NCBI GenBank assembly: GCA_029547025.1
Contig: JAKPQA010000148.1
Location: 1 to 57,727 of the forward strand
Reading direction: 5' to 3'
DNA from: Armatimonadota bacterium
GTDB lineage: Bacteria; Armatimonadota; Zipacnadia; UBA1398; JAKPQA01
DNA: 57,727 nucleotides
Under the pieces are notes generated by a model. That model had not been told where the DNA came from, ran no database searches, and saw only the letters and a program-made list of their open reading frames with translations. Of this stretch, positions 1 to 57,727 are shown in pieces. The first letter of the stretch is position 1. Each line of letters begins with the position of its first letter. The position numbers and the translations under genes were made by a program.

Positions 1-213
1 CTGGTTGCGGAGGGGCGCCATGGGGGGAACCACGCATCTCCCAGCGTGGTGGGCCCCCAACGCGCCCGATCCGCACGCCTGAACCTCGGGCCGGTCAGGG
101 GCCCCGCGCCCTCTGGGCGCACCCCTGTGCGGCCCCTCCGCAAGACCAGGCGGGCGTTCCGCGCGACCTTCGCGAGACCCGCCCGGCCCAGGGCCCTATG
201 TTACCCCCATTGG
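1..213 (+). repeat. MITE-like element, copy 1 (left end outside window)
   Basis: This stretch is repeated in inverted orientation near the right end of the window (57268-57485), with about five substitutions and one 4-base indel over the first 190 bases. Long arms TTGCGGAGGGGC (5-16) and GCCCCTCCGCAA (132-143) could close the structure. Inside are a 7-bp hairpin (29-35 with 44-50) and a long interrupted hairpin (88-135) with a GCGCCC/GGGCGC tip. A terminal-repeat motif lies at 194-212. The left terminus is beyond the window. The rest of the first 334 bases (214-334) holds only the upstream region of the GH28-like gene. Confidence 0.75.
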
Positions 214-334
214 CATCCAGGGGTGCCTGCTGTACGTCCGGGACATACTGGCCGAAGAACACGTGTGCCGCGTAGCGGCCGCCATGGCGTCAGGTGTGGT
301 AGTGCGCTGCCGACCCGAATGCTGAGGGAATGAC

Positions 335-1852
335 ATGCCGATGAGACGAACGACACCGAGCGCCCTGGCCGCCTGGCTCTGCGGCGCCGCACTGGGGAGC
401 ATCCTGATGGCAGACAGTCAGGCAGCACCACCTACCGTCGCTCCGGTCCCGGAAGGTGAGCAGCTCTCGGAGTACTACGAGGTGACCGTCGGCGGAGTGC
501 CGGTGCCGGTCTACGCCTGTCGGGTATCCGCGATTCCGTTCAACCAGGTCTGGCCGGGCTACCAGCGGCCGCTCGACCAGACGGAGCTGGCCGGGTTCGC
601 GTACTTTGACATGACGGGACCCGTGACGGTTGGGATTCGCTCGAGCCGGCCGATTGAGTCGGTGGCTGTGCGCCCGCTCGCCGCGGGGATTGAGCCGCGC
701 GTCGAGCGCGATCACATCCGGTTCGAGCTGGACCGCCCGCGGCAGTTGGTGGTCGAGGTCAACGGGCCGCACCATGCCCTGCATCTGTTTGCCTGCCCAC
801 CGGAGAAGGACGCCCCGTCACCCGACGCGCCGGGGGTCCGGTACTTCGGGCCGGGGGTCCATCGGCCCGGCAAGATCACACTGGAGAGCAACCAGACCGT
901 CTACCTCGCGGCGGGAGCCGTCGTCTACGGCAGCGTGCAGGCCCAGGGCGCCGAGAACATCGCGGTGCGGGGCCGGGGGATCATCGATGTGAGCCCCTTC
1001 CCTCGGGGCGAGGGCGGCGGCGCCGTGCGCCTCACGGACTGCCGCAAGGTCACCCTCGAGGGCGTCATCATGCGCGACCCCGATGTGTGGTGCTGCAGCC
1101 TGTTCGGGTGCAGTGATGTCCACATCGAGGGCGTGAAGCTGGTCGGCCTCTGGCGCTACAACGCCGACGGGATTGATGTCTGCAACAGCCAAGACGTAAC
1201 CATCCGCGACTGCTTCGTGCGCGCCTTCGACGACGCGATCGTGCTGAAGGGCCTGAAGTGGGGACAGGACTCGTTCGACGACCGGCCCGTGCGCAACGTG
1301 CGAGTCAGCGGGTGCACGATCTGGTGCGACTGGGGCCGCGCGATGGAGCTGGGGGCCGAGACCTGCGCGCCGGAGTTCACGGATGTCGTCTTTGAGGATT
1401 GCGACATCGTGCGGACCACACACATCGCTATGGACATACAGCACGGCGACCGGGCGCTGATCCAGAACGTGCGGTTCGAGGACATCCGGGTCGAGATGGA
1501 ACCACCGAACCCCTACCCGGTGTACCAGCAGAGCGCCGAAGCCCAGTACGCGCCGCCGAACGACGGCAACTATCTCCCGGCGCTCTTCGTCATCATCATC
1601 CAAGGGACCGCCTACTCGCAGGACAAGGAGCGCGGCAGCGTCCGGAATGTGCTTCTGCGGAACATCTCGGTCACTGCCCCACGGATGCCCGCTTCCTCAC
1701 TGCAGGGCTTCGACGCCGAGCACAACGTCGACGGGGTAACCTTCGAGGGGCTGCGGCTAAACGGCAAGCCACTGACCAGCGCCGCTGAGGCACAGATCGG
1801 CATCGGTGCGCACGTCTCGGACGTACGGTTCGAAACAGGGAGGGGCGGCTGA
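335..1852 (+). CDS. Secreted GH28-like (polygalacturonase-like) right-handed beta-helix protein
   Basis: The 505-residue protein has an N-terminal hydrophobic signal (about residues 5-28) and a parallel beta-helix built from repeating V-x-I-x-(G/D) coils. The glycoside hydrolase family 28 landmarks are partial: NADGID stands in for the NTD motif and FDDAIVLK for the catalytic DD motif. The GHG and RIK motifs of true polygalacturonases are not apparent. It is therefore probably a periplasmic or outer-surface hydrolase acting on a pectin-like or other uronic or rhamnose-rich glycan, but the substrate cannot be read from sequence. A GAGGGA ribosome-binding site lies 7 bases before the ATG; an in-frame ATG two codons later is an alternative. 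It is followed by the DUF5107-TPR gene in the same direction. Confidence 0.8.
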   Translation: MPMRRTTPSALAAWLCGAALGSILMADSQAAPPTVAPVPEGEQLSEYYEVTVGGVPVPVYACRVSAIPFNQVWPGYQRPLDQTELAGFAYFDMTGPVTVGIRSSRPIESVAVRPLAAGIEPRVERDHIRFELDRPRQLVVEVNGPHHALHLFACPPEKDAPSPDAPGVRYFGPGVHRPGKITLESNQTVYLAAGAVVYGSVQAQGAENIAVRGRGIIDVSPFPRGEGGGAVRLTDCRKVTLEGVIMRDPDVWCCSLFGCSDVHIEGVKLVGLWRYNADGIDVCNSQDVTIRDCFVRAFDDAIVLKGLKWGQDSFDDRPVRNVRVSGCTIWCDWGRAMELGAETCAPEFTDVVFEDCDIVRTTHIAMDIQHGDRALIQNVRFEDIRVEMEPPNPYPVYQQSAEAQYAPPNDGNYLPALFVIIIQGTAYSQDKERGSVRNVLLRNISVTAPRMPASSLQGFDAEHNVDGVTFEGLRLNGKPLTSAAEAQIGIGAHVSDVRFETGRGG

Positions 1853-1975
1853 GCGCCGGCTGGCAGCGACCTCACGTCTCACTCCACACCCAGGACTCGG
1901 ACCACACCACACGCTCTGTGGATGGAGCAGCGTCATGACGGACTGCGCGGATTCGCCAAATGAGGAGACCTGACC

Positions 1976-4012
1976 GTGACCGAGCTTCGCTTTGAGCCCT
2001 ACACCATCCCGGCCGCCGACATCGGCCCGGAGAACCCCCTGCCCAACTTCCGGTCACCCCAACACGACGGGAAGATAGATCCGGCCGCCCACAACATACC
2101 CCCCGAGGACACCGACGGCCTCGGCCTCGCCACCGGCCATCGTGTCCTCCCCTGGCGCATGCAAGACGGCTACACCCGCCGGCGGGAACTACGCGATCTG
2201 CCTTCCCTGGTCTTGGAGAACGAGATCCTTCGTGTCCGCGTCCTCCCCGGCGCGGGCGGGAAGGTCGCGGACATCTACCACAAGCCGCTGGGACGTGAGC
2301 TGATCTACCGCAACCCCGTGTTCCAGCCAGGCAACCTGGCGCTCCGCAACGCCTGGACCAGTGGCGGCATCGAGTGGAACACGTCCCAGCCGGGACACCA
2401 CTACCTCACGTGCGGGCCCATCCACTGCGCCCGCGTCGCCGGCCCTGGCGGCACCCCGATTCTGCGCATCTACGCCTGGGAGCGCGTGAAGCGGTTCCCG
2501 TACCACTTGGACCTCTACCTGCCGTCCGGCTCGCCCTTCCTCTTCGTCCGTGTTCGCCTCATCAACCCCCACGGTTGCGAGATACCCATGTACTGGTGGT
2601 CCAACACCGGGATGCTCGAGCACGAAGGCGGCCGCGTCATCACTCCCGCGGACACCACTTACCACGGCTTGACGGTCCATGACTGCCCGGTCATCAACGG
2701 CCTCGATTACAGCTACACGACCCGCGTCCGCCGCGCGTACGACCTATTCTTCCGCATCCCTCCTGACCGGCGCCCGTGGGAGGTCTACGTGGACCGCGAC
2801 GGTCGCGGCTATGTCCACACCTCCACGCGGCGCCTTCGCGGCCGCAAGATCTTCGCCTGGGGCATGGCGCAGGGCGGACGACGCTGGGGCGAGTACCTCG
2901 CGGTTGAGAACATGCCCTATGTCGAGATCCAGGCCGGTCTTGCCTACACCCAGTTCCACACGGCCCGGATGCCCGCGAAGACCGAGTGGTCCTGGACTGA
3001 GGCCATGGGCTACTTCGAGGCCGATGCCACACGCCTCCATTCCGAGAACTGGCAAGAGGCCTATGCCGAAGCCGGCAGCGTCCTCGAGCGGATGTTGCCC
3101 GAGGCGGAGCTGGACCAGACTCACGCCGCCCTCGCGGCCGTTGCCACGTCGACTCCCGAGGAGATCCTCTACCGCGGTCACGGTTGGGGCGCGCTCGAGA
3201 AGCTCCGCGCCCAGGCCGCCGGCGAGGACTCGGGCATCCCCCCTGAGCTGCCTTTCGACGCGGCTGACCTGGGCCCCGACCAGGAGCCCTGGCTGCAGTT
3301 GCTCGAGACGGGCGTCTTCCCGCCGCGTGGGGTCGATGAGGACCCCGGCCAGTTCCAGGTCCAGCCCGAGTGGGAGCGACTCCTCCGGGCGTCTGTGGAG
3401 AGCGGCAAGAGCGATCACTGGCTCGCCTGGCTGCACCTGGGCGTGATGGCCATGGAGGCTGGTGACACGGAACGCGCCCGGTTAGCCTGGGAGACCTCAC
3501 ACGCCCGCACGCCCAACGGCTGGGCTTTGCGGAATCTGGCGGTGATCGAGTCGCGTGCGGGCAACGATGAGGCCGCGGGCGAGCTTCTCGCTCGCGCGGT
3601 CAAGACGGGGCCAGCGGTCGTGCCTCTCGTGGCCGAGTATGCCTCGGTTCTCCTGCGGCGCAAGGAGTTCGAGGCCGTTGATGCGCTGCTCGCGTCCCTG
3701 CCCACCGAGGTGCGCCAGGCCGAACGCCTCCGCCTGGCGGGGGGCTGGGCGGCGCTTCACGCCGGACGGTTCGAGGAGGTCGAAGAGGTACTCGCGGGCG
3801 ACTTCGCCACGATCCAGGAGGGCGAGGTGAGTCTGAGCGAGCTGTGGTTCGGCCTTCAGGAGCGCCGCCTGGCCGAGGCCGAGGGTGTCGAGGTTGATGA
3901 GGATCTCAAGGCACGCGTCCGGCGCGACTTCCCGCCGCCCTACGAGATCGACTTCCGCATGTCCGCCGAGGGCGACGACAAGTACGTACCGCCCCAGGCC
4001 GCCGGCGGCTGA
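1976..4012 (+). CDS. DUF5107 domain protein with C-terminal TPR region
   Basis: The 678-residue protein starts at GTG with AGGAG 8 bases upstream. Residues about 60-360 look like the DUF5107 domain, a galactose-mutarotase-like beta-sandwich, as in the stretch with HKPLGRELIYRNPVFQP and WTSGGIEWN. Residues about 440-660 are helical repeats with tetratricopeptide spacing (for example GWALRNLAVIESRAGNDEAA). No signal peptide is visible, so it is probably cytoplasmic. The family is widespread in glycan-degrading bacteria and is usually a single-gene neighbour of glycosidases; its biochemical role is unproven. It lies 123 bases after the GH28-like gene and may be co-transcribed with it. Confidence 0.8.
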   Translation: MTELRFEPYTIPAADIGPENPLPNFRSPQHDGKIDPAAHNIPPEDTDGLGLATGHRVLPWRMQDGYTRRRELRDLPSLVLENEILRVRVLPGAGGKVADIYHKPLGRELIYRNPVFQPGNLALRNAWTSGGIEWNTSQPGHHYLTCGPIHCARVAGPGGTPILRIYAWERVKRFPYHLDLYLPSGSPFLFVRVRLINPHGCEIPMYWWSNTGMLEHEGGRVITPADTTYHGLTVHDCPVINGLDYSYTTRVRRAYDLFFRIPPDRRPWEVYVDRDGRGYVHTSTRRLRGRKIFAWGMAQGGRRWGEYLAVENMPYVEIQAGLAYTQFHTARMPAKTEWSWTEAMGYFEADATRLHSENWQEAYAEAGSVLERMLPEAELDQTHAALAAVATSTPEEILYRGHGWGALEKLRAQAAGEDSGIPPELPFDAADLGPDQEPWLQLLETGVFPPRGVDEDPGQFQVQPEWERLLRASVESGKSDHWLAWLHLGVMAMEAGDTERARLAWETSHARTPNGWALRNLAVIESRAGNDEAAGELLARAVKTGPAVVPLVAEYASVLLRRKEFEAVDALLASLPTEVRQAERLRLAGGWAALHAGRFEEVEEVLAGDFATIQEGEVSLSELWFGLQERRLAEAEGVEVDEDLKARVRRDFPPPYEIDFRMSAEGDDKYVPPQAAGG

Positions 4013-4206
4013 GCCTGGGGCCGCCATCACGGTCCGGAGCGATGACGCCAGGGAGATCTCCGCTGCACAGTCGGCGGGACCCGAACTACCGGCGTACGGG
4101 CCTGGGCGCCGAGGGCTACCGCTACGACCTTGCCCATGGCGAGGCGGTGTGCATTGTCGGCAGCGGCCTGCAGCAAGTGCCCGGTGCCGGTCACGACCCC
4201 GGGCGG

Positions 4207-5394
4207 CTACACCAGGCGACTTCCCGTGGTCTTCGGCTTCAGGAACAGCACGTCCGCGTACTCGACCCAGCCCGACCGGAGGTCCATGCGGAACCAACCC
4301 TCGCTGTTCTTGTGGTGCAGGCGCGTGGGCGACCGTTTGCCGAACTCCTTCAGGTCGTACTGCGCGAACGTCTCGCCGCCGTCGGTCGAGATGATAATAC
4401 CAGTATCGAGCGGCGAGGCCGGCGCGCAGTGTGAGGCGAGAAACACGCCATCCTGGATGATCATGTTCCCCGACTCGACCTCGGGGTTGAAGAGACGGGT
4501 GTGCTTCTCCGGCCGGGCCAGATCCTCGGGCGCACACCGGAAGATGCCTCGATCGTAGGGCTCGGGGCCGTTCGAGTCACTGATCCAGTAGAGCTGTCCA
4601 TCGACGAACGTGATCCCGCCCGCCTTGTAGCGCGAGTTCAGGTGGTCCGAGATCAGAAGCTGCCAGTCCCAACGGTCCGCCGCCCAGTCATAGGTGCCCC
4701 TCAGCCAGTGGCACTCAAGCCCTTCTGGCTGATCGTGGTCCCCCGTGCACGTGTAGAAGGCATCCTCCCATGGGTTGTAGGCCACCGTGTGGATGTGCCG
4801 ACAGCAGAGTGGGTTATCCGGGTTGCCGAGCGGCGTGCCCTCGGTTCCTCCGCCCGGAGAGCCGTCGTCGCGGGTGTAGGGGCTCTGACCGAAGGCATAG
4901 GCGATCCTCACCGTCTCGCCGCCATCGACCGAGTAGTAGATGTTGACCGGCGCCGCTCCACCCACCACGTTGCAGTAGTTGCCCCAGATGAGCATCTCGG
5001 TGCCGTGCACGTCGAACGTATTCACGCCGGGGATGGTGTGGTAGTACCAGCCTGGGCAATCGGGATTCCGCGGCGTGTGGGGGAGGTAGTCGGCGCCGTC
5101 GAGGCCCTGGACGATGATCTCGCGGCAGGTCCGCAGGCTGTCCGTGCTGAGGTAGAGCCGCTCGCGCGTGGCGAAGACCACGTTTCCGTTCCTCAGGATG
5201 CAACTGAACGTGACGTTGTCCGCGTCGGCGAAGGCAAGGCTATGGGGCCACGTGCGGCCACAATCCTCAGACAGCATGACTCGGCCCGGCGCATGGGCGA
5301 AGGCCTTGCCGTCGCGCTGTGAGTCGATGTAGAGGCCTTCTGGCTGCAGGCGATACCAGAAGTGGTCTGTCTCGCCGATGTGGGCTTCGCACAT
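4207..5394 (-). CDS. BNR/Asp-box beta-propeller, sialidase-like
   Basis: The protein (395 residues from this start) contains several Asp boxes of the S-x-D-G-G-x-T-W type: SEDCGRTW, SVDGGETV and STDGGETF. These mark the blades of a sialidase-type propeller. No signal peptide is visible from the chosen start. A longer reading frame extends to 5535, but the ATG at 5394 has an AAGGGAG site about 9 bases upstream and starts directly at conserved sequence, so it is preferred. The gene converges with the DUF5107-TPR gene and diverges from the ceramidase-like gene. Substrate is unknown; Asp-box propellers include sialidases, arabinanases and photosystem assembly factors, and catalytic arginines were not assigned. 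Confidence 0.75.
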   Translation of the reverse strand: MCEAHIGETDHFWYRLQPEGLYIDSQRDGKAFAHAPGRVMLSEDCGRTWPHSLAFADADNVTFSCILRNGNVVFATRERLYLSTDSLRTCREIIVQGLDGADYLPHTPRNPDCPGWYYHTIPGVNTFDVHGTEMLIWGNYCNVVGGAAPVNIYYSVDGGETVRIAYAFGQSPYTRDDGSPGGGTEGTPLGNPDNPLCCRHIHTVAYNPWEDAFYTCTGDHDQPEGLECHWLRGTYDWAADRWDWQLLISDHLNSRYKAGGITFVDGQLYWISDSNGPEPYDRGIFRCAPEDLARPEKHTRLFNPEVESGNMIIQDGVFLASHCAPASPLDTGIIISTDGGETFAQYDLKEFGKRSPTRLHHKNSEGWFRMDLRSGWVEYADVLFLKPKTTGSRLV

Positions 5395-5591
5395 CACGAA
5401 GCACTCCCTTGGGATTCGGTAGGGTGTATACCACCTCGGCGAGTTCCATTGGCGGGGTAGGGCGACCTCTCGGGGCACGAGGAGCCATCCAACCTGTGGA
5501 GGCAACGCGCGAGTCTCGGAGCGCTCCGCTTCCACGAGGACACCGCCCCCATGCCGCCGAACGCCCGCCTACGGATAGGGGGCGCCACAAC

Positions 5592-7043
5592 ATGAGCAGC
5601 GCCATCAGGATGGGCTGGGCGCACCGGGACATCACGCCGAATGGCCCGGTGGCCATTCGCGGGCAGTTCAACCTGCGCATCGCCACGCGCATCGAGGACC
5701 CCCTCACGCTGACCGCACTGGCGCTGGAAGCCGGCGACGACCATGTGATCCTGGTGTCCATCGACTCGTGCACTGCCGACCAGCAGGTGATCGACGACTC
5801 GCGGGCCGCGCTGGCCCAGCGCCTCCCGGACGTGGAGGCCGCGAAGCTCATTGTGTGCGGGACCCACACGCACACCGCCCCCTTCGCCAGCGCCGAGGTG
5901 GGGCTGCAGCGTGAAGAGGACTACCTCGCGGCCCTGCGCGAACGCTACCCGGACTATGTGACCACGGCCGAGTACAGCGCTCAGGTCACCGAGGCACTCG
6001 TCGACGCGGTGTGCGACGCCTGGAACGCACGGACCGAGGGCCACATCGGCTTCGGCTACGCGCACGCCGTCGTCGGTGAGAACCGTCGCGTGCGATACTT
6101 CGACAACCGCGCCCAAATGTATGGCAGCACGAGCACGGCCGACTTCTCGCACATCGAGGGCCATGTCGACCACAGCGTGAACCTGCTGTGCACGTACGAC
6201 TCGGCCCAGCATCTGACGGGCGTGCTCATGAACATCGCCTGCCCGGCCCAGGCCAGCGAGAGCGGGCAGGACTACGTCTCGGCCGACTTCTGGCATGATG
6301 TCCGCGAGGAGCTGGGCCGACGCCATGGCGCGGGCCTGTTCGTCCTACCGCAGTGCTCGGCCGCTGGAGATCAGAGTCCGCACCGCCTGATCGCCACGAG
6401 GGCCGAGGACCGCATGCTGAGGCTGAAGTACGGCGGGCGCGTGGACAGACCGCTGAACACGACGCTCCGCCGCGACATCGCCCAGCGGCTCGCCGATGCG
6501 TTCGACGGCGCGGAGCCGGTGCTACGCCGGGACCTACGCGACCAGGCCGTTCTCAAGCACGAGTATCGCCGGCTCAGTCTGCCCCACTGGGACGTGACGG
6601 ACACGGAGTACGCCGCGCTCCAGGAGGAGATGGGAGAGCTCGGGAAGCGGCTCGAGGAGCTCGCCGGCGCGGACCCGCTGAGCGACGAGGTCACGGCCAC
6701 ACGGTGCAAGATGGCGTGGTGCCGCCGCGCGGCCGATCGCTATGAGCGCCCCCTGCCCGGCGTGCCCATCGAGACACACATCGTCCGGCTGGGCGACATC
6801 GCCTTCGTCACGGCGCCCTTCGAGTACTACCTCGACTTCGGCGACCGAATCAAAGGCCGTTCACCCGCACTACAGACCTTCATCGTACAGCTCACGGGCA
6901 ACAGCCCGTATCTGGCCACCGAGCGCGCCGCGGCGGGACTCAGCTATGGTGCGGTCCCGGCGAGCTGCCTGGTCTCTCCGGCCGGCGGGCAGGTCCTGGT
7001 CGACGAGGCCATCGCCACGCTGTCGGCAATGTTCGCGGAGTGA
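5592..7043 (+). CDS. Neutral/alkaline ceramidase-like hydrolase
   Basis: The protein (483 residues) resembles the N-terminal domain of neutral/alkaline non-lysosomal ceramidases. It begins with G-W-A-x-x-D-I-T-P (residues 7-15), typical of the family. GTHTHTAP corresponds to the zinc-binding ATHTHSGP motif, and a later LTGNSPYLATE resembles the conserved GYIPT region. No signal peptide is evident, unlike classical secreted ceramidases. In carbohydrate-degrading bacteria such proteins are common and often have no proven lipid substrate, so ceramide amidase activity is only inferred. The open frame extends upstream to 5319, overlapping the divergent BNR gene, but ATG 5592 starts the conserved domain. 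Confidence 0.8.
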   Translation: MSSAIRMGWAHRDITPNGPVAIRGQFNLRIATRIEDPLTLTALALEAGDDHVILVSIDSCTADQQVIDDSRAALAQRLPDVEAAKLIVCGTHTHTAPFASAEVGLQREEDYLAALRERYPDYVTTAEYSAQVTEALVDAVCDAWNARTEGHIGFGYAHAVVGENRRVRYFDNRAQMYGSTSTADFSHIEGHVDHSVNLLCTYDSAQHLTGVLMNIACPAQASESGQDYVSADFWHDVREELGRRHGAGLFVLPQCSAAGDQSPHRLIATRAEDRMLRLKYGGRVDRPLNTTLRRDIAQRLADAFDGAEPVLRRDLRDQAVLKHEYRRLSLPHWDVTDTEYAALQEEMGELGKRLEELAGADPLSDEVTATRCKMAWCRRAADRYERPLPGVPIETHIVRLGDIAFVTAPFEYYLDFGDRIKGRSPALQTFIVQLTGNSPYLATERAAAGLSYGAVPASCLVSPAGGQVLVDEAIATLSAMFAE

Positions 7044-7065
7044 GCGGCCGGCGGGGCGCCCAGTG

Positions 7066-7842
7066 CTATCTTGCCGGTGTGCCGGTGGCATCGTGTGCGC
7101 CGCCGGACTCGTCACCGTAGCGTTCCAGCATCTCGATGTACCGTCCACAGCTCATCTTGCCCTCGGGGCAGCCACCGCGCCGCACACACTTGGGGCCGAC
7201 TCCAGCGAAGACCGCGGGGCAGACCTCCCGCACGCAATCCAGCATCCGACCGGCTACGTCTCGGATCTCCCACTGCGCGCGGAGGCACAGCCGTTCCTCG
7301 AAGAAGTGCAGTAGCTCCCGCCCGTTCATAGTCACGAACAGCCGCGTCTCGCAGGCATTGGGCAGGACATAGCGCGCGTCTTCATTGCTGGCCTCGCCTC
7401 GCCTCCCGAGGGCGTCGTTGAGCGCGGCATAGCGTGCGGCGATCAGCCCCATGGTCTCGATGAAGTACTCAGTGGCCGGCACCGGGCCGCCGGGCGTGTC
7501 CACCACATGGCCCGCCAGCTGGGGGGGGACGACATAGTCGAATCCGTCGTGGTCCACATAACGTTGGCTGCGCTGGGAGTAGCTGGCGATGCGGTGCCGG
7601 ACCAGCTGGTGGCTCATCGCCCGCGACACACCCTCCAAGTAGAACGTGAACCCGACGTGTTCGATGGGGCTCAGATGGCCCATCCGCCTGAGGCGCGCCA
7701 CCAACCGGCGGACGCCCTCAGGGTCCTGCGCCATGAGACCGTCGGTTTCAGCGGCATAGCACAGCCGGGCGGCGGCGGCGACGACCAACTCGGCGTCGGG
7801 TGTGTAGCGCACCAGTGTGACTCGCGCCGTAACGGGCTGCAC
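7066..7842 (-). CDS. thyX: Flavin-dependent thymidylate synthase ThyX
   Basis: The 258-residue protein carries the ThyX signature RHRIASYSQRSQRY, matching RHRxxSxNxxSxRY with Tyr for Asn. It makes dTMP from dUMP using methylenetetrahydrofolate, FAD and NADPH. Length is normal for the family (220-270). Translation starts at GTG (7840-7842) with GAGG close upstream. It converges with the ceramidase-like gene, 22 bases between stops. It is a housekeeping gene among catabolic genes, implying that this organism probably lacks or does not rely on ThyA, although thyA could exist elsewhere. Confidence 0.95.
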   Translation of the reverse strand: MQPVTARVTLVRYTPDAELVVAAAARLCYAAETDGLMAQDPEGVRRLVARLRRMGHLSPIEHVGFTFYLEGVSRAMSHQLVRHRIASYSQRSQRYVDHDGFDYVVPPQLAGHVVDTPGGPVPATEYFIETMGLIAARYAALNDALGRRGEASNEDARYVLPNACETRLFVTMNGRELLHFFEERLCLRAQWEIRDVAGRMLDCVREVCPAVFAGVGPKCVRRGGCPEGKMSCGRYIEMLERYGDESGGAHDATGTPAR

Positions 7843-7901
7843 GTAGCCTCAACCCCTCGTGGTGTGTCCGGGCCCGCTGATCGCCCAGGATCGGTGGCCC
7901 C

Positions 7902-8723
7902 TCAATCCCCTGCGGCCTTGGCGGCACGAGCCGGGGCCTCCCAGGGCAGAGACCCATCGTCCAGGGCCAGAATCACGTTCCGCGCGGCGAAGTGCAACCG
8001 CCTGGAGAAGTGATGGACCTTCACCTCGCCACCAGCCGGCGTGGGCTCGTCAACCACGAAGTCGGCCCACCCGTCCTCGTTGAAAGCGATGAAGGCCAAC
8101 CGTAGGCTGGCCGACCACTGGTCCGACGGCACCGTCAGGTCGGGCAGCAGCACCGGGCCGGTGTCGACCTGGTAGATCCGCCGGATGGAGTTCATGTTCA
8201 TGGTCTTCACCGGATACTCGATGACCGCCGTTCGGCCCGAGACTTCGTCGCGGAGTTCCGTCTGGCACACGATGGGTACCGCCGCCCCAATGGCCGCCAC
8301 GACCTCGTCGGGGGTGGTCAGCACGCGCATCTGGGCGGTCCGCAGGAGGGGCGTGATCGCGCCCCAGGGCGAGTCCGGCACCACCTGCCGATACTCCTCG
8401 GCGGCCGGTAGGCGGCGGCGGAAGATGACCGACTCGGTCCCGCTGAAGACCGGCAGGAAGTCGTAGTTCGGGTCCAGGAATAGGTCGTGGGTGGCGAAGG
8501 TGTCCTCGCTCTTGCACGAGGCGCACTGGTAGTAGTCGCGCACCTCGCCGGTCGCGGGATCGCTGATGCGGCAGCGCGACTCAAGCCAGAACACCGGCTC
8601 GTTGCCCGCGCCTCCAGCGGTGGTGACGTAGGAGCGGCCGTAGTCAGTCGGTGGTGTGATCAGCGCTTCGGCGCCTTCGGCGCCGCACAGGGCGAGTGCG
8701 ATGCCCGTGGTTGCGAGTAACAT
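7902..8723 (-). CDS. Secreted protein of unknown function
   Basis: From ATG 8723 the protein is 273 residues with a clear Sec signal (MLLATTGIALALCGAEGAEA). GGGAGG lies 8 bases upstream, and this start is favoured over the longer frame to 8849. A C-x-x-C pair occurs in the mature part (YYQCASCKS). I do not recognise a family. It is divergently transcribed from the heparinase-like gene across a 130-base region with a 17-base palindrome, so the two may share control. Confidence 0.7.
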   Translation of the reverse strand: MLLATTGIALALCGAEGAEALITPPTDYGRSYVTTAGGAGNEPVFWLESRCRISDPATGEVRDYYQCASCKSEDTFATHDLFLDPNYDFLPVFSGTESVIFRRRLPAAEEYRQVVPDSPWGAITPLLRTAQMRVLTTPDEVVAAIGAAVPIVCQTELRDEVSGRTAVIEYPVKTMNMNSIRRIYQVDTGPVLLPDLTVPSDQWSASLRLAFIAFNEDGWADFVVDEPTPAGGEVKVHHFSRRLHFAARNVILALDDGSLPWEAPARAAKAAGD

Positions 8724-8787
8724 GCGACGACCTCCCACAGCCGTAACGTCACTGTGTCTAACGCCAAGCGAGGGGAAGGATACGGCA

Positions 8788-8804
8788 GCCACCGAATCGG
8801 TGGC
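8788..8804. promoter_or_regulatory. Palindromic operator candidate between divergent genes
   Basis: GCCACCGAATCGGTGGC is a perfect 8-bp inverted repeat around one central base. It lies 49 bases before the heparinase-like start and 64 bases before the divergent secreted-protein start. Position and symmetry fit a dimeric repressor site, but no regulator gene is nearby and no second copy was seen. Confidence 0.4.
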
Positions 8805-8853
8805 AATGCGGGAGGCCCGTCCGAGGCCCGCGACAGGAGGTCTGGCCACGACG

Positions 8854-10749
8854 ATGGCAACTCGACTACTGGCCGGGGCTGTATCGGCGCTCTACTTGAT
8901 AACCCCGGGCCTGTGCGCCGCCGAGGGCGATGAGGCGGCGGACGTGCTTGCGGGGCTCCGCCCGGAGCACCCGAGGATCATGCTCACCGACGAGCGGCTG
9001 GCGGAGCTCAAAGCCCGCGCGGCCGAGGACTCTCCGTTGCGACGCTATGTCGATGACGTGCTCACCGCCGCCAATGGTCTGCTCGAGGCCGACGAGCTCC
9101 GCCACGTCTTGCCCGATGGCATCCGGCTCCTGAGCGTCAGCCGCGCGTGCCTGAGCCGTGTGAGCACACTCGCCCTGGCCTATCGCTGGACGAGTAACGA
9201 GCGCTACCTCAGCGCCGCGCTCCGCGACCTGCGTTCGGTCTGCGCCTTCAAGGACTGGAACCCCGACCACTTCCTCGACACGGCCGAAATGACCCACGCC
9301 GTCGCCATTGGCTACGACTGGCTCTACGCCGCCCTCGATGACGAAACACGCCAGATTCTCCGCGCGGCGATCCTGCACCTCGGCCTCGAGCCCGGGCTAC
9401 GGGGCTATCGCGGCGAGAAATACAGCTTCCCCCGCGCCGAGAACAACTGGAACCAAGTGTGCAACTCCGGCCTGACCGTGGGGGCATTGGCCGTCGCTGA
9501 CACTGACCCCGACGTCGCTCGCGAGATCATTGCTTGCGCCATCGCCTCACTCCCCACGGCCATGCGGCACTATGCCCCGGATGGTGCCTGGATGGAGGGC
9601 CCGGGCTACTGGGACTACGCGACGAGCTACATCTGCTACGGCATCGCGGCACTCGATAGCGCCCTGGGCCGCGACCTGGGAACGTCCGAGTATCCGGGTC
9701 TGGCGGACTCGGGCTACTTCCCCATCTACGGCGCCGGACCCACCGGCTGCTATCTGAGCTATGCCGATGCGGGCATGATGTCGCGCGCCACGCCCAAGGC
9801 CTGCCTGTTCTTCCTGGCCGGCAAGTTCGGACGCCCCGAGTTCGCCGATGCCGAACATGCCATCTTGCGCGACCAGACGGCGAGCGCGTTCCATGTCGTC
9901 TGGTACCAGCCGCCCTCCGGCCAGACCTTCGAGCGCGATCTCGACCGCCTCTTCCGAGGGCCAGTCGAGGTGGCGTTCCTGCGCTCGGCGTGGGGCGACC
10001 CCAGCGCTCTCTGGGTGGGCGCCAAGGCGGGCTACAACCAGGTCCCGCACGGGCATCTCGATCTCGGCAACTTCGAGCTCGATGCGCTCGGCGTGCGCTG
10101 GGCCATCGACCTTGGTGCCGACGACTACAACCTGCCAGGGTACTGGAGCGGCCGCGAAGACGGGCAGCGCTGGACCTACTATCGCCTGAACTCTCAGAGC
10201 CATAACGTCTGCACCATCGACGGCAACAACCAGTTGGTGAATGCAAGGGCGCAGATCGTCCGCTGGCAGAGTCGCCCCGAGTCCGGCGCGGTCGTCATCG
10301 ACCTGACGAATGCCTACGCTCACGTTGAGCGTGCCATGCGCGGGGTCCAGCTCTTGCGCCGAGAAGGTGCGATCCTCATCCAGGATGAGTTCACGCTCGC
10401 CGGGCCTCGCAACCTCGTGTGGGGAATGACCACTCGAGCCGAGATCACGGTGGACGACGACGGTTCGGCACGGCTGGCCCAGGACGGCCAGCAACTCCGT
10501 GTGCGCGTGCTCGAGCCCGCGGGAGCGGGCTTCGAGGAGGGTTCGGCCCAGCGCGATAGGCCCGAGGCTGAGAACAAGGGCTTCCGGCGGCTGCTCCTGC
10601 CGCTCAGGAACGCCACCGGCGACCAACGCATCGCGCTGCTCTTCGTACCCGTAACGGCCGACGCCCAAGGGGAGCCGCGGCTCACCATCGTTCCGCTGGC
10701 CGACTGGTCGGGCGACGCGGCGAACGATCCGCAACCGCCTCGGGCTTGA
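8854..10749 (+). CDS. Heparinase II/III family polysaccharide lyase-like, exported
   Basis: The 631-residue protein has a Sec signal (residues 1-22). An alpha/alpha-toroid domain runs to about residue 330, with conserved TAEMTHAVAIGYDWLY and NNWNQVC, followed by a beta-sandwich. The heparinase II/III hallmark HGHLDLGNFELDALG (around residue 395) supplies the conserved His, and DGAWMEGPGYWDYAT a candidate catalytic Tyr. It likely cleaves a uronic-acid-containing polysaccharide in the periplasm by beta-elimination; the actual glycan (alginate, heparin-like or other) cannot be told. The start was chosen at the ATG just before the signal peptide; AGGAGG is 13 bases upstream, slightly far. The frame is open upstream to 8656 without support. 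Confidence 0.85.
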   Translation: MATRLLAGAVSALYLITPGLCAAEGDEAADVLAGLRPEHPRIMLTDERLAELKARAAEDSPLRRYVDDVLTAANGLLEADELRHVLPDGIRLLSVSRACLSRVSTLALAYRWTSNERYLSAALRDLRSVCAFKDWNPDHFLDTAEMTHAVAIGYDWLYAALDDETRQILRAAILHLGLEPGLRGYRGEKYSFPRAENNWNQVCNSGLTVGALAVADTDPDVAREIIACAIASLPTAMRHYAPDGAWMEGPGYWDYATSYICYGIAALDSALGRDLGTSEYPGLADSGYFPIYGAGPTGCYLSYADAGMMSRATPKACLFFLAGKFGRPEFADAEHAILRDQTASAFHVVWYQPPSGQTFERDLDRLFRGPVEVAFLRSAWGDPSALWVGAKAGYNQVPHGHLDLGNFELDALGVRWAIDLGADDYNLPGYWSGREDGQRWTYYRLNSQSHNVCTIDGNNQLVNARAQIVRWQSRPESGAVVIDLTNAYAHVERAMRGVQLLRREGAILIQDEFTLAGPRNLVWGMTTRAEITVDDDGSARLAQDGQQLRVRVLEPAGAGFEEGSAQRDRPEAENKGFRRLLLPLRNATGDQRIALLFVPVTADAQGEPRLTIVPLADWSGDAANDPQPPRA

Positions 10750-10753
10750 GGAA

Positions 10754-10772
10754 GGCCGGCTCGCGCCCGGCC
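10754..10772 (+). terminator. Hairpin after heparinase-like gene
   Basis: GGCCGG (10754-10759) and CCGGCC (10767-10772) pair around a 7-base loop just after the stop codon. There is no T-run, so it could be a terminator remnant or an mRNA-stabilising hairpin. Confidence 0.35.
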
Positions 10773-10818
10773 ACGAACTGGGCTCCGGGCACACTCCCGA
10801 CGCAAGGGGGCACCAAGC

Positions 10819-11985
10819 GTGGCATACCTGGATCTGGCAGAGAGAGACCGGCGGCTGGCCCGGATGAGAGACATCATGGCTGCCCAGGACTTGGACGTCG
10901 CGTTGGTCTACTACGACGAGTTCAACATTGGCAACGGGTGGTATCTCACCGGATGGTGCCCCCAGTTCGAGAGTGGGGCGGTTCTGGTGCCCCGTGTGGG
11001 CGAGCCCATGCTCCTGGGCGGGCCGGAGAGTGAGCCCTTCGCCAAGTTCGACAGCGCCGTCAAGGACACCCGCAACTTTACCGTCTTCATGGTCCCCAAC
11101 GAGGAGTACCCGAACGCCACCATCACGGACTTTCCGGCGCTGTTCGACGAGATGACGCAGCGCTTTGGCCCCGTGCGCCGCGTGGGCCTCGTCGGCGGCG
11201 GCCGGATGCCCGCAGCCTGCTACCAGCAGATCGTGGACGGTTTCGAGGGCGTCCAGCTCGTGGACATGACCGACGAGTTCGTGGCGCTCCGCTTCGTGAA
11301 GTCGCCGTGGGAGATGGAGCAGATCCGCGCCGCCTTCAAGCTCGCCGATGCCTCCTACGAGGCCATGGCGGCCGCGATCCGCCCTGGCGTGTCGGAAATC
11401 GAGGTCGCGGCGGCGGGCGAGTTCGCCGCTCGCACCGCCGGCGCCACGGGGTTCGGGTTCAGTGCCATCGTCGGCTCGGGTCCGCGGTCGAACGCGGTCG
11501 TGCCCACCGCCACATCCAAGCGGCTCCAGGCCGGCGAGACCGTCATGCTCGGCCTGGCGCCCAAGGTCGCCGGATACGCCGGCTGCTTCGGCGATACCCT
11601 ACCAGTCACTGGCGAGTGCACGCCGCAGCAGGCCGAGGCCATGAAGCATCTCAAAGAGGCCTTCCGGCTCACCCGGGAGCAGCTCGCCCCCGGCAAGGTT
11701 GGTCGCGAGATCGACGCGCCAGCCCGGACCTACTTCGCGAAGCACGGATTCTCGCCGTACCTCGTCTGCCCGTTCGCCCACACCATCGGACTGCACGAGG
11801 CTGAAGAGCCCTTCTTTGGCCCGAACAGCGACCATGTGCTGAAGCCGGGCATGGCCGTGTGCATCGATGTGAGCTACTTCGGCCACCCCGAGTACCTGGG
11901 CGCCCGCATCGAGACGGGCTACGAGATCACCGACCGCGGTGCGGTGCCCTTCAGCCCGGCGATGGATGCGCGGTTCAGCTCATAG
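10819..11985 (+). CDS. M24-fold (aminopeptidase P/creatinase-like) protein with degenerate metal site
   Basis: This 388-residue protein has the two-domain architecture of Xaa-Pro peptidases and creatinases: an N-terminal creatinase-type domain (about 1-145) and a pita-bread catalytic domain. By eye the usual metal ligands are largely replaced. The first Asp position is Gly (VMLG), the second is Cys (GYAGC), and the first Glu is Asp (CIDVSY). The His (AHTIGL) and last Glu (ARIET) remain. A metal-dependent peptidase is therefore unlikely; a creatinase-like C-N hydrolase or another role fits better. It starts at GTG with AAGGGGG about 7 bases upstream. It follows the heparinase-like gene by 69 bases. 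Confidence 0.8.
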   Translation: MAYLDLAERDRRLARMRDIMAAQDLDVALVYYDEFNIGNGWYLTGWCPQFESGAVLVPRVGEPMLLGGPESEPFAKFDSAVKDTRNFTVFMVPNEEYPNATITDFPALFDEMTQRFGPVRRVGLVGGGRMPAACYQQIVDGFEGVQLVDMTDEFVALRFVKSPWEMEQIRAAFKLADASYEAMAAAIRPGVSEIEVAAAGEFAARTAGATGFGFSAIVGSGPRSNAVVPTATSKRLQAGETVMLGLAPKVAGYAGCFGDTLPVTGECTPQQAEAMKHLKEAFRLTREQLAPGKVGREIDAPARTYFAKHGFSPYLVCPFAHTIGLHEAEEPFFGPNSDHVLKPGMAVCIDVSYFGHPEYLGARIETGYEITDRGAVPFSPAMDARFSS

Positions 11986-12259
11986 TGCATGGGAGAGAGG
12001 GGCCGCTCATCTGCGGCAATGACGGCGGATGCATGTCCAAGGCCATAGCCCTGCTGTTGGCCCTGCCCACCCTCCTCAACCGGCGATATGCTCGCCTGGG
12101 GAATGACCACCGGCCAATACCCAGTAGCGGCTGGAGGTCATCCGCCCCCGGGTCCATCACGCATGGACCGAGGGAGACGTAGCAACAGACCACCGCAGGC
12201 GCCGCCGGCTGACTCCTGCGGCACGCCGGGGCACACGCCGGCAATGGGAGATGGTGACC

Positions 12260-13096
12260 ATGCGCATTGGCTGCGGAACGGTGTGCTTCCGGGCGCTGCC
12301 GCTTGACGAGGCACTCGGGCGAATCGCCCGGGCGGGGTACACATGGGTCGAGACGCAGGCGACAGCGCCTTTCTGCCCCCACATCGACCCATGGCGCGAT
12401 GATCCGGAGGGCTTCCGGCGCCTGGTCGCCGAGCACGGCTTCGAGGGCGTCACGGCGCTCTGGGCGCCGCATGGCGCGATCCTGGCCGATGCCGAGGCGG
12501 TAGCGGGTATCAGCGCGGCGCTCCGTTGGGCCCAGGCTGCTGGTATCCCTGTGGTGAACGCCGGAGATGGCCAGAAGCCGGACGGCATGTCCGATGCCGA
12601 CGCGTTGGCGGTGCTGGGAGAGCGCATGGCGGCCATCCTCGATGTGGCGGCAAGCTGCCGGGTCTACCTCGCGATCGAGCCGCACGGGTCATTCTCGCTG
12701 ACGCCAAGGGGGCTCGAGGCCATCATGGAGCTATCGGACTCGCCCTGGCTCGGGATCAACTACGACACCGCGAACGTCCACCGGGCCACCTATGTGGAGA
12801 CGGCCGCGGGAGCCTACTCGTGGAAGCCGGTCGGCGAGAGCGCCGACGAGGTCGCGACGCTCGAACGAGTCGTCGGACGCGTGGTGCACTGCCATGCGAA
12901 GGACGTGATCGGCGCCCGGTCGGTGGCCTTGGGCGAGGGTGAAGTGGATGTCACCGGGTGCCTGCGGGTGCTCGAGAACCACGGCTACGAGGGCGCGATC
13001 TCGCTGGAGACCGAGGGTGAGGAGGCGCCCGACCAGATGCAGCAGCTCATCGAACGCAGTCGTCGCTTCCTCGAGCACGCACTGGGGCCCCGCTAG
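12260..13096 (+). CDS. Sugar phosphate isomerase/epimerase (xylose-isomerase-like TIM barrel)
   Basis: The 278-residue protein is an AP-endonuclease-2/xylose-isomerase-like TIM barrel. Candidate metal ligands are in place: Glu in AIEPHG, Asp in NYDTAN, His in HCHAKD and Glu in SLETEG. It has no signal and should be cytoplasmic. The family interconverts keto- and aldo-sugars or epimerises them; the specific sugar is not predictable. ATG 12260 is chosen because GGGAG ends 9 bases before it; an ATG three codons upstream is possible. The 274 bases before it (11986-12259) hold no convincing gene: a 49-codon frame at 12033-12182 has a hydrophobic start but no ribosome-binding site. Confidence 0.8.
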   Translation: MRIGCGTVCFRALPLDEALGRIARAGYTWVETQATAPFCPHIDPWRDDPEGFRRLVAEHGFEGVTALWAPHGAILADAEAVAGISAALRWAQAAGIPVVNAGDGQKPDGMSDADALAVLGERMAAILDVAASCRVYLAIEPHGSFSLTPRGLEAIMELSDSPWLGINYDTANVHRATYVETAAGAYSWKPVGESADEVATLERVVGRVVHCHAKDVIGARSVALGEGEVDVTGCLRVLENHGYEGAISLETEGEEAPDQMQQLIERSRRFLEHALGPR

Positions 13097-13513
13097 ATCT
13101 GGGAGGCGATCGGGCCCGAACAGAACTCCAGCCCCTCGCCCGTGTGCCCGCGCGCCCTACTGGACGATCAGCAGCGAGTCATCCAGACCCTCCGCCGTGG
13201 TGAACTCCCGCACGCCCGAACCCGATACCGTGCCGATGCGGCGGCTCTGCTTAGCGATCCCTCCACTGAAGCCCGCCCCTGGACGTACCGGCAACCGGAC
13301 GGGATGCCGCGCGCGCTCGCCCTCGGCTCCCCTGGGGGGGTGTTCGCAGACCACATCGACGGCAGTCTTCTCTCGCACGGCGCGGGCCCGGCCGCTCCTC
13401 CCTCGAGCATGCCGGGAGGACCGTCTGGCAGGCCGACGGAACTCTGAGCCCGCCGGACCGACTAACTCCGTGCCCGTGTCTGGAGAGCGGAGTGGGCCGA
13501 GAGGACGTTGCGC
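13097..13513. other. 417-base stretch without a supported gene
   Basis: Open frames cross this stretch on both strands, as expected at this GC content, but none has a credible start, a ribosome-binding site or a recognisable domain. A minus-strand frame ending at 13157 finishes with a propeller-like phrase (REFTTAEGLDDS). This hints at, but does not prove, a decayed beta-propeller gene. The stretch includes the upstream region of the aldo/keto reductase. Confidence 0.4.
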
Positions 13514-14695
13514 ATGGACGGCCAGGGGATCTCGCGCAGGACCTTCATACGCACCGCCGCCGTGGCGGCAGGCTTTGCGGCCGTGGCCGGACCCACGCCG
13601 GCCCGGTGCCAGGAGCGTACTCTGCCCAAGCGCCGGATGGCGGGCACGGAACTCGACGTGAGTGTGCTCGGCTACGGCACCGAGTTCATGCAGGACCGGG
13701 CCGTGGCCGACCATCTCGTCTCGTTCGGCGTCAACCACATCGACACCGCACCCGTGTACCAGGAGGGCGAGGCCGAACGGCGGCTCGTACCGGTGATCCG
13801 AGACCACGGGGATTCGCTGGTGCTAACCACGAAGTGGGGGCACCACTCGGACCTGGCCGCGCCCAAGGACGAGTTCCTGGCCAGCTTCGCCGCGAGTTGC
13901 GAGCGCATGGAGACGGACCATGTGGACATCATGTATGTCCATGACGCCCGCACGCCGGAGAAGGCGGCGTTCGCCAGCCCCTATGAGGCGTTCAGAGAGC
14001 TACGCGACGCCGGCAAGATAGGATATTACGGACTGAGCACCCATCTTGGGCAGGAAGCGACCGTGCTCAAGTGCATCGAGCTTGGCTGGTACAGCGTGCT
14101 CATGGTCGCGTGGAACTTCTTCTCTCCTCCGTCGCTCACCGACGCCCTCAAAAGGGCCGCCGACAACGGCATGGGCATCGTGGTCATCAAGGCGCTGAAG
14201 GGCCTCAGTGAAGGTCAGGACTGGTTCCAGCGCGCGACGCCAGAGCAGCGCGCCGTGCTGGACACCTTCGAGGGGTCCATGTACCAGCGCGCCATCCGGT
14301 GGACGCTCTCGCACGACTTCGTGTCCAGCATCATCATGTCGGTATCGAACCTGGACCAGGTGGAGGAGAACGTGGTCGGGGGATTCGAGGCGTCCCGGGT
14401 GGGTGACGCCCGGCAGCTGCGACGATACGCCCGTGCCGTCTCGAACCAGGTGTGTCGGGGCTGCGCCACGTGTCTTGGTGCCTGCCCTGTAGGGGTGGCC
14501 GTGCCCGACATCCTGAGGTACCGCGCGTACCATCGGGCATATGGTGAAGCACACACGGCACGGCGACTATACGCGGACCTGCCCGAGAGCATGCGAGCCA
14601 ACGCCTGCACCGGATGCGGCATCTGTGCCGCCCACTGCCCCTACGGCCTCGCCGTGCCTGAGCTGATCGCCGAGGCACATCGGCTGCTGGCCTAG
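13514..14695 (+). CDS. Tat-exported aldo/keto reductase fused to a 2[4Fe-4S] ferredoxin domain
   Basis: The 393-residue protein begins with a twin-arginine signal (SRRTFIRTAA). The AKR barrel follows with the tetrad recognisable: Asp and Tyr in IDTAPVYQEGE, Lys in LTTKWG, His in YVHD. The C-terminal 90 residues contain two ferredoxin-type motifs, CRGCATCLGACP and CTGCGICAAHCP, each able to bind a [4Fe-4S] cluster. Ferredoxin-tailed AKRs are known. Tat export implies the protein folds with cofactor in the cytoplasm and acts in the periplasm, probably as a redox enzyme on a carbonyl or sugar-like substrate. ATG 13514 is preferred over the TTG two codons earlier, with GAGAGGA upstream. Confidence 0.85.
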   Translation: MDGQGISRRTFIRTAAVAAGFAAVAGPTPARCQERTLPKRRMAGTELDVSVLGYGTEFMQDRAVADHLVSFGVNHIDTAPVYQEGEAERRLVPVIRDHGDSLVLTTKWGHHSDLAAPKDEFLASFAASCERMETDHVDIMYVHDARTPEKAAFASPYEAFRELRDAGKIGYYGLSTHLGQEATVLKCIELGWYSVLMVAWNFFSPPSLTDALKRAADNGMGIVVIKALKGLSEGQDWFQRATPEQRAVLDTFEGSMYQRAIRWTLSHDFVSSIIMSVSNLDQVEENVVGGFEASRVGDARQLRRYARAVSNQVCRGCATCLGACPVGVAVPDILRYRAYHRAYGEAHTARRLYADLPESMRANACTGCGICAAHCPYGLAVPELIAEAHRLLA

Positions 14696-14703
14696 TGAGG
14701 CTC

Positions 14704-14728
14704 CGGGGCCGGAACCGCCCGTTCCCCG
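14704..14728. terminator. Hairpin between convergent genes
   Basis: GGAAC (14711-14715) pairs with GTTCC (14721-14725), and an alternative CGGGG/CCCCG pairing spans the same bases. It lies in the 42-base gap between the reductase and fusion-gene stops and could serve both strands. It has no T-run. Confidence 0.35.
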
Positions 14729-14737
14729 AAGGTCGCG

Positions 14738-17278
14738 CTAGTCCATCTGCTGGCCGCCAGTGACGTTGATGGCCTGACCGGTCATATAGCTCGAGTCATC
14801 CGAGGCCAGGAACTCCACCACGTTGGCCACGTCCGCGTACTCGCAACCCCGGCCCATCGGAACCTGCTGCTCGTACTTGGCGCGGACCTCCTCCACGGTG
14901 ATACCCCACCGCTGGGCATACTGGCCATACAGGCTATCGACCCATAGGGGCGAGTCGAGAAGGTTCCCGGGGCAGACCGAGTTGACGCGGATCCCATCGG
15001 GCGCCAGCTCCAGGGCCAGGCTCTGCGTCAGGCCGATCCCGCCGAACTTGCTGGCGGCATAGGCTGAGTTGCGGAAGCTGCCCTTCTTGCCCGACTTCGA
15101 GTTGATCTGGATGATGACACCGCTCTGCTGCGGTACCATGACCCGAGCCGCCTCGCGGGCACAGACGAAGTAACCCACAAGGTTCACGTCGATGACCTTG
15201 CGCCATCGGTCGATCTCAATATCTGTCAGGCCGCCAGCGAAAAGAATCCCCGCGTTGCACACCAGGATGTCCAGGCGGCCCCACTCGTCAACGGCCCGCC
15301 CAATCGCGCGGGCCATGTCCTCGGCCGAGGTCACATCCGCCACTTCCCCGATCACGGGCACCCCCGTGCTGTCGGCGATCTCCGCGGCCGCCTTCCGCAC
15401 GCCCTCGGCGTTGATGTCCGTGATGACCGTCCGCACGGCCAAACTGGCCAAACGCTCTGCCAGTGCGCGGCCCAGGCCCTGGGCGCCGCCGGTGACCAGA
15501 GCCACCCGGCCGCCCAGCCGCTGGCAACCGGTGCGTGAGGGCCGCAGCCCGCTCGCTATGAACGCCTTCTCCGCGTCACGAGTCCACTCCCCCCTGGGCG
15601 TGAGCGCGGCCGCAACGGCCGGCATGCACGCCTCCATGGCCTGAAGCGGGATCAGTGGCACGCGCTCAAGTTGGGGGAAGATCACGACTTTGCCTGCAAA
15701 GCGACCGGTCTTGACTCCACGCAGTCCCTCCCAGGCCGCCTCGATGCCGCCCACAGCCGCCACGGACCTGTTGGGAGACAACTCGCCGCTCTCGGTCTTG
15801 CCGAGGGTGAACTCGAGATCCGAAATGGCCGACCCGCTGGTGCCGATCACGCGATTGTCCCTCAGATACACCGCACTCAGATCCAGGGCAGCCATGGTAC
15901 CTCGAGGGAGTCCGGCAAACACGTTCATGACGCCACCCGGCTTGAGCCACGGTGCCGAGGACTCAACCAGGGCGGCCACGGGAGCCATCACGATGACGTC
16001 GTCGAAACCTTCAGGCTCAAGCTCGCGTAGGCGAGTCTCGAAAGCCTCCTGGCCCATGGCGACCGGGTTAAGGCAGATCAGCTCGATGCCGCGCTCGCGG
16101 GCCAGATCTCCATAGCGCTCCTCGACGGTCCCGAGCCGAGCCGGATCCACGTCGGTGGCAACCACGCGCCGGGGCGGCGTACGCAGTTCGAGCGCGCGCT
16201 GAACGTGCATCTGCCCCATCGGTCCGGCCGCACCAACGATCCAGGCCGCACCGCCGGCTGCCAGCTCGGAGCCCCGCGTTCTGACGTAGGCTGTGCTCAG
16301 GTTCGCTTCGGTCGTCCCGATGTACTGAGTCGCCTCATAGTGGATGCGACCCACATCGACCTGGATCCTGCGATCGAGCGGCCGGTCCGCCGCCAGGAGA
16401 AGCACGCCCCCCTTGCCGAGGCAGCGCGAGGCAGATTCGACGAGATCCGCGCTCTCACTACCCAGCACGATGATATCGCCGAAGCCCTGTCCGCCCGTAT
16501 GCGCCGACGATAGCGTGTCGACATCGGCCGCCGCCACCTCCACGACGTCACACCCAAAGCACCGGGCGGCCTCTTTGAGCTGGCCCGCAAGGCCCGCCGG
16601 TACCCCGCAAGCCACGATCTTCGATGGCTTGCCGCCGGCGAGAATCTCGGCCCCCAGCTCGTACTCCAGCGTCCCACCATTGGCGATCACGAGGGTGACT
16701 CCACGGTCGTGCAGACCCACGCGGTGCCGCATCCGGTACGCGCATTCGACACAGGCCCACGGTTCCGACAGCGCAGCTTCGGCGTAGCCCGTCGAGTCGG
16801 CCACGGGGATGAGATAGCAGCCGTCATCGCCGTTCAGGATCTCCTCGCCCAAGCGCACATACTGACAGAGCGCTCCCGGGAGCTGGTACCCGAAGGCCAG
16901 GCCCACACCCTTGTAGTAGATGTCCGCCTGCACCACGAAGCGCTGACCAATCCGATACTGACCGGCCAGCTGCTCGCCGACCCCCACCAGGGTGATGGCG
17001 ACCTCGTGGCCCATGATGACCGGATCTGTCTCGAGGTTCCGTCCCTGGATCCGCGGATGCTCGGATCCGAGGTTCAGGATCTTGATGTCCGAGAAGCACA
17101 GGCCCGCGGCATCCACCCGTGCCAGGAGCTCACGGGGACCAAACTGCGGCGTGGGTACGCGGCATGGCCGAGCGAACCGTCCCAGGTTCTCGAGGCCCGT
17201 ACCGAAAAGCTGCCAGGCCAGCATGGTCTCCGGTATGGGAGCGGACGCCTTCTTGTAGGCCTCGAATGAAGACTCCAT
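14738..17278 (-). CDS. SorE-like sugar-phosphate reductase fused to SorD/SrlD-like sorbitol-6-phosphate dehydrogenase
   Basis: The 846-residue protein joins two dehydrogenases. Residues 1-575 are a zinc-type medium-chain dehydrogenase (MDR) resembling L-sorbose-1-phosphate reductase SorE, with Cys near 58 (LCFSD) and GHE near 88-90 as zinc ligands. It contains two successive Rossmann-like units: about 194-335, whose Gly motif is degenerate (IANGGTLEY), and about 342-500, intact (VGAAGPMGQ). Residues 586-846 are a short-chain dehydrogenase (SDR) closely resembling E. coli SrlD, with VTGGAQGLG, NAG, Y-x-x-S-K (YAASK) and the shared phrases INSKSGK and INVTGGQ. Inferred route: sorbose-1-phosphate to glucitol-6-phosphate to fructose-6-phosphate. 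ATG 17278 follows AAGGGA; a longer frame starts at 17350. The class II aldolase gene lies 34 bases upstream and is probably in the same operon. Confidence 0.8.
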   Translation of the reverse strand: MESSFEAYKKASAPIPETMLAWQLFGTGLENLGRFARPCRVPTPQFGPRELLARVDAAGLCFSDIKILNLGSEHPRIQGRNLETDPVIMGHEVAITLVGVGEQLAGQYRIGQRFVVQADIYYKGVGLAFGYQLPGALCQYVRLGEEILNGDDGCYLIPVADSTGYAEAALSEPWACVECAYRMRHRVGLHDRGVTLVIANGGTLEYELGAEILAGGKPSKIVACGVPAGLAGQLKEAARCFGCDVVEVAAADVDTLSSAHTGGQGFGDIIVLGSESADLVESASRCLGKGGVLLLAADRPLDRRIQVDVGRIHYEATQYIGTTEANLSTAYVRTRGSELAAGGAAWIVGAAGPMGQMHVQRALELRTPPRRVVATDVDPARLGTVEERYGDLARERGIELICLNPVAMGQEAFETRLRELEPEGFDDVIVMAPVAALVESSAPWLKPGGVMNVFAGLPRGTMAALDLSAVYLRDNRVIGTSGSAISDLEFTLGKTESGELSPNRSVAAVGGIEAAWEGLRGVKTGRFAGKVVIFPQLERVPLIPLQAMEACMPAVAAALTPRGEWTRDAEKAFIASGLRPSRTGCQRLGGRVALVTGGAQGLGRALAERLASLAVRTVITDINAEGVRKAAAEIADSTGVPVIGEVADVTSAEDMARAIGRAVDEWGRLDILVCNAGILFAGGLTDIEIDRWRKVIDVNLVGYFVCAREAARVMVPQQSGVIIQINSKSGKKGSFRNSAYAASKFGGIGLTQSLALELAPDGIRVNSVCPGNLLDSPLWVDSLYGQYAQRWGITVEEVRAKYEQQVPMGRGCEYADVANVVEFLASDDSSYMTGQAINVTGGQQMD

Positions 17279-17312
17279 GTGCACATGTCCCTTCTGACTG
17301 CACCAGGGGGAG

Positions 17313-18077
17313 TTAGCGGCCAGACAACATGGCCTGACGGTACTTCTCATCGGGCCGCGCCGAGATCCGCGCCAGACTGCTGGGGCTCAGGAAGTTGGGC
17401 CCGCCCAGGGCGTGGGTGCCGAGGAGGATGCGGGCCGCCTTACTGGCCATCGCGGTGATGTTCTCCACATCGCGGGCGCTGGCGCCGATGGCGATCAGGC
17501 CGTGGTTCTGCATGAGAATGACCCTCGGGTTCATGCCCCAGGCGCTGATGTACTCGGCCACCTTGTCACGCACCACACGGGCCAGGGGGAGCCCCGGATC
17601 GACATAGGGCACGTAAACCGATGCCGGGCCGCAGACGACGATCTCATCCGGGAACAGCCGGCCGGTTAGGGCCTCCGTGACATCCCGGGCACACAGAATG
17701 GCGTTCACGGCCTCGGGGTGAGTGTGGCCGACGAAGCGGACATCCGGCAGCGAGAGCAGGCTGGCGTGCAAGATGGTCTCCACCGAGGGCCGGAGGCCCT
17801 CCGGATCGACGCATGCCGCCTGCAACGCATCCTTCACTTGGGTGTCATCCAGGTCAGGTCCGTCGAGGAGCGCGAGGAGTGGCTCGGTACGCACTTCACA
17901 GAAGCCGTCGGGACCGATGGTCGGCAGCTGGGTGCCGCTGGCTTTGACAAAGAACGTCTCGGCATCGATCCGGGCCGACGTGTTCCCCTCACCCAAAATC
18001 ACATTGGCCGCCAGCGGGTCGCCCAGCCGACGGCTCATATCTACCAGTGTGCGCAGAATCTCGAGCCGGTCTGCCAC
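17313..18077 (-). CDS. Class II aldolase/adducin family protein
   Basis: The 254-residue protein is a zinc-dependent class II aldolase of the fuculose/rhamnulose-phosphate aldolase and ribulose-5-phosphate epimerase fold. Motifs are GEGNTSARI for phosphate binding, HTHPEAV with two zinc-binding His, and QNHGLIAIG with the third. It likely splits or epimerises a ketose phosphate in the cytoplasm. The GTG at 18077 has GGGAG 9 bases upstream and is preferred; an in-frame GTG at 18092 is possible. In rhamnose-type RhaEW enzymes this domain is fused to an SDR; here it is separate and the neighbouring SDR is fused to an MDR instead. Confidence 0.85.
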   Translation of the reverse strand: MADRLEILRTLVDMSRRLGDPLAANVILGEGNTSARIDAETFFVKASGTQLPTIGPDGFCEVRTEPLLALLDGPDLDDTQVKDALQAACVDPEGLRPSVETILHASLLSLPDVRFVGHTHPEAVNAILCARDVTEALTGRLFPDEIVVCGPASVYVPYVDPGLPLARVVRDKVAEYISAWGMNPRVILMQNHGLIAIGASARDVENITAMASKAARILLGTHALGGPNFLSPSSLARISARPDEKYRQAMLSGR

Positions 18078-18170
18078 GGTCTCGTCTCCCACCTTTACCT
18101 GCGCGCCGAGCCGTTACTACCCCGGGCCGGCCGGACCCGCTCGGAACGCTCCGGCCGCTCTGTAGGGTTC

Positions 18171-18179
18171 TGGTATAAT
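18171..18179 (+). promoter_or_regulatory. Extended -10 promoter of the trxA operon
   Basis: TGGTATAAT is a perfect TGn-TATAAT extended -10 element, striking in this GC-rich sequence. No good -35 is present, as usual for extended -10 promoters. Transcription would begin near 18186, about 97 bases before trxA. Confidence 0.7.
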
Positions 18180-18282
18180 GCCCGGGCTCTCGGACTCCGG
18201 TCTGCCTGTCCGCCCTCTGGGCCGTCAGGCGGCTGGACTACCCCCCGGCCCGGTGTTCGCCACACGCCAAGGAGGTCGACCC

Positions 18283-18615
18283 ATGGCCAACGTGCCCGCG
18301 CTGACCGACCAGGAATACGAGGCGAAAGTCACCCACGCGCCCCGCCCGGTCATCATCGACTTCGGCGCCGAATGGTGCGGACCGTGCAAGGCCCTGGCAC
18401 CCATTCTCGACGAGGTGTCGCAGGAGTTCGCCGGTTCAGTGGATGCCTACCAGGTGGATATCGCCGTGAGCCCCGAGATGGCCGCGCGGTTTGGCGTCAT
18501 GTCGGTACCGACACTGGTTGTAGTCAAGGGCGGCACGGAAGTCAAGCGGTCGGTCGGCCTCGTCCCCAAGGATCGCTTGCGCGACCTCTTCGCATCGGTC
18601 GCCGCAACCGAGTAG
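18283..18615 (+). CDS. trxA: Thioredoxin
   Basis: This 110-residue, single-domain thioredoxin has the WCGPC active site near residue 33 and the conserved cis-Pro (SVPT) near 75. It reduces disulfides in the cytoplasm using thioredoxin reductase. ATG 18283 has AAGGAGG 7 bases upstream; the open frame runs further up but is unsupported. The next gene starts 23 bases downstream and is a thiol-transport membrane protein, so this thioredoxin is a natural electron donor to it. Confidence 0.93.
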   Translation: MANVPALTDQEYEAKVTHAPRPVIIDFGAEWCGPCKALAPILDEVSQEFAGSVDAYQVDIAVSPEMAARFGVMSVPTLVVVKGGTEVKRSVGLVPKDRLRDLFASVAATE

Positions 18616-18638
18616 CCATCACCAGGGGGCATCCCGCC

Positions 18639-19931
18639 GTGTACGAATGGGCTTCCGGACTCGCCGCGTCGCTCAACGACGTGTTCGCCTCAAGCCTCCA
18701 GTCGGGCTCTCCCGTTGCGTATGTGCTGGCTCTTCTGGGCGGCATCCTGGCCTCGCTGACGCCCTGCGTGCTGCCTATGGCCCCCGTCACGGTGACCATC
18801 ATCGGGGGCTACGCCGGAGGAAACCGCGCTCGCGCCTTGGTGCTCTCCCTGCTGTTTGCCCTGGGCATCGGCCTGAACTGCGGACTGGTCGGAGCCATCG
18901 CCGGTTCGGCCGGAGCAAGTCTGGGCAAGCTGGCCGCTCACTACCTGGTCCGACTCGGAGTCGGAGCCGTCTGTGTGCTCTTCGCACTGGCCATGTTCGA
19001 CCGCTTCTCCATCCCCATGCCCGGGTTCCTGCAGGGGCTGCAGTCGAGGCAGCGGCTCCGATCCGGCTACCTGGGCGTGTTCCTCTCCGGCTTCGCCTTC
19101 GCGTTCCTCGCCTACGCCTGCCTCGCACCCGTCGTGGGCACCATCGCCCTGGTCCTGTTCCGGGGCGGGAGAGTACTCGAGGGCGGGCTTGCCATGTTCT
19201 GCTTCGGGCTCGGCGTGGGCTTCCCGTTTGTCCTGTTGGGCACGTTCACCGGGCTCATCACTGCCGTGATGCAGCGCGGCAGCGCGATGGAGAAGGTGAA
19301 GCACGCCTTCGGCTGGGCCATGCTCGTCCTCGCCGGCGTGTTCGTCTTCCAGGCCGGCGAGCAGCGAGCCAAGGATCTGGCTGCCGCGGCCGTAGCCGTC
19401 CGGCCGCCTCCCCCCGCGGTTGCCCCTGCGACGGCAACCCCGGACATCGTGTCCCTCGCCGGGCTCCCCACCATCTCGCTGGATGCCAAGACCTCAGCGG
19501 GCAGTGCCGAGGTCGGACAGCCCGCGTGCTCGTTCACCTGGTCCGACCCCACAACGGGCGAGGTGCGCGCGCTCGGCGACCTGCTCGACACGCCCGTCTG
19601 GCTCACATTCTGGGCCGACTGGTGCCACAACTGCCCCGAGGAAGTCCCGCTGATGAACGCGCTGAGCACCCGCTACGCCGGCCGGCTCCGTGTCATCGGC
19701 ATCAACGAAGGCGACGCCCCTGCCGTTGCTCAGGCCTGGATGGCCAAGCACGGCGTTCGATACGACGTATTGCGCGACGCAGAGGAGACGGTGGCCAAAG
19801 ACGGCTTTGGCCTGACCGGCATCCCCTATAACATCCTGATCGACCGCAACGGAATCATCCGCTTCAGCTCGGCGGGACTCCCGCGAGACGCGGACCGGGT
19901 GATCAACGAGGTGCTGGGCGAGTCGCGCTAG
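18639..19931 (+). CDS. DsbD/CcdA-type membrane thiol transporter fused to a TlpA-like thioredoxin domain
   Basis: The protein (430 residues) starts at GTG with AGGGGG about 9 bases upstream. Residues 1-240 are a CcdA/DsbD transmembrane domain with SLTPCVLPMAP in the first repeat and AYACLAPVVG in the second; these two Cys would carry electrons across the membrane. After a Pro/Ala-rich linker, residues about 290-430 form a TlpA/thioredoxin-like domain with the active site WCHNC (near 328). It has no N-terminal DsbD-alpha domain. Inferred role: passing reducing power from cytoplasmic TrxA to periplasmic thiols, for example for cytochrome c maturation or repair of exported Cys proteins. Confidence 0.88.
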   Translation: MYEWASGLAASLNDVFASSLQSGSPVAYVLALLGGILASLTPCVLPMAPVTVTIIGGYAGGNRARALVLSLLFALGIGLNCGLVGAIAGSAGASLGKLAAHYLVRLGVGAVCVLFALAMFDRFSIPMPGFLQGLQSRQRLRSGYLGVFLSGFAFAFLAYACLAPVVGTIALVLFRGGRVLEGGLAMFCFGLGVGFPFVLLGTFTGLITAVMQRGSAMEKVKHAFGWAMLVLAGVFVFQAGEQRAKDLAAAAVAVRPPPPAVAPATATPDIVSLAGLPTISLDAKTSAGSAEVGQPACSFTWSDPTTGEVRALGDLLDTPVWLTFWADWCHNCPEEVPLMNALSTRYAGRLRVIGINEGDAPAVAQAWMAKHGVRYDVLRDAEETVAKDGFGLTGIPYNILIDRNGIIRFSSAGLPRDADRVINEVLGESR

Positions 19932-19969
19932 CGCCTCGGCATTCTTGGGCAGCAGGAGACGGATGCGCA

Positions 19970-21979
19970 ATGGGTGTTGTGGATCTGGACCGTGGCACCG
20001 AGACGCGACAAGACACTCACGAACTGGAGCAGTCCGCCCGATCGATGCGGGCGGCAGCCCTGTGCGCGATCCACGCAGGACGCTCGGGGCACCCGGGCGG
20101 GTCGCTCTCGATCATGGATATCTGTGCCGCGCTGTACCTGAACGTAGCTCGGCACTGCCCCCAGAAACCGGACTGGGAGGACCGCGACCGCATCTTCTTC
20201 TCCGCCGGCCACAAGGCACCCGCGCTCTACTCCGCACTGGCCCACGCCGGGTACTTTCCAGTTCAGGACATCATGAGCTTCCGCCGCTATGGCTCCATGT
20301 TCCAGGGGCACCCTCACCGGCTGAAGACGCCCGGCGTCGAGGTCTCGAGCGGCTCTCTCGGCCAGGGGCTCGGCATCGCCGTCGGTGCTGCCTTGGCGGC
20401 CCGGCTGGCCGGACGACCCAGTCGCATGTACTGCATCATGGGCGATGGCGAGCAACAGGAAGGCAGCGTGTGGGAAGCCGCCATGGCCGCCGGGCATTTC
20501 GGCCTCGATAACCTCTGCGCCATCGTCGACCGAAATGGCCTGCAGATCGACGGCAGGACCCGGGATGTCATGTCCCTGGAGCCTCTCGAGGACAAGTACC
20601 GTAGCTTCGGTTGGCATGTCGTCACCTGCGACGGCCACGACATGGGCCAGATCCTCGCCGCCTTCGACGAGGCGGCCAAGACCAAGGGCAAGCCTACAGT
20701 CATCGTCGCCAACACGGTGAAGGGCAAAGGCGTGTCCTTCATGGAGGACCAGGCCGGCTGGCACGGTGTACCGACGAAGACCCGCGAGCAACTCGATCAG
20801 GCGCTGGCCGATGTCGGCGCCGAAGGCTTCACGGCCGACGTGGTGGACGCATTCATCGCGGCGTCCGACGCTTTCGCCGGGCGCACCGCAGCCGTCGTCG
20901 ACGACTTGGTACCGCGCTTCTCGCGTGACTACTGGTGGAACACCGGCTCCACCATGCGAGTCGACATGGACCCCACCCGCATGGGGTTCGGCCGCTGCCT
21001 GGCGCGCATCGGCGACGATCCGCGCATCGTCACGCTCCACGCCGACATATCGAACTCGATCTGTATCACCGATTTCGAGAAAGATCACCCCGAACGCCTG
21101 AACCGCGTGTTCAGCGTCGGGATCGCCGAACAGAACATGATGCAGGTGGCGGCCGGACTGGCGCTGGGCGGCTACATCCCCATCACTGGTACCTATGGCG
21201 TGTTCGCCAGTGGACGGTGCTGGGACCAGATCCGCACCACCATCTGCTACGGCCGGCTGAACGTGAAGATCGCTGGGGCCCACGGAGGAATCTCCGTCGG
21301 CCCCGACGGCGCCACACACCAGTCGCTCGAGGAGATCTCATGCATGGCCGTGCTCCCCGAGATGACTCTGGTCGTCCCCTGTGACTCGGTGGAGACCGCG
21401 CGGGCCTCCGAAGCCGCCATCCTCGAAGTCCATGGACCCGCCTACATCCGCTATGCCCGGGAGGCCACGCCGGTTGTCACGACACCCGATACGCCCTTCG
21501 AGCTTGGGAAGGCCAATGTGATCCGGTTTCGCGGCGAGAGAGACCGCTTTGTCGACGCATTCGACACCATGCTGGCCGACAGCTACAAGGGTGAAGACGA
21601 GTCCATCGCCATCGTGGCCTGCGGCCCCATGGTCCCCGAGGCCATGCGGGCCGCGTGGATCCTGAAAGCCGAGCACGGTATCGAGTGCCGGGTGCTCAAC
21701 GTACACACCATTCGGCCGCTCGACGAAGCCGCTTTCGTCAGCGCGGCCGCCGACACGGGTGCCCTGGTGACCTGCGAGGAGCACCAGGCTGGCGGGCTGG
21801 GGAACATCGTGGCCGGTGTGGTGAGCCGGCACCCCGCGTCGGCCGGCGCCCTCATCGATCAGATCGGCGTGTGTGGTTTCGGCGAATCGGGCGATCCCTG
21901 GGTGCTGATGAAGGCCTTCGGCCTCTGCGCCGAGTTCATCGCGCAGCGGGGCCTGAAGGTGCTGAAGGAGAAGGGCTGA
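19970..21979 (+). CDS. tkt: Transketolase
   Basis: The full-length 669-residue protein carries both N- and C-terminal halves. The thiamine diphosphate site GDGEQQEGSVWEAA is followed by the IVDRNGLQ strand near residue 180. The pyrimidine-binding domain has GIAEQNMM, and the C-terminal transketolase domain follows from about 540. It shuttles two-carbon ketol units in the pentose phosphate pathway. AGGAG lies 10 bases upstream of the ATG. It is 38 bases after the DsbD-like gene and is probably read from the same promoter. It may process sugar phosphates made by the adjacent aldolase/dehydrogenase pair, though it could simply be the housekeeping enzyme. Confidence 0.92.
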   Translation: MGVVDLDRGTETRQDTHELEQSARSMRAAALCAIHAGRSGHPGGSLSIMDICAALYLNVARHCPQKPDWEDRDRIFFSAGHKAPALYSALAHAGYFPVQDIMSFRRYGSMFQGHPHRLKTPGVEVSSGSLGQGLGIAVGAALAARLAGRPSRMYCIMGDGEQQEGSVWEAAMAAGHFGLDNLCAIVDRNGLQIDGRTRDVMSLEPLEDKYRSFGWHVVTCDGHDMGQILAAFDEAAKTKGKPTVIVANTVKGKGVSFMEDQAGWHGVPTKTREQLDQALADVGAEGFTADVVDAFIAASDAFAGRTAAVVDDLVPRFSRDYWWNTGSTMRVDMDPTRMGFGRCLARIGDDPRIVTLHADISNSICITDFEKDHPERLNRVFSVGIAEQNMMQVAAGLALGGYIPITGTYGVFASGRCWDQIRTTICYGRLNVKIAGAHGGISVGPDGATHQSLEEISCMAVLPEMTLVVPCDSVETARASEAAILEVHGPAYIRYAREATPVVTTPDTPFELGKANVIRFRGERDRFVDAFDTMLADSYKGEDESIAIVACGPMVPEAMRAAWILKAEHGIECRVLNVHTIRPLDEAAFVSAAADTGALVTCEEHQAGGLGNIVAGVVSRHPASAGALIDQIGVCGFGESGDPWVLMKAFGLCAEFIAQRGLKVLKEKG

Positions 21980-21989
21980 CCAGCGGGCC

Positions 21990-22003
21990 GGGCCGGCCGG
22001 CCC
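21990..22003. terminator. Palindrome between convergent genes
   Basis: GGGCCGGCCGGCCC is a perfect 14-base palindrome in the 33-base gap between the transketolase and ABC ATPase stops. It can form a hairpin from either strand and is a plausible bidirectional terminator, without a T-run. Confidence 0.4.
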
Positions 22004-22012
22004 CGTGCACGC

Positions 22013-23506
22013 CTACGCCACCTGCATCTGCCCCATGCACATGGCCAGCACGCGCTCCTCTGTGGCCTCGGCCCGGGAGATCTCACCCACGATAAGCCCC
22101 TCGCGCATGGCCAGGATGCGGTCGCTCATGGCCAACAACTCGGGGAGTTCCGATGAGATCATCACAATCGACGCTCCACCATCAATGAGCTGGTTCATAA
22201 GGCCATAGATATGCTCCTTGGCCAGTACGTCAATGCCGCGCGTGGGCTCATCGAAGATGAAGATCCGGGCCTGCCGGTTGAGCCAACGGGCGAGGACGAC
22301 CTTCTGCTGGTTGCCCCCACTGAGCGTGACCACCCGCTGCGCCAGGTCTGCGGCTCGAACGTCCAGGCGCTCCACCAGCGCCCTGACGGTCCGGCGCGCA
22401 GACCCAAGGCCGACCACGCCCCAGCGCGACGCGTTCTCATAAGTGGGAAGCAACACATTGTCGGCCACCCCAAGTTCGGGGAAAATGCCGCACGTCTTGC
22501 GGTCCTCAGCGATGTACGCGATCCCGTGCCGGATCGCCTCCGCGGGGCTACCGATGTGCACCGACCGCCCGTCGACATAGACTTGGCCCGCATCGCGCCG
22601 GTCGGCGCCCACGATGGCCCGGGCCAGCTCGGTGCGCCCCGCGCCCACCAGCCCCGCGATGCCGAGGATCTCGCCCTGGCGGAGCGACAGATCGCACCCC
22701 CGGACCCTGCGCCCGCTGCGCATCCCCTCGACGCGGAGCGCCTCCACCGGCCGGCTCTGATCGGTGCGCGACACCGTTACCTCGATGTCGCGCCCCACCA
22801 TCAGCCGGATCACCTTGGCCCGTGTCAGCTCGCCAATGGGGTACGTGCCTTGGGACTGGCCGTCCTTGAGCACGGTCACTCTGGCGGCCAGCCGGAAGAC
22901 CTCGTCGAGCCGGTGGGAGATGTACACCACGGCCACGCCACGAGCGCATAGCCGCCCGATGGCCTCGAACAAGCGCTCGAGCTCATTCCGAGTCAGTACT
23001 GCCGAAGGTTCATCCATCACCACTATGCGCGCCTCAGCTGACAGCGCCCGAGCGATGGCCACCATCTGGCGTTGGGCCACGGTGAGGCGGCGCAGCGGCA
23101 CGCGCACATCGAGATCGGCACCCAACTCGGCCAGGACGGCCTCGGCGCGCTGGTAGAGCGTCCGACGATCGACGAACACTCGACCCCGCGAGGGTGTGCG
23201 GCCCAGGAAGATGTTCTCGGCGGCATCCAGCGAGGGGGCCAGCAGGAGCTCCTGATGGATCACGTCCACTCCAAGCTGCTGGGCCGCACGCGGACTGGGG
23301 ATGTCCACGAGCTCCCCGCCGAGCCGGATCGACCCCTGGTCAGCCCGGACGGCTCCGTCGAGGATCTTCATCAACGTGGACTTGCCGGCCCCGTTCTCGC
23401 CGACCAAGGCATGCACCTCGCCACCCTCGGCCTCCAGATCGACCTCGCGCAGTACCGGGACACCGTGGTAGCTCTTGCTGATCTGCCGCATCTCGAGCAG
23501 GGGCAT
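22013..23506 (-). CDS. Sugar ABC transporter ATP-binding protein, RbsA/MglA type
   Basis: The protein (497 residues from this start) has two tandem ABC domains as in RbsA, MglA and XylG. The first has Walker A GENGAGKST and signature LTVAQRQM, the second an altered Walker A region (GLVGAGRTEL) and signature LSGGNQQKV, the typical asymmetric pair. It energises uptake of a monosaccharide through permease and binding-protein partners, but none is encoded next to it here. ATG 23506 immediately precedes the domain with a weak GGAG upstream; the ATG at 23578 with GAGG 4 bases upstream is a real alternative. Its orientation toward the transketolase suggests a separate unit. Confidence 0.88.
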   Translation of the reverse strand: MPLLEMRQISKSYHGVPVLREVDLEAEGGEVHALVGENGAGKSTLMKILDGAVRADQGSIRLGGELVDIPSPRAAQQLGVDVIHQELLLAPSLDAAENIFLGRTPSRGRVFVDRRTLYQRAEAVLAELGADLDVRVPLRRLTVAQRQMVAIARALSAEARIVVMDEPSAVLTRNELERLFEAIGRLCARGVAVVYISHRLDEVFRLAARVTVLKDGQSQGTYPIGELTRAKVIRLMVGRDIEVTVSRTDQSRPVEALRVEGMRSGRRVRGCDLSLRQGEILGIAGLVGAGRTELARAIVGADRRDAGQVYVDGRSVHIGSPAEAIRHGIAYIAEDRKTCGIFPELGVADNVLLPTYENASRWGVVGLGSARRTVRALVERLDVRAADLAQRVVTLSGGNQQKVVLARWLNRQARIFIFDEPTRGIDVLAKEHIYGLMNQLIDGGASIVMISSELPELLAMSDRILAMREGLIVGEISRAEATEERVLAMCMGQMQVA

Positions 23507-23588
23507 GGGGCCAGGTCTCCAGCTTCCAGTCTGGGACGTCCCTTCGATCCACCCAGAGCGCTGCCCTTCGTCCGACATCGTCCTCGCC

Positions 23589-23618
23589 TTGAGTGCCGGG
23601 GCCGCCGGCGCATACAGT
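23589..23618 (+). promoter_or_regulatory. Sigma-70-type promoter candidate before the ABC-F gene
   Basis: TTGAGT (23589-23594) and TACAGT (23613-23618) are separated by 18 bases and lie about 24 bases before the ATG of the ABC-F gene. Each hexamer matches four of six consensus bases. Confidence 0.4.
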
Positions 23619-23641
23619 AAGAGGGGAAGGGCGGTCTCCGA

Positions 23642-25582
23642 ATGGTGCTGGTGCGTCTACAGAACGTGGCCAAATGCTTCGGCGCGAATGAGGTGCTCCG
23701 CGACGTCACCTGGCAGATCGACCGGGGGCAGAAGATCGGAGTGGTGGGCGAGAACGGCGTCGGCAAATCCACGCTCTTCCGTATCATCACAGGCGCCTGC
23801 ACACCGGACCGGGGCACCGTTACGCTGCACCGTGGCATCCGCATCGGCCTCCTCGCGCAATCGCCGGAACTCGACCTCGAACGCAGCGCACACGAGGAAA
23901 TGCTTCTCTGCCGGCCCGATCTTCGCGAGTGCGAGCGTCATATCGAGGAGCTTGCGGCCCTCATCTCTGAGCCGGAACTCGACCCCAAGAACCGTTCTCG
24001 CGATAGATTGCTCACCATTCATTCCGAGGCGATCGAATCATATCAGCGCGCCGGCGGCATGGAGTTCGAGGCCCGGATCGGCCGCACTCTGGCGGGGCTC
24101 GGTCTACCAGCCGACCACCACACCGTACCGCTCGGGCATCTCTCGGGGGGACAACGCAGCCGTGTGGCGCTGGCCAAGGTCCTGGTCGACGAGACGGACC
24201 TTCTTCTGCTCGATGAGCCCACCAATCACCTCGACATCGAGGCGATGGAGTGGCTCCAGGAGTTCCTACGCAGCTACGACGGTGGGTTCGTGACGATCTC
24301 CCACGACCGCTACTTTCTCGATGCCGTCGCCGAGAGGATCGCCGAGGTCGAGGATGGCGTGCTCTCGGAACACGCCGGCGGCTACACCGCGTACGCCGAA
24401 GCCAAGGACCGCGAACTGCAGGCCCAAGCCAAAGCCTACGAGGTCCAACAGCGCTACCTGAGGCGCCAAGAGGAGTTCATCCGGCGCATGATGCAGCGCA
24501 AGACCGAGAAGGCGGTGCGGGTCGGCCAGTCCCGAGCCAGGATGATCGCCAAGCTCGAGAGGGTCGAGCGGCCAACCCTCCAGCGGCGCCGTCCCCTGCT
24601 GCAGTTCGCCCAGCCCACGTCAGGCACGAATGACATCCTCCAGTGTGCCGGTGTCGCCAAGCGGTTTGGCGAGAGGATCCTCTTCCATGGCCTGGATCTG
24701 ATACTGAACCGGGGCAACCGCATGGGGATCGTCGGCCCCAACGGCACCGGGAAGACGACTCTCCTCCGCATGGTGTTGGGCGAGGAAACCGCCTCCGAGG
24801 GTACGCTGCGCCTCGCGCCCACGGTCCGGGTGGGCTACTACGCCCAGCACCGCGAAGAGCTCGATCCCGCCCTGACCATCATGGACCACGTCGGGCATGC
24901 CCGGCCGGACCTCTCCAAACAGGAGATCCGGGACTACCTGGCTCGCTTCCTGTTCTTCGGCGATGATGTGTTCCTGCCCGTGGAGGCGCTATCAGGGGGC
25001 GAACGTAGCCGGGTCGCCCTGGCGCTCCTCATCCTCTCGCGGCCCGACTTCCTGTTGCTCGACGAGCCCACGAACCACCTCGACACCACATCCCGTGAAG
25101 TCTTCGAGGACGCGCTCGTCGACTACACAGGCACCATTCTCGTGGCATCTCACGATCGGTACTTCCTGGACCGCACCGTTGACCGGCTGCTGATCCTCGG
25201 CGAGTCCCCGCCCGAGGTGTTCCTGGGCAACTACTCGGCACTCCAGGCCTGGCGCGAGGCGGAACACCGGCGCCAGCAAGAGGCTGAGATGGCGCGGCGC
25301 GCCGAAGCGCGACGCGTCGCCAGGCAGCGAGCTCGGGCCGCGCCCCGGGCTGCCGCCAAGCCTCAGCCGGCTGGCCCAGGACCCGAAGAGATCGAGCGGG
25401 CCATCTCGGAGACTGAGGCCCATATCTCCGAGGTCTCCCAACTCCTGGGCTCTCCCCAGGTGTATGCCGATGGCGAGAGAGTGCGCCGTCTCTCGTTGGA
25501 GTATGAGGACCTCACGGCTCGTCTCAACACCCTCTACGCGCGCTACCTGGAGGTCGCCGAGGCGCGCGCGGCGAAGGACTGA
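23642..25582 (+). CDS. ABC-F family ATPase (Uup/YheS-like)
   Basis: The 646-residue soluble protein has two ABC domains (Walker A GENGVGKST and GPNGTGKTT; signatures LSGGQRSRVALAK and LSGGERSRVALAL). A charged helical linker of about 80 residues joins them, and a C-terminal coiled-coil extension (about 545-640) follows, as in Uup. There are no membrane segments. ABC-F proteins bind the ribosome E site and relieve stalls or protect against antibiotics; the exact subfamily is not resolvable by eye. It is divergent from the RbsA-type gene. Confidence 0.9.
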   Translation: MVLVRLQNVAKCFGANEVLRDVTWQIDRGQKIGVVGENGVGKSTLFRIITGACTPDRGTVTLHRGIRIGLLAQSPELDLERSAHEEMLLCRPDLRECERHIEELAALISEPELDPKNRSRDRLLTIHSEAIESYQRAGGMEFEARIGRTLAGLGLPADHHTVPLGHLSGGQRSRVALAKVLVDETDLLLLDEPTNHLDIEAMEWLQEFLRSYDGGFVTISHDRYFLDAVAERIAEVEDGVLSEHAGGYTAYAEAKDRELQAQAKAYEVQQRYLRRQEEFIRRMMQRKTEKAVRVGQSRARMIAKLERVERPTLQRRRPLLQFAQPTSGTNDILQCAGVAKRFGERILFHGLDLILNRGNRMGIVGPNGTGKTTLLRMVLGEETASEGTLRLAPTVRVGYYAQHREELDPALTIMDHVGHARPDLSKQEIRDYLARFLFFGDDVFLPVEALSGGERSRVALALLILSRPDFLLLDEPTNHLDTTSREVFEDALVDYTGTILVASHDRYFLDRTVDRLLILGESPPEVFLGNYSALQAWREAEHRRQQEAEMARRAEARRVARQRARAAPRAAAKPQPAGPGPEEIERAISETEAHISEVSQLLGSPQVYADGERVRRLSLEYEDLTARLNTLYARYLEVAEARAAKD

Positions 25583-25760
25583 GGTGGCCCGTCGAGTACC
25601 AATGAGGGCACGCTTCGCCTTACGGCTGGTCTCGTACACTTCAAACTTCGGTGCCACTCGTGCACCGGGAGGCAGGGAAGGCTAGAATCGGCAAGGCGTA
25701 CTGTGCAGCTGGGAGTGCCGCACGGCGGATACGTTGGGGGAAGCGGCGAGGAGGTGCGAG

Positions 25761-26828
25761 ATGAGCACCGGCCGCGTACGGGTGCTGGTGGCCGATGACG
25801 AGGAACCGTTGGTCTCTCTGCTCTGCACCATGCTGAACGATCTGGGCTATGAGACCAGCCCAGTGTATGGTGGACTCGAAGCGCTCTCGGCGTTGGCCAA
25901 TGGCCGCTATGATGTCGTGATCACCGACCTGGTCATGCCCGACGTCGATGGACTCACCGTGCTGCGCCGCTGCAAGGAGTGTCCCGGCCCCGTCGAAGCC
26001 ATCGTTCTCACCGGCCAAGACGATGTGGAGACCGCTGTTGCCTGCATGAAAGCGGGAGCATATGACTTCCTAACCAAACCCTTCCGTCTCGACAATGTGG
26101 CCTCGGTCGTCGGCAAGGCAGCCGCCAAAGTCCAAGCCGACGAGGAGAACCGGCACCTCCGCGATACGCTCTATGCCAGTCAGCGGACACTCATGAACGC
26201 GCTGGACGCCAAGGACACGTACACATGTAGTCACTGCGTGAACGTGGCGCGGCTGGCGCTTTCGTTCTGCGATCACCTGGGCCTCTCGCCCGAGGTGCGC
26301 GACGCCATCCGCAAGGCGGGAGAGCTACACGACGTCGGCAAGATCGGCATCGCCGACCATATCCTCAACAAGCCGGGTCGGCTCACCGGGCCGGAATACG
26401 AGGAGATGAAGCGCCATCCGGTGATCGGCAAGCGGATCGTCGACCCGCTGGGCGTGTTCGGAGTCGAGGGCGACTTGCTGTATTACCACCACGAACGCTG
26501 GGATGGCCGAGGCTATCCTGACGGGCTGTCGGGCGACACCATTCCCCTCGTGGCCCGGGTGCTCGCCGTGGTGGATGTCTTCGACGCATTAACCAGTGAC
26601 CGGCCCTACCGAGCGGCCCTGGCCCTGGACGAGGCCCTGCGCCTCATCGAAGCCGGGATCGGGTCTCAGTTCGACCCGGCGGTCGGTCGGGCGTTCCTCG
26701 AGTTCCTGGAGGCCGAACCTGAGCTGATCGCACCCCCCGCGGCCCTTGCCGACGAGCCCGGCAGCTACGCCGACGAGCCCATGGCGGTCTCCGCTGGCCC
26801 CGCAGCCGGAAGTTCGCTCCAGGACTAA
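25761..26828 (+). CDS. Response regulator with HD-GYP c-di-GMP phosphodiesterase domain
   Basis: The 355-residue protein has an N-terminal receiver domain, with Asp-Asp-Glu near the start (VADDEEP), the phospho-acceptor in VITDLVMPDVDG and Lys in TKPFR. An HD-GYP domain runs from about 140 to 320: ELHDVGKIG, HPVIGKRI and HHERWDGRGYPDG carry the catalytic His/Asp and GYP motifs. It should hydrolyse cyclic di-GMP when phosphorylated, so it may control attachment or exopolysaccharide. ATG 25761 has GAGGAGG about 6 bases upstream. No histidine kinase is adjacent. Confidence 0.92.
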   Translation: MSTGRVRVLVADDEEPLVSLLCTMLNDLGYETSPVYGGLEALSALANGRYDVVITDLVMPDVDGLTVLRRCKECPGPVEAIVLTGQDDVETAVACMKAGAYDFLTKPFRLDNVASVVGKAAAKVQADEENRHLRDTLYASQRTLMNALDAKDTYTCSHCVNVARLALSFCDHLGLSPEVRDAIRKAGELHDVGKIGIADHILNKPGRLTGPEYEEMKRHPVIGKRIVDPLGVFGVEGDLLYYHHERWDGRGYPDGLSGDTIPLVARVLAVVDVFDALTSDRPYRAALALDEALRLIEAGIGSQFDPAVGRAFLEFLEAEPELIAPPAALADEPGSYADEPMAVSAGPAAGSSLQD

Positions 26829-26901
26829 GGACCGAGGCGATTCCAGCCGATACCCCAAAGGGGAAGCCCCCACTGTGGCACAACTCTCTTGCGTGGTGGT
26901 G

Positions 26902-26921
26902 CCGAGTCCGAGCGGACTTGG
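26902..26921 (+). other. Leader hairpin upstream of the FN3 gene
   Basis: CCGAGTCC and GGACTTGG form an 8-bp stem (one G-T pair) closed by GAGC, about 100 bases before the FN3 start. A second small hairpin, CCCC-AAA-GGGG, lies at 26853-26863 just after the regulator gene. The 191-base gap (26829-27019) has no gene. No riboswitch family was recognised. Confidence 0.3.
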
Positions 26922-27019
26922 GGCACGTCCGAATGACCGGGTGAGCCCCGTTCAGACTCGGGTCGAGGCACGAGACGCTGCCCGCACCCGCTGAGACGGG
27001 GGCGGCTGGGAGACAGGCC

Positions 27020-30000
27020 GTGACTGCGGTAGGGGACCATGCACAGGGCGACTCGCGGCACGTGGGCGAGCCGGCTCTCCGGTTCGTGGCCTGGGCTGCC
27101 GCGTGTGTGACGCTGTGGCTTTTGTTCATGGCTCCGGCCAGCGGCCAGGTGCCCTCGCCGCCCACATCCGTGGCGGCCGCCGACACACCGGCCGACCAGG
27201 GCGGCGCCATCTCCCTCAGCTGGACGGAGTCCGTCAGCAAACCGGTGGACGAATACCGCATCTACCGCCGGACCGCTCCCACAGGGCTCCCCGTGCTACG
27301 CGGGACCGCACCGGACGGTGCCACCACCGCGTTGGACGCATCGACCGATGGCATCGATTACTACTACACGGTCCGGGCTGTGGTCGGCGGCGTCGAGTCG
27401 GCCGACTCCAACATGGCCGGGCCCGTGCGGTCGTTGGACAACCTGGCCCCGTCGCCCCCAACCAGCGTCACCGCGGTGGACCGGCCGGCCGACAACGGCC
27501 ACGCCCTCGTCGTGTCATGGGAGCTATCTGTGGACGACGGCGGGGGCGTCAAGGATGTCAAGACCTATCGCATCTACCGGTCGGTGGCTCCGGGACCGGC
27601 AGGCGTCCTGGTGGGCACCGTCGCCGCTGGCATCCAGAGCTACATTGACTCGAGCACTGACATTGCCAACGGGATCACTTATTACTATCGGGTTCGGGCT
27701 TTCGACGGCGTCAACGAGTCGGTCAACTCCGCTACCGAGGGCAGCGCCGTGGCCGTGGATAACGTGCCTCCCGGCGCCCCGAGGTCACCGGCGGTGGCCG
27801 ATGCGCCCGGCGACTCCGGTGGCCAGATCGATGTGACCTGGGCCTTGTCCATCGATGACGGCGCCGGTGCCAGGGACGTGATCGAGTACCGCATCTACCG
27901 AACGACAACGCCCGGTGTGTACCTCGACCCCGCCATTGGCACCTCGTCGGCCGGCAGCACCACGTTCAGGGACACCACGGCCGTGGGCCACGACTACTAC
28001 TACGTCATCCGGGCCTTCGACGGGACAGCCGAGTCGGCCTCGAGCCCCGAACGGGGACCGGTGACGGCGGTGGACAACCGCCCCATCTTCCCCCCCAACA
28101 CAGTGGTGGTGACTGACGTCCCGGGCGATCAGGGCACCGCGCTGACGTTGAGTTGGGCCCGCTCGGCCGACGCCCCGGGGGCCGGGGGCCGCGACCTGGT
28201 TACCGAATACCGGGTATACCGTCGCCTGAGCGGCACCTCAGTCTTTGGTCTGGTCGCGACACTCCCCGTGACGACTCTGACCTACACCGACAATGCCGTA
28301 GTGAAGACGAAGCAGTATGACTACACCGTGCGGGCCTCCGATGGACTTGCGGAATCCCCCGATGCCAACGTGGTGGGGCCGATCAGTCCCATCGACGACA
28401 TCCCGCCGGCCACTCCCACGAACATCGCCGCGGCCGACACCCCCTTGGACAACGGCAAGAGCATCAGCGTGACATGGCTCCCCTCCAACGACGACAGGAC
28501 CGGCGGGGATGTGACCGAGTACCGTATCTACCGGTCGACAGTGCCCAGCGGCTTCGCCCCCCCGGCCGTGGGAACCGTGCCCAAGGGCTCAACCTTGTTC
28601 GTCGACACCACAGCCCCCAATGGCGTGCCCGAGTACTACATGGTGCGCGCGTACGACGGGAGCCTGGAGTCATCCGACTCCTCGGTTGCCTCCGCCACCG
28701 CCGAGGACAACATCAAGCCCGGTGCCGTCTCCAATGTGAAGGCCATCGATACACCCTCAGACACTGGCGGTTCGATCACCATAACCTGGACCGCATCGCC
28801 CGACGACCGTGTCGACGTCGTCGAATACCGCATTCGCCGGGGCACAACGATCGACAGCCAGCCGGATGTTGCGGGCCGTGTGCCGGCGGGCGTCACCACG
28901 TTTGTCGACGACGGACTGCCGAACCAGACGCCCTTCTACTATGTCATCGAGGCCTGGGACGGGACGTTCCTGTCGGATCCCTCCCGGGTCACCGGTCCCG
29001 TCTCGGCCGTCGACAACAAGGACCTGCTGGCCCCCACCGCCGTCCTCGCGAGGGACCATCCGAGCGACCAGGGCGGCCGTGTGGACCTCTCCTGGACTGT
29101 CTCGGGCGACGACGGAGCGGGGCGCAGAACGGTCATCGAGTACCACATCTACCGCCGTCAGGCCGGTGGCTCGTCGTCTCCCTCGCGGATCGGCACGGTT
29201 CCCAGCGGCACAACCTCGTTCGCCGACATGGCGGCCACGAATAAGGTCTCATTCATCTACACGATCCGATCGTTCAATGGGTCCATCGAGTCCGCGGACT
29301 CCAACGAAGCCGGCCCGGTGGCAGCAGCCGACGACATCCCCCCCGGCGCGCCATCGGCTGTGTCGGCCGTGGACGTCCAGCCCGACAACGGTGGCTCGGT
29401 CACTGTGTCGTGGGAGCGGTCTCCCGACGATGTCCCGGGCGGCGATGTGGTCGAGTACCGCGTCTACCGATCCAACGTCGCCAACGGTTTCAGCCCGCCC
29501 CCAATCGGCGTCGTAGCCAAAGGCGGCACGGCCTATCTCGACACCACGGCGCCCACGGGTGTGCTTCAGTACTACATGGTCCGCGCCTACGATGCGACGC
29601 AGGAGTCAGCCGACTCCGACGTAGCCAGCGCTATCGCGGCCGATAACATCCGGCCGGGCGCGCCGGCGAACCTGAAGGCCGTGGATACCCCCGACGACTC
29701 GGGCGGCTCCATCACGCTGAGTTGGAGCCTCTCGGCGCACGATGCCGTGGATGTGAAGGAATACCGGATCCGCCGCGGCGCGAGCTCGGCATCGCAGCCC
29801 GATCTGGTCGGCACGGTGGGCTCGGGGGTGGCCGCCTTCGTCGATGACACCGTCCAGAACCAGGTGGCCTACTTCTACACGGTCGAGGCCTGGGACGGCT
29901 CGGCCCTGTCCGATCCCGCTCCGGTCGCCGGCCCCGTCATCGCCATGGACAACAAGGGCTTGCTGGGACCCACCGGGGCGGCCGCAGTGGACCACCCCAG

Positions 30001-33000
30001 CGACCAGGGCGGACAGATCGACCTCTCATGGACCCTTTCGGGCGATGACGGCGCTGGCCGGAGGACGGTCACCGAGTATCACATCTACCGGGGCGAAGGG
30101 CCCAAGGGGGTACCGGTCCGCATCGGCACCGTCTCGGCTGGGACCAACTCCTTCCAGGATCTCGGCGCCGTCAAAGATACGGCCTATGTGTACACGGTCC
30201 GCGCCTACAATGGCGTGATCGAGTCGGCCGATTCGAACCAAGCCGGCCCGATCACCTCGCAGGACAACATACCCCCGGCCCCCCCCCGAGGTGTCGCCGC
30301 GGCCGATCAGGACCCGAACAATGGCGCTGCCCTCGTGGTGTCGTGGGCCAAGTCAGTCGACGATGTGCCGGGCGGCGATGTGGTGGAGTACCGGGTCTAC
30401 CGCTCCGTAGTCCCGGGCGGCTACAGCTCGCCCGTGGGCCGCGTCGCCGCCGGCCAGACGGGGTACACCGACACGACGGCCGAGGGCGATGGCGAGTACT
30501 ACTTCGTGGTCCGCGCCTTCGATGGCTCCAACGAGTCCGAGGACTCGAACGAAGTGGGCCCCATCGTGCCGGTGGACTCGATCCCACCCGAACCGCCCAC
30601 ATCGGTGGCGGCCGTTGACGTCGCCAACGACAACGGCGGGAGTGTGCGGGTGAGCTGGAAGCTCTCGAAGGACGACGCAGCCGGTGCGGGCGACGTCTTG
30701 CGCTACGAGGTGCGCCGCTACACCGATCCGGCCGGGCAGGCCGTCGCCGCCGTTGGGCGGGTCAGCAAGGGCGAGACCAGCTTCGTCGACCTGGGTCTCG
30801 TGGACGGAACCCCGTACTACTACGCCGTGTTTGCCAGCGATGGCGTCAACGCGGCTGGCTCAGAGATCATCGGCCCCGTGACCTCCACCGATGACATCGC
30901 GCCGGCCGCGCCGGCCGGTCTGGCCGCGGAAGCCGTCACGGGGGGACAAGGCACCCAGATCCGGCTCGAGTGGGGCCGTTCGCCCGATGACGGCGGTGGC
31001 ACCAACGACGTCAGGCAGTACGACATCTTTCGCGCCCGAAGCGCGACGGACTTCGGCTCAGTGCTCGCCTCCGCTCCGGCCGGCACCACGACGTACGTCG
31101 ACGAGGATGCGCTCCCCAACATCGCCTACTACTACATCGTCAAGGCCGCCGACGCCCGGAACCGATCGCTGCCGACGGCAGTCGCGGGACCGATCCAGGC
31201 CACCGACATCACGCCACCCGCCACGCCCACCGGCCTCGCATCGGCCGCCGAAAACGGCCGTGTCACCCTCTCATGGACCGCCAGCAAGTCCCCCGATGTC
31301 ACCGGTTACTTCATCTACCGCAGTGCGGCGGCGGGAACGAGTTACCGGCGGCTCAATGGCGCGCCACAGCGCGAGACGCGCTACGTGGATGAGTCGGTCA
31401 CCAATGGCGTCACCTACACCTACCGGGTGTCCGCCGTCGACTCGTCGGTCCCGTTCAACGAGAGTGCGCTCACGGACGCGGTGAGCGCAGTGCCTCGAGA
31501 TCGGACGCCACCCGACACACCCACCGGCCTCGCGGCCCAGGGCGCCAACCGGCAGGTCACCCTGAAGTGGGCCGCCAACACGGACCAGGACCTGGCGGGC
31601 TACAACGTCTACCGCTCGTCGACCCCCGATGGCTCCTATGCCCGGATGAACTCCGAGGTGGTGACCGGCACCGCCTACACCGATGTGCAGGTCGTGAACG
31701 GCACGGTCTACTACTACCGCATCACAGCCGTCGACACGGCGGTCCCCGCCAACGAGAGCGAGCCCACCGACCCCGTGGTGGCCCAGCCGGTTCGCGTCTT
31801 CACGCTCTCGCTCCCGGCCGGCGCCCACATGCTGGGTATCCCATCCACGAATGTGGCCGGCGACCCGAGAGCGACGCTTCACGTCTCGCACGACCAATGG
31901 CGGCTCGCTCGATGGTGGAAGCCCGACGCGGCAGATGCCTCGTACCACTTCGCCGACCCGACCACCCTGGACGCCGACGCCTCCTTCACGCCTCCGGATG
32001 CGCTGAGCTCAAGTCCCACGGTCTCGATGCCGCCGGCGGGGATTGGTTACTGGATCGTGCTGGGCGCGCCAGGCGAAGTCACGCTGAGTGGGGGCACCAC
32101 GCCCGGCGGCGGGTACTACGTGGTCCGGCTGTACCGCGGGTGGAACCTGGTCGGGAACCCATGGGAGGGCGCCATGAACTGGGGCGCCATCACCACCTCA
32201 CCCTCGGGTTCGATACAGCCCGTGGGGTGGCAGTGGGATCTGGACCAGGGCTATGTGCCACTGTATGACGTTCAGGCGGCCAACGTACGGTCGCAGGTCG
32301 CCCCGCTGACATCGTTCTGGGTCTACGCCACCAGCAACTGCAACCTGGTGCTGCCTGGCGCGGTCCCGGTCGCCGCCCGCGCCACCTCTGCGGCATCCCG
32401 CTCGGCAGCGCACTCCCTGTTCCAGGGAGTCTCGTGGAAGATCAGTCTCTCCGCCCGAGCTGGCCAGCGTCGCGACGACGCCAACTGGATCGGCGTGAGC
32501 GACGGCAGCGCCAGCCCGACCTCACGGATCTTGGGCCCGCCGCCAGGAGCGGGCTACGTCGATCTCTACGTGACGGGCTCCTCGGGCGAGCGACTGGCCG
32601 CGGACTTCCGGCAGTCTGGGGCGGGCACACTGTCCTGGGATCTCCGAGTCGAATCCGATATCCCGAACGTGCCGGTGGACGTCCTAGTACCGGATCTGCG
32701 CGAGCTGCCGCGCGACTGGGCCCTGGTCTTGACCGATCTGGACAGTGGTGAAGAGGTCTTCTTGCGGACCACTTCCACCTATCGTATCCAGGCAGGCCCG
32801 GGCGGCTGCCGCCGAAGCCTTCGCCTGGTAGCCACCCGCGACCGCGCCGGGGGGCTCAGGATCTTCGGGTTTCAGTCGGCCGCAGTGCGGCGGGGTGGGG
32901 TATCTCTGACGTTCCAGATGACGCGGGGAGCCGCCACGACGGTGCAGGTGCTCAACGCGGCGGGTCGCGTGGTGAGGACCGTGGAGTCGGATCAGCCACG

Positions 33001-33148
33001 CAGTGCGGGTGCTCACGAACTATACTGGGACGGCCTGGCCGACTCCCGGTCCCGGGTGCCCAGTGGAATGTACACCATACGGATCGGTGCCCGCGCCGCG
33101 GACGGCGAGTGCACCCAGGCCGTGCAGGTCGTGCGCCTCGGGTTCTGA
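27020..33148 (+). CDS. Giant exported protein with 15 fibronectin type III domains and C-terminal FlgD-like domain
   Basis: The 2042-residue protein starts at GTG with GGGAG about 8 bases upstream. Residues 21-40 are a hydrophobic signal. Fifteen FN3 domains follow (about 43-1590), each with the P-P-x-x-P start, a core Trp, the phrase EYRIYR and a Y-Y-x-V-R-A strand. Domains 5-7 and 8-10 form a duplicated three-domain unit. Residues about 1590-1955 resemble the unnamed C-terminal segment of bacterial surface proteins (GWNLVGNPW). The last 85 residues are FlgD-Ig-like (VQVLNAAGRVVRT, then GMYTIRIG), a fold often used for surface sorting. It is likely a cell-surface stalk or adhesin. The lipoprotein gene starts 12 bases after its stop. 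Confidence 0.88.
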   Translation: MTAVGDHAQGDSRHVGEPALRFVAWAAACVTLWLLFMAPASGQVPSPPTSVAAADTPADQGGAISLSWTESVSKPVDEYRIYRRTAPTGLPVLRGTAPDGATTALDASTDGIDYYYTVRAVVGGVESADSNMAGPVRSLDNLAPSPPTSVTAVDRPADNGHALVVSWELSVDDGGGVKDVKTYRIYRSVAPGPAGVLVGTVAAGIQSYIDSSTDIANGITYYYRVRAFDGVNESVNSATEGSAVAVDNVPPGAPRSPAVADAPGDSGGQIDVTWALSIDDGAGARDVIEYRIYRTTTPGVYLDPAIGTSSAGSTTFRDTTAVGHDYYYVIRAFDGTAESASSPERGPVTAVDNRPIFPPNTVVVTDVPGDQGTALTLSWARSADAPGAGGRDLVTEYRVYRRLSGTSVFGLVATLPVTTLTYTDNAVVKTKQYDYTVRASDGLAESPDANVVGPISPIDDIPPATPTNIAAADTPLDNGKSISVTWLPSNDDRTGGDVTEYRIYRSTVPSGFAPPAVGTVPKGSTLFVDTTAPNGVPEYYMVRAYDGSLESSDSSVASATAEDNIKPGAVSNVKAIDTPSDTGGSITITWTASPDDRVDVVEYRIRRGTTIDSQPDVAGRVPAGVTTFVDDGLPNQTPFYYVIEAWDGTFLSDPSRVTGPVSAVDNKDLLAPTAVLARDHPSDQGGRVDLSWTVSGDDGAGRRTVIEYHIYRRQAGGSSSPSRIGTVPSGTTSFADMAATNKVSFIYTIRSFNGSIESADSNEAGPVAAADDIPPGAPSAVSAVDVQPDNGGSVTVSWERSPDDVPGGDVVEYRVYRSNVANGFSPPPIGVVAKGGTAYLDTTAPTGVLQYYMVRAYDATQESADSDVASAIAADNIRPGAPANLKAVDTPDDSGGSITLSWSLSAHDAVDVKEYRIRRGASSASQPDLVGTVGSGVAAFVDDTVQNQVAYFYTVEAWDGSALSDPAPVAGPVIAMDNKGLLGPTGAAAVDHPSDQGGQIDLSWTLSGDDGAGRRTVTEYHIYRGEGPKGVPVRIGTVSAGTNSFQDLGAVKDTAYVYTVRAYNGVIESADSNQAGPITSQDNIPPAPPRGVAAADQDPNNGAALVVSWAKSVDDVPGGDVVEYRVYRSVVPGGYSSPVGRVAAGQTGYTDTTAEGDGEYYFVVRAFDGSNESEDSNEVGPIVPVDSIPPEPPTSVAAVDVANDNGGSVRVSWKLSKDDAAGAGDVLRYEVRRYTDPAGQAVAAVGRVSKGETSFVDLGLVDGTPYYYAVFASDGVNAAGSEIIGPVTSTDDIAPAAPAGLAAEAVTGGQGTQIRLEWGRSPDDGGGTNDVRQYDIFRARSATDFGSVLASAPAGTTTYVDEDALPNIAYYYIVKAADARNRSLPTAVAGPIQATDITPPATPTGLASAAENGRVTLSWTASKSPDVTGYFIYRSAAAGTSYRRLNGAPQRETRYVDESVTNGVTYTYRVSAVDSSVPFNESALTDAVSAVPRDRTPPDTPTGLAAQGANRQVTLKWAANTDQDLAGYNVYRSSTPDGSYARMNSEVVTGTAYTDVQVVNGTVYYYRITAVDTAVPANESEPTDPVVAQPVRVFTLSLPAGAHMLGIPSTNVAGDPRATLHVSHDQWRLARWWKPDAADASYHFADPTTLDADASFTPPDALSSSPTVSMPPAGIGYWIVLGAPGEVTLSGGTTPGGGYYVVRLYRGWNLVGNPWEGAMNWGAITTSPSGSIQPVGWQWDLDQGYVPLYDVQAANVRSQVAPLTSFWVYATSNCNLVLPGAVPVAARATSAASRSAAHSLFQGVSWKISLSARAGQRRDDANWIGVSDGSASPTSRILGPPPGAGYVDLYVTGSSGERLAADFRQSGAGTLSWDLRVESDIPNVPVDVLVPDLRELPRDWALVLTDLDSGEEVFLRTTSTYRIQAGPGGCRRSLRLVATRDRAGGLRIFGFQSAAVRRGGVSLTFQMTRGAATTVQVLNAAGRVVRTVESDQPRSAGAHELYWDGLADSRSRVPSGMYTIRIGARAADGECTQAVQVVRLGF

Positions 33149-33159
33149 TGGAGGTCCCG

Positions 33160-34518
33160 ATGCGGGTCTTGTTTCGTCTGCTGCTAACGGCGGCGCCTCT
33201 TGCAGCCCTGCTGACGGGCTGCGGGGGCACACAGGATCTGATCGCCGCCTATGGCGGAGTGGTCGGCTCCGTGACCGACGCCTCGAACGGTGCCGTGGTG
33301 TCAGGGGCCACCATCACGGTCGGCGGCCTGAATGCGACGTCGGACTCGTCGGGCCGATTCCGTCTCGCCAACGTACCCACGGGTGAGCAGGCCTACACCG
33401 CTTCGGCCACCGGCTACAACACCGTGGCCGGTGGCACGGTCCGCATCCAGCCCAATGTCTCGACGAATCTGGACATCGAGCTCTCAGTGGCCCAGACGGG
33501 CACGGGCACCGTCCGGGGGACCGTTACCCGCGGGCAGGACGGCGTACCACTCAGCGGCGTAACGGTTACCGTGGGATCGCTGTCCACCGTCACCGACTCG
33601 CTGGGGCACTATGAACTCACCAACGTCCCGGTGGGTCCCCAGACGCTGAGTTTCGTGAAGGCCGATTATGCGTCGGGGACTGCGATCGTCAACGTGGCCG
33701 AGAACGGGCAGCACGAGGTCAACACCACCCTCTACCAGGTCTCGGTCGGCACCATCGCCGGCACGGTGGTGGATAGCCGGACGGGCACGGGGATCGAGGG
33801 CGTCTCGGTGTTCATCGCCGGTCAAGGGCTGTCCACGACCACCGACTCCTCGGGGGCCTACACACTGGCGAACGTCCCCGCAGGGACTCACAGCTTGAGC
33901 TTCGACCGGACTGGTTATCGCTCGGAGACCTATGCGGTCACGGCCGTCGACGACGGCACGACCATCCAGGACGTCAGCCTGGTAGCTCCGGCCGTGGGGC
34001 GCGTCACCGGCTTGATTCGTGATGAGTTCACCACTCTCGCGGTGAGTGGCGCGCGGGTGTCCATCGTGGGCCTGGGACGTGAGGTCACCTCAGACAGCGC
34101 CGGCGTGTACCTCTTCGAGGACGTGCCCGCCGGCACATACGAGTTCAGCTTCAGGCGCAGCGACTACTCCGACTCGAGGTCGCCCAGCCTGTCAGTTATG
34201 GCCGGGGTGACGAGCGTATACGATGCCCTCATGCGCCCGCTGTTGGGGCGTGTGGAGGGGTTCGTACTCGAGTTGCACTCCACCGGCAGCACCACGCCGC
34301 TGAGCGGGGCCACGGTACGCCTGGGCACCAGCCGAACCACCACAACGGCCTCCGATGGCAGCTACGCGTTCGATAACGTGCCGCCGCTGGGCGACGGGCA
34401 GGAGTACACCCTGTACGCCTCGGCGGTTGGCTTCCAGCCGGGCAGCGTTACGGTCACGCCCCAGGCCGGTCAGATTGTGGTGGCGCCCAACATCGTCGTC
34501 AGTGCCATCACCCAGTAG
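33160..34518 (+). CDS. Lipoprotein with five carboxypeptidase-regulatory-like domains
   Basis: The protein is 452 residues from ATG 33160, with GGAGG 6 bases upstream. A lipoprotein signal ends in LLTGC near residue 24. The mature part is five beta-sandwich repeats of the CarboxypepD_reg-like type, each about 75-80 residues, running G-x-V-x-D ... SGA-x-V-x-V ... T-x-S-x-G-x-Y-x-L-x-N-V-P. The protein is probably anchored in a membrane as a rigid spacer. It belongs to an apparent operon with the FN3 protein upstream and a shorter paralogue 11 bases downstream. Confidence 0.85.
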   Translation: MRVLFRLLLTAAPLAALLTGCGGTQDLIAAYGGVVGSVTDASNGAVVSGATITVGGLNATSDSSGRFRLANVPTGEQAYTASATGYNTVAGGTVRIQPNVSTNLDIELSVAQTGTGTVRGTVTRGQDGVPLSGVTVTVGSLSTVTDSLGHYELTNVPVGPQTLSFVKADYASGTAIVNVAENGQHEVNTTLYQVSVGTIAGTVVDSRTGTGIEGVSVFIAGQGLSTTTDSSGAYTLANVPAGTHSLSFDRTGYRSETYAVTAVDDGTTIQDVSLVAPAVGRVTGLIRDEFTTLAVSGARVSIVGLGREVTSDSAGVYLFEDVPAGTYEFSFRRSDYSDSRSPSLSVMAGVTSVYDALMRPLLGRVEGFVLELHSTGSTTPLSGATVRLGTSRTTTTASDGSYAFDNVPPLGDGQEYTLYASAVGFQPGSVTVTPQAGQIVVAPNIVVSAITQ

Positions 34519-34529
34519 GAGGGACGGTC

Positions 34530-35396
34530 ATGCATCGGGCAGAGCGGCTCTGGCCTGCGCTCATGGGCATCACCATCCTGCTGGCCCTCCCGGGCTGCGG
34601 TGGCGGCTCGGCGGTCACTCCCAGTGACGCGACCCGGACCATCACGGGCACCGTGACCGATGCCACCACATCGCTGGCCATCGCGGGCGCCGTCGTCGCC
34701 ATCGCCTCAGAGGGCCTCAGTGCGACGACAGGCGCCGACGGCACCTACTCGCTGGCGAACGTGCCATCGACGTCCGTCTACATGCAGTTCTCGGCTACGG
34801 GGTACGTGTCTCAGACGCTGCAGGCAGCCGTGGGGGTTACGAGGCTCGACGCCCAGCTGAGCCCCGACATGACCGGCCGGGCGACGCTGACCGGGCGCGT
34901 GACCGATTACTCGGGCGATGCCGTAGCGAGCGCACGGGTGGCCGTCGAGGGTACCACTCGGGCCGTACAGACCGACGCCAGCGGGAGCTACACCCTCACT
35001 TTGGTCCCCGAAGGATTGCGGACCATCGTCGCCAGCGCCGGAGGGTTCCGCACTCAGCGGCGTTCGCTCAGCGTGTCCTCGAGGTCGGTCCAGGCCGTGA
35101 ACTTCAAGCTCGACCGGGCGCCGGACGCGCGGGCCCTCCGAGGCAGCGTCATCGATGCCCTCACCGGCGAAGCCATCGTTGGCGCCATCGTCCGCGCCGG
35201 GGCCGACACCGTGTTGACCGACAACGACGGCCACTACATGGTCACCGACGTCAGTGGCACCGTGGTGGCGGTCACGGTCTCCTCCGAAGGTTACCTGACT
35301 GCGTCGGCCAACATCCGCATCTCGGGCACCGACAATGTGGCCAACTTCGCGCTGATCCCGACCGGCAGCGGCGGGCCGCCGGGGCCTCCGGGCTAG
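34530..35396 (+). CDS. Lipoprotein with three carboxypeptidase-regulatory-like domains
   Basis: The 288-residue paralogue of the preceding lipoprotein starts at ATG with GGAGG upstream. The signal ends in LALPGC near residue 23. Three CarboxypepD_reg-like repeats follow (about 35-270), then a short GSGGPPGPPG tail. It is likely the last gene of the FN3-lipoprotein operon. Its stop codon shares the bases CTAG (35393-35396) with the stop of the convergent isomerase gene. Confidence 0.85.
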   Translation: MHRAERLWPALMGITILLALPGCGGGSAVTPSDATRTITGTVTDATTSLAIAGAVVAIASEGLSATTGADGTYSLANVPSTSVYMQFSATGYVSQTLQAAVGVTRLDAQLSPDMTGRATLTGRVTDYSGDAVASARVAVEGTTRAVQTDASGSYTLTLVPEGLRTIVASAGGFRTQRRSLSVSSRSVQAVNFKLDRAPDARALRGSVIDALTGEAIVGAIVRAGADTVLTDNDGHYMVTDVSGTVVAVTVSSEGYLTASANIRISGTDNVANFALIPTGSGGPPGPPG

Positions 35397-36295
35397 GCGA
35401 GAGCCGCCCGGAGCTCGGACACCGCCCGGGGCAGGGCCGTCATCGGGTCCTCTGCGGCCTCATACTCGAAGCTCAGGTAGCCCCGGTACCCGACTTCGCG
35501 CAAGATCGACACCACCCGGCCGTAGTCCACCGGTTGGGGCCCCTGGCCCTCAGGCCGGACCTCGGTCTTGATGTGCGTCGTGATGGTGTACGGTGCGACC
35601 TTGGCCATCTCAACGTATGGGTCCGCGGTATGGAAGTTCCCCGTGTCCAGATTCACGCCGAACCAGTCGGAGTCCACCCGCGACACGATACGGAGAACCT
35701 GGTCGGCTGTGGCCGTGACCCCACCATGGTTCTCGAGTGCCACCATCACTCCGTGCTGGGCGCCGTAGTCGGCACACGCCTGGCAGCTCTCGGCAACGAG
35801 TGCGATAGCATCGTCCTCCGTCATGCCCTCGGGGATGTTTCCGGCGAACACGCGGATGACCGGAGCGCCGAGGACTTCTCCATGGTCGATCCAGGTGCGC
35901 ACCAGGGCCAGCTGCTTCTCGTGCTCCGCCCCGATGGGGCCCGTGAAACGGTTCCCCACGGCGGTTCCCGAGACGTCAAGGCCGAGCAGAAAGGCTTGCC
36001 GCCGAATCCTCAGCATGTAGTCGCGGTCGGCATCCGGAGGAAAGTAATACGAGGTGAGCTCGACACCGTCGAGCTCCAGCTCGGCACAGATCTCGAGGAA
36101 CCCCTCCAATGTCATCGACGGTCTCTCGCCGGTGAGGAACTGGCGGTACGAGTAGGCGCAGCTTGAGATCTTCATCCTCGCGTCCTTCCCGCGCACCACG
36201 GGCTCGATGGCCCCAGCCACACCCGCCGACGCGGCCAGGGCACCGGCCCCAGCCAGCGTTCCGAGGAATCCGCGTCGCGTTGTGGTTCTGTCCAT
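35393..36295 (-). CDS. Tat-exported sugar phosphate isomerase/epimerase-like TIM barrel
   Basis: The 300-residue protein has a twin-arginine signal (TTRRGFLGTLAGAG) followed by an AP-endonuclease-2/xylose-isomerase-like barrel. Likely metal ligands are Glu in ALENHG, Asp in NLDTGNFH, His in TTHIKT and Glu in SFEYE. Export suggests it acts on non-phosphorylated sugars or inositols in the periplasm. It lies 63 bases downstream of the large glycosidase and is probably co-transcribed with it. Confidence 0.85.
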   Translation of the reverse strand: MDRTTTRRGFLGTLAGAGALAASAGVAGAIEPVVRGKDARMKISSCAYSYRQFLTGERPSMTLEGFLEICAELELDGVELTSYYFPPDADRDYMLRIRRQAFLLGLDVSGTAVGNRFTGPIGAEHEKQLALVRTWIDHGEVLGAPVIRVFAGNIPEGMTEDDAIALVAESCQACADYGAQHGVMVALENHGGVTATADQVLRIVSRVDSDWFGVNLDTGNFHTADPYVEMAKVAPYTITTHIKTEVRPEGQGPQPVDYGRVVSILREVGYRGYLSFEYEAAEDPMTALPRAVSELRAALA

Positions 36296-36358
36296 GGGTC
36301 ACTCCCCGCCCATCCGTCCGAGCGCACGGCCTCACTGCCAGGGACCTCGGCCGGCGGC

Positions 36359-39300
36359 TCAGAACTCCGCCCTGACATGGATCCGCTCCCGGCTCGGCGT
36401 GAGCCGCACCCACTCGCGTGCCGGGTCAAAGCCCTTGTGTTCGGTTCCGTTGATCCACACCCTCTTCAGCTGCCGCCCGCGTGGATGCCGGATCCGGATC
36501 ACCAGCGCCTCAGGCGCCGACCGGACCGGGGGATCGATGGTAGCCTCAATGACGTTTTCGGCGGCCGCCCGGATCACGTACGAGACCGGACCGAATCGCG
36601 TGGGCGCGCGGCGCACCGAGACGCTCATGCCGGGTCTCAGCCAGTTGCTCGTGACAAAGGGGGCCAGCCACAGCTCGCTCCCACGCTCCGTGACGAGCAT
36701 GGTACGCGTCTGGGTGAGGAACCACCCGGTCTCATGGGTCTTGTTCCATCCGCCCGTGTTGTGGAAGTGCTCCCAGAACGACAGGTTCTCGCAGTTGAGA
36801 AGGCTGGGAATGGCGTTGAAGTAGGCGCGGATGAAGGGCTTCACATCGTCACGCAGGGCATGGATCTCCGCCACCCGCGTGTAATAGGGCTGGACCTTCG
36901 AGAAACCGCCCAGGTGGTACCAGTCGGCGCGGCTGGCCTCGCCCGGATAGGCTCCCATGCCGTCCTGGAGGAACCAGTAGTCCTCGAGGGTGGCCACCAT
37001 GCCGTCGACATCGCGGCTGGCCGGATCCATGAGGCCGAGGGCAGCCAGATGGTGCGGCCCGATCTCGACGTCGCCGGCCCAGGAACGGTTCCAGTCCTCA
37101 CCGGCGAAGAACTCGCCCGTCTTGCCAAAGCAGTGAACCATCGACGGGACGCCCGGCGTGAATGTGCCGTCAGACACGCGCATCGCCGGGGTCCGCGCCT
37201 GCGCCCAGCGATACGCCCGGACCAGGTCGTCGCGGAAGGCCTCTGCCTCGGCGGCGAAGGCCGGGCCGTCTGGGTGGCCGATGGCCGTAAGCGCTCGAGC
37301 CGCGTCCCGCAGACCGGCGCAGTAGTGGGCCTCCATGCAGAACCGGTAGGCGTACATCCCCCAGTCAGCCACGACGCCGGGGGGAACGAGGCCCGATTCG
37401 GGCGTCCGCTCACCATGGGCGTCAACACCCTCGGTCTTGGCCCGCTGCGCCACGATCCATCGGCACACGCGTGCCACGTCATCGGCATGGGAGCGCAGCC
37501 AGTCGTCGTCCCCCGTCAGCGAGTGGTGCTCGCCCAGGACCCATAGGTGCCATCCGGTGCCCATCAGCGTGTAGCCCGTGGTGAGGAAGCCCGCCGGGTT
37601 GTACCGCGCGATGAAATAGTCAAGCGATGCCCGGGAGAACGCGTGGTGCCCGAACTGGTCCATCCCCAGGACGATGGAGTTGGCCTCGCTCTCCAGCGGC
37701 CCATACCGGTCGGAAGAGATCCACGGCGAGATCCGCGCGCCGTCGCCCTCATTCCGCGCCGCCATGAGGCAATGCACCTGTGAGGCGCGGATCACATTCG
37801 TCAGCAACTCGTCGGGGAGTTCGACCGCCATGGCCGAGCCCAGAACGCTGTCCCAGTACGCCATCGTATCCGCGAGCCGCTCCTGAGCGCGCCCAGAGAA
37901 GGCCCGGCTGCCGGCCCCGACGGTCCACCCCGGCAGGGCCAGTGTCCACTCCGCCGAGCTGCGCGCGGGAAGCTCCCCGGACACGACCACGCGGGTCCCG
38001 TTGGTCATGACCGACAGCTCCGGGCCGCTCTCTCGCTGGAACAGCGCGACCAGACGGTCTCCCTGGAGGGCGACCACGCCATCGCCGTCGGCCAGCCGGT
38101 CGAGCGCGAGCCTCGGCTCGGAGTCGGCGGCGAACTCGAGGGCCAGGCGCACGGGAGCGCTGGCGCCCGACTCGTTCGCCAGAACAACCTGGGCCATGCC
38201 GATCGACCGGTGCCGACCCACCCGCGTATCGGTCGGCGGCGCCCCAAATGGCGCCACGAACGCGCGCTGCGTGTAGGTAACCGGCCCGTCCGCGAACGTG
38301 ATCTCGGGAACCGGGTACCATCCGCGGTACAGCCGCCGGCCCTGACGTTTCGCGGCAGTCGAGCCGAACTGCGGTGTCCCGCGGATCTCGTAGGACGGGT
38401 GCACTTGCCCCTCGCGATACCGGCCCAGCGTGCCATCCTCGTCGGCCACGAACTTGCAGTCGTCGCACGCAAGCGACAGCATGGTGGGGCCGTGGTCCTG
38501 CACATCCCGATGAACGTGGGCCATGGCCTGCTGGAAGGTCTGGTCGGGCCGAGCGCGCACCTGATCCAGATAGCTCGATACCCGGGACAGCTGCGAGCGC
38601 ACTGCGTCCAGGGAGGGCGCTCGAGTGGCGTCGGCCACCAGCACGCCGAACGCCGGGACGTAGGCCCACCCCTCCTCGAGCACATCGTCAACCGCGAGGG
38701 CGAATGCGCCATCTGGGCAGGTCAGGCGGAGCACAGTGGCATCCGAACGGCTGCTCCGAGGGCGCGTGGCACGCACCGTCACGCGCAGGCACTGCGCCAT
38801 GTCCCAGTTAACCACACGGACCGGCTCGGCCGCCGCGATAGCCCAACCGTTGTGGATCTCGACCCGGCCGCCGGCGTTCGGTCCAGCCGGAGCCGCCCGA
38901 AACTCGAGCGACACCTCGCGCCAGCGCGAGCGAGTCCTGGCGCGGAACCCCGAGACCTCGGCGGGCAGAGCGTCGGCATCGAAGACCCAGCGGATCTTCT
39001 GGGTGCCGCGTCGCCGCGTCTCGGGGTCGCCGCGCCAAAAGGCTCGGGTGACCAGCCATGGCCCCTCAAAGACCGTCTCCCCGTCCAGGGGCTGCCATTG
39101 GCCCTGCCAGAGCGACTCACCCGCCCAGTACTGGGCCCGGACCTTCCCGGCCATGGTCCGCGCCTCTCTGGGTAGACAGATGCCCACCTCGCGCACGAAG
39201 CGGCGCTCGGCCCACTGCAGCCCGATGGCACCCCGCCCGTCCGGCCACTGTGGGACGGCGTACAGCCCGTCACGGCTGGGCAGGATCTCCTGCGTCAGGT

Positions 39301-39970
39301 AGACATCGGCCGCCGGGAACTCCTCGACCCGACTGGCTTGCGTGCCGGCCACCCGAGCCGGGTCGGACTTCACCACCTGGCCGAAGGGAGCCGCATCAAA
39401 CCGCTCGGCAGCAGCACGGCTCGGTTGCGTTCCGCGCACGAGCCGGGCGTTCGCCCAGTTGGCGCAATCGCAGGTGATGCCGTCTCCGGCATCGGTCACC
39501 ACCAGCTCCAGCTCGTCGACACCCGCGACAGAGACCGCGACATGGCGCGCGGGGTCTCGCTCGGTCATGGTCCCGCTATCGTAGATCTCGACCCCATCGG
39601 CAAGCACGCGGAAGACGACGGTGCCTGTCCCGCCGTCCTGCCACTGCACACCGACATCGGCCTCGAAGGTCTCGAACTCCCCGGAGAGGTCGACGACGAT
39701 CTCTCCGGATGCGTGATGGCCGAGGCCGCGGGTGAACGTGCGATCGCCGATCCGAAGCGGCTGAGGGGCGCGGCCGTCTGTGGGCCGCACCGCGGTGTCG
39801 ATGCCCAGCTCGCCCCAGGCGAGCGTGTACGCTTCGATGCGGTCGAACAGCCCGCCGCTCAGATAATCGTCCGCCGGCCCCTCTGCGGCAGCGCGGCCCT
39901 CGGCTCCTGGCCAGAGGACCAGCCCCATGCTCACACTGAGGGCGCCACAGAGTGCGCCATTCACCTGCAA
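36359..39970 (-). CDS. Secreted NPCBM-domain six-hairpin glycosidase-like protein
   Basis: The 1203-residue protein starts at TTG, with GGAGG 9 bases before it, followed by a Sec signal (about 1-30). Residues about 45-180 match an NPCBM carbohydrate-binding module (GLGHHASGEIVVDLSG). The middle (about 200-700) is beta-rich, possibly discoidin-like and super-sandwich domains. The last 480 residues look like an alpha/alpha six-hairpin barrel of the GH63/GH78/GH95 type, with WISSDRYGPLESEANS and TTGYTLMGTGWHLW. The specific family and catalytic acids cannot be assigned by eye. It likely removes sugars from complex glycans outside the cytoplasm. Confidence 0.75.
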   Translation of the reverse strand: MQVNGALCGALSVSMGLVLWPGAEGRAAAEGPADDYLSGGLFDRIEAYTLAWGELGIDTAVRPTDGRAPQPLRIGDRTFTRGLGHHASGEIVVDLSGEFETFEADVGVQWQDGGTGTVVFRVLADGVEIYDSGTMTERDPARHVAVSVAGVDELELVVTDAGDGITCDCANWANARLVRGTQPSRAAAERFDAAPFGQVVKSDPARVAGTQASRVEEFPAADVYLTQEILPSRDGLYAVPQWPDGRGAIGLQWAERRFVREVGICLPREARTMAGKVRAQYWAGESLWQGQWQPLDGETVFEGPWLVTRAFWRGDPETRRRGTQKIRWVFDADALPAEVSGFRARTRSRWREVSLEFRAAPAGPNAGGRVEIHNGWAIAAAEPVRVVNWDMAQCLRVTVRATRPRSSRSDATVLRLTCPDGAFALAVDDVLEEGWAYVPAFGVLVADATRAPSLDAVRSQLSRVSSYLDQVRARPDQTFQQAMAHVHRDVQDHGPTMLSLACDDCKFVADEDGTLGRYREGQVHPSYEIRGTPQFGSTAAKRQGRRLYRGWYPVPEITFADGPVTYTQRAFVAPFGAPPTDTRVGRHRSIGMAQVVLANESGASAPVRLALEFAADSEPRLALDRLADGDGVVALQGDRLVALFQRESGPELSVMTNGTRVVVSGELPARSSAEWTLALPGWTVGAGSRAFSGRAQERLADTMAYWDSVLGSAMAVELPDELLTNVIRASQVHCLMAARNEGDGARISPWISSDRYGPLESEANSIVLGMDQFGHHAFSRASLDYFIARYNPAGFLTTGYTLMGTGWHLWVLGEHHSLTGDDDWLRSHADDVARVCRWIVAQRAKTEGVDAHGERTPESGLVPPGVVADWGMYAYRFCMEAHYCAGLRDAARALTAIGHPDGPAFAAEAEAFRDDLVRAYRWAQARTPAMRVSDGTFTPGVPSMVHCFGKTGEFFAGEDWNRSWAGDVEIGPHHLAALGLMDPASRDVDGMVATLEDYWFLQDGMGAYPGEASRADWYHLGGFSKVQPYYTRVAEIHALRDDVKPFIRAYFNAIPSLLNCENLSFWEHFHNTGGWNKTHETGWFLTQTRTMLVTERGSELWLAPFVTSNWLRPGMSVSVRRAPTRFGPVSYVIRAAAENVIEATIDPPVRSAPEALVIRIRHPRGRQLKRVWINGTEHKGFDPAREWVRLTPSRERIHVRAEF

Positions 39971-40158
39971 ATCCCACCGCCTCCAGCGTCCAACCTAGAT
40001 GAGTGGCCATTCCGCCGGGCGAACGCGCCTCCCTGCCCGTCGCCCACCCAGAACGTGAACACTGCATTACCGGCCTGGCAACTCCGGACGGAAATGGGGT
40101 AGTATCCCGTGGGCGTTTGCGGACTGCGTCAGGCCGCCGCAGGGAAGGAGGGATTGGT

Positions 40159-40785
40159 CTGGGGGCCGATCGTCAGGGCCGAGAGCCGGAGCCAGCCCGT
40201 GACCTGGACGTGGACCCGGCGCGCCAGGAGCGGATCGCGCGCGAGCTTCGCGAGCTCGCGGACAAGAACTACCGCGCGATCTACCATCTGATCCATTCAT
40301 ATATCGGCGGCGACCCGGACGAAGCCGAGGACCTGACTCTTCAGACGTTTGAAAACGCATTCGCCTCTTATCACCGGTTCCGAGGCGAGGCAGATGTCCG
40401 AACTTGGGTCTTTCGCATCGCCATCAACGTGTGCAAGAACCGGATCCGGCAGAAGCAGACCCGGCGTCGGTTCGAGGCCCTCTCGCTCGACGCCACCTTC
40501 GGCGGCGACTCGGAGGACGACACCTCGGCCATGGACGTGCCCGACGTCTCTCAGAGCCCCACCCGCATAGCGGAGGGCCGCGAGCTCCGCGAGATCCTGC
40601 GGGCGGGCATCCGCAAGCTCCCCGCCGACTACCGCGAGGTGCTTCTCCTCAAACTGCAGGACTTCTCATACAAGGAGATCGCGGACATGCTAGACTGCAC
40701 AGTCGAGACGGTTAAGTCGCGGCTCTTCCGTTCGAGAGTGGCCCTGAAACAGCTGGTGGGCGGGTACGTGGACGAGGCGGACTGA
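40159..40785 (+). CDS. ECF-type RNA polymerase sigma factor
   Basis: This small sigma-70 protein has region 2 (DEAEDLTLQTFENAF, then WVFRIAINVCKNRIRQ) and region 4 (LPADYREVLLLK, then YKEIADMLDCTVETVKSRL), and lacks regions 1 and 3. The start is unusual. No ATG or upstream GTG precedes region 2, but a perfect AAGGAGG (40145-40151) sits 7 bases before an in-frame CTG at 40159, giving 208 residues. GTG 40210 is the fallback and has no ribosome-binding site. No anti-sigma gene is adjacent. Directly downstream is an ECF-type promoter and the Omp85 cluster, so it likely controls outer-membrane biogenesis genes. Confidence 0.9.
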   Translation: MGADRQGREPEPARDLDVDPARQERIARELRELADKNYRAIYHLIHSYIGGDPDEAEDLTLQTFENAFASYHRFRGEADVRTWVFRIAINVCKNRIRQKQTRRRFEALSLDATFGGDSEDDTSAMDVPDVSQSPTRIAEGRELREILRAGIRKLPADYREVLLLKLQDFSYKEIADMLDCTVETVKSRLFRSRVALKQLVGGYVDEAD

Positions 40786-40872
40786 CCGCCCGACCCCGAT
40801 TCCCCTGGCGAGTGTGGCCGCCCGCGGGTGCTGCTGCCATGCCCCCTGTGGCTTCGCCCCTGGAGTCTGCAA

Positions 40873-40897
40873 GGAACATTCTGCGGTCCGGGACGTC
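40873..40897 (+). promoter_or_regulatory. ECF-type promoter before the first Omp85 gene
   Basis: GGAAC (40873-40877) and CGTC (40894-40897) are separated by exactly 16 bases, the classic arrangement for ECF sigma factors. It lies 40 bases before the first Omp85 gene and just after the ECF sigma gene. Confidence 0.6.
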
Positions 40898-40936
40898 CTA
40901 GTCTCGGGTCACGATCAGGCACGAAGGGACTCATCG

Positions 40937-42742
40937 ATGCGAGTGGGCGCTGAGCGCGGGACTGCCGAGCCGCAGCCTGGCGCGCTCACGTTGCGGTGGT
41001 TGATGCTCTCTGCACTGCTGGCGGCGGTCCTCACGAGCGTGGCCGACGCGCAGAAGCGCCCGATTGTACGGGAGATCCGCATCGACATCGGGCCACACGG
41101 CCAGATCTCGGAGGAGGTCGTCCGCAGTGAGCTCACGGCCGTGTCCGTCGGCATGGAGTACGACCAGGCCAAGACGGCCGCGGCACTCCGAGCCGTTCTC
41201 GACACGGGCTACTTCCAGCGTGACCCGAAGCTCTCGTATGTAGAGGCCGTTCCCCAGGGCGACGATGTCGCCCTCGTGTTCCGGCTGCGCGAGAACCCGA
41301 TCATCGAATCGGTCACCGTCGAGGGGAACACGGTGCTGGATGACGCCACGATCACCGCGCTGCTCAGAGAGGTGCTGCAGCCCGGTCGGGTGCTCAACAG
41401 CCGCATGGTGGATGAGTGGATCCAGGAGGCTGTATCGCAAGCGTACCGTGACCGAGGTTACGCGGCCGTCGTGCTCAGTCCTACCCTCAGTGAGCAGGGC
41501 GTGTTGACCATCGCCGTGGTCGAGCAGTACATCGAGGATATTCGGCTCGCCGGCCTGCGGAAGACGGCGGAGAAGGTGGTGCGCCGGGAGATTGAGGCCC
41601 GGCCCGGACAGCTCGTGAACACGCACCGCATCCAGGAGGACCTGGATCGCCTGCTGGCACTGGGGATCTTCGAGGACGTGTCGGTGGGCGAGTGGATTCC
41701 CGGCCAGCAGGCGGGGGCGGTGATTCCGGTATATACATTCACCGAGCGTGAGACGGGCTCATTCACCGCCGGCGGCAGCTTCGACACCCGGCGGGGCTTG
41801 CTCGGCTATCTCGAGTACGCCGAGGCCAACCTGGGCGGCCATGCCCGGCGCCTCAAGATTGCGGGCGAGTTCGGCACCTTCCTTAATCTCGACGCGACCT
41901 ATGTCGAACCCCACATCGGCACCAGGACGTCGCTGGAAGCCCACGCCTTCGCCAACCAGTTCCAGACGGGCAAGCTCTCCATCGGCGGCCTCGTATCCAA
42001 CTTCTCGGCCGAGTCTCGAACCGGCGCCGAGGTGGCCGTGACCCGAGCACTGGACAGTGACCGGCACCGGATTGTTAGCCTCGGGTACCGTAACGAGTAC
42101 CGGCAGAACTTCGACCCCCGCCTCACGAATGTGTTGTCGGCCGATGCGCTGCGAGGTCGGGTTGGGACTGTGAGGGTCCGGCTAGGCAACGACACCAGGG
42201 ACCAGTTGGACAATCCGCGTCGCGGGAGCCTTCAAGTGGGCACACTCGAATACGCGGCGCCGTGGCTGGGGAGCCAGTCGACCTTCGCGAAAGCCGAAGT
42301 CGACGCACGCCAGTACCTGTCGATGGGCAGCCGCGGGGTGTTTGCCCTCCGCGCGAACGCCGGCACGACGTTCGGCACGTTGCCACCCATTTTCGAGAGC
42401 TTTCGCCTGGGAGGAACCGACTCGCTCCGAGGCTATGCCGAGGATCGCTGGTGGGGGACCAACCAGGTGCTGCTCAGCGCCGAATACCGTCACCAGATCA
42501 TCGGCCATAACCCAAACCGGGGCGTCCAGCTGGTGCTCTTCGCCGATTACGGCAGCGCCTGGGGAGGCTCGTGGAGCGGGAGCGACGGCTCGTCGCTCGC
42601 CGCGGAGGACCAGCGCTTCGTGGGGCACTTTGGTTACGGCGTCGGACTTCGGGTCAACACGCGGCTGTTCCCGTTGCGCATCGACTATGGTATACGTTCG
42701 GGTGGCGGACGGTTCCATGCGGGCATCCAGCACACGTTCTAG
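40937..42742 (+). CDS. Omp85/BamA-type outer-membrane protein 1
   Basis: The 601-residue protein has AAGGGA about 9 bases upstream and a signal peptide (about 20-44). Three POTRA domains follow (about 48-285), recognisable by ESVTVEGNTVLDDATI and EDIRLAGLRKTAEKVVRREI. The C-terminal 16-strand barrel contains the loop-6 motif LRGYAED and ends in F (HTF), the beta-signal. POTRA-barrel proteins insert or export outer-membrane proteins. BamA of model bacteria has five POTRAs, so this could be a BamA, TamA or lineage-specific paralogue. It is the first of three tandem copies and sits behind an ECF-type promoter. Confidence 0.9.
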   Translation: MRVGAERGTAEPQPGALTLRWLMLSALLAAVLTSVADAQKRPIVREIRIDIGPHGQISEEVVRSELTAVSVGMEYDQAKTAAALRAVLDTGYFQRDPKLSYVEAVPQGDDVALVFRLRENPIIESVTVEGNTVLDDATITALLREVLQPGRVLNSRMVDEWIQEAVSQAYRDRGYAAVVLSPTLSEQGVLTIAVVEQYIEDIRLAGLRKTAEKVVRREIEARPGQLVNTHRIQEDLDRLLALGIFEDVSVGEWIPGQQAGAVIPVYTFTERETGSFTAGGSFDTRRGLLGYLEYAEANLGGHARRLKIAGEFGTFLNLDATYVEPHIGTRTSLEAHAFANQFQTGKLSIGGLVSNFSAESRTGAEVAVTRALDSDRHRIVSLGYRNEYRQNFDPRLTNVLSADALRGRVGTVRVRLGNDTRDQLDNPRRGSLQVGTLEYAAPWLGSQSTFAKAEVDARQYLSMGSRGVFALRANAGTTFGTLPPIFESFRLGGTDSLRGYAEDRWWGTNQVLLSAEYRHQIIGHNPNRGVQLVLFADYGSAWGGSWSGSDGSSLAAEDQRFVGHFGYGVGLRVNTRLFPLRIDYGIRSGGGRFHAGIQHTF

Positions 42743-42822
42743 AGGTCCGGCGAGCCGTCGGCCACAGGGGGCGGGGCGCGCAGTGGGCCGGGCTGGGGCC
42801 TCTGTGGAATTCGGATCGGTTA

Positions 42823-42851
42823 TTGACTTTTGCACACTCTTTGGCTAGAGT
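42823..42851 (+). promoter_or_regulatory. Sigma-70 promoter of the second Omp85 gene
   Basis: TTGACT (42823-42828) and TAGAGT (42846-42851) are separated by the ideal 17 bases in an AT-rich patch. Transcription would start near 42858, about 64 bases before the gene. Confidence 0.7.
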
Positions 42852-42921
42852 GCCGCCGTAGCGTGCGGCGGCTGGTGTTCCCTGGCGCCCAGCAGGAGCT
42901 GACGCACGAAGGAGCTGGACA

Positions 42922-44721
42922 ATGGCAGAGCACAGTGCTGACCCGGGCACGGAGAGAGGCCTGCCGCGCTTTCGTCTCTGTGCCGGGCTGCTATGCCTGG
43001 CCACGGTGATGTGCTCGGGTGCGCACGCCCAGTACAAGCCGGTGATTCGCGCGATTTTGTTCGACATCAAACCCTACCAACAGGTTACCCGTCAGGCGCT
43101 TGAGAACGTGATCCGGGTCAAGGTGGGCGACGAGTATGACCAGGCGCGGGCGGAGGCGGCGAGGATTGCGATCCTCGATACCGGCTGGTTCCAGCGCGAT
43201 CCCGAGCTCTCATACGTCGAGACCGAGCCCATGGGCAACGACGTCGCTCTCGTGTTCCATCTGACGGAGAATCCGATCATCAAGTCGATCAACTTCGAGG
43301 GAAACACGGTGGTGGACTCCGAGGTCCTGCGGAAGCAGTTGGCCACGGTGATCGAGCCCGACAAGGTCCTGAACCTCAAGATCCTCGATCAACAGGTACC
43401 CGCCGAGATTCGTCAGGTCTATACCAATATGGGGTACTCGGCACTCATGCTGCATCCGACCGTGAGCCCCGAGGGCGTTCTGACCATCCCCCTCGTCGAG
43501 CAGTATGTCGAGGATGTGCGCATCCAGGGGCTGAAGAAGACCAAAGAGAAGGTAGTACGCCGAGAGATCCACACGCGGCCCGGCCAGCTCCTCAACGCTA
43601 AGACCATCCAGGACGACCTGAACCGGCTCTACAATCTGGACGTCTTTGACACTCCACCCGAGATCGTGGACTGGCTGCCCGGCCAGGAGCTCGGCGGCGT
43701 GATCCCCGTGTTCCAGTTCACCGAGCGCAAGACCGGCTACTTCACGGTTGGCGTGGGTTTCAGTACGGCCGAAGGGTTCCTCGGCTATGCCGAGGCGGCG
43801 GAGACCAACCTCCGCGGGCGCGGCCAGAAGGTCAGTCTCCGCGCCGAGTTCGGGAACTACATCAACTTCAGTTTCCGCTACCTGGAGCCATACCTGGATA
43901 GCCACCATACTTCGTTGGAAGTCAACCTGTTCCGGAACTCCCTGCGTTCGGGCAGCTCGATCCTGGGTGGCAGCCTCCACATGTCGGCTGAGTCGAGCAC
44001 GGGCGTCATCGTCAGCCTCAACCGGCCCCTCGACGATGACTACAAGCGTCGCGTGGAGCTGGCCTACAGCAACGTGACCACCCAGAACTACGATCCCCGC
44101 CTGATCAACGTCGTCTCTCCCTTCCTCCTGCGTGGCCAGGTCGGCAGCCTGAGGGTGGGCCTGACGAACGACACACGTGACATCTATGAGAACCCTCGCC
44201 GTGGCGGTCTGCACACCGCATCGCTGGAGTACGCGGACCGGTGGCTGGGCGGCGCTTCGCGCTTCTCGAAGTTCGAAGTGGATCTGCGCCAGTACTTCTC
44301 TTCGGGTGACAAGGGCGTCTTCGCGCTGCGCGGCAACTACGGCAGCGCGCTCGGCAGCGAGCCGCCCGTCTACGAGGCGTTCCGCGTCGGTGGGGCTGAT
44401 ACGGTCCGGGGCTATCTGGAGGATCGCTGGTACGGTATGAACCGGCTGCTGGTCAGCGCCGAGTACCGCTACCAGATCTCCGGGCATAGTGCCCGCAGCG
44501 GCATTCAGCTCGTCCTGTTCGCGGATTATGGCGATGCCTATGGTGGGCGTTGGGCATCGCAGGATGGTTCGATCTTGTTCGCCGAGCACCAGACCTTCCA
44601 GGGCTCCCTGGGCTACGGGCTCGGCGTTCGGGTCAACACGCCTCTCGGGCCGATCCGCCTGGATTACGGCATCGGCTCCGAGGGCGGTCGAACGCACTTC
44701 GGGATAAGCCAGACCTTCTAG
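42922..44721 (+). CDS. Omp85/BamA-type outer-membrane protein 2
   Basis: The 599-residue paralogue of protein 1 has the same layout: signal peptide (about 15-36), three POTRA domains (EGNTVVDSEVLRKQL and VRIQGLKKTKEKVVRREI) and a barrel with VRGYLEDRWYG in loop 6, ending in SQTF. AAGGAG lies 7 bases before the ATG. It has its own sigma-70 promoter and so may be expressed constitutively while copy 1 follows the ECF sigma factor. It is the shortest of the three and a candidate for the housekeeping BamA. Confidence 0.92.
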   Translation: MAEHSADPGTERGLPRFRLCAGLLCLATVMCSGAHAQYKPVIRAILFDIKPYQQVTRQALENVIRVKVGDEYDQARAEAARIAILDTGWFQRDPELSYVETEPMGNDVALVFHLTENPIIKSINFEGNTVVDSEVLRKQLATVIEPDKVLNLKILDQQVPAEIRQVYTNMGYSALMLHPTVSPEGVLTIPLVEQYVEDVRIQGLKKTKEKVVRREIHTRPGQLLNAKTIQDDLNRLYNLDVFDTPPEIVDWLPGQELGGVIPVFQFTERKTGYFTVGVGFSTAEGFLGYAEAAETNLRGRGQKVSLRAEFGNYINFSFRYLEPYLDSHHTSLEVNLFRNSLRSGSSILGGSLHMSAESSTGVIVSLNRPLDDDYKRRVELAYSNVTTQNYDPRLINVVSPFLLRGQVGSLRVGLTNDTRDIYENPRRGGLHTASLEYADRWLGGASRFSKFEVDLRQYFSSGDKGVFALRGNYGSALGSEPPVYEAFRVGGADTVRGYLEDRWYGMNRLLVSAEYRYQISGHSARSGIQLVLFADYGDAYGGRWASQDGSILFAEHQTFQGSLGYGLGVRVNTPLGPIRLDYGIGSEGGRTHFGISQTF

Positions 44722-44791
44722 GACGTGCGGCGAGGGGGCCGTGAGTCCGGCCCGAAGCGATCTCGCCGCCAGGGGAGTCAGGACCCGCCCG

Positions 44792-44820
44792 GGGGTCTAC
44801 GGCCGTCTGGCCCAGACCCC
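44792..44820 (+). terminator. Hairpin after Omp85 protein 2
   Basis: GGGGTCT (44792-44798) pairs with AGACCCC (44814-44820) around a 15-base loop. It is the first of three hairpins in the 199-base gap before the third Omp85 gene, and a likely terminator or attenuator. Confidence 0.45.
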
Positions 44821-44828
44821 TACCCCGG

Positions 44829-44867
44829 CTGCCAGGCCTCGGGGCCCCAACACGGGGCCCGGGGCAG
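44829..44867 (+). other. Strong two-part hairpin in Omp85 2-3 gap
   Basis: An outer CTGCC/GGCAG stem (44829-44833 with 44863-44867) encloses an inner GGGCCCC/GGGGCCC stem (44842-44848 with 44854-44860). It may regulate or terminate transcription into the third Omp85 gene. Confidence 0.4.
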
Positions 44868-44868
44868 T

Positions 44869-44893
44869 CGAGTCTCACGCCTGGCGAGACTCG
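44869..44893 (+). other. 8-bp hairpin just upstream of Omp85 protein 3
   Basis: CGAGTCTC (44869-44876) and GAGACTCG (44886-44893) form an 8-bp stem with a 9-base loop, ending 27 bases before the start codon. It could hide or expose the nearby GGGGAGG site, or be an operator. Confidence 0.4.
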
Positions 44894-44920
44894 GCAGTTT
44901 GAAGGGGAGGCGGGGCCCAC

Positions 44921-47041
44921 ATGGGACTGCCTGCATCAGCCGGGAGCCGATCGGTACGGGCTCTCTTCGTCACCGTGTCACTTGTCGGCCTCTTTGCCGG
45001 GGCCATGATGCTGTCCGCGGATCGTTGCGAGGCGGTTCCGGGTATCAAGGCGCCGCCGAGGACGCCAGGGGATGCGACCCGACCCACTCCGCCACCCGAC
45101 ACACCAGCTCCGGAGCCGGTCCCGCCGGCCGTACCCGGCGAGGTTGGCGAGGCCCTTCCGCCGCCCGCTGTTCCCCCCGAGCCCGTCCCTGATGGGGAAG
45201 AAGGCCTGGCCAATGAGCCACCGGCCGCCCCGCCGCCTGGCGAGACACCAGGGCTTCCGCCAGGGCAACCGGCCGGGGCCGTGATGAGCCCTCCGGGCCA
45301 GTCGGTGCCCTCGCCCATGGCCAAGCCCACGCTCGAGGACGACAGCCTGATCGAGGGGCCGCTGGTGGCTGAGATCGTGTTCGAGGGCCTGCGCGGTGTG
45401 AGCGAGGAGGAGGCCCGGCAGACGATCGCTCTCGAGATCGGCCGCAAGTTCACGCCGGCCCGCGGGGACGCGGACCTGCGCCGCCTGCTGGCTCTGGGAG
45501 CGTTCCGGACTCGCGCCGAGGAGTCGTATGTTCACACCGAGCCCGTGGGGGACCAAGTGCGAGTGATCTTCCACCTCACGGAGAACCCGGCGGTACGGGG
45601 CATAGTCTTCGAAGGCAATACCGTGCTGTCGGCCGAGGCCCTGACCGCCGCGGTTCAGGGCGTGGTCCGGCCTGGCGACGTCTACCGCACCGACATTGGC
45701 GGCAAGGTGGCGGAGCAGGCTTCGGGCGCCTATCTGGATGCCGGGTACGCGGCCCTTGTGCTGCATCCCACGCTGGACGACGCGGGCGTCCTGCACGTGC
45801 CGCTTATCGAGCAGTACATCGAGGACGTCGAGATCGAGGGACTCCGGAAGACCAAACGCAAGCTGGTGATGTCCGAGATCCGGACACGTCCCGGGCAGCT
45901 CTACAACCTGGGACTGATCCGGCGCGACCTGGACCGGCTGATCGACCTGGGGCTGTTCGACTCGGTCGCCGTCGCCGACCCGCGTCCCGGCACACAGACC
46001 GGGGCGGTGATCCTGGTCTACCAACTGGATGAGCGCAAGACGGGGACATTCGACGCCGGTCTCGGCTACGGCCCCAAGGACGGACTCATCGGCTATGTGG
46101 CCGTCTCCGAGAACAACCTGGGGGGACATGGCCGGAAGCTGGGCGTGCGAGCCGAGTTCGGCGGGACCTATGCCTTTGACCTACACTTCTCGGACCCGTT
46201 CCTGGACAGCCATCACACATCCATCGAGCTCGACGTGTATTCACGGCGGACCCGGACGGACCTGGTGGGGTTCGCAGGTCTGAGCTCGCCCAACCAGGTG
46301 TTTGGGTCGGAGACTCACACGGGAGGGGTGGTGTCGCTGTCGCGGCCTCTGGACCGAGACCGCAAGCGCCTGGTGAACGTGTCCTATATGAACGAGTATG
46401 TGAACAACCAGGACGCGCGGTTGATCAACATCCTGGATCCGTCGGCCCTTAGGGGGCGGGTGGGCAAGCTCTCGGCTGGGTTCATCAATGACTCGCGCGA
46501 TATGCCGTCCAACCCCGCTCGGGGTGGTCGTGAGGCCATCCAGATCGAGCAGGCCGCCGGCGTCCTGGGTAGTTCATTTACCTTCACCAAATTTGGCGTT
46601 GACCTCCGTCGGTACTTCGAGATTGGCGACCGCAGCGTCATAGCGCTCCGAGGCATGTACGGGCTGGTCCGTGGGCAGAACACGCCCATCTTCGAGGCCT
46701 TCAGGGCCGGAGGCATGGACACGATCCGGGGCTACCGCGAGGACCGGTTCGTCGGCTCGAATGTGGTGCTCCTGAATGCCGAGTACCGCTACCGCCTGTT
46801 CGGCGATGATCCTCGCAAGAGCCTGCAGGCGCTGGCCTTCGTCGACTACGGCGATGCCTACGGCGGAACGTGGCCCGGCCTCGGGAACGCGGTGTTCTAC
46901 TCCGAGCATCAGCAGTTCACCGGGAACCTCGGTGTCGGTGTTGGTCTGCGCTGGAACACGCGCCTCGGGCCCATCGGGGTGGACTACGGCGTGGGGCGCG
47001 AGGGCGGCCGGGGCTATCTGACATTCCGGCAGACGTTCTAG
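44921..47041 (+). CDS. Omp85/BamA-type outer-membrane protein 3 with Pro-rich N-terminal spacer
   Basis: The 706-residue third paralogue is about 100 residues longer than its neighbours. After the signal (about 10-40) comes a roughly 90-residue Pro/Ala-rich, presumably disordered segment (about 45-135), then three POTRA domains (EGNTVLSAEALTAAV and VEIEGLRKTKRKLVMSEI). The barrel has IRGYREDRF in loop 6 and ends in RQTF. GGGGAGG lies upstream of the ATG. The spacer may reach through peptidoglycan or bind a periplasmic partner; no other sequence evidence for function is visible. Confidence 0.9.
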   Translation: MGLPASAGSRSVRALFVTVSLVGLFAGAMMLSADRCEAVPGIKAPPRTPGDATRPTPPPDTPAPEPVPPAVPGEVGEALPPPAVPPEPVPDGEEGLANEPPAAPPPGETPGLPPGQPAGAVMSPPGQSVPSPMAKPTLEDDSLIEGPLVAEIVFEGLRGVSEEEARQTIALEIGRKFTPARGDADLRRLLALGAFRTRAEESYVHTEPVGDQVRVIFHLTENPAVRGIVFEGNTVLSAEALTAAVQGVVRPGDVYRTDIGGKVAEQASGAYLDAGYAALVLHPTLDDAGVLHVPLIEQYIEDVEIEGLRKTKRKLVMSEIRTRPGQLYNLGLIRRDLDRLIDLGLFDSVAVADPRPGTQTGAVILVYQLDERKTGTFDAGLGYGPKDGLIGYVAVSENNLGGHGRKLGVRAEFGGTYAFDLHFSDPFLDSHHTSIELDVYSRRTRTDLVGFAGLSSPNQVFGSETHTGGVVSLSRPLDRDRKRLVNVSYMNEYVNNQDARLINILDPSALRGRVGKLSAGFINDSRDMPSNPARGGREAIQIEQAAGVLGSSFTFTKFGVDLRRYFEIGDRSVIALRGMYGLVRGQNTPIFEAFRAGGMDTIRGYREDRFVGSNVVLLNAEYRYRLFGDDPRKSLQALAFVDYGDAYGGTWPGLGNAVFYSEHQQFTGNLGVGVGLRWNTRLGPIGVDYGVGREGGRGYLTFRQTF

Positions 47042-47185
47042 GCGAGTGGGGGAAGGTACCGCCACCGCCGTGCGCGGCATGTGGACCCTTTGGGGCCCCG
47101 TATCCGCCTGCGGCGAGCGGTCGTCTCCGTGTGGCCCGCCCATCATGTCCGCATCCGCGCTCGAGGTACCTGCGGCCCCACCCCC

Positions 47186-47205
47186 AGGCTCGTAACGATG
47201 AGCCT
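47186..47205. terminator. Hairpin at the convergent gene junction
   Basis: AGGCTC (47186-47191) and GAGCCT (47200-47205) pair around an 8-base loop, overlapping the stop codon of the minus-strand gene. It lies at the end of the 162-base gap after the third Omp85 gene. Confidence 0.35.
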
Positions 47206-49456
47206 ACGGCGCGGCAACATGCACGGCCAGAAGCTCGCCAGGATAGAGCGATAGCTCCAGTGCGCCATCGCGAGCCACCAGCGGTTCGCTCGAGGCCGCG
47301 AACGTTATGGCGCCGATGGCCCCGAGTTTGACGCGGACCGCGTCCTTCCGTGACATGCTCGTATTGACCATGGCGTAGTAGGTGCCGTGGCGCTCGGTGG
47401 GGATCTCGCGGACGACGACCTCAGGGTCAGAAGCAACGCCTTCGAGCACCCGACTCGGCAGCGCGGGCAGCGCGAGGAAATTGGCGACGAACGCACGGAA
47501 GTACTGTGGGAACCCGCGGTTGAACGTCCCGCCCGCGAGGAAACCGAGGTAGCGCGGATCGCCATTCGCGACGGCGCGGGCCTCGGCAAGCATGCTGTAG
47601 GGCCCGGCGCGTTCGACGTCGCAGACAAAGTAGCCGGTCTGGTCGTCCATCTCGTTCTCGTTGAGGCCGTAGTGGCGGATGATAGCCAGGCCGCCGGCCG
47701 TGCGGAAGGCCTCGAAGGCCTCCGGCGACGCCACGGTGTAGAGCCGGTTGTACGGGTAGGTTAGTGCCACGCCGTCGGTGGTCGTGTAGCGCTGCGGGTC
47801 GGCCTGAGGCAACGAGTGCTGCCACTCCCACTCGCCCCAGGTGAAGGGCGGACTCAGCACCGTCTGGAGGTACGCGCCGCTGCCGACGACTTCATCGAAT
47901 GGTGTCACCTTCAGGTCCTTCAGGTCCCCCTGCTCCTGCACCGCCGCCTGCCACGCGATGGGGTCATCGGTGACGAGCTGTCTGCCGGGCAGTGTGGGAC
48001 CGCCCTCGGAGGCTTCCGGCGTGAACAGCACCATAGCATCTTCGATGCCCTGATCGCGCAGGTAGTCGCGGATGCCGATGAGGAAGTCGCGCCGCTTGCC
48101 GAACCACCAGTCGACGTAGCGCTGGAGCAGCTCGGAATCGGCTCTTAGGTCATCGCGCGTGGCAATGATGTGGTCGTTGGCCTCGACGGCGAAGCGGATG
48201 AGTGCGCTATCGCCGAAGCTCATGGGCATGTGGCTGGGGCGGGTTCGGAACCAGGCGCCGAGGAAGTGGGCCTTGTCCTTCATCCGCACGATGGTCAGCT
48301 CGAGGACCTTCTTCACATCGTCGAGCGTCTCGGGGTCGGTAACATCGGCGTTGGCGATCTCGGACCAGTCGATGTGCGTGTAGGCGCCCGTCTTGGTCAG
48401 TGGCCGGCACCGGCGCTGGACGCCGAGGGACTTGGCGCCGATGCTACCCGCGTATTCGTAGTAGGGGAGCACGGTAAAGTCGTAGCCACGGTTGCGCAGG
48501 CGATCGAGGATCTGCTCCCACCGTTGCGGGTGGGGGGTCTGGTTCACCCAGTCATTGCCGCCGTAGGGCGCGCTGTCCCACCCCTGGTTGTGGCCGAACT
48601 CGAGCAGATCGGTGCAGAAGGTATCGGTACCAAGGAAGCGCATGCGCTGGGCGCGGTACTCGAACCAGGCAATGTCGTCCCTTACGCCGCGTTGGGCCTC
48701 GTCGCGGCTCTGGACCACGCCGTCGGCCATTTCCTCGCGCCAGAACAGGTGCCGCCGCGGCAGGTCGTCGGGCGGCAGGTTCCGCTTCAGTGCGAGGGCA
48801 TCCGGGTCGGGCACGGCGAGGAGGCGGATGCGGCTGACGGCTGCCCCCGCGGAGCCGGCGATCTTGGCGGCCTTGGGCTGAGAGCAAATGACCCAGAAAC
48901 CCTCCGTGGGCAGCATGGGCCGCGGGCCCTCACCGCGCGGCTGCTGCAGATCGGGAAACCGGTCGTGGAGCGTGAAGACCATGCGCCAGGTCTCGTAGCG
49001 GCCCGACAGCGGGTACCTGAGCGACTCCGGGTTCAGGTGGACGTAGCGGCCAACGACGGCGTCGCCGACGGCGGCGCCGGTGGCGAAGCCCAGGTTGGTC
49101 TCGCACCCGCGGTTCTCGATCCAGACGCTCCGGGCCACGTCCTCTGGGTAGTCGACCTCGAGGATGTACATGGCGCCTGGCTGCAGGCCCTTACCCGCTC
49201 CGAGGCGGTAGGCGAAGTACTTGGCCTCCCCCGCAGGCGGCAGCACGCGGCACGGCTGGTCGAGGAGCGTCTCGACGGTGCTGACGTTCTCAGGCTGCTG
49301 CGCGAAGGCGTGATCATCGCCCGCGTCGCCACACACGACCTCATCGACGACAGCGAACCGCCCGAAGGGCGTGTCGGCCTCCTGGGCGAAGGCGGCGACG
49401 GAGAGCGTTACCAGCACGGCGGCACCCGCGACCACGTGGCATGTTCTGAGCCTCAA
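47204..49456 (-). CDS. Large secreted protein of unknown function, possibly a glycosidase-type barrel
   Basis: The 750-residue protein starts at TTG, supported by GAGGAGG 7 bases upstream, and has a Sec signal (about 1-25). Residues about 50-210 look like a beta-sandwich carbohydrate-binding-type module. The middle (about 235-570) has the alternating pattern of a TIM barrel (LRNRGYDFTVLPYYEYAG; VLFTPEASEGG), and the last 100 residues resemble a glycosidase C-terminal beta domain. No catalytic motif was recognised, so hydrolase activity is only a guess. It converges with the Omp85 genes. Confidence 0.7.
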   Translation of the reverse strand: MRLRTCHVVAGAAVLVTLSVAAFAQEADTPFGRFAVVDEVVCGDAGDDHAFAQQPENVSTVETLLDQPCRVLPPAGEAKYFAYRLGAGKGLQPGAMYILEVDYPEDVARSVWIENRGCETNLGFATGAAVGDAVVGRYVHLNPESLRYPLSGRYETWRMVFTLHDRFPDLQQPRGEGPRPMLPTEGFWVICSQPKAAKIAGSAGAAVSRIRLLAVPDPDALALKRNLPPDDLPRRHLFWREEMADGVVQSRDEAQRGVRDDIAWFEYRAQRMRFLGTDTFCTDLLEFGHNQGWDSAPYGGNDWVNQTPHPQRWEQILDRLRNRGYDFTVLPYYEYAGSIGAKSLGVQRRCRPLTKTGAYTHIDWSEIANADVTDPETLDDVKKVLELTIVRMKDKAHFLGAWFRTRPSHMPMSFGDSALIRFAVEANDHIIATRDDLRADSELLQRYVDWWFGKRRDFLIGIRDYLRDQGIEDAMVLFTPEASEGGPTLPGRQLVTDDPIAWQAAVQEQGDLKDLKVTPFDEVVGSGAYLQTVLSPPFTWGEWEWQHSLPQADPQRYTTTDGVALTYPYNRLYTVASPEAFEAFRTAGGLAIIRHYGLNENEMDDQTGYFVCDVERAGPYSMLAEARAVANGDPRYLGFLAGGTFNRGFPQYFRAFVANFLALPALPSRVLEGVASDPEVVVREIPTERHGTYYAMVNTSMSRKDAVRVKLGAIGAITFAASSEPLVARDGALELSLYPGELLAVHVAAP

Positions 49457-49650
49457 CGAGTAGCCTCCTCAGTTGTTCAGAAGGTGTTCGGACGGGCCAA
49501 ACGGGGTGAACCAGATGCAATCTGTTGGGACCCGGTCCGGCCCTGGACTCGGCAAGGCAGTAATGGGCCGGATAGCGCCCTTGCCACCTGGGGGGGGCCG
49601 TTCCATTCGGCGCCCCGGAGGGCCCAGAGCCCCGCGCGCTTCCCCCACTT

Positions 49651-50733
49651 TCACCGTAGGAAGTCCGCCTCGTGGATCCGGCACCGCAGATCGCCCTGCA
49701 TGGTAGTCACCCACAGCATGCCGGGCTCGACCTCCAGAGCGTACGGATAGGCGATCCACTCATCCTTCGGATGCTTGGCAACGACCACGGGCGCGGACCA
49801 GTGCTCGCACTCATCGCTCGAGAAGGAGACACACAGCTCGGTCCGGTGGTTGCTCACGGGGACCGACGACCACAGGCCATCACCGCCCGAGAGGGGCCAG
49901 TCCGTCTTGCCCTCGGGATAGGGGCGGTTCCAGAACAAGGCGATGCGCCCACTGGCGAGTCGGAGCAGCAGCCCGGGTGCGCTGCTGGCCTCAACGCCCG
50001 CCGGTCCCATGGAGTGCCAGTGCAGGCCGCCGTTACTCGACGTGGCGAGCCAGAACTGGCTCCAGTTGGTACGCAGGTACATGAGCAGCCGCCCGTCCGA
50101 AAGCTCGCAGATGGTCGCCTCCGTCACGCCTCCGTGATGGCCGGTGTCGCCGAGGTCGAGCACATTGCTGGCCGTCCAGGTCACGCCATCGTCATCGGAG
50201 GCATAAGTGAGCACCGAGTGCCGACCGGGGTCGTGGAGGAACTTCATCGACGTGAACACCACCCGGCCCGTGCGGGTCTCGATCATGCTGCGGATAGCAC
50301 CGGTCCAGTCGTCATGAAGCTTCTGGACGTCCGTCCAAGTGATCCCGCCGTCGAGGCTGCGCATCGCGTAGGTGGGAAGGACGGCGCCGGGGGCGTCTCT
50401 GAGCTCGTCGCTCCACGTCCAGTGCAGTTCGCGCTCGTTCATGAAGGCGCAGACCAGGACGCCAGACTGGGTGCACAGGATCGCCCGCTCGGCGCACACC
50501 GCGAGGTTGGGGTCTGGAGCGAACAGCGGGTGGCGGTCCCACGAGGCGCCCCCGTCGCGGCTGATGAGGCTTTCGGTGGCGTCGACTGCCACAATGGCAC
50601 CATCAGCCATCTTGGTGAAAGGCCCCATGGGCAGGCCGGGCATGTCCTCGGCGGCCTCGTTGAGGATCAGGCCATTGGCTGCTCGCTTGGTGAGGCGCGA
50701 TGGTTCAGTGACAGGGGCGACTCGGCTGTACAT
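49651..50733 (-). CDS. Exo-alpha-sialidase-like BNR propeller
   Basis: The 360-residue protein has a regular series of Asp boxes (SRDGGASW, SLDGGITW, SDDDGVTW, SSNGGLHW and SSDECEHW), indicating a six-bladed sialidase-type propeller. No signal peptide is seen, so it may be cytoplasmic. The GH33 catalytic residues were not individually identified, and related proteins in these lineages may act on other sugars. ATG 50733 is preceded by AAGGAG. Together with the creatininase-like gene upstream it may form a short operon. Confidence 0.8.
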   Translation of the reverse strand: MYSRVAPVTEPSRLTKRAANGLILNEAAEDMPGLPMGPFTKMADGAIVAVDATESLISRDGGASWDRHPLFAPDPNLAVCAERAILCTQSGVLVCAFMNERELHWTWSDELRDAPGAVLPTYAMRSLDGGITWTDVQKLHDDWTGAIRSMIETRTGRVVFTSMKFLHDPGRHSVLTYASDDDGVTWTASNVLDLGDTGHHGGVTEATICELSDGRLLMYLRTNWSQFWLATSSNGGLHWHSMGPAGVEASSAPGLLLRLASGRIALFWNRPYPEGKTDWPLSGGDGLWSSVPVSNHRTELCVSFSSDECEHWSAPVVVAKHPKDEWIAYPYALEVEPGMLWVTTMQGDLRCRIHEADFLR

Positions 50734-50805
50734 GGGCTATCGGACTCCTTCTGGGGCACGGAAAGCAACGCCCCCACACGGGCCACGGCAGGTCGGCCGC
50801 GGTCG

Positions 50806-51624
50806 TCACACCATCCACCAGTGCTCTGGGCTGATGGCCTCGATGCGGAAGCCTCGCTCGGTCTCGGGGAGCGATTGGAGTAGCTCGTGAGCCTTCCGGC
50901 CAATGGCGTCGGCCGCGAGCTCGACGTTCCTGCGCCCCACCTCGGCCGAGGCGTGGACGCGGGGATCGAGCCCGCCGATGCCGTCGGGTGCCTTCATGTC
51001 CAGGGCCAAAGGCCCGTCGCCCAGCGCCGCCATGTCCACCAGATCGGGGTAGAGGAACATCATGTTCGATGTCTCCCACTTGGCGGCGTGGTCGGTGGCG
51101 GAATCGGCTGACATGCTGAGTGTGACCTCCCACAACCCCATGCCGGCGACGGTGCCGTCGGCGACGACGGGCGCCAGGGCCTCGTTGGCCATGGCGATCT
51201 GCCCCTGCACGTTGTGCCCGGAGACGGCGAGGATGACGCGATAGCCCGTTGCCCTCAGCCGCTGGAACAGGTCGGTGAGGACCGGCACGAGGTGCGTGCG
51301 GTCGAAACCGTCGTGGAAGTAGACCGGAGGGTAGACCACGCCGCCGTGTCTTTCGGCGCACTTGACGAGGACGCCGTGGGACTTGATGGCATCGTTGCCG
51401 AGGGGCAAGTGGCGTCCGTGCCACTCGATCAGTCCCAGGGGCACGTAGACGGCGGGAAAAGCGCGCCCCGCGGCCTCAAGCTGCTCGGGCCGCATGAACT
51501 GCATCTGCACGTTCGTCGGGAGCGCGTTGGTCATCGGCGAAGCCTCCTGGGCGCCGGCGTCGGCAGCGAGCAGTGATCCGGCAGCGAGGCCGCCGACCGC
51601 CTCGATGAATGCGCGCCGGTCCAT
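50806..51624 (-). CDS. Creatininase family amidohydrolase, exported
   Basis: The protein (272 residues) begins with a Tat-like leader (MDRRAFIEAVGGLAAG) and has creatininase-family metal motifs. VPLGLIEWHGRHLPLGNDA carries Glu, His and Asp, SGHNVQGQ the next His, and KWETSN the last Glu. The family opens amide rings (creatinine, and the mycofactocin and formamide-lyase relatives); the substrate here is unknown. ATG 51624 with GGGAGG 8 bases upstream is chosen over a longer open frame to 51771. Confidence 0.8.
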   Translation of the reverse strand: MDRRAFIEAVGGLAAGSLLAADAGAQEASPMTNALPTNVQMQFMRPEQLEAAGRAFPAVYVPLGLIEWHGRHLPLGNDAIKSHGVLVKCAERHGGVVYPPVYFHDGFDRTHLVPVLTDLFQRLRATGYRVILAVSGHNVQGQIAMANEALAPVVADGTVAGMGLWEVTLSMSADSATDHAAKWETSNMMFLYPDLVDMAALGDGPLALDMKAPDGIGGLDPRVHASAEVGRRNVELAADAIGRKAHELLQSLPETERGFRIEAISPEHWWMV

Positions 51625-51764
51625 CAGGCCACCTCCCTCTCGCCCGACGGTTGCGGGCCTCGCTACGTTCGCCGGCCCGAGTACCACATACCTCGCCCGG
51701 CGAGCCGGTGCTGTATCATGGCCGGCGCAGAGCAGCCGAACGGCACCTGAGAGGACGATCGCGA

Positions 51765-52049
51765 GTGGCACCGAGGGATGTGGCCCGGCTCAACTCGCTG
51801 GCCACGGCAGTGAAGAGTGATGTGCGGCGGCTAGCGCGGGAACTGAACGCCTTCGCCGATGATTTCCGCTCGTGTGTGAGTGACTACGCCGATCTGTCGG
51901 CGGGAGCCGATCCCAGTGTGGGCGAGGCCCTGTGCAGCCAGGCTGAGGTGTTCGCCAGCCGGGTGCACTCATGGCTGTCAGCGCTCGAACAGCAGCAGGA
52001 GGCCCTGCAACAGGCCGCAGCGCGACTGCGGTCGGGGGCGGACAACTGA
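51765..52049 (+). CDS. Small helical protein of unknown function
   Basis: This 94-residue protein starts at GTG with GAGAGGA about 9 bases upstream. The sequence is almost all amphipathic helix (LATAVKSDVRRLARELNAF; EQQQEALQQAAARL), suggesting a helical hairpin or coiled coil. It has one Cys near residue 37 and another near 58. I do not recognise the family. It lies 78 bases before the MttB-like gene and may be translated with it. Confidence 0.55.
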   Translation: MAPRDVARLNSLATAVKSDVRRLARELNAFADDFRSCVSDYADLSAGADPSVGEALCSQAEVFASRVHSWLSALEQQQEALQQAAARLRSGADN

Positions 52050-52127
52050 GCGGCGCGCCGTCGTGGCAGATCGCCGCCGCGCCGCCTAACCCGGGGCACG
52101 AGGTATGCCCCAACGGAGGGATCGCCC

Positions 52128-53567
52128 GTGGCCCTTGCGCGACTCGCCACCGACGCGGAACTCGACCGCATCTTCGACGGTGCCTTGAAGGTCCTCGAGA
52201 CGGCCGGGTTCCTGTACCAAAGCCCGGCTCTGCGAGATACGCTCGTGGTCGCGGGCTGCCTGGACGGACCGGGCGACCGTGTCCGCATTCCGCGGGCCAT
52301 GGTGCAGACGATGCTCGAGCCCCGGCTGGCCTCGCCGGCCCTCGGCCCCGATTCACTGGCCCGGCGCCAGGGGCCCTACCGCGTCGGCATCGGATCGCAG
52401 CTCGCGCAGTTCTACCTCGACCCGGAGACAAGCCGGCGCCTGCCGGCAGACCGTGCCCTGCTGGCCGAGGTGACGCGCTTCGGCCACGTGTGGCAGGATC
52501 CCGAGCCTGTCGGCCCCGTGCTGCTGGCGCGGGACGTTCCCCCACCGGTGGAGCCCATCGAGGCGGTCATCACACTGGCGCAGCACACCGATCGCGTGGC
52601 AGCCGGCTATGTGCACTACGCCGACCAGGTGCCTTACCTGGCAGAGATGGGCCGCATCCTCACCGGCGACGCGCAGCGGTTCATCGGCATCTGCGTGTTC
52701 GCCGTGACACCGCTGCGCCTCGACCGCAGGGCTTGCGAGCTGCTCCAGGCTCTCATGCCGCGCGGCGCGAGCGTGTGGATCGGAACGCAGCCGGCCTCCG
52801 GGGCGTCGTCGCCGGTCACCGTGGCGGGGACCGTTGTGCTGGCCGTGGCAGAGATCCTGGCGGGGTGGGTCGCGTGCCACGTCGTCGCGCCGGAAGCGTT
52901 GCCCGGGGCCGGTGTTTGTAGCGGCGTGCTCGATATGCGCACGGCCGATGTGAGCTACTGCGCTCCCGAGGCCATGCTGCAGGACCTGCTGTGCGTCGAG
53001 GTGTTCCGCCATCGCGCCGGGGGCCGGTGCCATGTGGCGGGCTGCGCCAGCTACACGGACGCCAAGTGGCCCGGATCGCAGCGAGCCTTCGAGCAGGCGT
53101 TCGAGGCCCTGACCATCTACTACCACACGGGCGATGGCCCGCACTCGGGCTCAGGCTTGCTCGAGTCGGGCAAGACGTTCTCGCCCGTGCAGCTCATGCT
53201 CGATCAGGAGTTCGGCGAGTACCTTTGGCGCTTTGCTGGCGGGGTCGGAGTGTCCGACGAGGCGCTGGCGCTGGAGTCGATCCTCGACATCACCGATGGG
53301 ATCGGCGAGAGCCACATGACGTCGGACCACACGCTGGAGCACTGGCGCGGGCTATACTCGCCTCATCTGCTGGACCGCGGGTGCTGGCAGGACGACACGC
53401 GCGAGGCCCGAGGCGAGGCGCGCCTGCTGGCGCGGGCGTGGGAGCAGTACCGCGAGGTGCGCGACCAGTATCAGCCCACCCACGTGAGCCCGGAACACAT
53501 GCGGGCGCTCGAGCAGGTGGCCGAAGATGCGTGGCGTCAGTTGCTGGGGGTGTCACGGCCCGCATAG
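52128..53567 (+). CDS. MttB-family (trimethylamine methyltransferase superfamily) protein
   Basis: The 479-residue protein matches the MttB superfamily of corrinoid-dependent methyltransferases, for example QASGASSPVTVAGTVVLA near residue 230 (written QPASGASSPV in full) and HSGSGLLESGKTFSP near 345. There is no in-frame amber codon, so it is a non-pyrrolysine member, a group that includes demethylases of glycine betaine and other quaternary amines. It starts at GTG with GGAGG 8 bases upstream. No corrinoid protein or activating enzyme is encoded beside it, so its partners must be elsewhere, or it is a repurposed member. Confidence 0.82.
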   Translation: MALARLATDAELDRIFDGALKVLETAGFLYQSPALRDTLVVAGCLDGPGDRVRIPRAMVQTMLEPRLASPALGPDSLARRQGPYRVGIGSQLAQFYLDPETSRRLPADRALLAEVTRFGHVWQDPEPVGPVLLARDVPPPVEPIEAVITLAQHTDRVAAGYVHYADQVPYLAEMGRILTGDAQRFIGICVFAVTPLRLDRRACELLQALMPRGASVWIGTQPASGASSPVTVAGTVVLAVAEILAGWVACHVVAPEALPGAGVCSGVLDMRTADVSYCAPEAMLQDLLCVEVFRHRAGGRCHVAGCASYTDAKWPGSQRAFEQAFEALTIYYHTGDGPHSGSGLLESGKTFSPVQLMLDQEFGEYLWRFAGGVGVSDEALALESILDITDGIGESHMTSDHTLEHWRGLYSPHLLDRGCWQDDTREARGEARLLARAWEQYREVRDQYQPTHVSPEHMRALEQVAEDAWRQLLGVSRPA

Positions 53568-53616
53568 ATCCGCCGGTCAGGCCCCGGCCGTGCCCACATG
53601 GCCTGTCAGGCGGTAC

Positions 53617-53644
53617 GGGGGAGAGCCCGTGTGGGCTCCCCCCC
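53617..53644. terminator. Strong hairpin between convergent genes
   Basis: GAGCCC (53623-53628) pairs with GGGCTC (53633-53638) around GTGT, extended by a G5/C5 stem. It lies between the MttB-like stop and the Cys-rich gene stop and could terminate both. It has no T-run. Confidence 0.55.
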
Positions 53645-53689
53645 GCGATGGGCCGGTCTCAGGTCTCGAGCAACGTGCCAACCGCTAGC

Positions 53690-54055
53690 CTACGAAGCCG
53701 GCGCGTCGCTCTTGGCGCAGGCACCGCAGGCATCGCAGCACTTGCGCGCCCCGTCGGCGCACTCGGTGCAGCCTGCCGCGCCAGCCTGCTTGTCCGTGCA
53801 GTCGCCACAGGCGTCACAGCACTCGCAGGTCTCACACTTGCACTGGTCGCCGCACGCGCAGGCCTCGGCGCACTGCGTCTTGGAGCCGCAGGCAGCACCA
53901 ACGGCCGATGATACGTCTGCCCGCATTGGGCAGCCCGAGAGCGACGGTGATGAGGTATCAGCCGACCCGCTCCGGGGTGCTGCTGAGACCATGACCACTG
54001 TGGTGCCGATGAGGGCCGCTACCAGCAGCCCGAGCAGGATCCTCGTGATCGACAT
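53690..54055 (-). CDS. Exported Cys-rich, metallothionein-like protein
   Basis: The 121-residue protein has a Sec signal (SITRILLGLLVAALIGTTVV) and a mature part with 18 cysteines in about 80 residues, arranged in C-x-C, C-x-x-C and CC clusters (CACGDQCKCETCECCDACG). This resembles metallothioneins in Cys density, but metallothioneins are cytoplasmic while this one carries an export signal. It might bind metals or act as a thiol buffer in the envelope. AAGGAG lies about 10 bases before ATG 54055. A second Cys-rich exported frame overlaps its start by 37 bases. Confidence 0.75.
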   Translation of the reverse strand: MSITRILLGLLVAALIGTTVVMVSAAPRSGSADTSSPSLSGCPMRADVSSAVGAACGSKTQCAEACACGDQCKCETCECCDACGDCTDKQAGAAGCTECADGARKCCDACGACAKSDAPAS

Positions 54056-54528
54056 CGCGCTGTCTCCTTCCTTCTCTGCCTCCCATTCAGGGAGCGCCAG
54101 GGCCGCGTTGTGGGGGACCCTCGAGGGGCCAAGGAAAACCGACGTCCACCACGAGGCGGAGCGCGAGGGGGAGGCCGGAAGGGATGGAACGCAACCCGGC
54201 CCGGCCGACAGTACGCGGGGGGCTCCCGGCCTGTTGGGATCAGGTCGGCGGAGTACGGTCCGGCCGCCGGGACCCATGGGTGAGGCGACAGATACCGGTC
54301 GGCCGGGGAGGGAAGGTCGCCGGGCTGAGGCGATCCGCAACGGCACTGCGGATTGGCCTGCTCCGCTCTCGGGGAGCAAGGGCAGGCCTTCCGGGCGTCC
54401 GCGCAGCACGGACAACTGAGTTCACTGGCCAGCTCGGCCGGCTGACATCGCGCGCTAGCCGTGGGAGCAACCAGGAGGAGGGGCAGAACCAGCGCCACGA
54501 CCAGGCTCAGTGCCCTCACCTTCGCCAC
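54019..54528 (-). CDS. Probable small exported Cys-rich protein
   Basis: From GTG 54528 the frame encodes 169 residues: a convincing Sec signal (VRALSLVVALVLPLLLVAPT), then a Cys-rich head (ELSCPCCADARKACPC). It becomes a Pro/Arg-rich tail of doubtful coding quality that overlaps the next gene. GGAGGGAG lies upstream. The signal and first 60 residues look real; the rest may be out-of-frame noise or a frameshifted end. It may be co-transcribed with the metallothionein-like gene. Confidence 0.45.
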   Translation of the reverse strand: MAKVRALSLVVALVLPLLLVAPTASARCQPAELASELSCPCCADARKACPCSPRAEQANPQCRCGSPQPGDLPSPADRYLSPHPWVPAAGPYSADLIPTGREPPAYCRPGRVAFHPFRPPPRAPPRGGRRFSLAPRGSPTTRPWRSLNGRQRRKETARCRSRGSCSGCW

Positions 54529-54571
54529 CTCTCTCCCTCCCCTCCGCCGGCATCTGGGCCGCAGAGCCAAG

Positions 54572-54606
54572 CTACACTATATAGACCCACTAACTATTCT
54601 ATTGGC
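54572..54606 (-). promoter_or_regulatory. AT-rich patch, probable promoter of the Cys-rich genes
   Basis: Read on the minus strand, this patch contains TATATAGT, a -10-like sequence, about 45 bases before the GTG start at 54528. It stands out sharply in composition. No strong -35 was found. Confidence 0.4.
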
Positions 54607-54702
54607 ATCGCGGTGTCAGTGCAAGGGCCGGTACCACAGCCCCCAGGGCCATGACGTTCTTCCACCAGGCCCTGGACCTCTTCATGATGCACGGACGGCC
54701 TC

Positions 54703-54752
54703 GGGCCGGATAGGGTCCCACCAGCCTGCGGCTGGTTCCCCCTACGCGGCCC
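54703..54752 (+). repeat. Long hairpin related to the MITE-like elements
   Basis: GGGCCG (54703-54708) pairs with CGGCCC (54747-54752), AGGG with CCCT, and ACCAGCC (54720-54726) with GGCTGGT (54730-54736). The same nested plan occurs at 88-135 and 57623-57671 with different, compensating bases in the tip stem. The terminal repeats and outer arms of the element are not seen here, so it may be a remnant. Confidence 0.5.
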
Positions 54753-54895
54753 GCCCTCGAGAGCGAGATGAGCCTGCCACAGCCCCCGCACGCCCCCCAA
54801 TGGCGGCCGCGGCGGAGCGTGCCTAGCAGGGAGGCCCACAGCCGCGCCGCGGGGAAGGACGACCGCGCGGATGCCGTTCCAGCCAGGGAGGGGCC

Positions 54896-55621
54896 ATGGG
54901 ATTCCAGGTCTGCGCTCACCGGGGGGCGTCGTCCAGCCACCCCGAGAACACGGTTGCGGCCTTCGCTGCTGCCGCAGCGCTCGGAGTAGAGCGGGTGGAG
55001 TTCGATGTCCGGCGCACTGTCGACGGCGCGCTCGTCATCATGCACGACCCCACGGTGGACCGCACCACCGACGGCAGCGGGGCGGTTTGGGAGCTGACGC
55101 TGTCGCAGATCAGAGCGCTCGACGCGGGCTCCCACAAGGGGACGCAGTTCATTGGAGAGCGGGTGCCGACGCTCGCCGAGGCGCTCTCCGCTTGCCCGAT
55201 GCTGTGCAACGTCCACGTCTACCCCGGCCCCGACGACCTCGAAGCGACCGTCGATGGTGTCGTCGAGGAGCTCACGCACGCGGGACGGCTCGAGTCGGCC
55301 TTCGTGGCCGGCGACGCCAGGGTGGTCGACCGCGTAGCGCGAGTGGAGCCGCGGCTGGCGCGGTGCTTGCTCGATTGGGCTGACGACGCCGAGAGCTACC
55401 CGCAGCGGAGCCTCGACCGTGGGTGCCTCAACCTTCAACCATGGCGCGGGATCGTCAGCGAGGAGCTTTGCGCGGTCGCGCACAGCCTGGGCCAGACCGT
55501 GCATCCCTTCTACGCCGATGACGAGGCGGAGATGACGCGGCAGATCGCCTGCGGGGTCGACGGGATCCTGACCAACCAGCCGGCGTTGCTGCAGCGCATA
55601 CTTCGCAGTCTGGAGCGCTAG
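54896..55621 (+). CDS. Glycerophosphodiester phosphodiesterase (GDPD) family protein with altered metal site
   Basis: The 241-residue TIM barrel has the GDPD signature: AHRGASSSHPENT (catalytic His), EFDVRRTVDG (two acidic ligands) and VIMHDPTVDRTTDG (second His). The usual third ligand strand I-E-(I/L)-K reads NVHVYPG, so the Glu and Lys are replaced by His and Tyr. Activity may be altered or lost. Length is normal for a cytoplasmic GDPD and no signal is seen. GGGAGGGG directly precedes the ATG. Confidence 0.8.
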   Translation: MGFQVCAHRGASSSHPENTVAAFAAAAALGVERVEFDVRRTVDGALVIMHDPTVDRTTDGSGAVWELTLSQIRALDAGSHKGTQFIGERVPTLAEALSACPMLCNVHVYPGPDDLEATVDGVVEELTHAGRLESAFVAGDARVVDRVARVEPRLARCLLDWADDAESYPQRSLDRGCLNLQPWRGIVSEELCAVAHSLGQTVHPFYADDEAEMTRQIACGVDGILTNQPALLQRILRSLER

Positions 55622-55699
55622 GGAAGACCCGGGGAGCGGGCAGGGCGTCATCCGGCCCGTTCCGGCGAACGGTATCACACTGCATGGGGGGCGCTCTCG

Positions 55700-57217
55700 A
55701 TGGACCGCAGGCGATTCCTCGGATCGTTGGCAGCGCTGGCGGCGGGGGTGACTCGGGTGCACGGCGATGGCGCTGGGCGGGGCTGGTTCGATCCGCGGCA
55801 CCGGCAGCTCTTCCTCGACGATGCCGGTATCGCCAGGGTCACAGGCATGACCCGGGTGGTGAACCCGCCGACACGCCACCCGGCCAATCCCCTTATCGTC
55901 CCCGACCAGCCGTGGGAGAGCCGGTGCCAGGTCTACGGGACCGCGCTGTATGACGAGGCGCTGAAGCGTTTCCGCCTCTGGTACCTGACCATCCCCAAGG
56001 ACCGGGGCCTGGAGCCCCTGCATGTGGGCGATCGGCTCCGCGCCCCTCACACGACACTGGTGGCCTACGCCGAGTCCGATGACGGAATCCACTGGCTGAA
56101 GCCGGATCTGTCGCAGTTCAGCTACGACGGCGACGTGCACAACAACCTGATCGACCTGGGCCGCGACAACTGCGAAGGCATCTCCGTGCTTCTGGACGCC
56201 ACCGACCCCCACCGCACGCGGCGCTGGAAGGCCGTCTACTGGGACCACGGCTCCGGCGGGATCACCACCCGCGATGGCCAGCCCTACTCCGAAGACGGGC
56301 CGGACGACGGGTTCTGCGTGGCCACGTCGCCCGATGGGCTGCACTGGACGCCGAGCGCGGCGAACCCGGTCATCCGCGCGTACTGCGACACCGGGCAGAA
56401 CCTGGTCTATGACCCTGGGCTGCGACGGTATGTGGCTTTCAGCCGCTTCGGGCTCGGCCGGAAGCTGGCTCGCAGCGAGAGCGCGGACTTCGCCCAGTGG
56501 ACCACGCCAGAGCTCGTGCTCGAGTGCGACGAACCCGACGGGCCGGGCACGCAGATCTACGGCGCCGGAATCGACCTGTACCACGGCATCTACCTCGCGA
56601 TGCTGTGGATCTACCGCGAGGGGACGGACGGGACCATCGATACGCAGCTTGCGTGCAGCCGCGATGGCCGCCAGTGGACCCGGGTTGGCGACCGCGCAAC
56701 ATGGCTCGCCCTGGGCGAACCGGGCACGTGGGAGGGCGGCATGGTCCGGCCGTGCGGGCGCATCATTCGGCACGACGATGAGCTATGGGTCTATTACTGC
56801 GGTACCGATATCGCCCATGCGGGCCCGAACGTCACCCGCCAGACGCCGAAGCACCCGAGCTCCATCGGCCTGGCCACACTGCGCGCAGACGGCTTCGTCT
56901 CGCTAGACGCGGGCGACCGCCTCGGCAGCGTGCTCACGAAGCCGTTCCCGTTGCCGCCGGGCCGACTGAACCTGAATGCCGACGCCAGCCGGGGCAGCAT
57001 CTCGGTCTCGGTGTGCTCGCCCGAGGGGCGGCCGCTGCCAGGCCTCTCGGGGCTCGGGCCGATCGTGGGCAACCACACCAACCTCGTGCTGGCCATCGCG
57101 CCGGAGGCGCTGGAGCGACTTCACGGGAGACCGGTGTCGCTTCTCTTCGGGTGCCGGCGGGCGAAGCTCTACTCGTATGGGTTCATGCGGGCTGAAGCAC
57201 AGCCCGCGACGCCGTGA
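55700..57217 (+). CDS. Tat-exported beta-propeller, GH32/GH43-like
   Basis: The 505-residue protein has a twin-arginine signal (MDRRRFLGSLAALAAG). Its propeller-like pattern (RQLFLDDAGIAR, KRFRLWYLTIP, AESDDGIHWLKPD and TSPDGLHWTPS) repeats Asp-Gly-x-x-W phrases. This architecture is frequent in Planctomycetota and related groups and resembles the five-bladed GH32/GH43 fold. The catalytic acids were not identified, so it may be a non-catalytic or divergent glycosidase. It ends 15 bases before a hairpin. Confidence 0.7.
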   Translation: MDRRRFLGSLAALAAGVTRVHGDGAGRGWFDPRHRQLFLDDAGIARVTGMTRVVNPPTRHPANPLIVPDQPWESRCQVYGTALYDEALKRFRLWYLTIPKDRGLEPLHVGDRLRAPHTTLVAYAESDDGIHWLKPDLSQFSYDGDVHNNLIDLGRDNCEGISVLLDATDPHRTRRWKAVYWDHGSGGITTRDGQPYSEDGPDDGFCVATSPDGLHWTPSAANPVIRAYCDTGQNLVYDPGLRRYVAFSRFGLGRKLARSESADFAQWTTPELVLECDEPDGPGTQIYGAGIDLYHGIYLAMLWIYREGTDGTIDTQLACSRDGRQWTRVGDRATWLALGEPGTWEGGMVRPCGRIIRHDDELWVYYCGTDIAHAGPNVTRQTPKHPSSIGLATLRADGFVSLDAGDRLGSVLTKPFPLPPGRLNLNADASRGSISVSVCSPEGRPLPGLSGLGPIVGNHTNLVLAIAPEALERLHGRPVSLLFGCRRAKLYSYGFMRAEAQPATP

Positions 57218-57231
57218 CCGCGGGCGCTGGC

Positions 57232-57247
57232 GGCCAGGCGTCTGGCC
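57232..57247 (+). terminator. Hairpin after the propeller gene
   Basis: GGCCAG (57232-57237) and CTGGCC (57242-57247) pair around GCGT, 15 bases after the stop codon. It has no T-run. Confidence 0.45.
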
Positions 57248-57256
57248 TCGCAGGGA

Positions 57257-57267
57257 CCGGCCCACCG
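57257..57267. repeat. Target-site duplication, left copy
   Basis: CCGGCCCACCG occurs here and again at 57521-57531, exactly flanking the element 57268-57520. Confidence 0.65.
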
Positions 57268-57520
57268 CATTGGCGATAACATAGGGCCCTTGGCCGGGCG
57301 GCTGGGTCTCGCGAAGGTCGCGCGGAACGCCCGCCTGGTCTTGTGGAGGGGCCGCACAGGGGTGCGCCCAGAGGGCGCGGGGCCCCTGACCGGCCCGAGG
57401 TTGAGGCGTGTGGATCGGGCGCGTTGGGGGCCCACCACGCTGGGAGACGCGTGGTTCCCCCCATGGCGCCCCTCCGCAACCAGGCTGATGGGCCACGGGA
57501 GCCCTAAGTTGCCGCCAATG
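57268..57520 (-). mobile_element. MITE-like element, copy 2 (complete)
   Basis: This 253-base non-coding element is bounded by inverted terminal repeats CATTGGCGATAACATAGGG (57268-57286) and CCCTAAGTTGCCGCCAATG (57502-57520), matching at 16 of 19 positions. An exact 11-bp direct repeat flanks it. Its interior is the inverted copy of window positions 1-213. It has no open frame of its own and would need a transposase in trans. The strand given matches copy 1 read as plus. Confidence 0.7.
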
Positions 57521-57531
57521 CCGGCCCACCG
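57521..57531. repeat. Target-site duplication, right copy
   Basis: CCGGCCCACCG, identical to 57257-57267, follows the right terminal repeat directly. Confidence 0.65.
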
Positions 57532-57537
57532 GCCTTA

Positions 57538-57727
57538 CGGAGGGGCTGAATCGATGGGGCCCGCGGAGCGGGAAGGGCGCCATCCCGCCCCAACGAGAGC
57601 TCGCGCACCGCTGGAGGGTCTGGGCCGGACAGGGTCCCACCGGCCTTCGACCGGTCCTCCCTGTTCGGCCCCTCCGAGAAGCCTCTGCGGGGCAGATGCG
57701 GCGGCGGAAGGCGCTGCCCTCAGTACC
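57538..57727 (+). repeat. MITE-like element, copy 3 (older, interrupted, runs off window)
   Basis: Outer arms CGGAGGGGC (57538-57546) and GCCCCTCCG (57668-57676) and the nested GGGCCG/CGGCCC hairpin (57623-57671) match the plan of copies 1 and 2, although most of the sequence has diverged. A degenerate end motif CCCTCAGTACC closes the window. Its left terminal repeat may survive at about 57241-57255, on the far side of copy 2. Confidence 0.55.

Follow-up and report, generated by a model that had tools for sequence, protein, structure and literature searches.

A predicted ECF-type promoter between a BamA-linked sigma gene and a duplicated bamA-like gene in an Armatimonadota bacterium, and its possible reading by a distant sigma-E-like factor

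The window analysed here, a 57,727-nt stretch of DNA from an Armatimonadota bacterium, carries a gene for an ECF sigma factor followed on the same strand by three tandem Omp85 genes, with a GGAAC-N16-CGTC motif between the sigma gene and the first of them. Each of these elements had been pointed out in an earlier sequence-only reading of this DNA and was confirmed by Pfam and motif searches. The features of the locus are as follows.

40076..40105, + strand: possible housekeeping promoter of ecfO, TGGCAA-N18-TAGTAT (seen by eye; weak)
40145..40152, + strand: ribosome-binding site AAGGAGGG before a CTG start
40159..40785, + strand: ecfO, ECF sigma factor EcfO (Pfam; orthologue of the BamA-linked sigma factor of Armatimonadota)
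40873..40900, + strand: predicted ECF-type promoter GGAAC-N16-CGTCCTA, EcfE type (motif search, class scoring)
40937..42742, + strand: omp1, Omp85/BamA-like, ATG at 40937 (Pfam Omp85 115 bits, POTRA 83 bits; tree)
42823..42851, + strand: sigma-70-like promoter TTGACT-N17-TAGAGT before omp2 (sigma-70 consensus scan)
42922..44721, + strand: omp2, Omp85/BamA-like (Pfam, tree)
44921..47041, + strand: omp3, Omp85/BamA-like, with a proline-rich N-terminal extension (Pfam, tree)

EcfO is a protein of 208 aa that matches Sigma70_r2 (E=1.5e-12) and Sigma70_r4_2 (E=3.3e-16) and consists of sigma2 and sigma4 domains without sigma3, the architecture of ECF (group IV) factors. Alignment revealed the acidic motif DEAEDLT in region 2.2, which corresponds to the DAED-like contact with core RNA polymerase that ECF43 proteins do not have (PMC8999054). 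Against the RpoE equivalog model TIGR02939 it scored 93.1 bits, the cut-off being 236. The CTG at 40159, six bases 3' of AAGGAGGG, is the likely start of ecfO, and no better in-frame start was seen. Among the nearest genes on either side, which include one for an NPCBM-domain protein, Pfam recognized no anti-sigma gene adjoining ecfO.

The proteins encoded by omp1, omp2 and omp3 all combine an Omp85 barrel (115-143 bits) with POTRA domains (81-86 bits) as expected for BamA, score 189-220 bits against the BamA equivalog TIGR03303 (cut-off 297), and are about as long as the Omp85 proteins of relatives. The proline-rich N-terminal stretch of omp3 is unusual. No Omp85 genes were found in the 6.3 Mb assembly outside the tandem (40937-47041), and most relatives have a single one. 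In the tree, omp1 and omp2 are sisters (support 100/99), the longer of the two branches being that of omp1; judged by this topology, omp1 is a recent duplicate of omp2. The sigma-70-like promoter before omp2 is weak by itself, because the scan found one such element where 0.7 were expected by chance. The single bamA of the nearest relative (L010) is preceded by a similar TTGACC-N18-TAGAGT, and the two elements together suggest that bamA moved to a housekeeping promoter in the window's order.

The pairing of sigma gene and bamA extends far beyond the window. Of 40 genomes taken from more than 20 further families of the phylum Armatimonadota, 39 had an EcfO orthologue directly 5' of bamA on the same strand; the contig of the 40th ends 576 nt past the sigma gene. 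Within the class, every locus with sufficient flank had an Omp85 gene following the best sigma match, and the same order was seen in other Armatimonadota genomes, one of them from Fimbriimonadaceae. Among the closest ECF homologues outside Armatimonadota, none had an Omp85 match in the flank retrieved. The neighbours of ecfO often include tamB upstream and ompH/skp downstream, and an LpxD-like gene follows in several loci. A protein of ~400 aa with no Pfam match is encoded between ompH/skp and lpxD at L128:5374-6594 and L120:5791-6957. The window sigma falls inside the BamA-linked clade (support 100/99) and shares a long branch (0.9) with that of G001, one of the three genomes of the order that were compared. 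In the assembly of another, G002, no Omp85 gene and no close match to the window sigma were found.

In relatives, the BamA-linked sigma gene has a conserved predicted promoter of its own. G[GC]AAC-N15/17-TGTC[TA]A was found upstream of it in 25 of the 30 class loci, a set that includes the window's own locus, against 0.03 expected from shuffles, and the class consensus is G[GC]AAC-N16-TGTCTAA. Across the 40 phylum loci, an unbiased two-block search returned AAAC-N16-TGTC as the top pair, and the strict EcfO-type pattern occurred in nine (0.34 expected). Genome-wide, the class motif was about as frequent as the reversed control and was rejected as the sign of a large regulon; these counts indicate that it marks about one site per genome, as in a local self-regulated operon. 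Five loci of one family (L018, L022, L027, L031 and L033) carry an ECF-type promoter and a TGTGGTATAAT sigma-70-type -10 element in tandem upstream of the BamA-linked sigma gene. In the window genome, neither G[GC]AAC-N16-TGTCTAA nor any other ECF-type site was found upstream of ecfO. The place where relatives have the ECF-type promoter is occupied by TGGCAA-N18-TAGTAT, which the sigma-70 consensus scan did not report.

The motif in the window stands instead behind the sigma gene, inside the 152-nt gap between ecfO and omp1, as GGAACATTCTGCGGTCCGGGACGTC at 40873-40897 on the + strand or, at full length, GGAACATTCTGCGGTCCGGGACGTCCTA at 40873-40900. Transcription from it is predicted to start at ~40907. 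In its loose form the motif is common: with spacings of 15-18 it matched the window five times (3.2 expected), and GGAAC-N16/17-CGTC matched the genome 214 times against 166 for the reversed control pattern, so that it was rejected as a genome-wide regulon marker. Such numbers would fit a chance match, with omp1 co-transcribed with the sigma gene, as is apparently the case in the compact clusters of relatives, where the gap between sigma gene and bamA is very short (e.g. L021) or the two genes abut (L037). The fuller form GGAAC-N16-CGTCnTA, which was fixed with the window site already known and is supported by EcfE sites elsewhere, speaks against this: it arose in 0 of 20000 shuffles of the gap and occurs only five times in the whole window genome, elsewhere before genes for exported or transport proteins. 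Even the loose motif arose in 0 of 2000 gap shuffles, and the site stands at a normal promoter distance from the omp1 start codon. We consider a chance match improbable, and the earlier proposal that an ECF-type promoter precedes a BamA-like gene is supported. The motif is not kept between sigma gene and bamA in relatives; its sole other match there (L024) falls inside bamA. When the window was scored with the class EcfO matrix, the omp1 site did not stand out.

The fuller motif led to a second ECF sigma factor, EcfE, encoded far from the window, which is contig C65 of genome G000.

G000 contig C30, L335:796-3126: cluster of ECF sigma factor (EcfE), zf-HC2 anti-sigma factor and MucB/RseB-domain protein (Pfam)

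GGAAC-N16-CGTCnTA stands directly 5' of ecfE in all three genomes of the order. Downstream of EcfE come a zf-HC2 protein (E=1.1e-9) and then a MucB_RseB protein (E=1.2e-9). The former, with a transmembrane stretch judged by eye, is encoded directly 3' of ecfE in all three genomes; the MucB/RseB domain PF03888 scored 38.5 bits in G000 and 30.7 bits in G001 (cut-off 22.3), and the G002 contig ends before this position. No RseA domain match was found in the anti-sigma factor of EcfE, which carries zf-HC2 instead. The three genomes contain 5, 2 and 5 copies of the fuller motif, and nine of these 12 sites stand just before ecfE (three), tatA (one each in G001 and G002), omp1, genes for a multihaem cytochrome and an exported 147-aa protein (both G000), and a gene for an exported Cu-amine-oxidase-N protein (G002). 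A tenth lies in the last part of the gene that precedes tatC in G002, ~130 nt from tatC itself, and the remaining two are inside genes. The sites before tatA and tatC (loci L325, L326 and L330) suggest stress control of Tat export in the order. Enrichment before envelope genes, the absence of which would have counted against the sequence-only proposal, appeared with the CGTCnTA form and speaks for a real regulon.

EcfE-type factors and their sites also recur throughout the class, where [TG]GAAC-N16-CGTC was found upstream of 25 of 30 EcfE-type ECF genes, the sites resembling TGAACCTT-N13-CGTCTA, and an HxxxCxxC protein is encoded downstream of 29 of the 30. In 20 genomes the strict EcfE pattern gave 11 matches, nine of them upstream of EcfE by position, and the reversed control gave none. 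The EcfE and EcfO groups are apart in the tree (90/79 and 100/99), and their promoter classes separate cleanly in leave-one-out scoring, part of this separation being by construction because the patterns used to collect the sites differ at the C or T before GTC. The log-odds of the window site favoured the EcfE type by +10 bits with class-only models and by +16 bits with the order's sites included. With the class-only models, the order's own three EcfE sites scored -2 to -6, their -35 element having changed from TGAAC to GGAAC, so the log-odds of the window site are supportive, not decisive. The bamA clusters of relatives examined contained no convincing EcfE-type site (three loose pattern matches, one inside bamA); control of bamA by EcfE is therefore seen in one genome only. 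Based on these data, we lean towards the view that omp1 is driven from a genuine ECF promoter at 40873-40900, which is mainly read by the distant EcfE.

The adjacent EcfO might itself recognize GGAAC-N16-CGTC and drive omp1, its specificity having shifted from TGTCTAA to CGTC in this order. The position of ecfO next to the site, its phylum-wide linkage to bamA and the conserved promoter upstream of it in the class all speak for EcfO, and the factor is fast-evolving in the order, so that on its long branch the window EcfO may have changed specificity to CGTC. In addition, the G001 ecfO orthologue has GGAAC-N17-CGTC upstream of itself, and L267, from another family, has GAAACTTTTTTTATCGGTTTTTGTCCTA upstream of its EcfO, sharing GTCCTA with the window site. 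However, in all three genomes of the order it is a different ECF factor that has the full motif as its conserved upstream site, the window's ecfO has no such site upstream of itself, and the G001 site differs in spacing and is without the TA, which leaves direct recognition by EcfO rather unlikely in our estimation. In several bacteria, ECF factors that share GGAAC -35 elements overlap with one another, and on this precedent EcfO and EcfE could both read the omp1 site and integrate two signals; the two -10 elements are kept distinct in the class, though, and we regard such joint use as very improbable.

These findings divide the earlier proposal of a compact local envelope-stress circuit without an adjacent anti-sigma factor. 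Its second part held for the neighbourhood of ecfO. A closed circuit is not the best reading: the site fits the ECF factor of contig C30, which has a zf-HC2 anti-sigma factor and a MucB/RseB-domain neighbour, and the promoter of EcfO in relatives is of the TGTCTAA type and placed upstream of the sigma gene, not between it and bamA.

With EcfE as the sigma factor that we infer to act mainly at the omp1 site, the following order of events can be proposed. EcfE would be held by its membrane zf-HC2 anti-sigma factor together with the MucB/RseB-domain sensor; misfolding of envelope proteins would cause the anti-sigma factor to release it, and freed EcfE would transcribe omp1 and further envelope genes along with its own operon. 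EcfO would be a long-standing regulator linked to bamA across Armatimonadota, which in relatives presumably autoregulates an operon that includes bamA. In the window's order, EcfO would have diverged, its upstream promoter would have been lost or decayed, housekeeping promoters now probably drive ecfO and may also drive omp2, and the omp1 duplicate would have come under the sigma-E-like stress regulon. A broader scenario is possible and is offered tentatively, with more doubt than confidence: a phylum-wide, dedicated EcfO encoded between tamB and bamA would autoregulate the outer-membrane assembly operon without a neighbouring anti-sigma factor, perhaps sensing assembly through a product of the operon, and in one order an RpoE-RseA-RseB-like system that acts on a bamA duplicate would have taken this wiring over.

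To our knowledge, the sensing and adjustment of outer-membrane assembly in diderms outside Proteobacteria have received few tests. The constant position of a sigma gene next to bamA in almost every Armatimonadota genome sampled, together with a conserved class promoter, offers a direct handle on assembly sensing, and the window genome provides a natural rewiring for comparison. If EcfE controls omp1, sigma-E-type control of bamA would exist far from Proteobacteria, as either a convergent or an old trait.

Among known systems, ECF factors without a neighbouring anti-sigma factor belong to groups linked to two-component systems, kinases or regulatory extensions (PMC8999054), and the window EcfO likewise has no anti-sigma gene beside it. 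A literature search that included PMC5007114, PMC8999054 and PMC10290634 found no BamA/TamB-linked ECF group. Many phyla of diderm bacteria have a TamB-BamA-Skp gene cluster (Antunes et al. 2016, PMC5007114, and Heinz et al. 2015 as cited in that paper), and the Armatimonadota relatives resemble it in the adjacency of tamB, bamA and ompH/skp, with lpxD in several loci, but differ in the ECF sigma gene between tamB and bamA; PMC5007114 mentions no sigma factor. The closest parallel to the EcfE system is RpoE-RseA-RseB of E. coli, and PMC8081527 describes sigma E as upregulating the BAM machinery. The two differ in that the anti-sigma factor of EcfE is of the zf-HC2 and not the RseA family, the window sigma is far below the RpoE equivalog cut-off, and here the site precedes just an additional bamA copy, in a single genome. 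In both, an ECF factor, a downstream membrane anti-sigma factor and a MucB/RseB-domain protein are encoded in one cluster, and an ECF promoter precedes a BamA-type gene; the analogy to sigma E regulation of bamA drawn in the sequence-only reading is supported.
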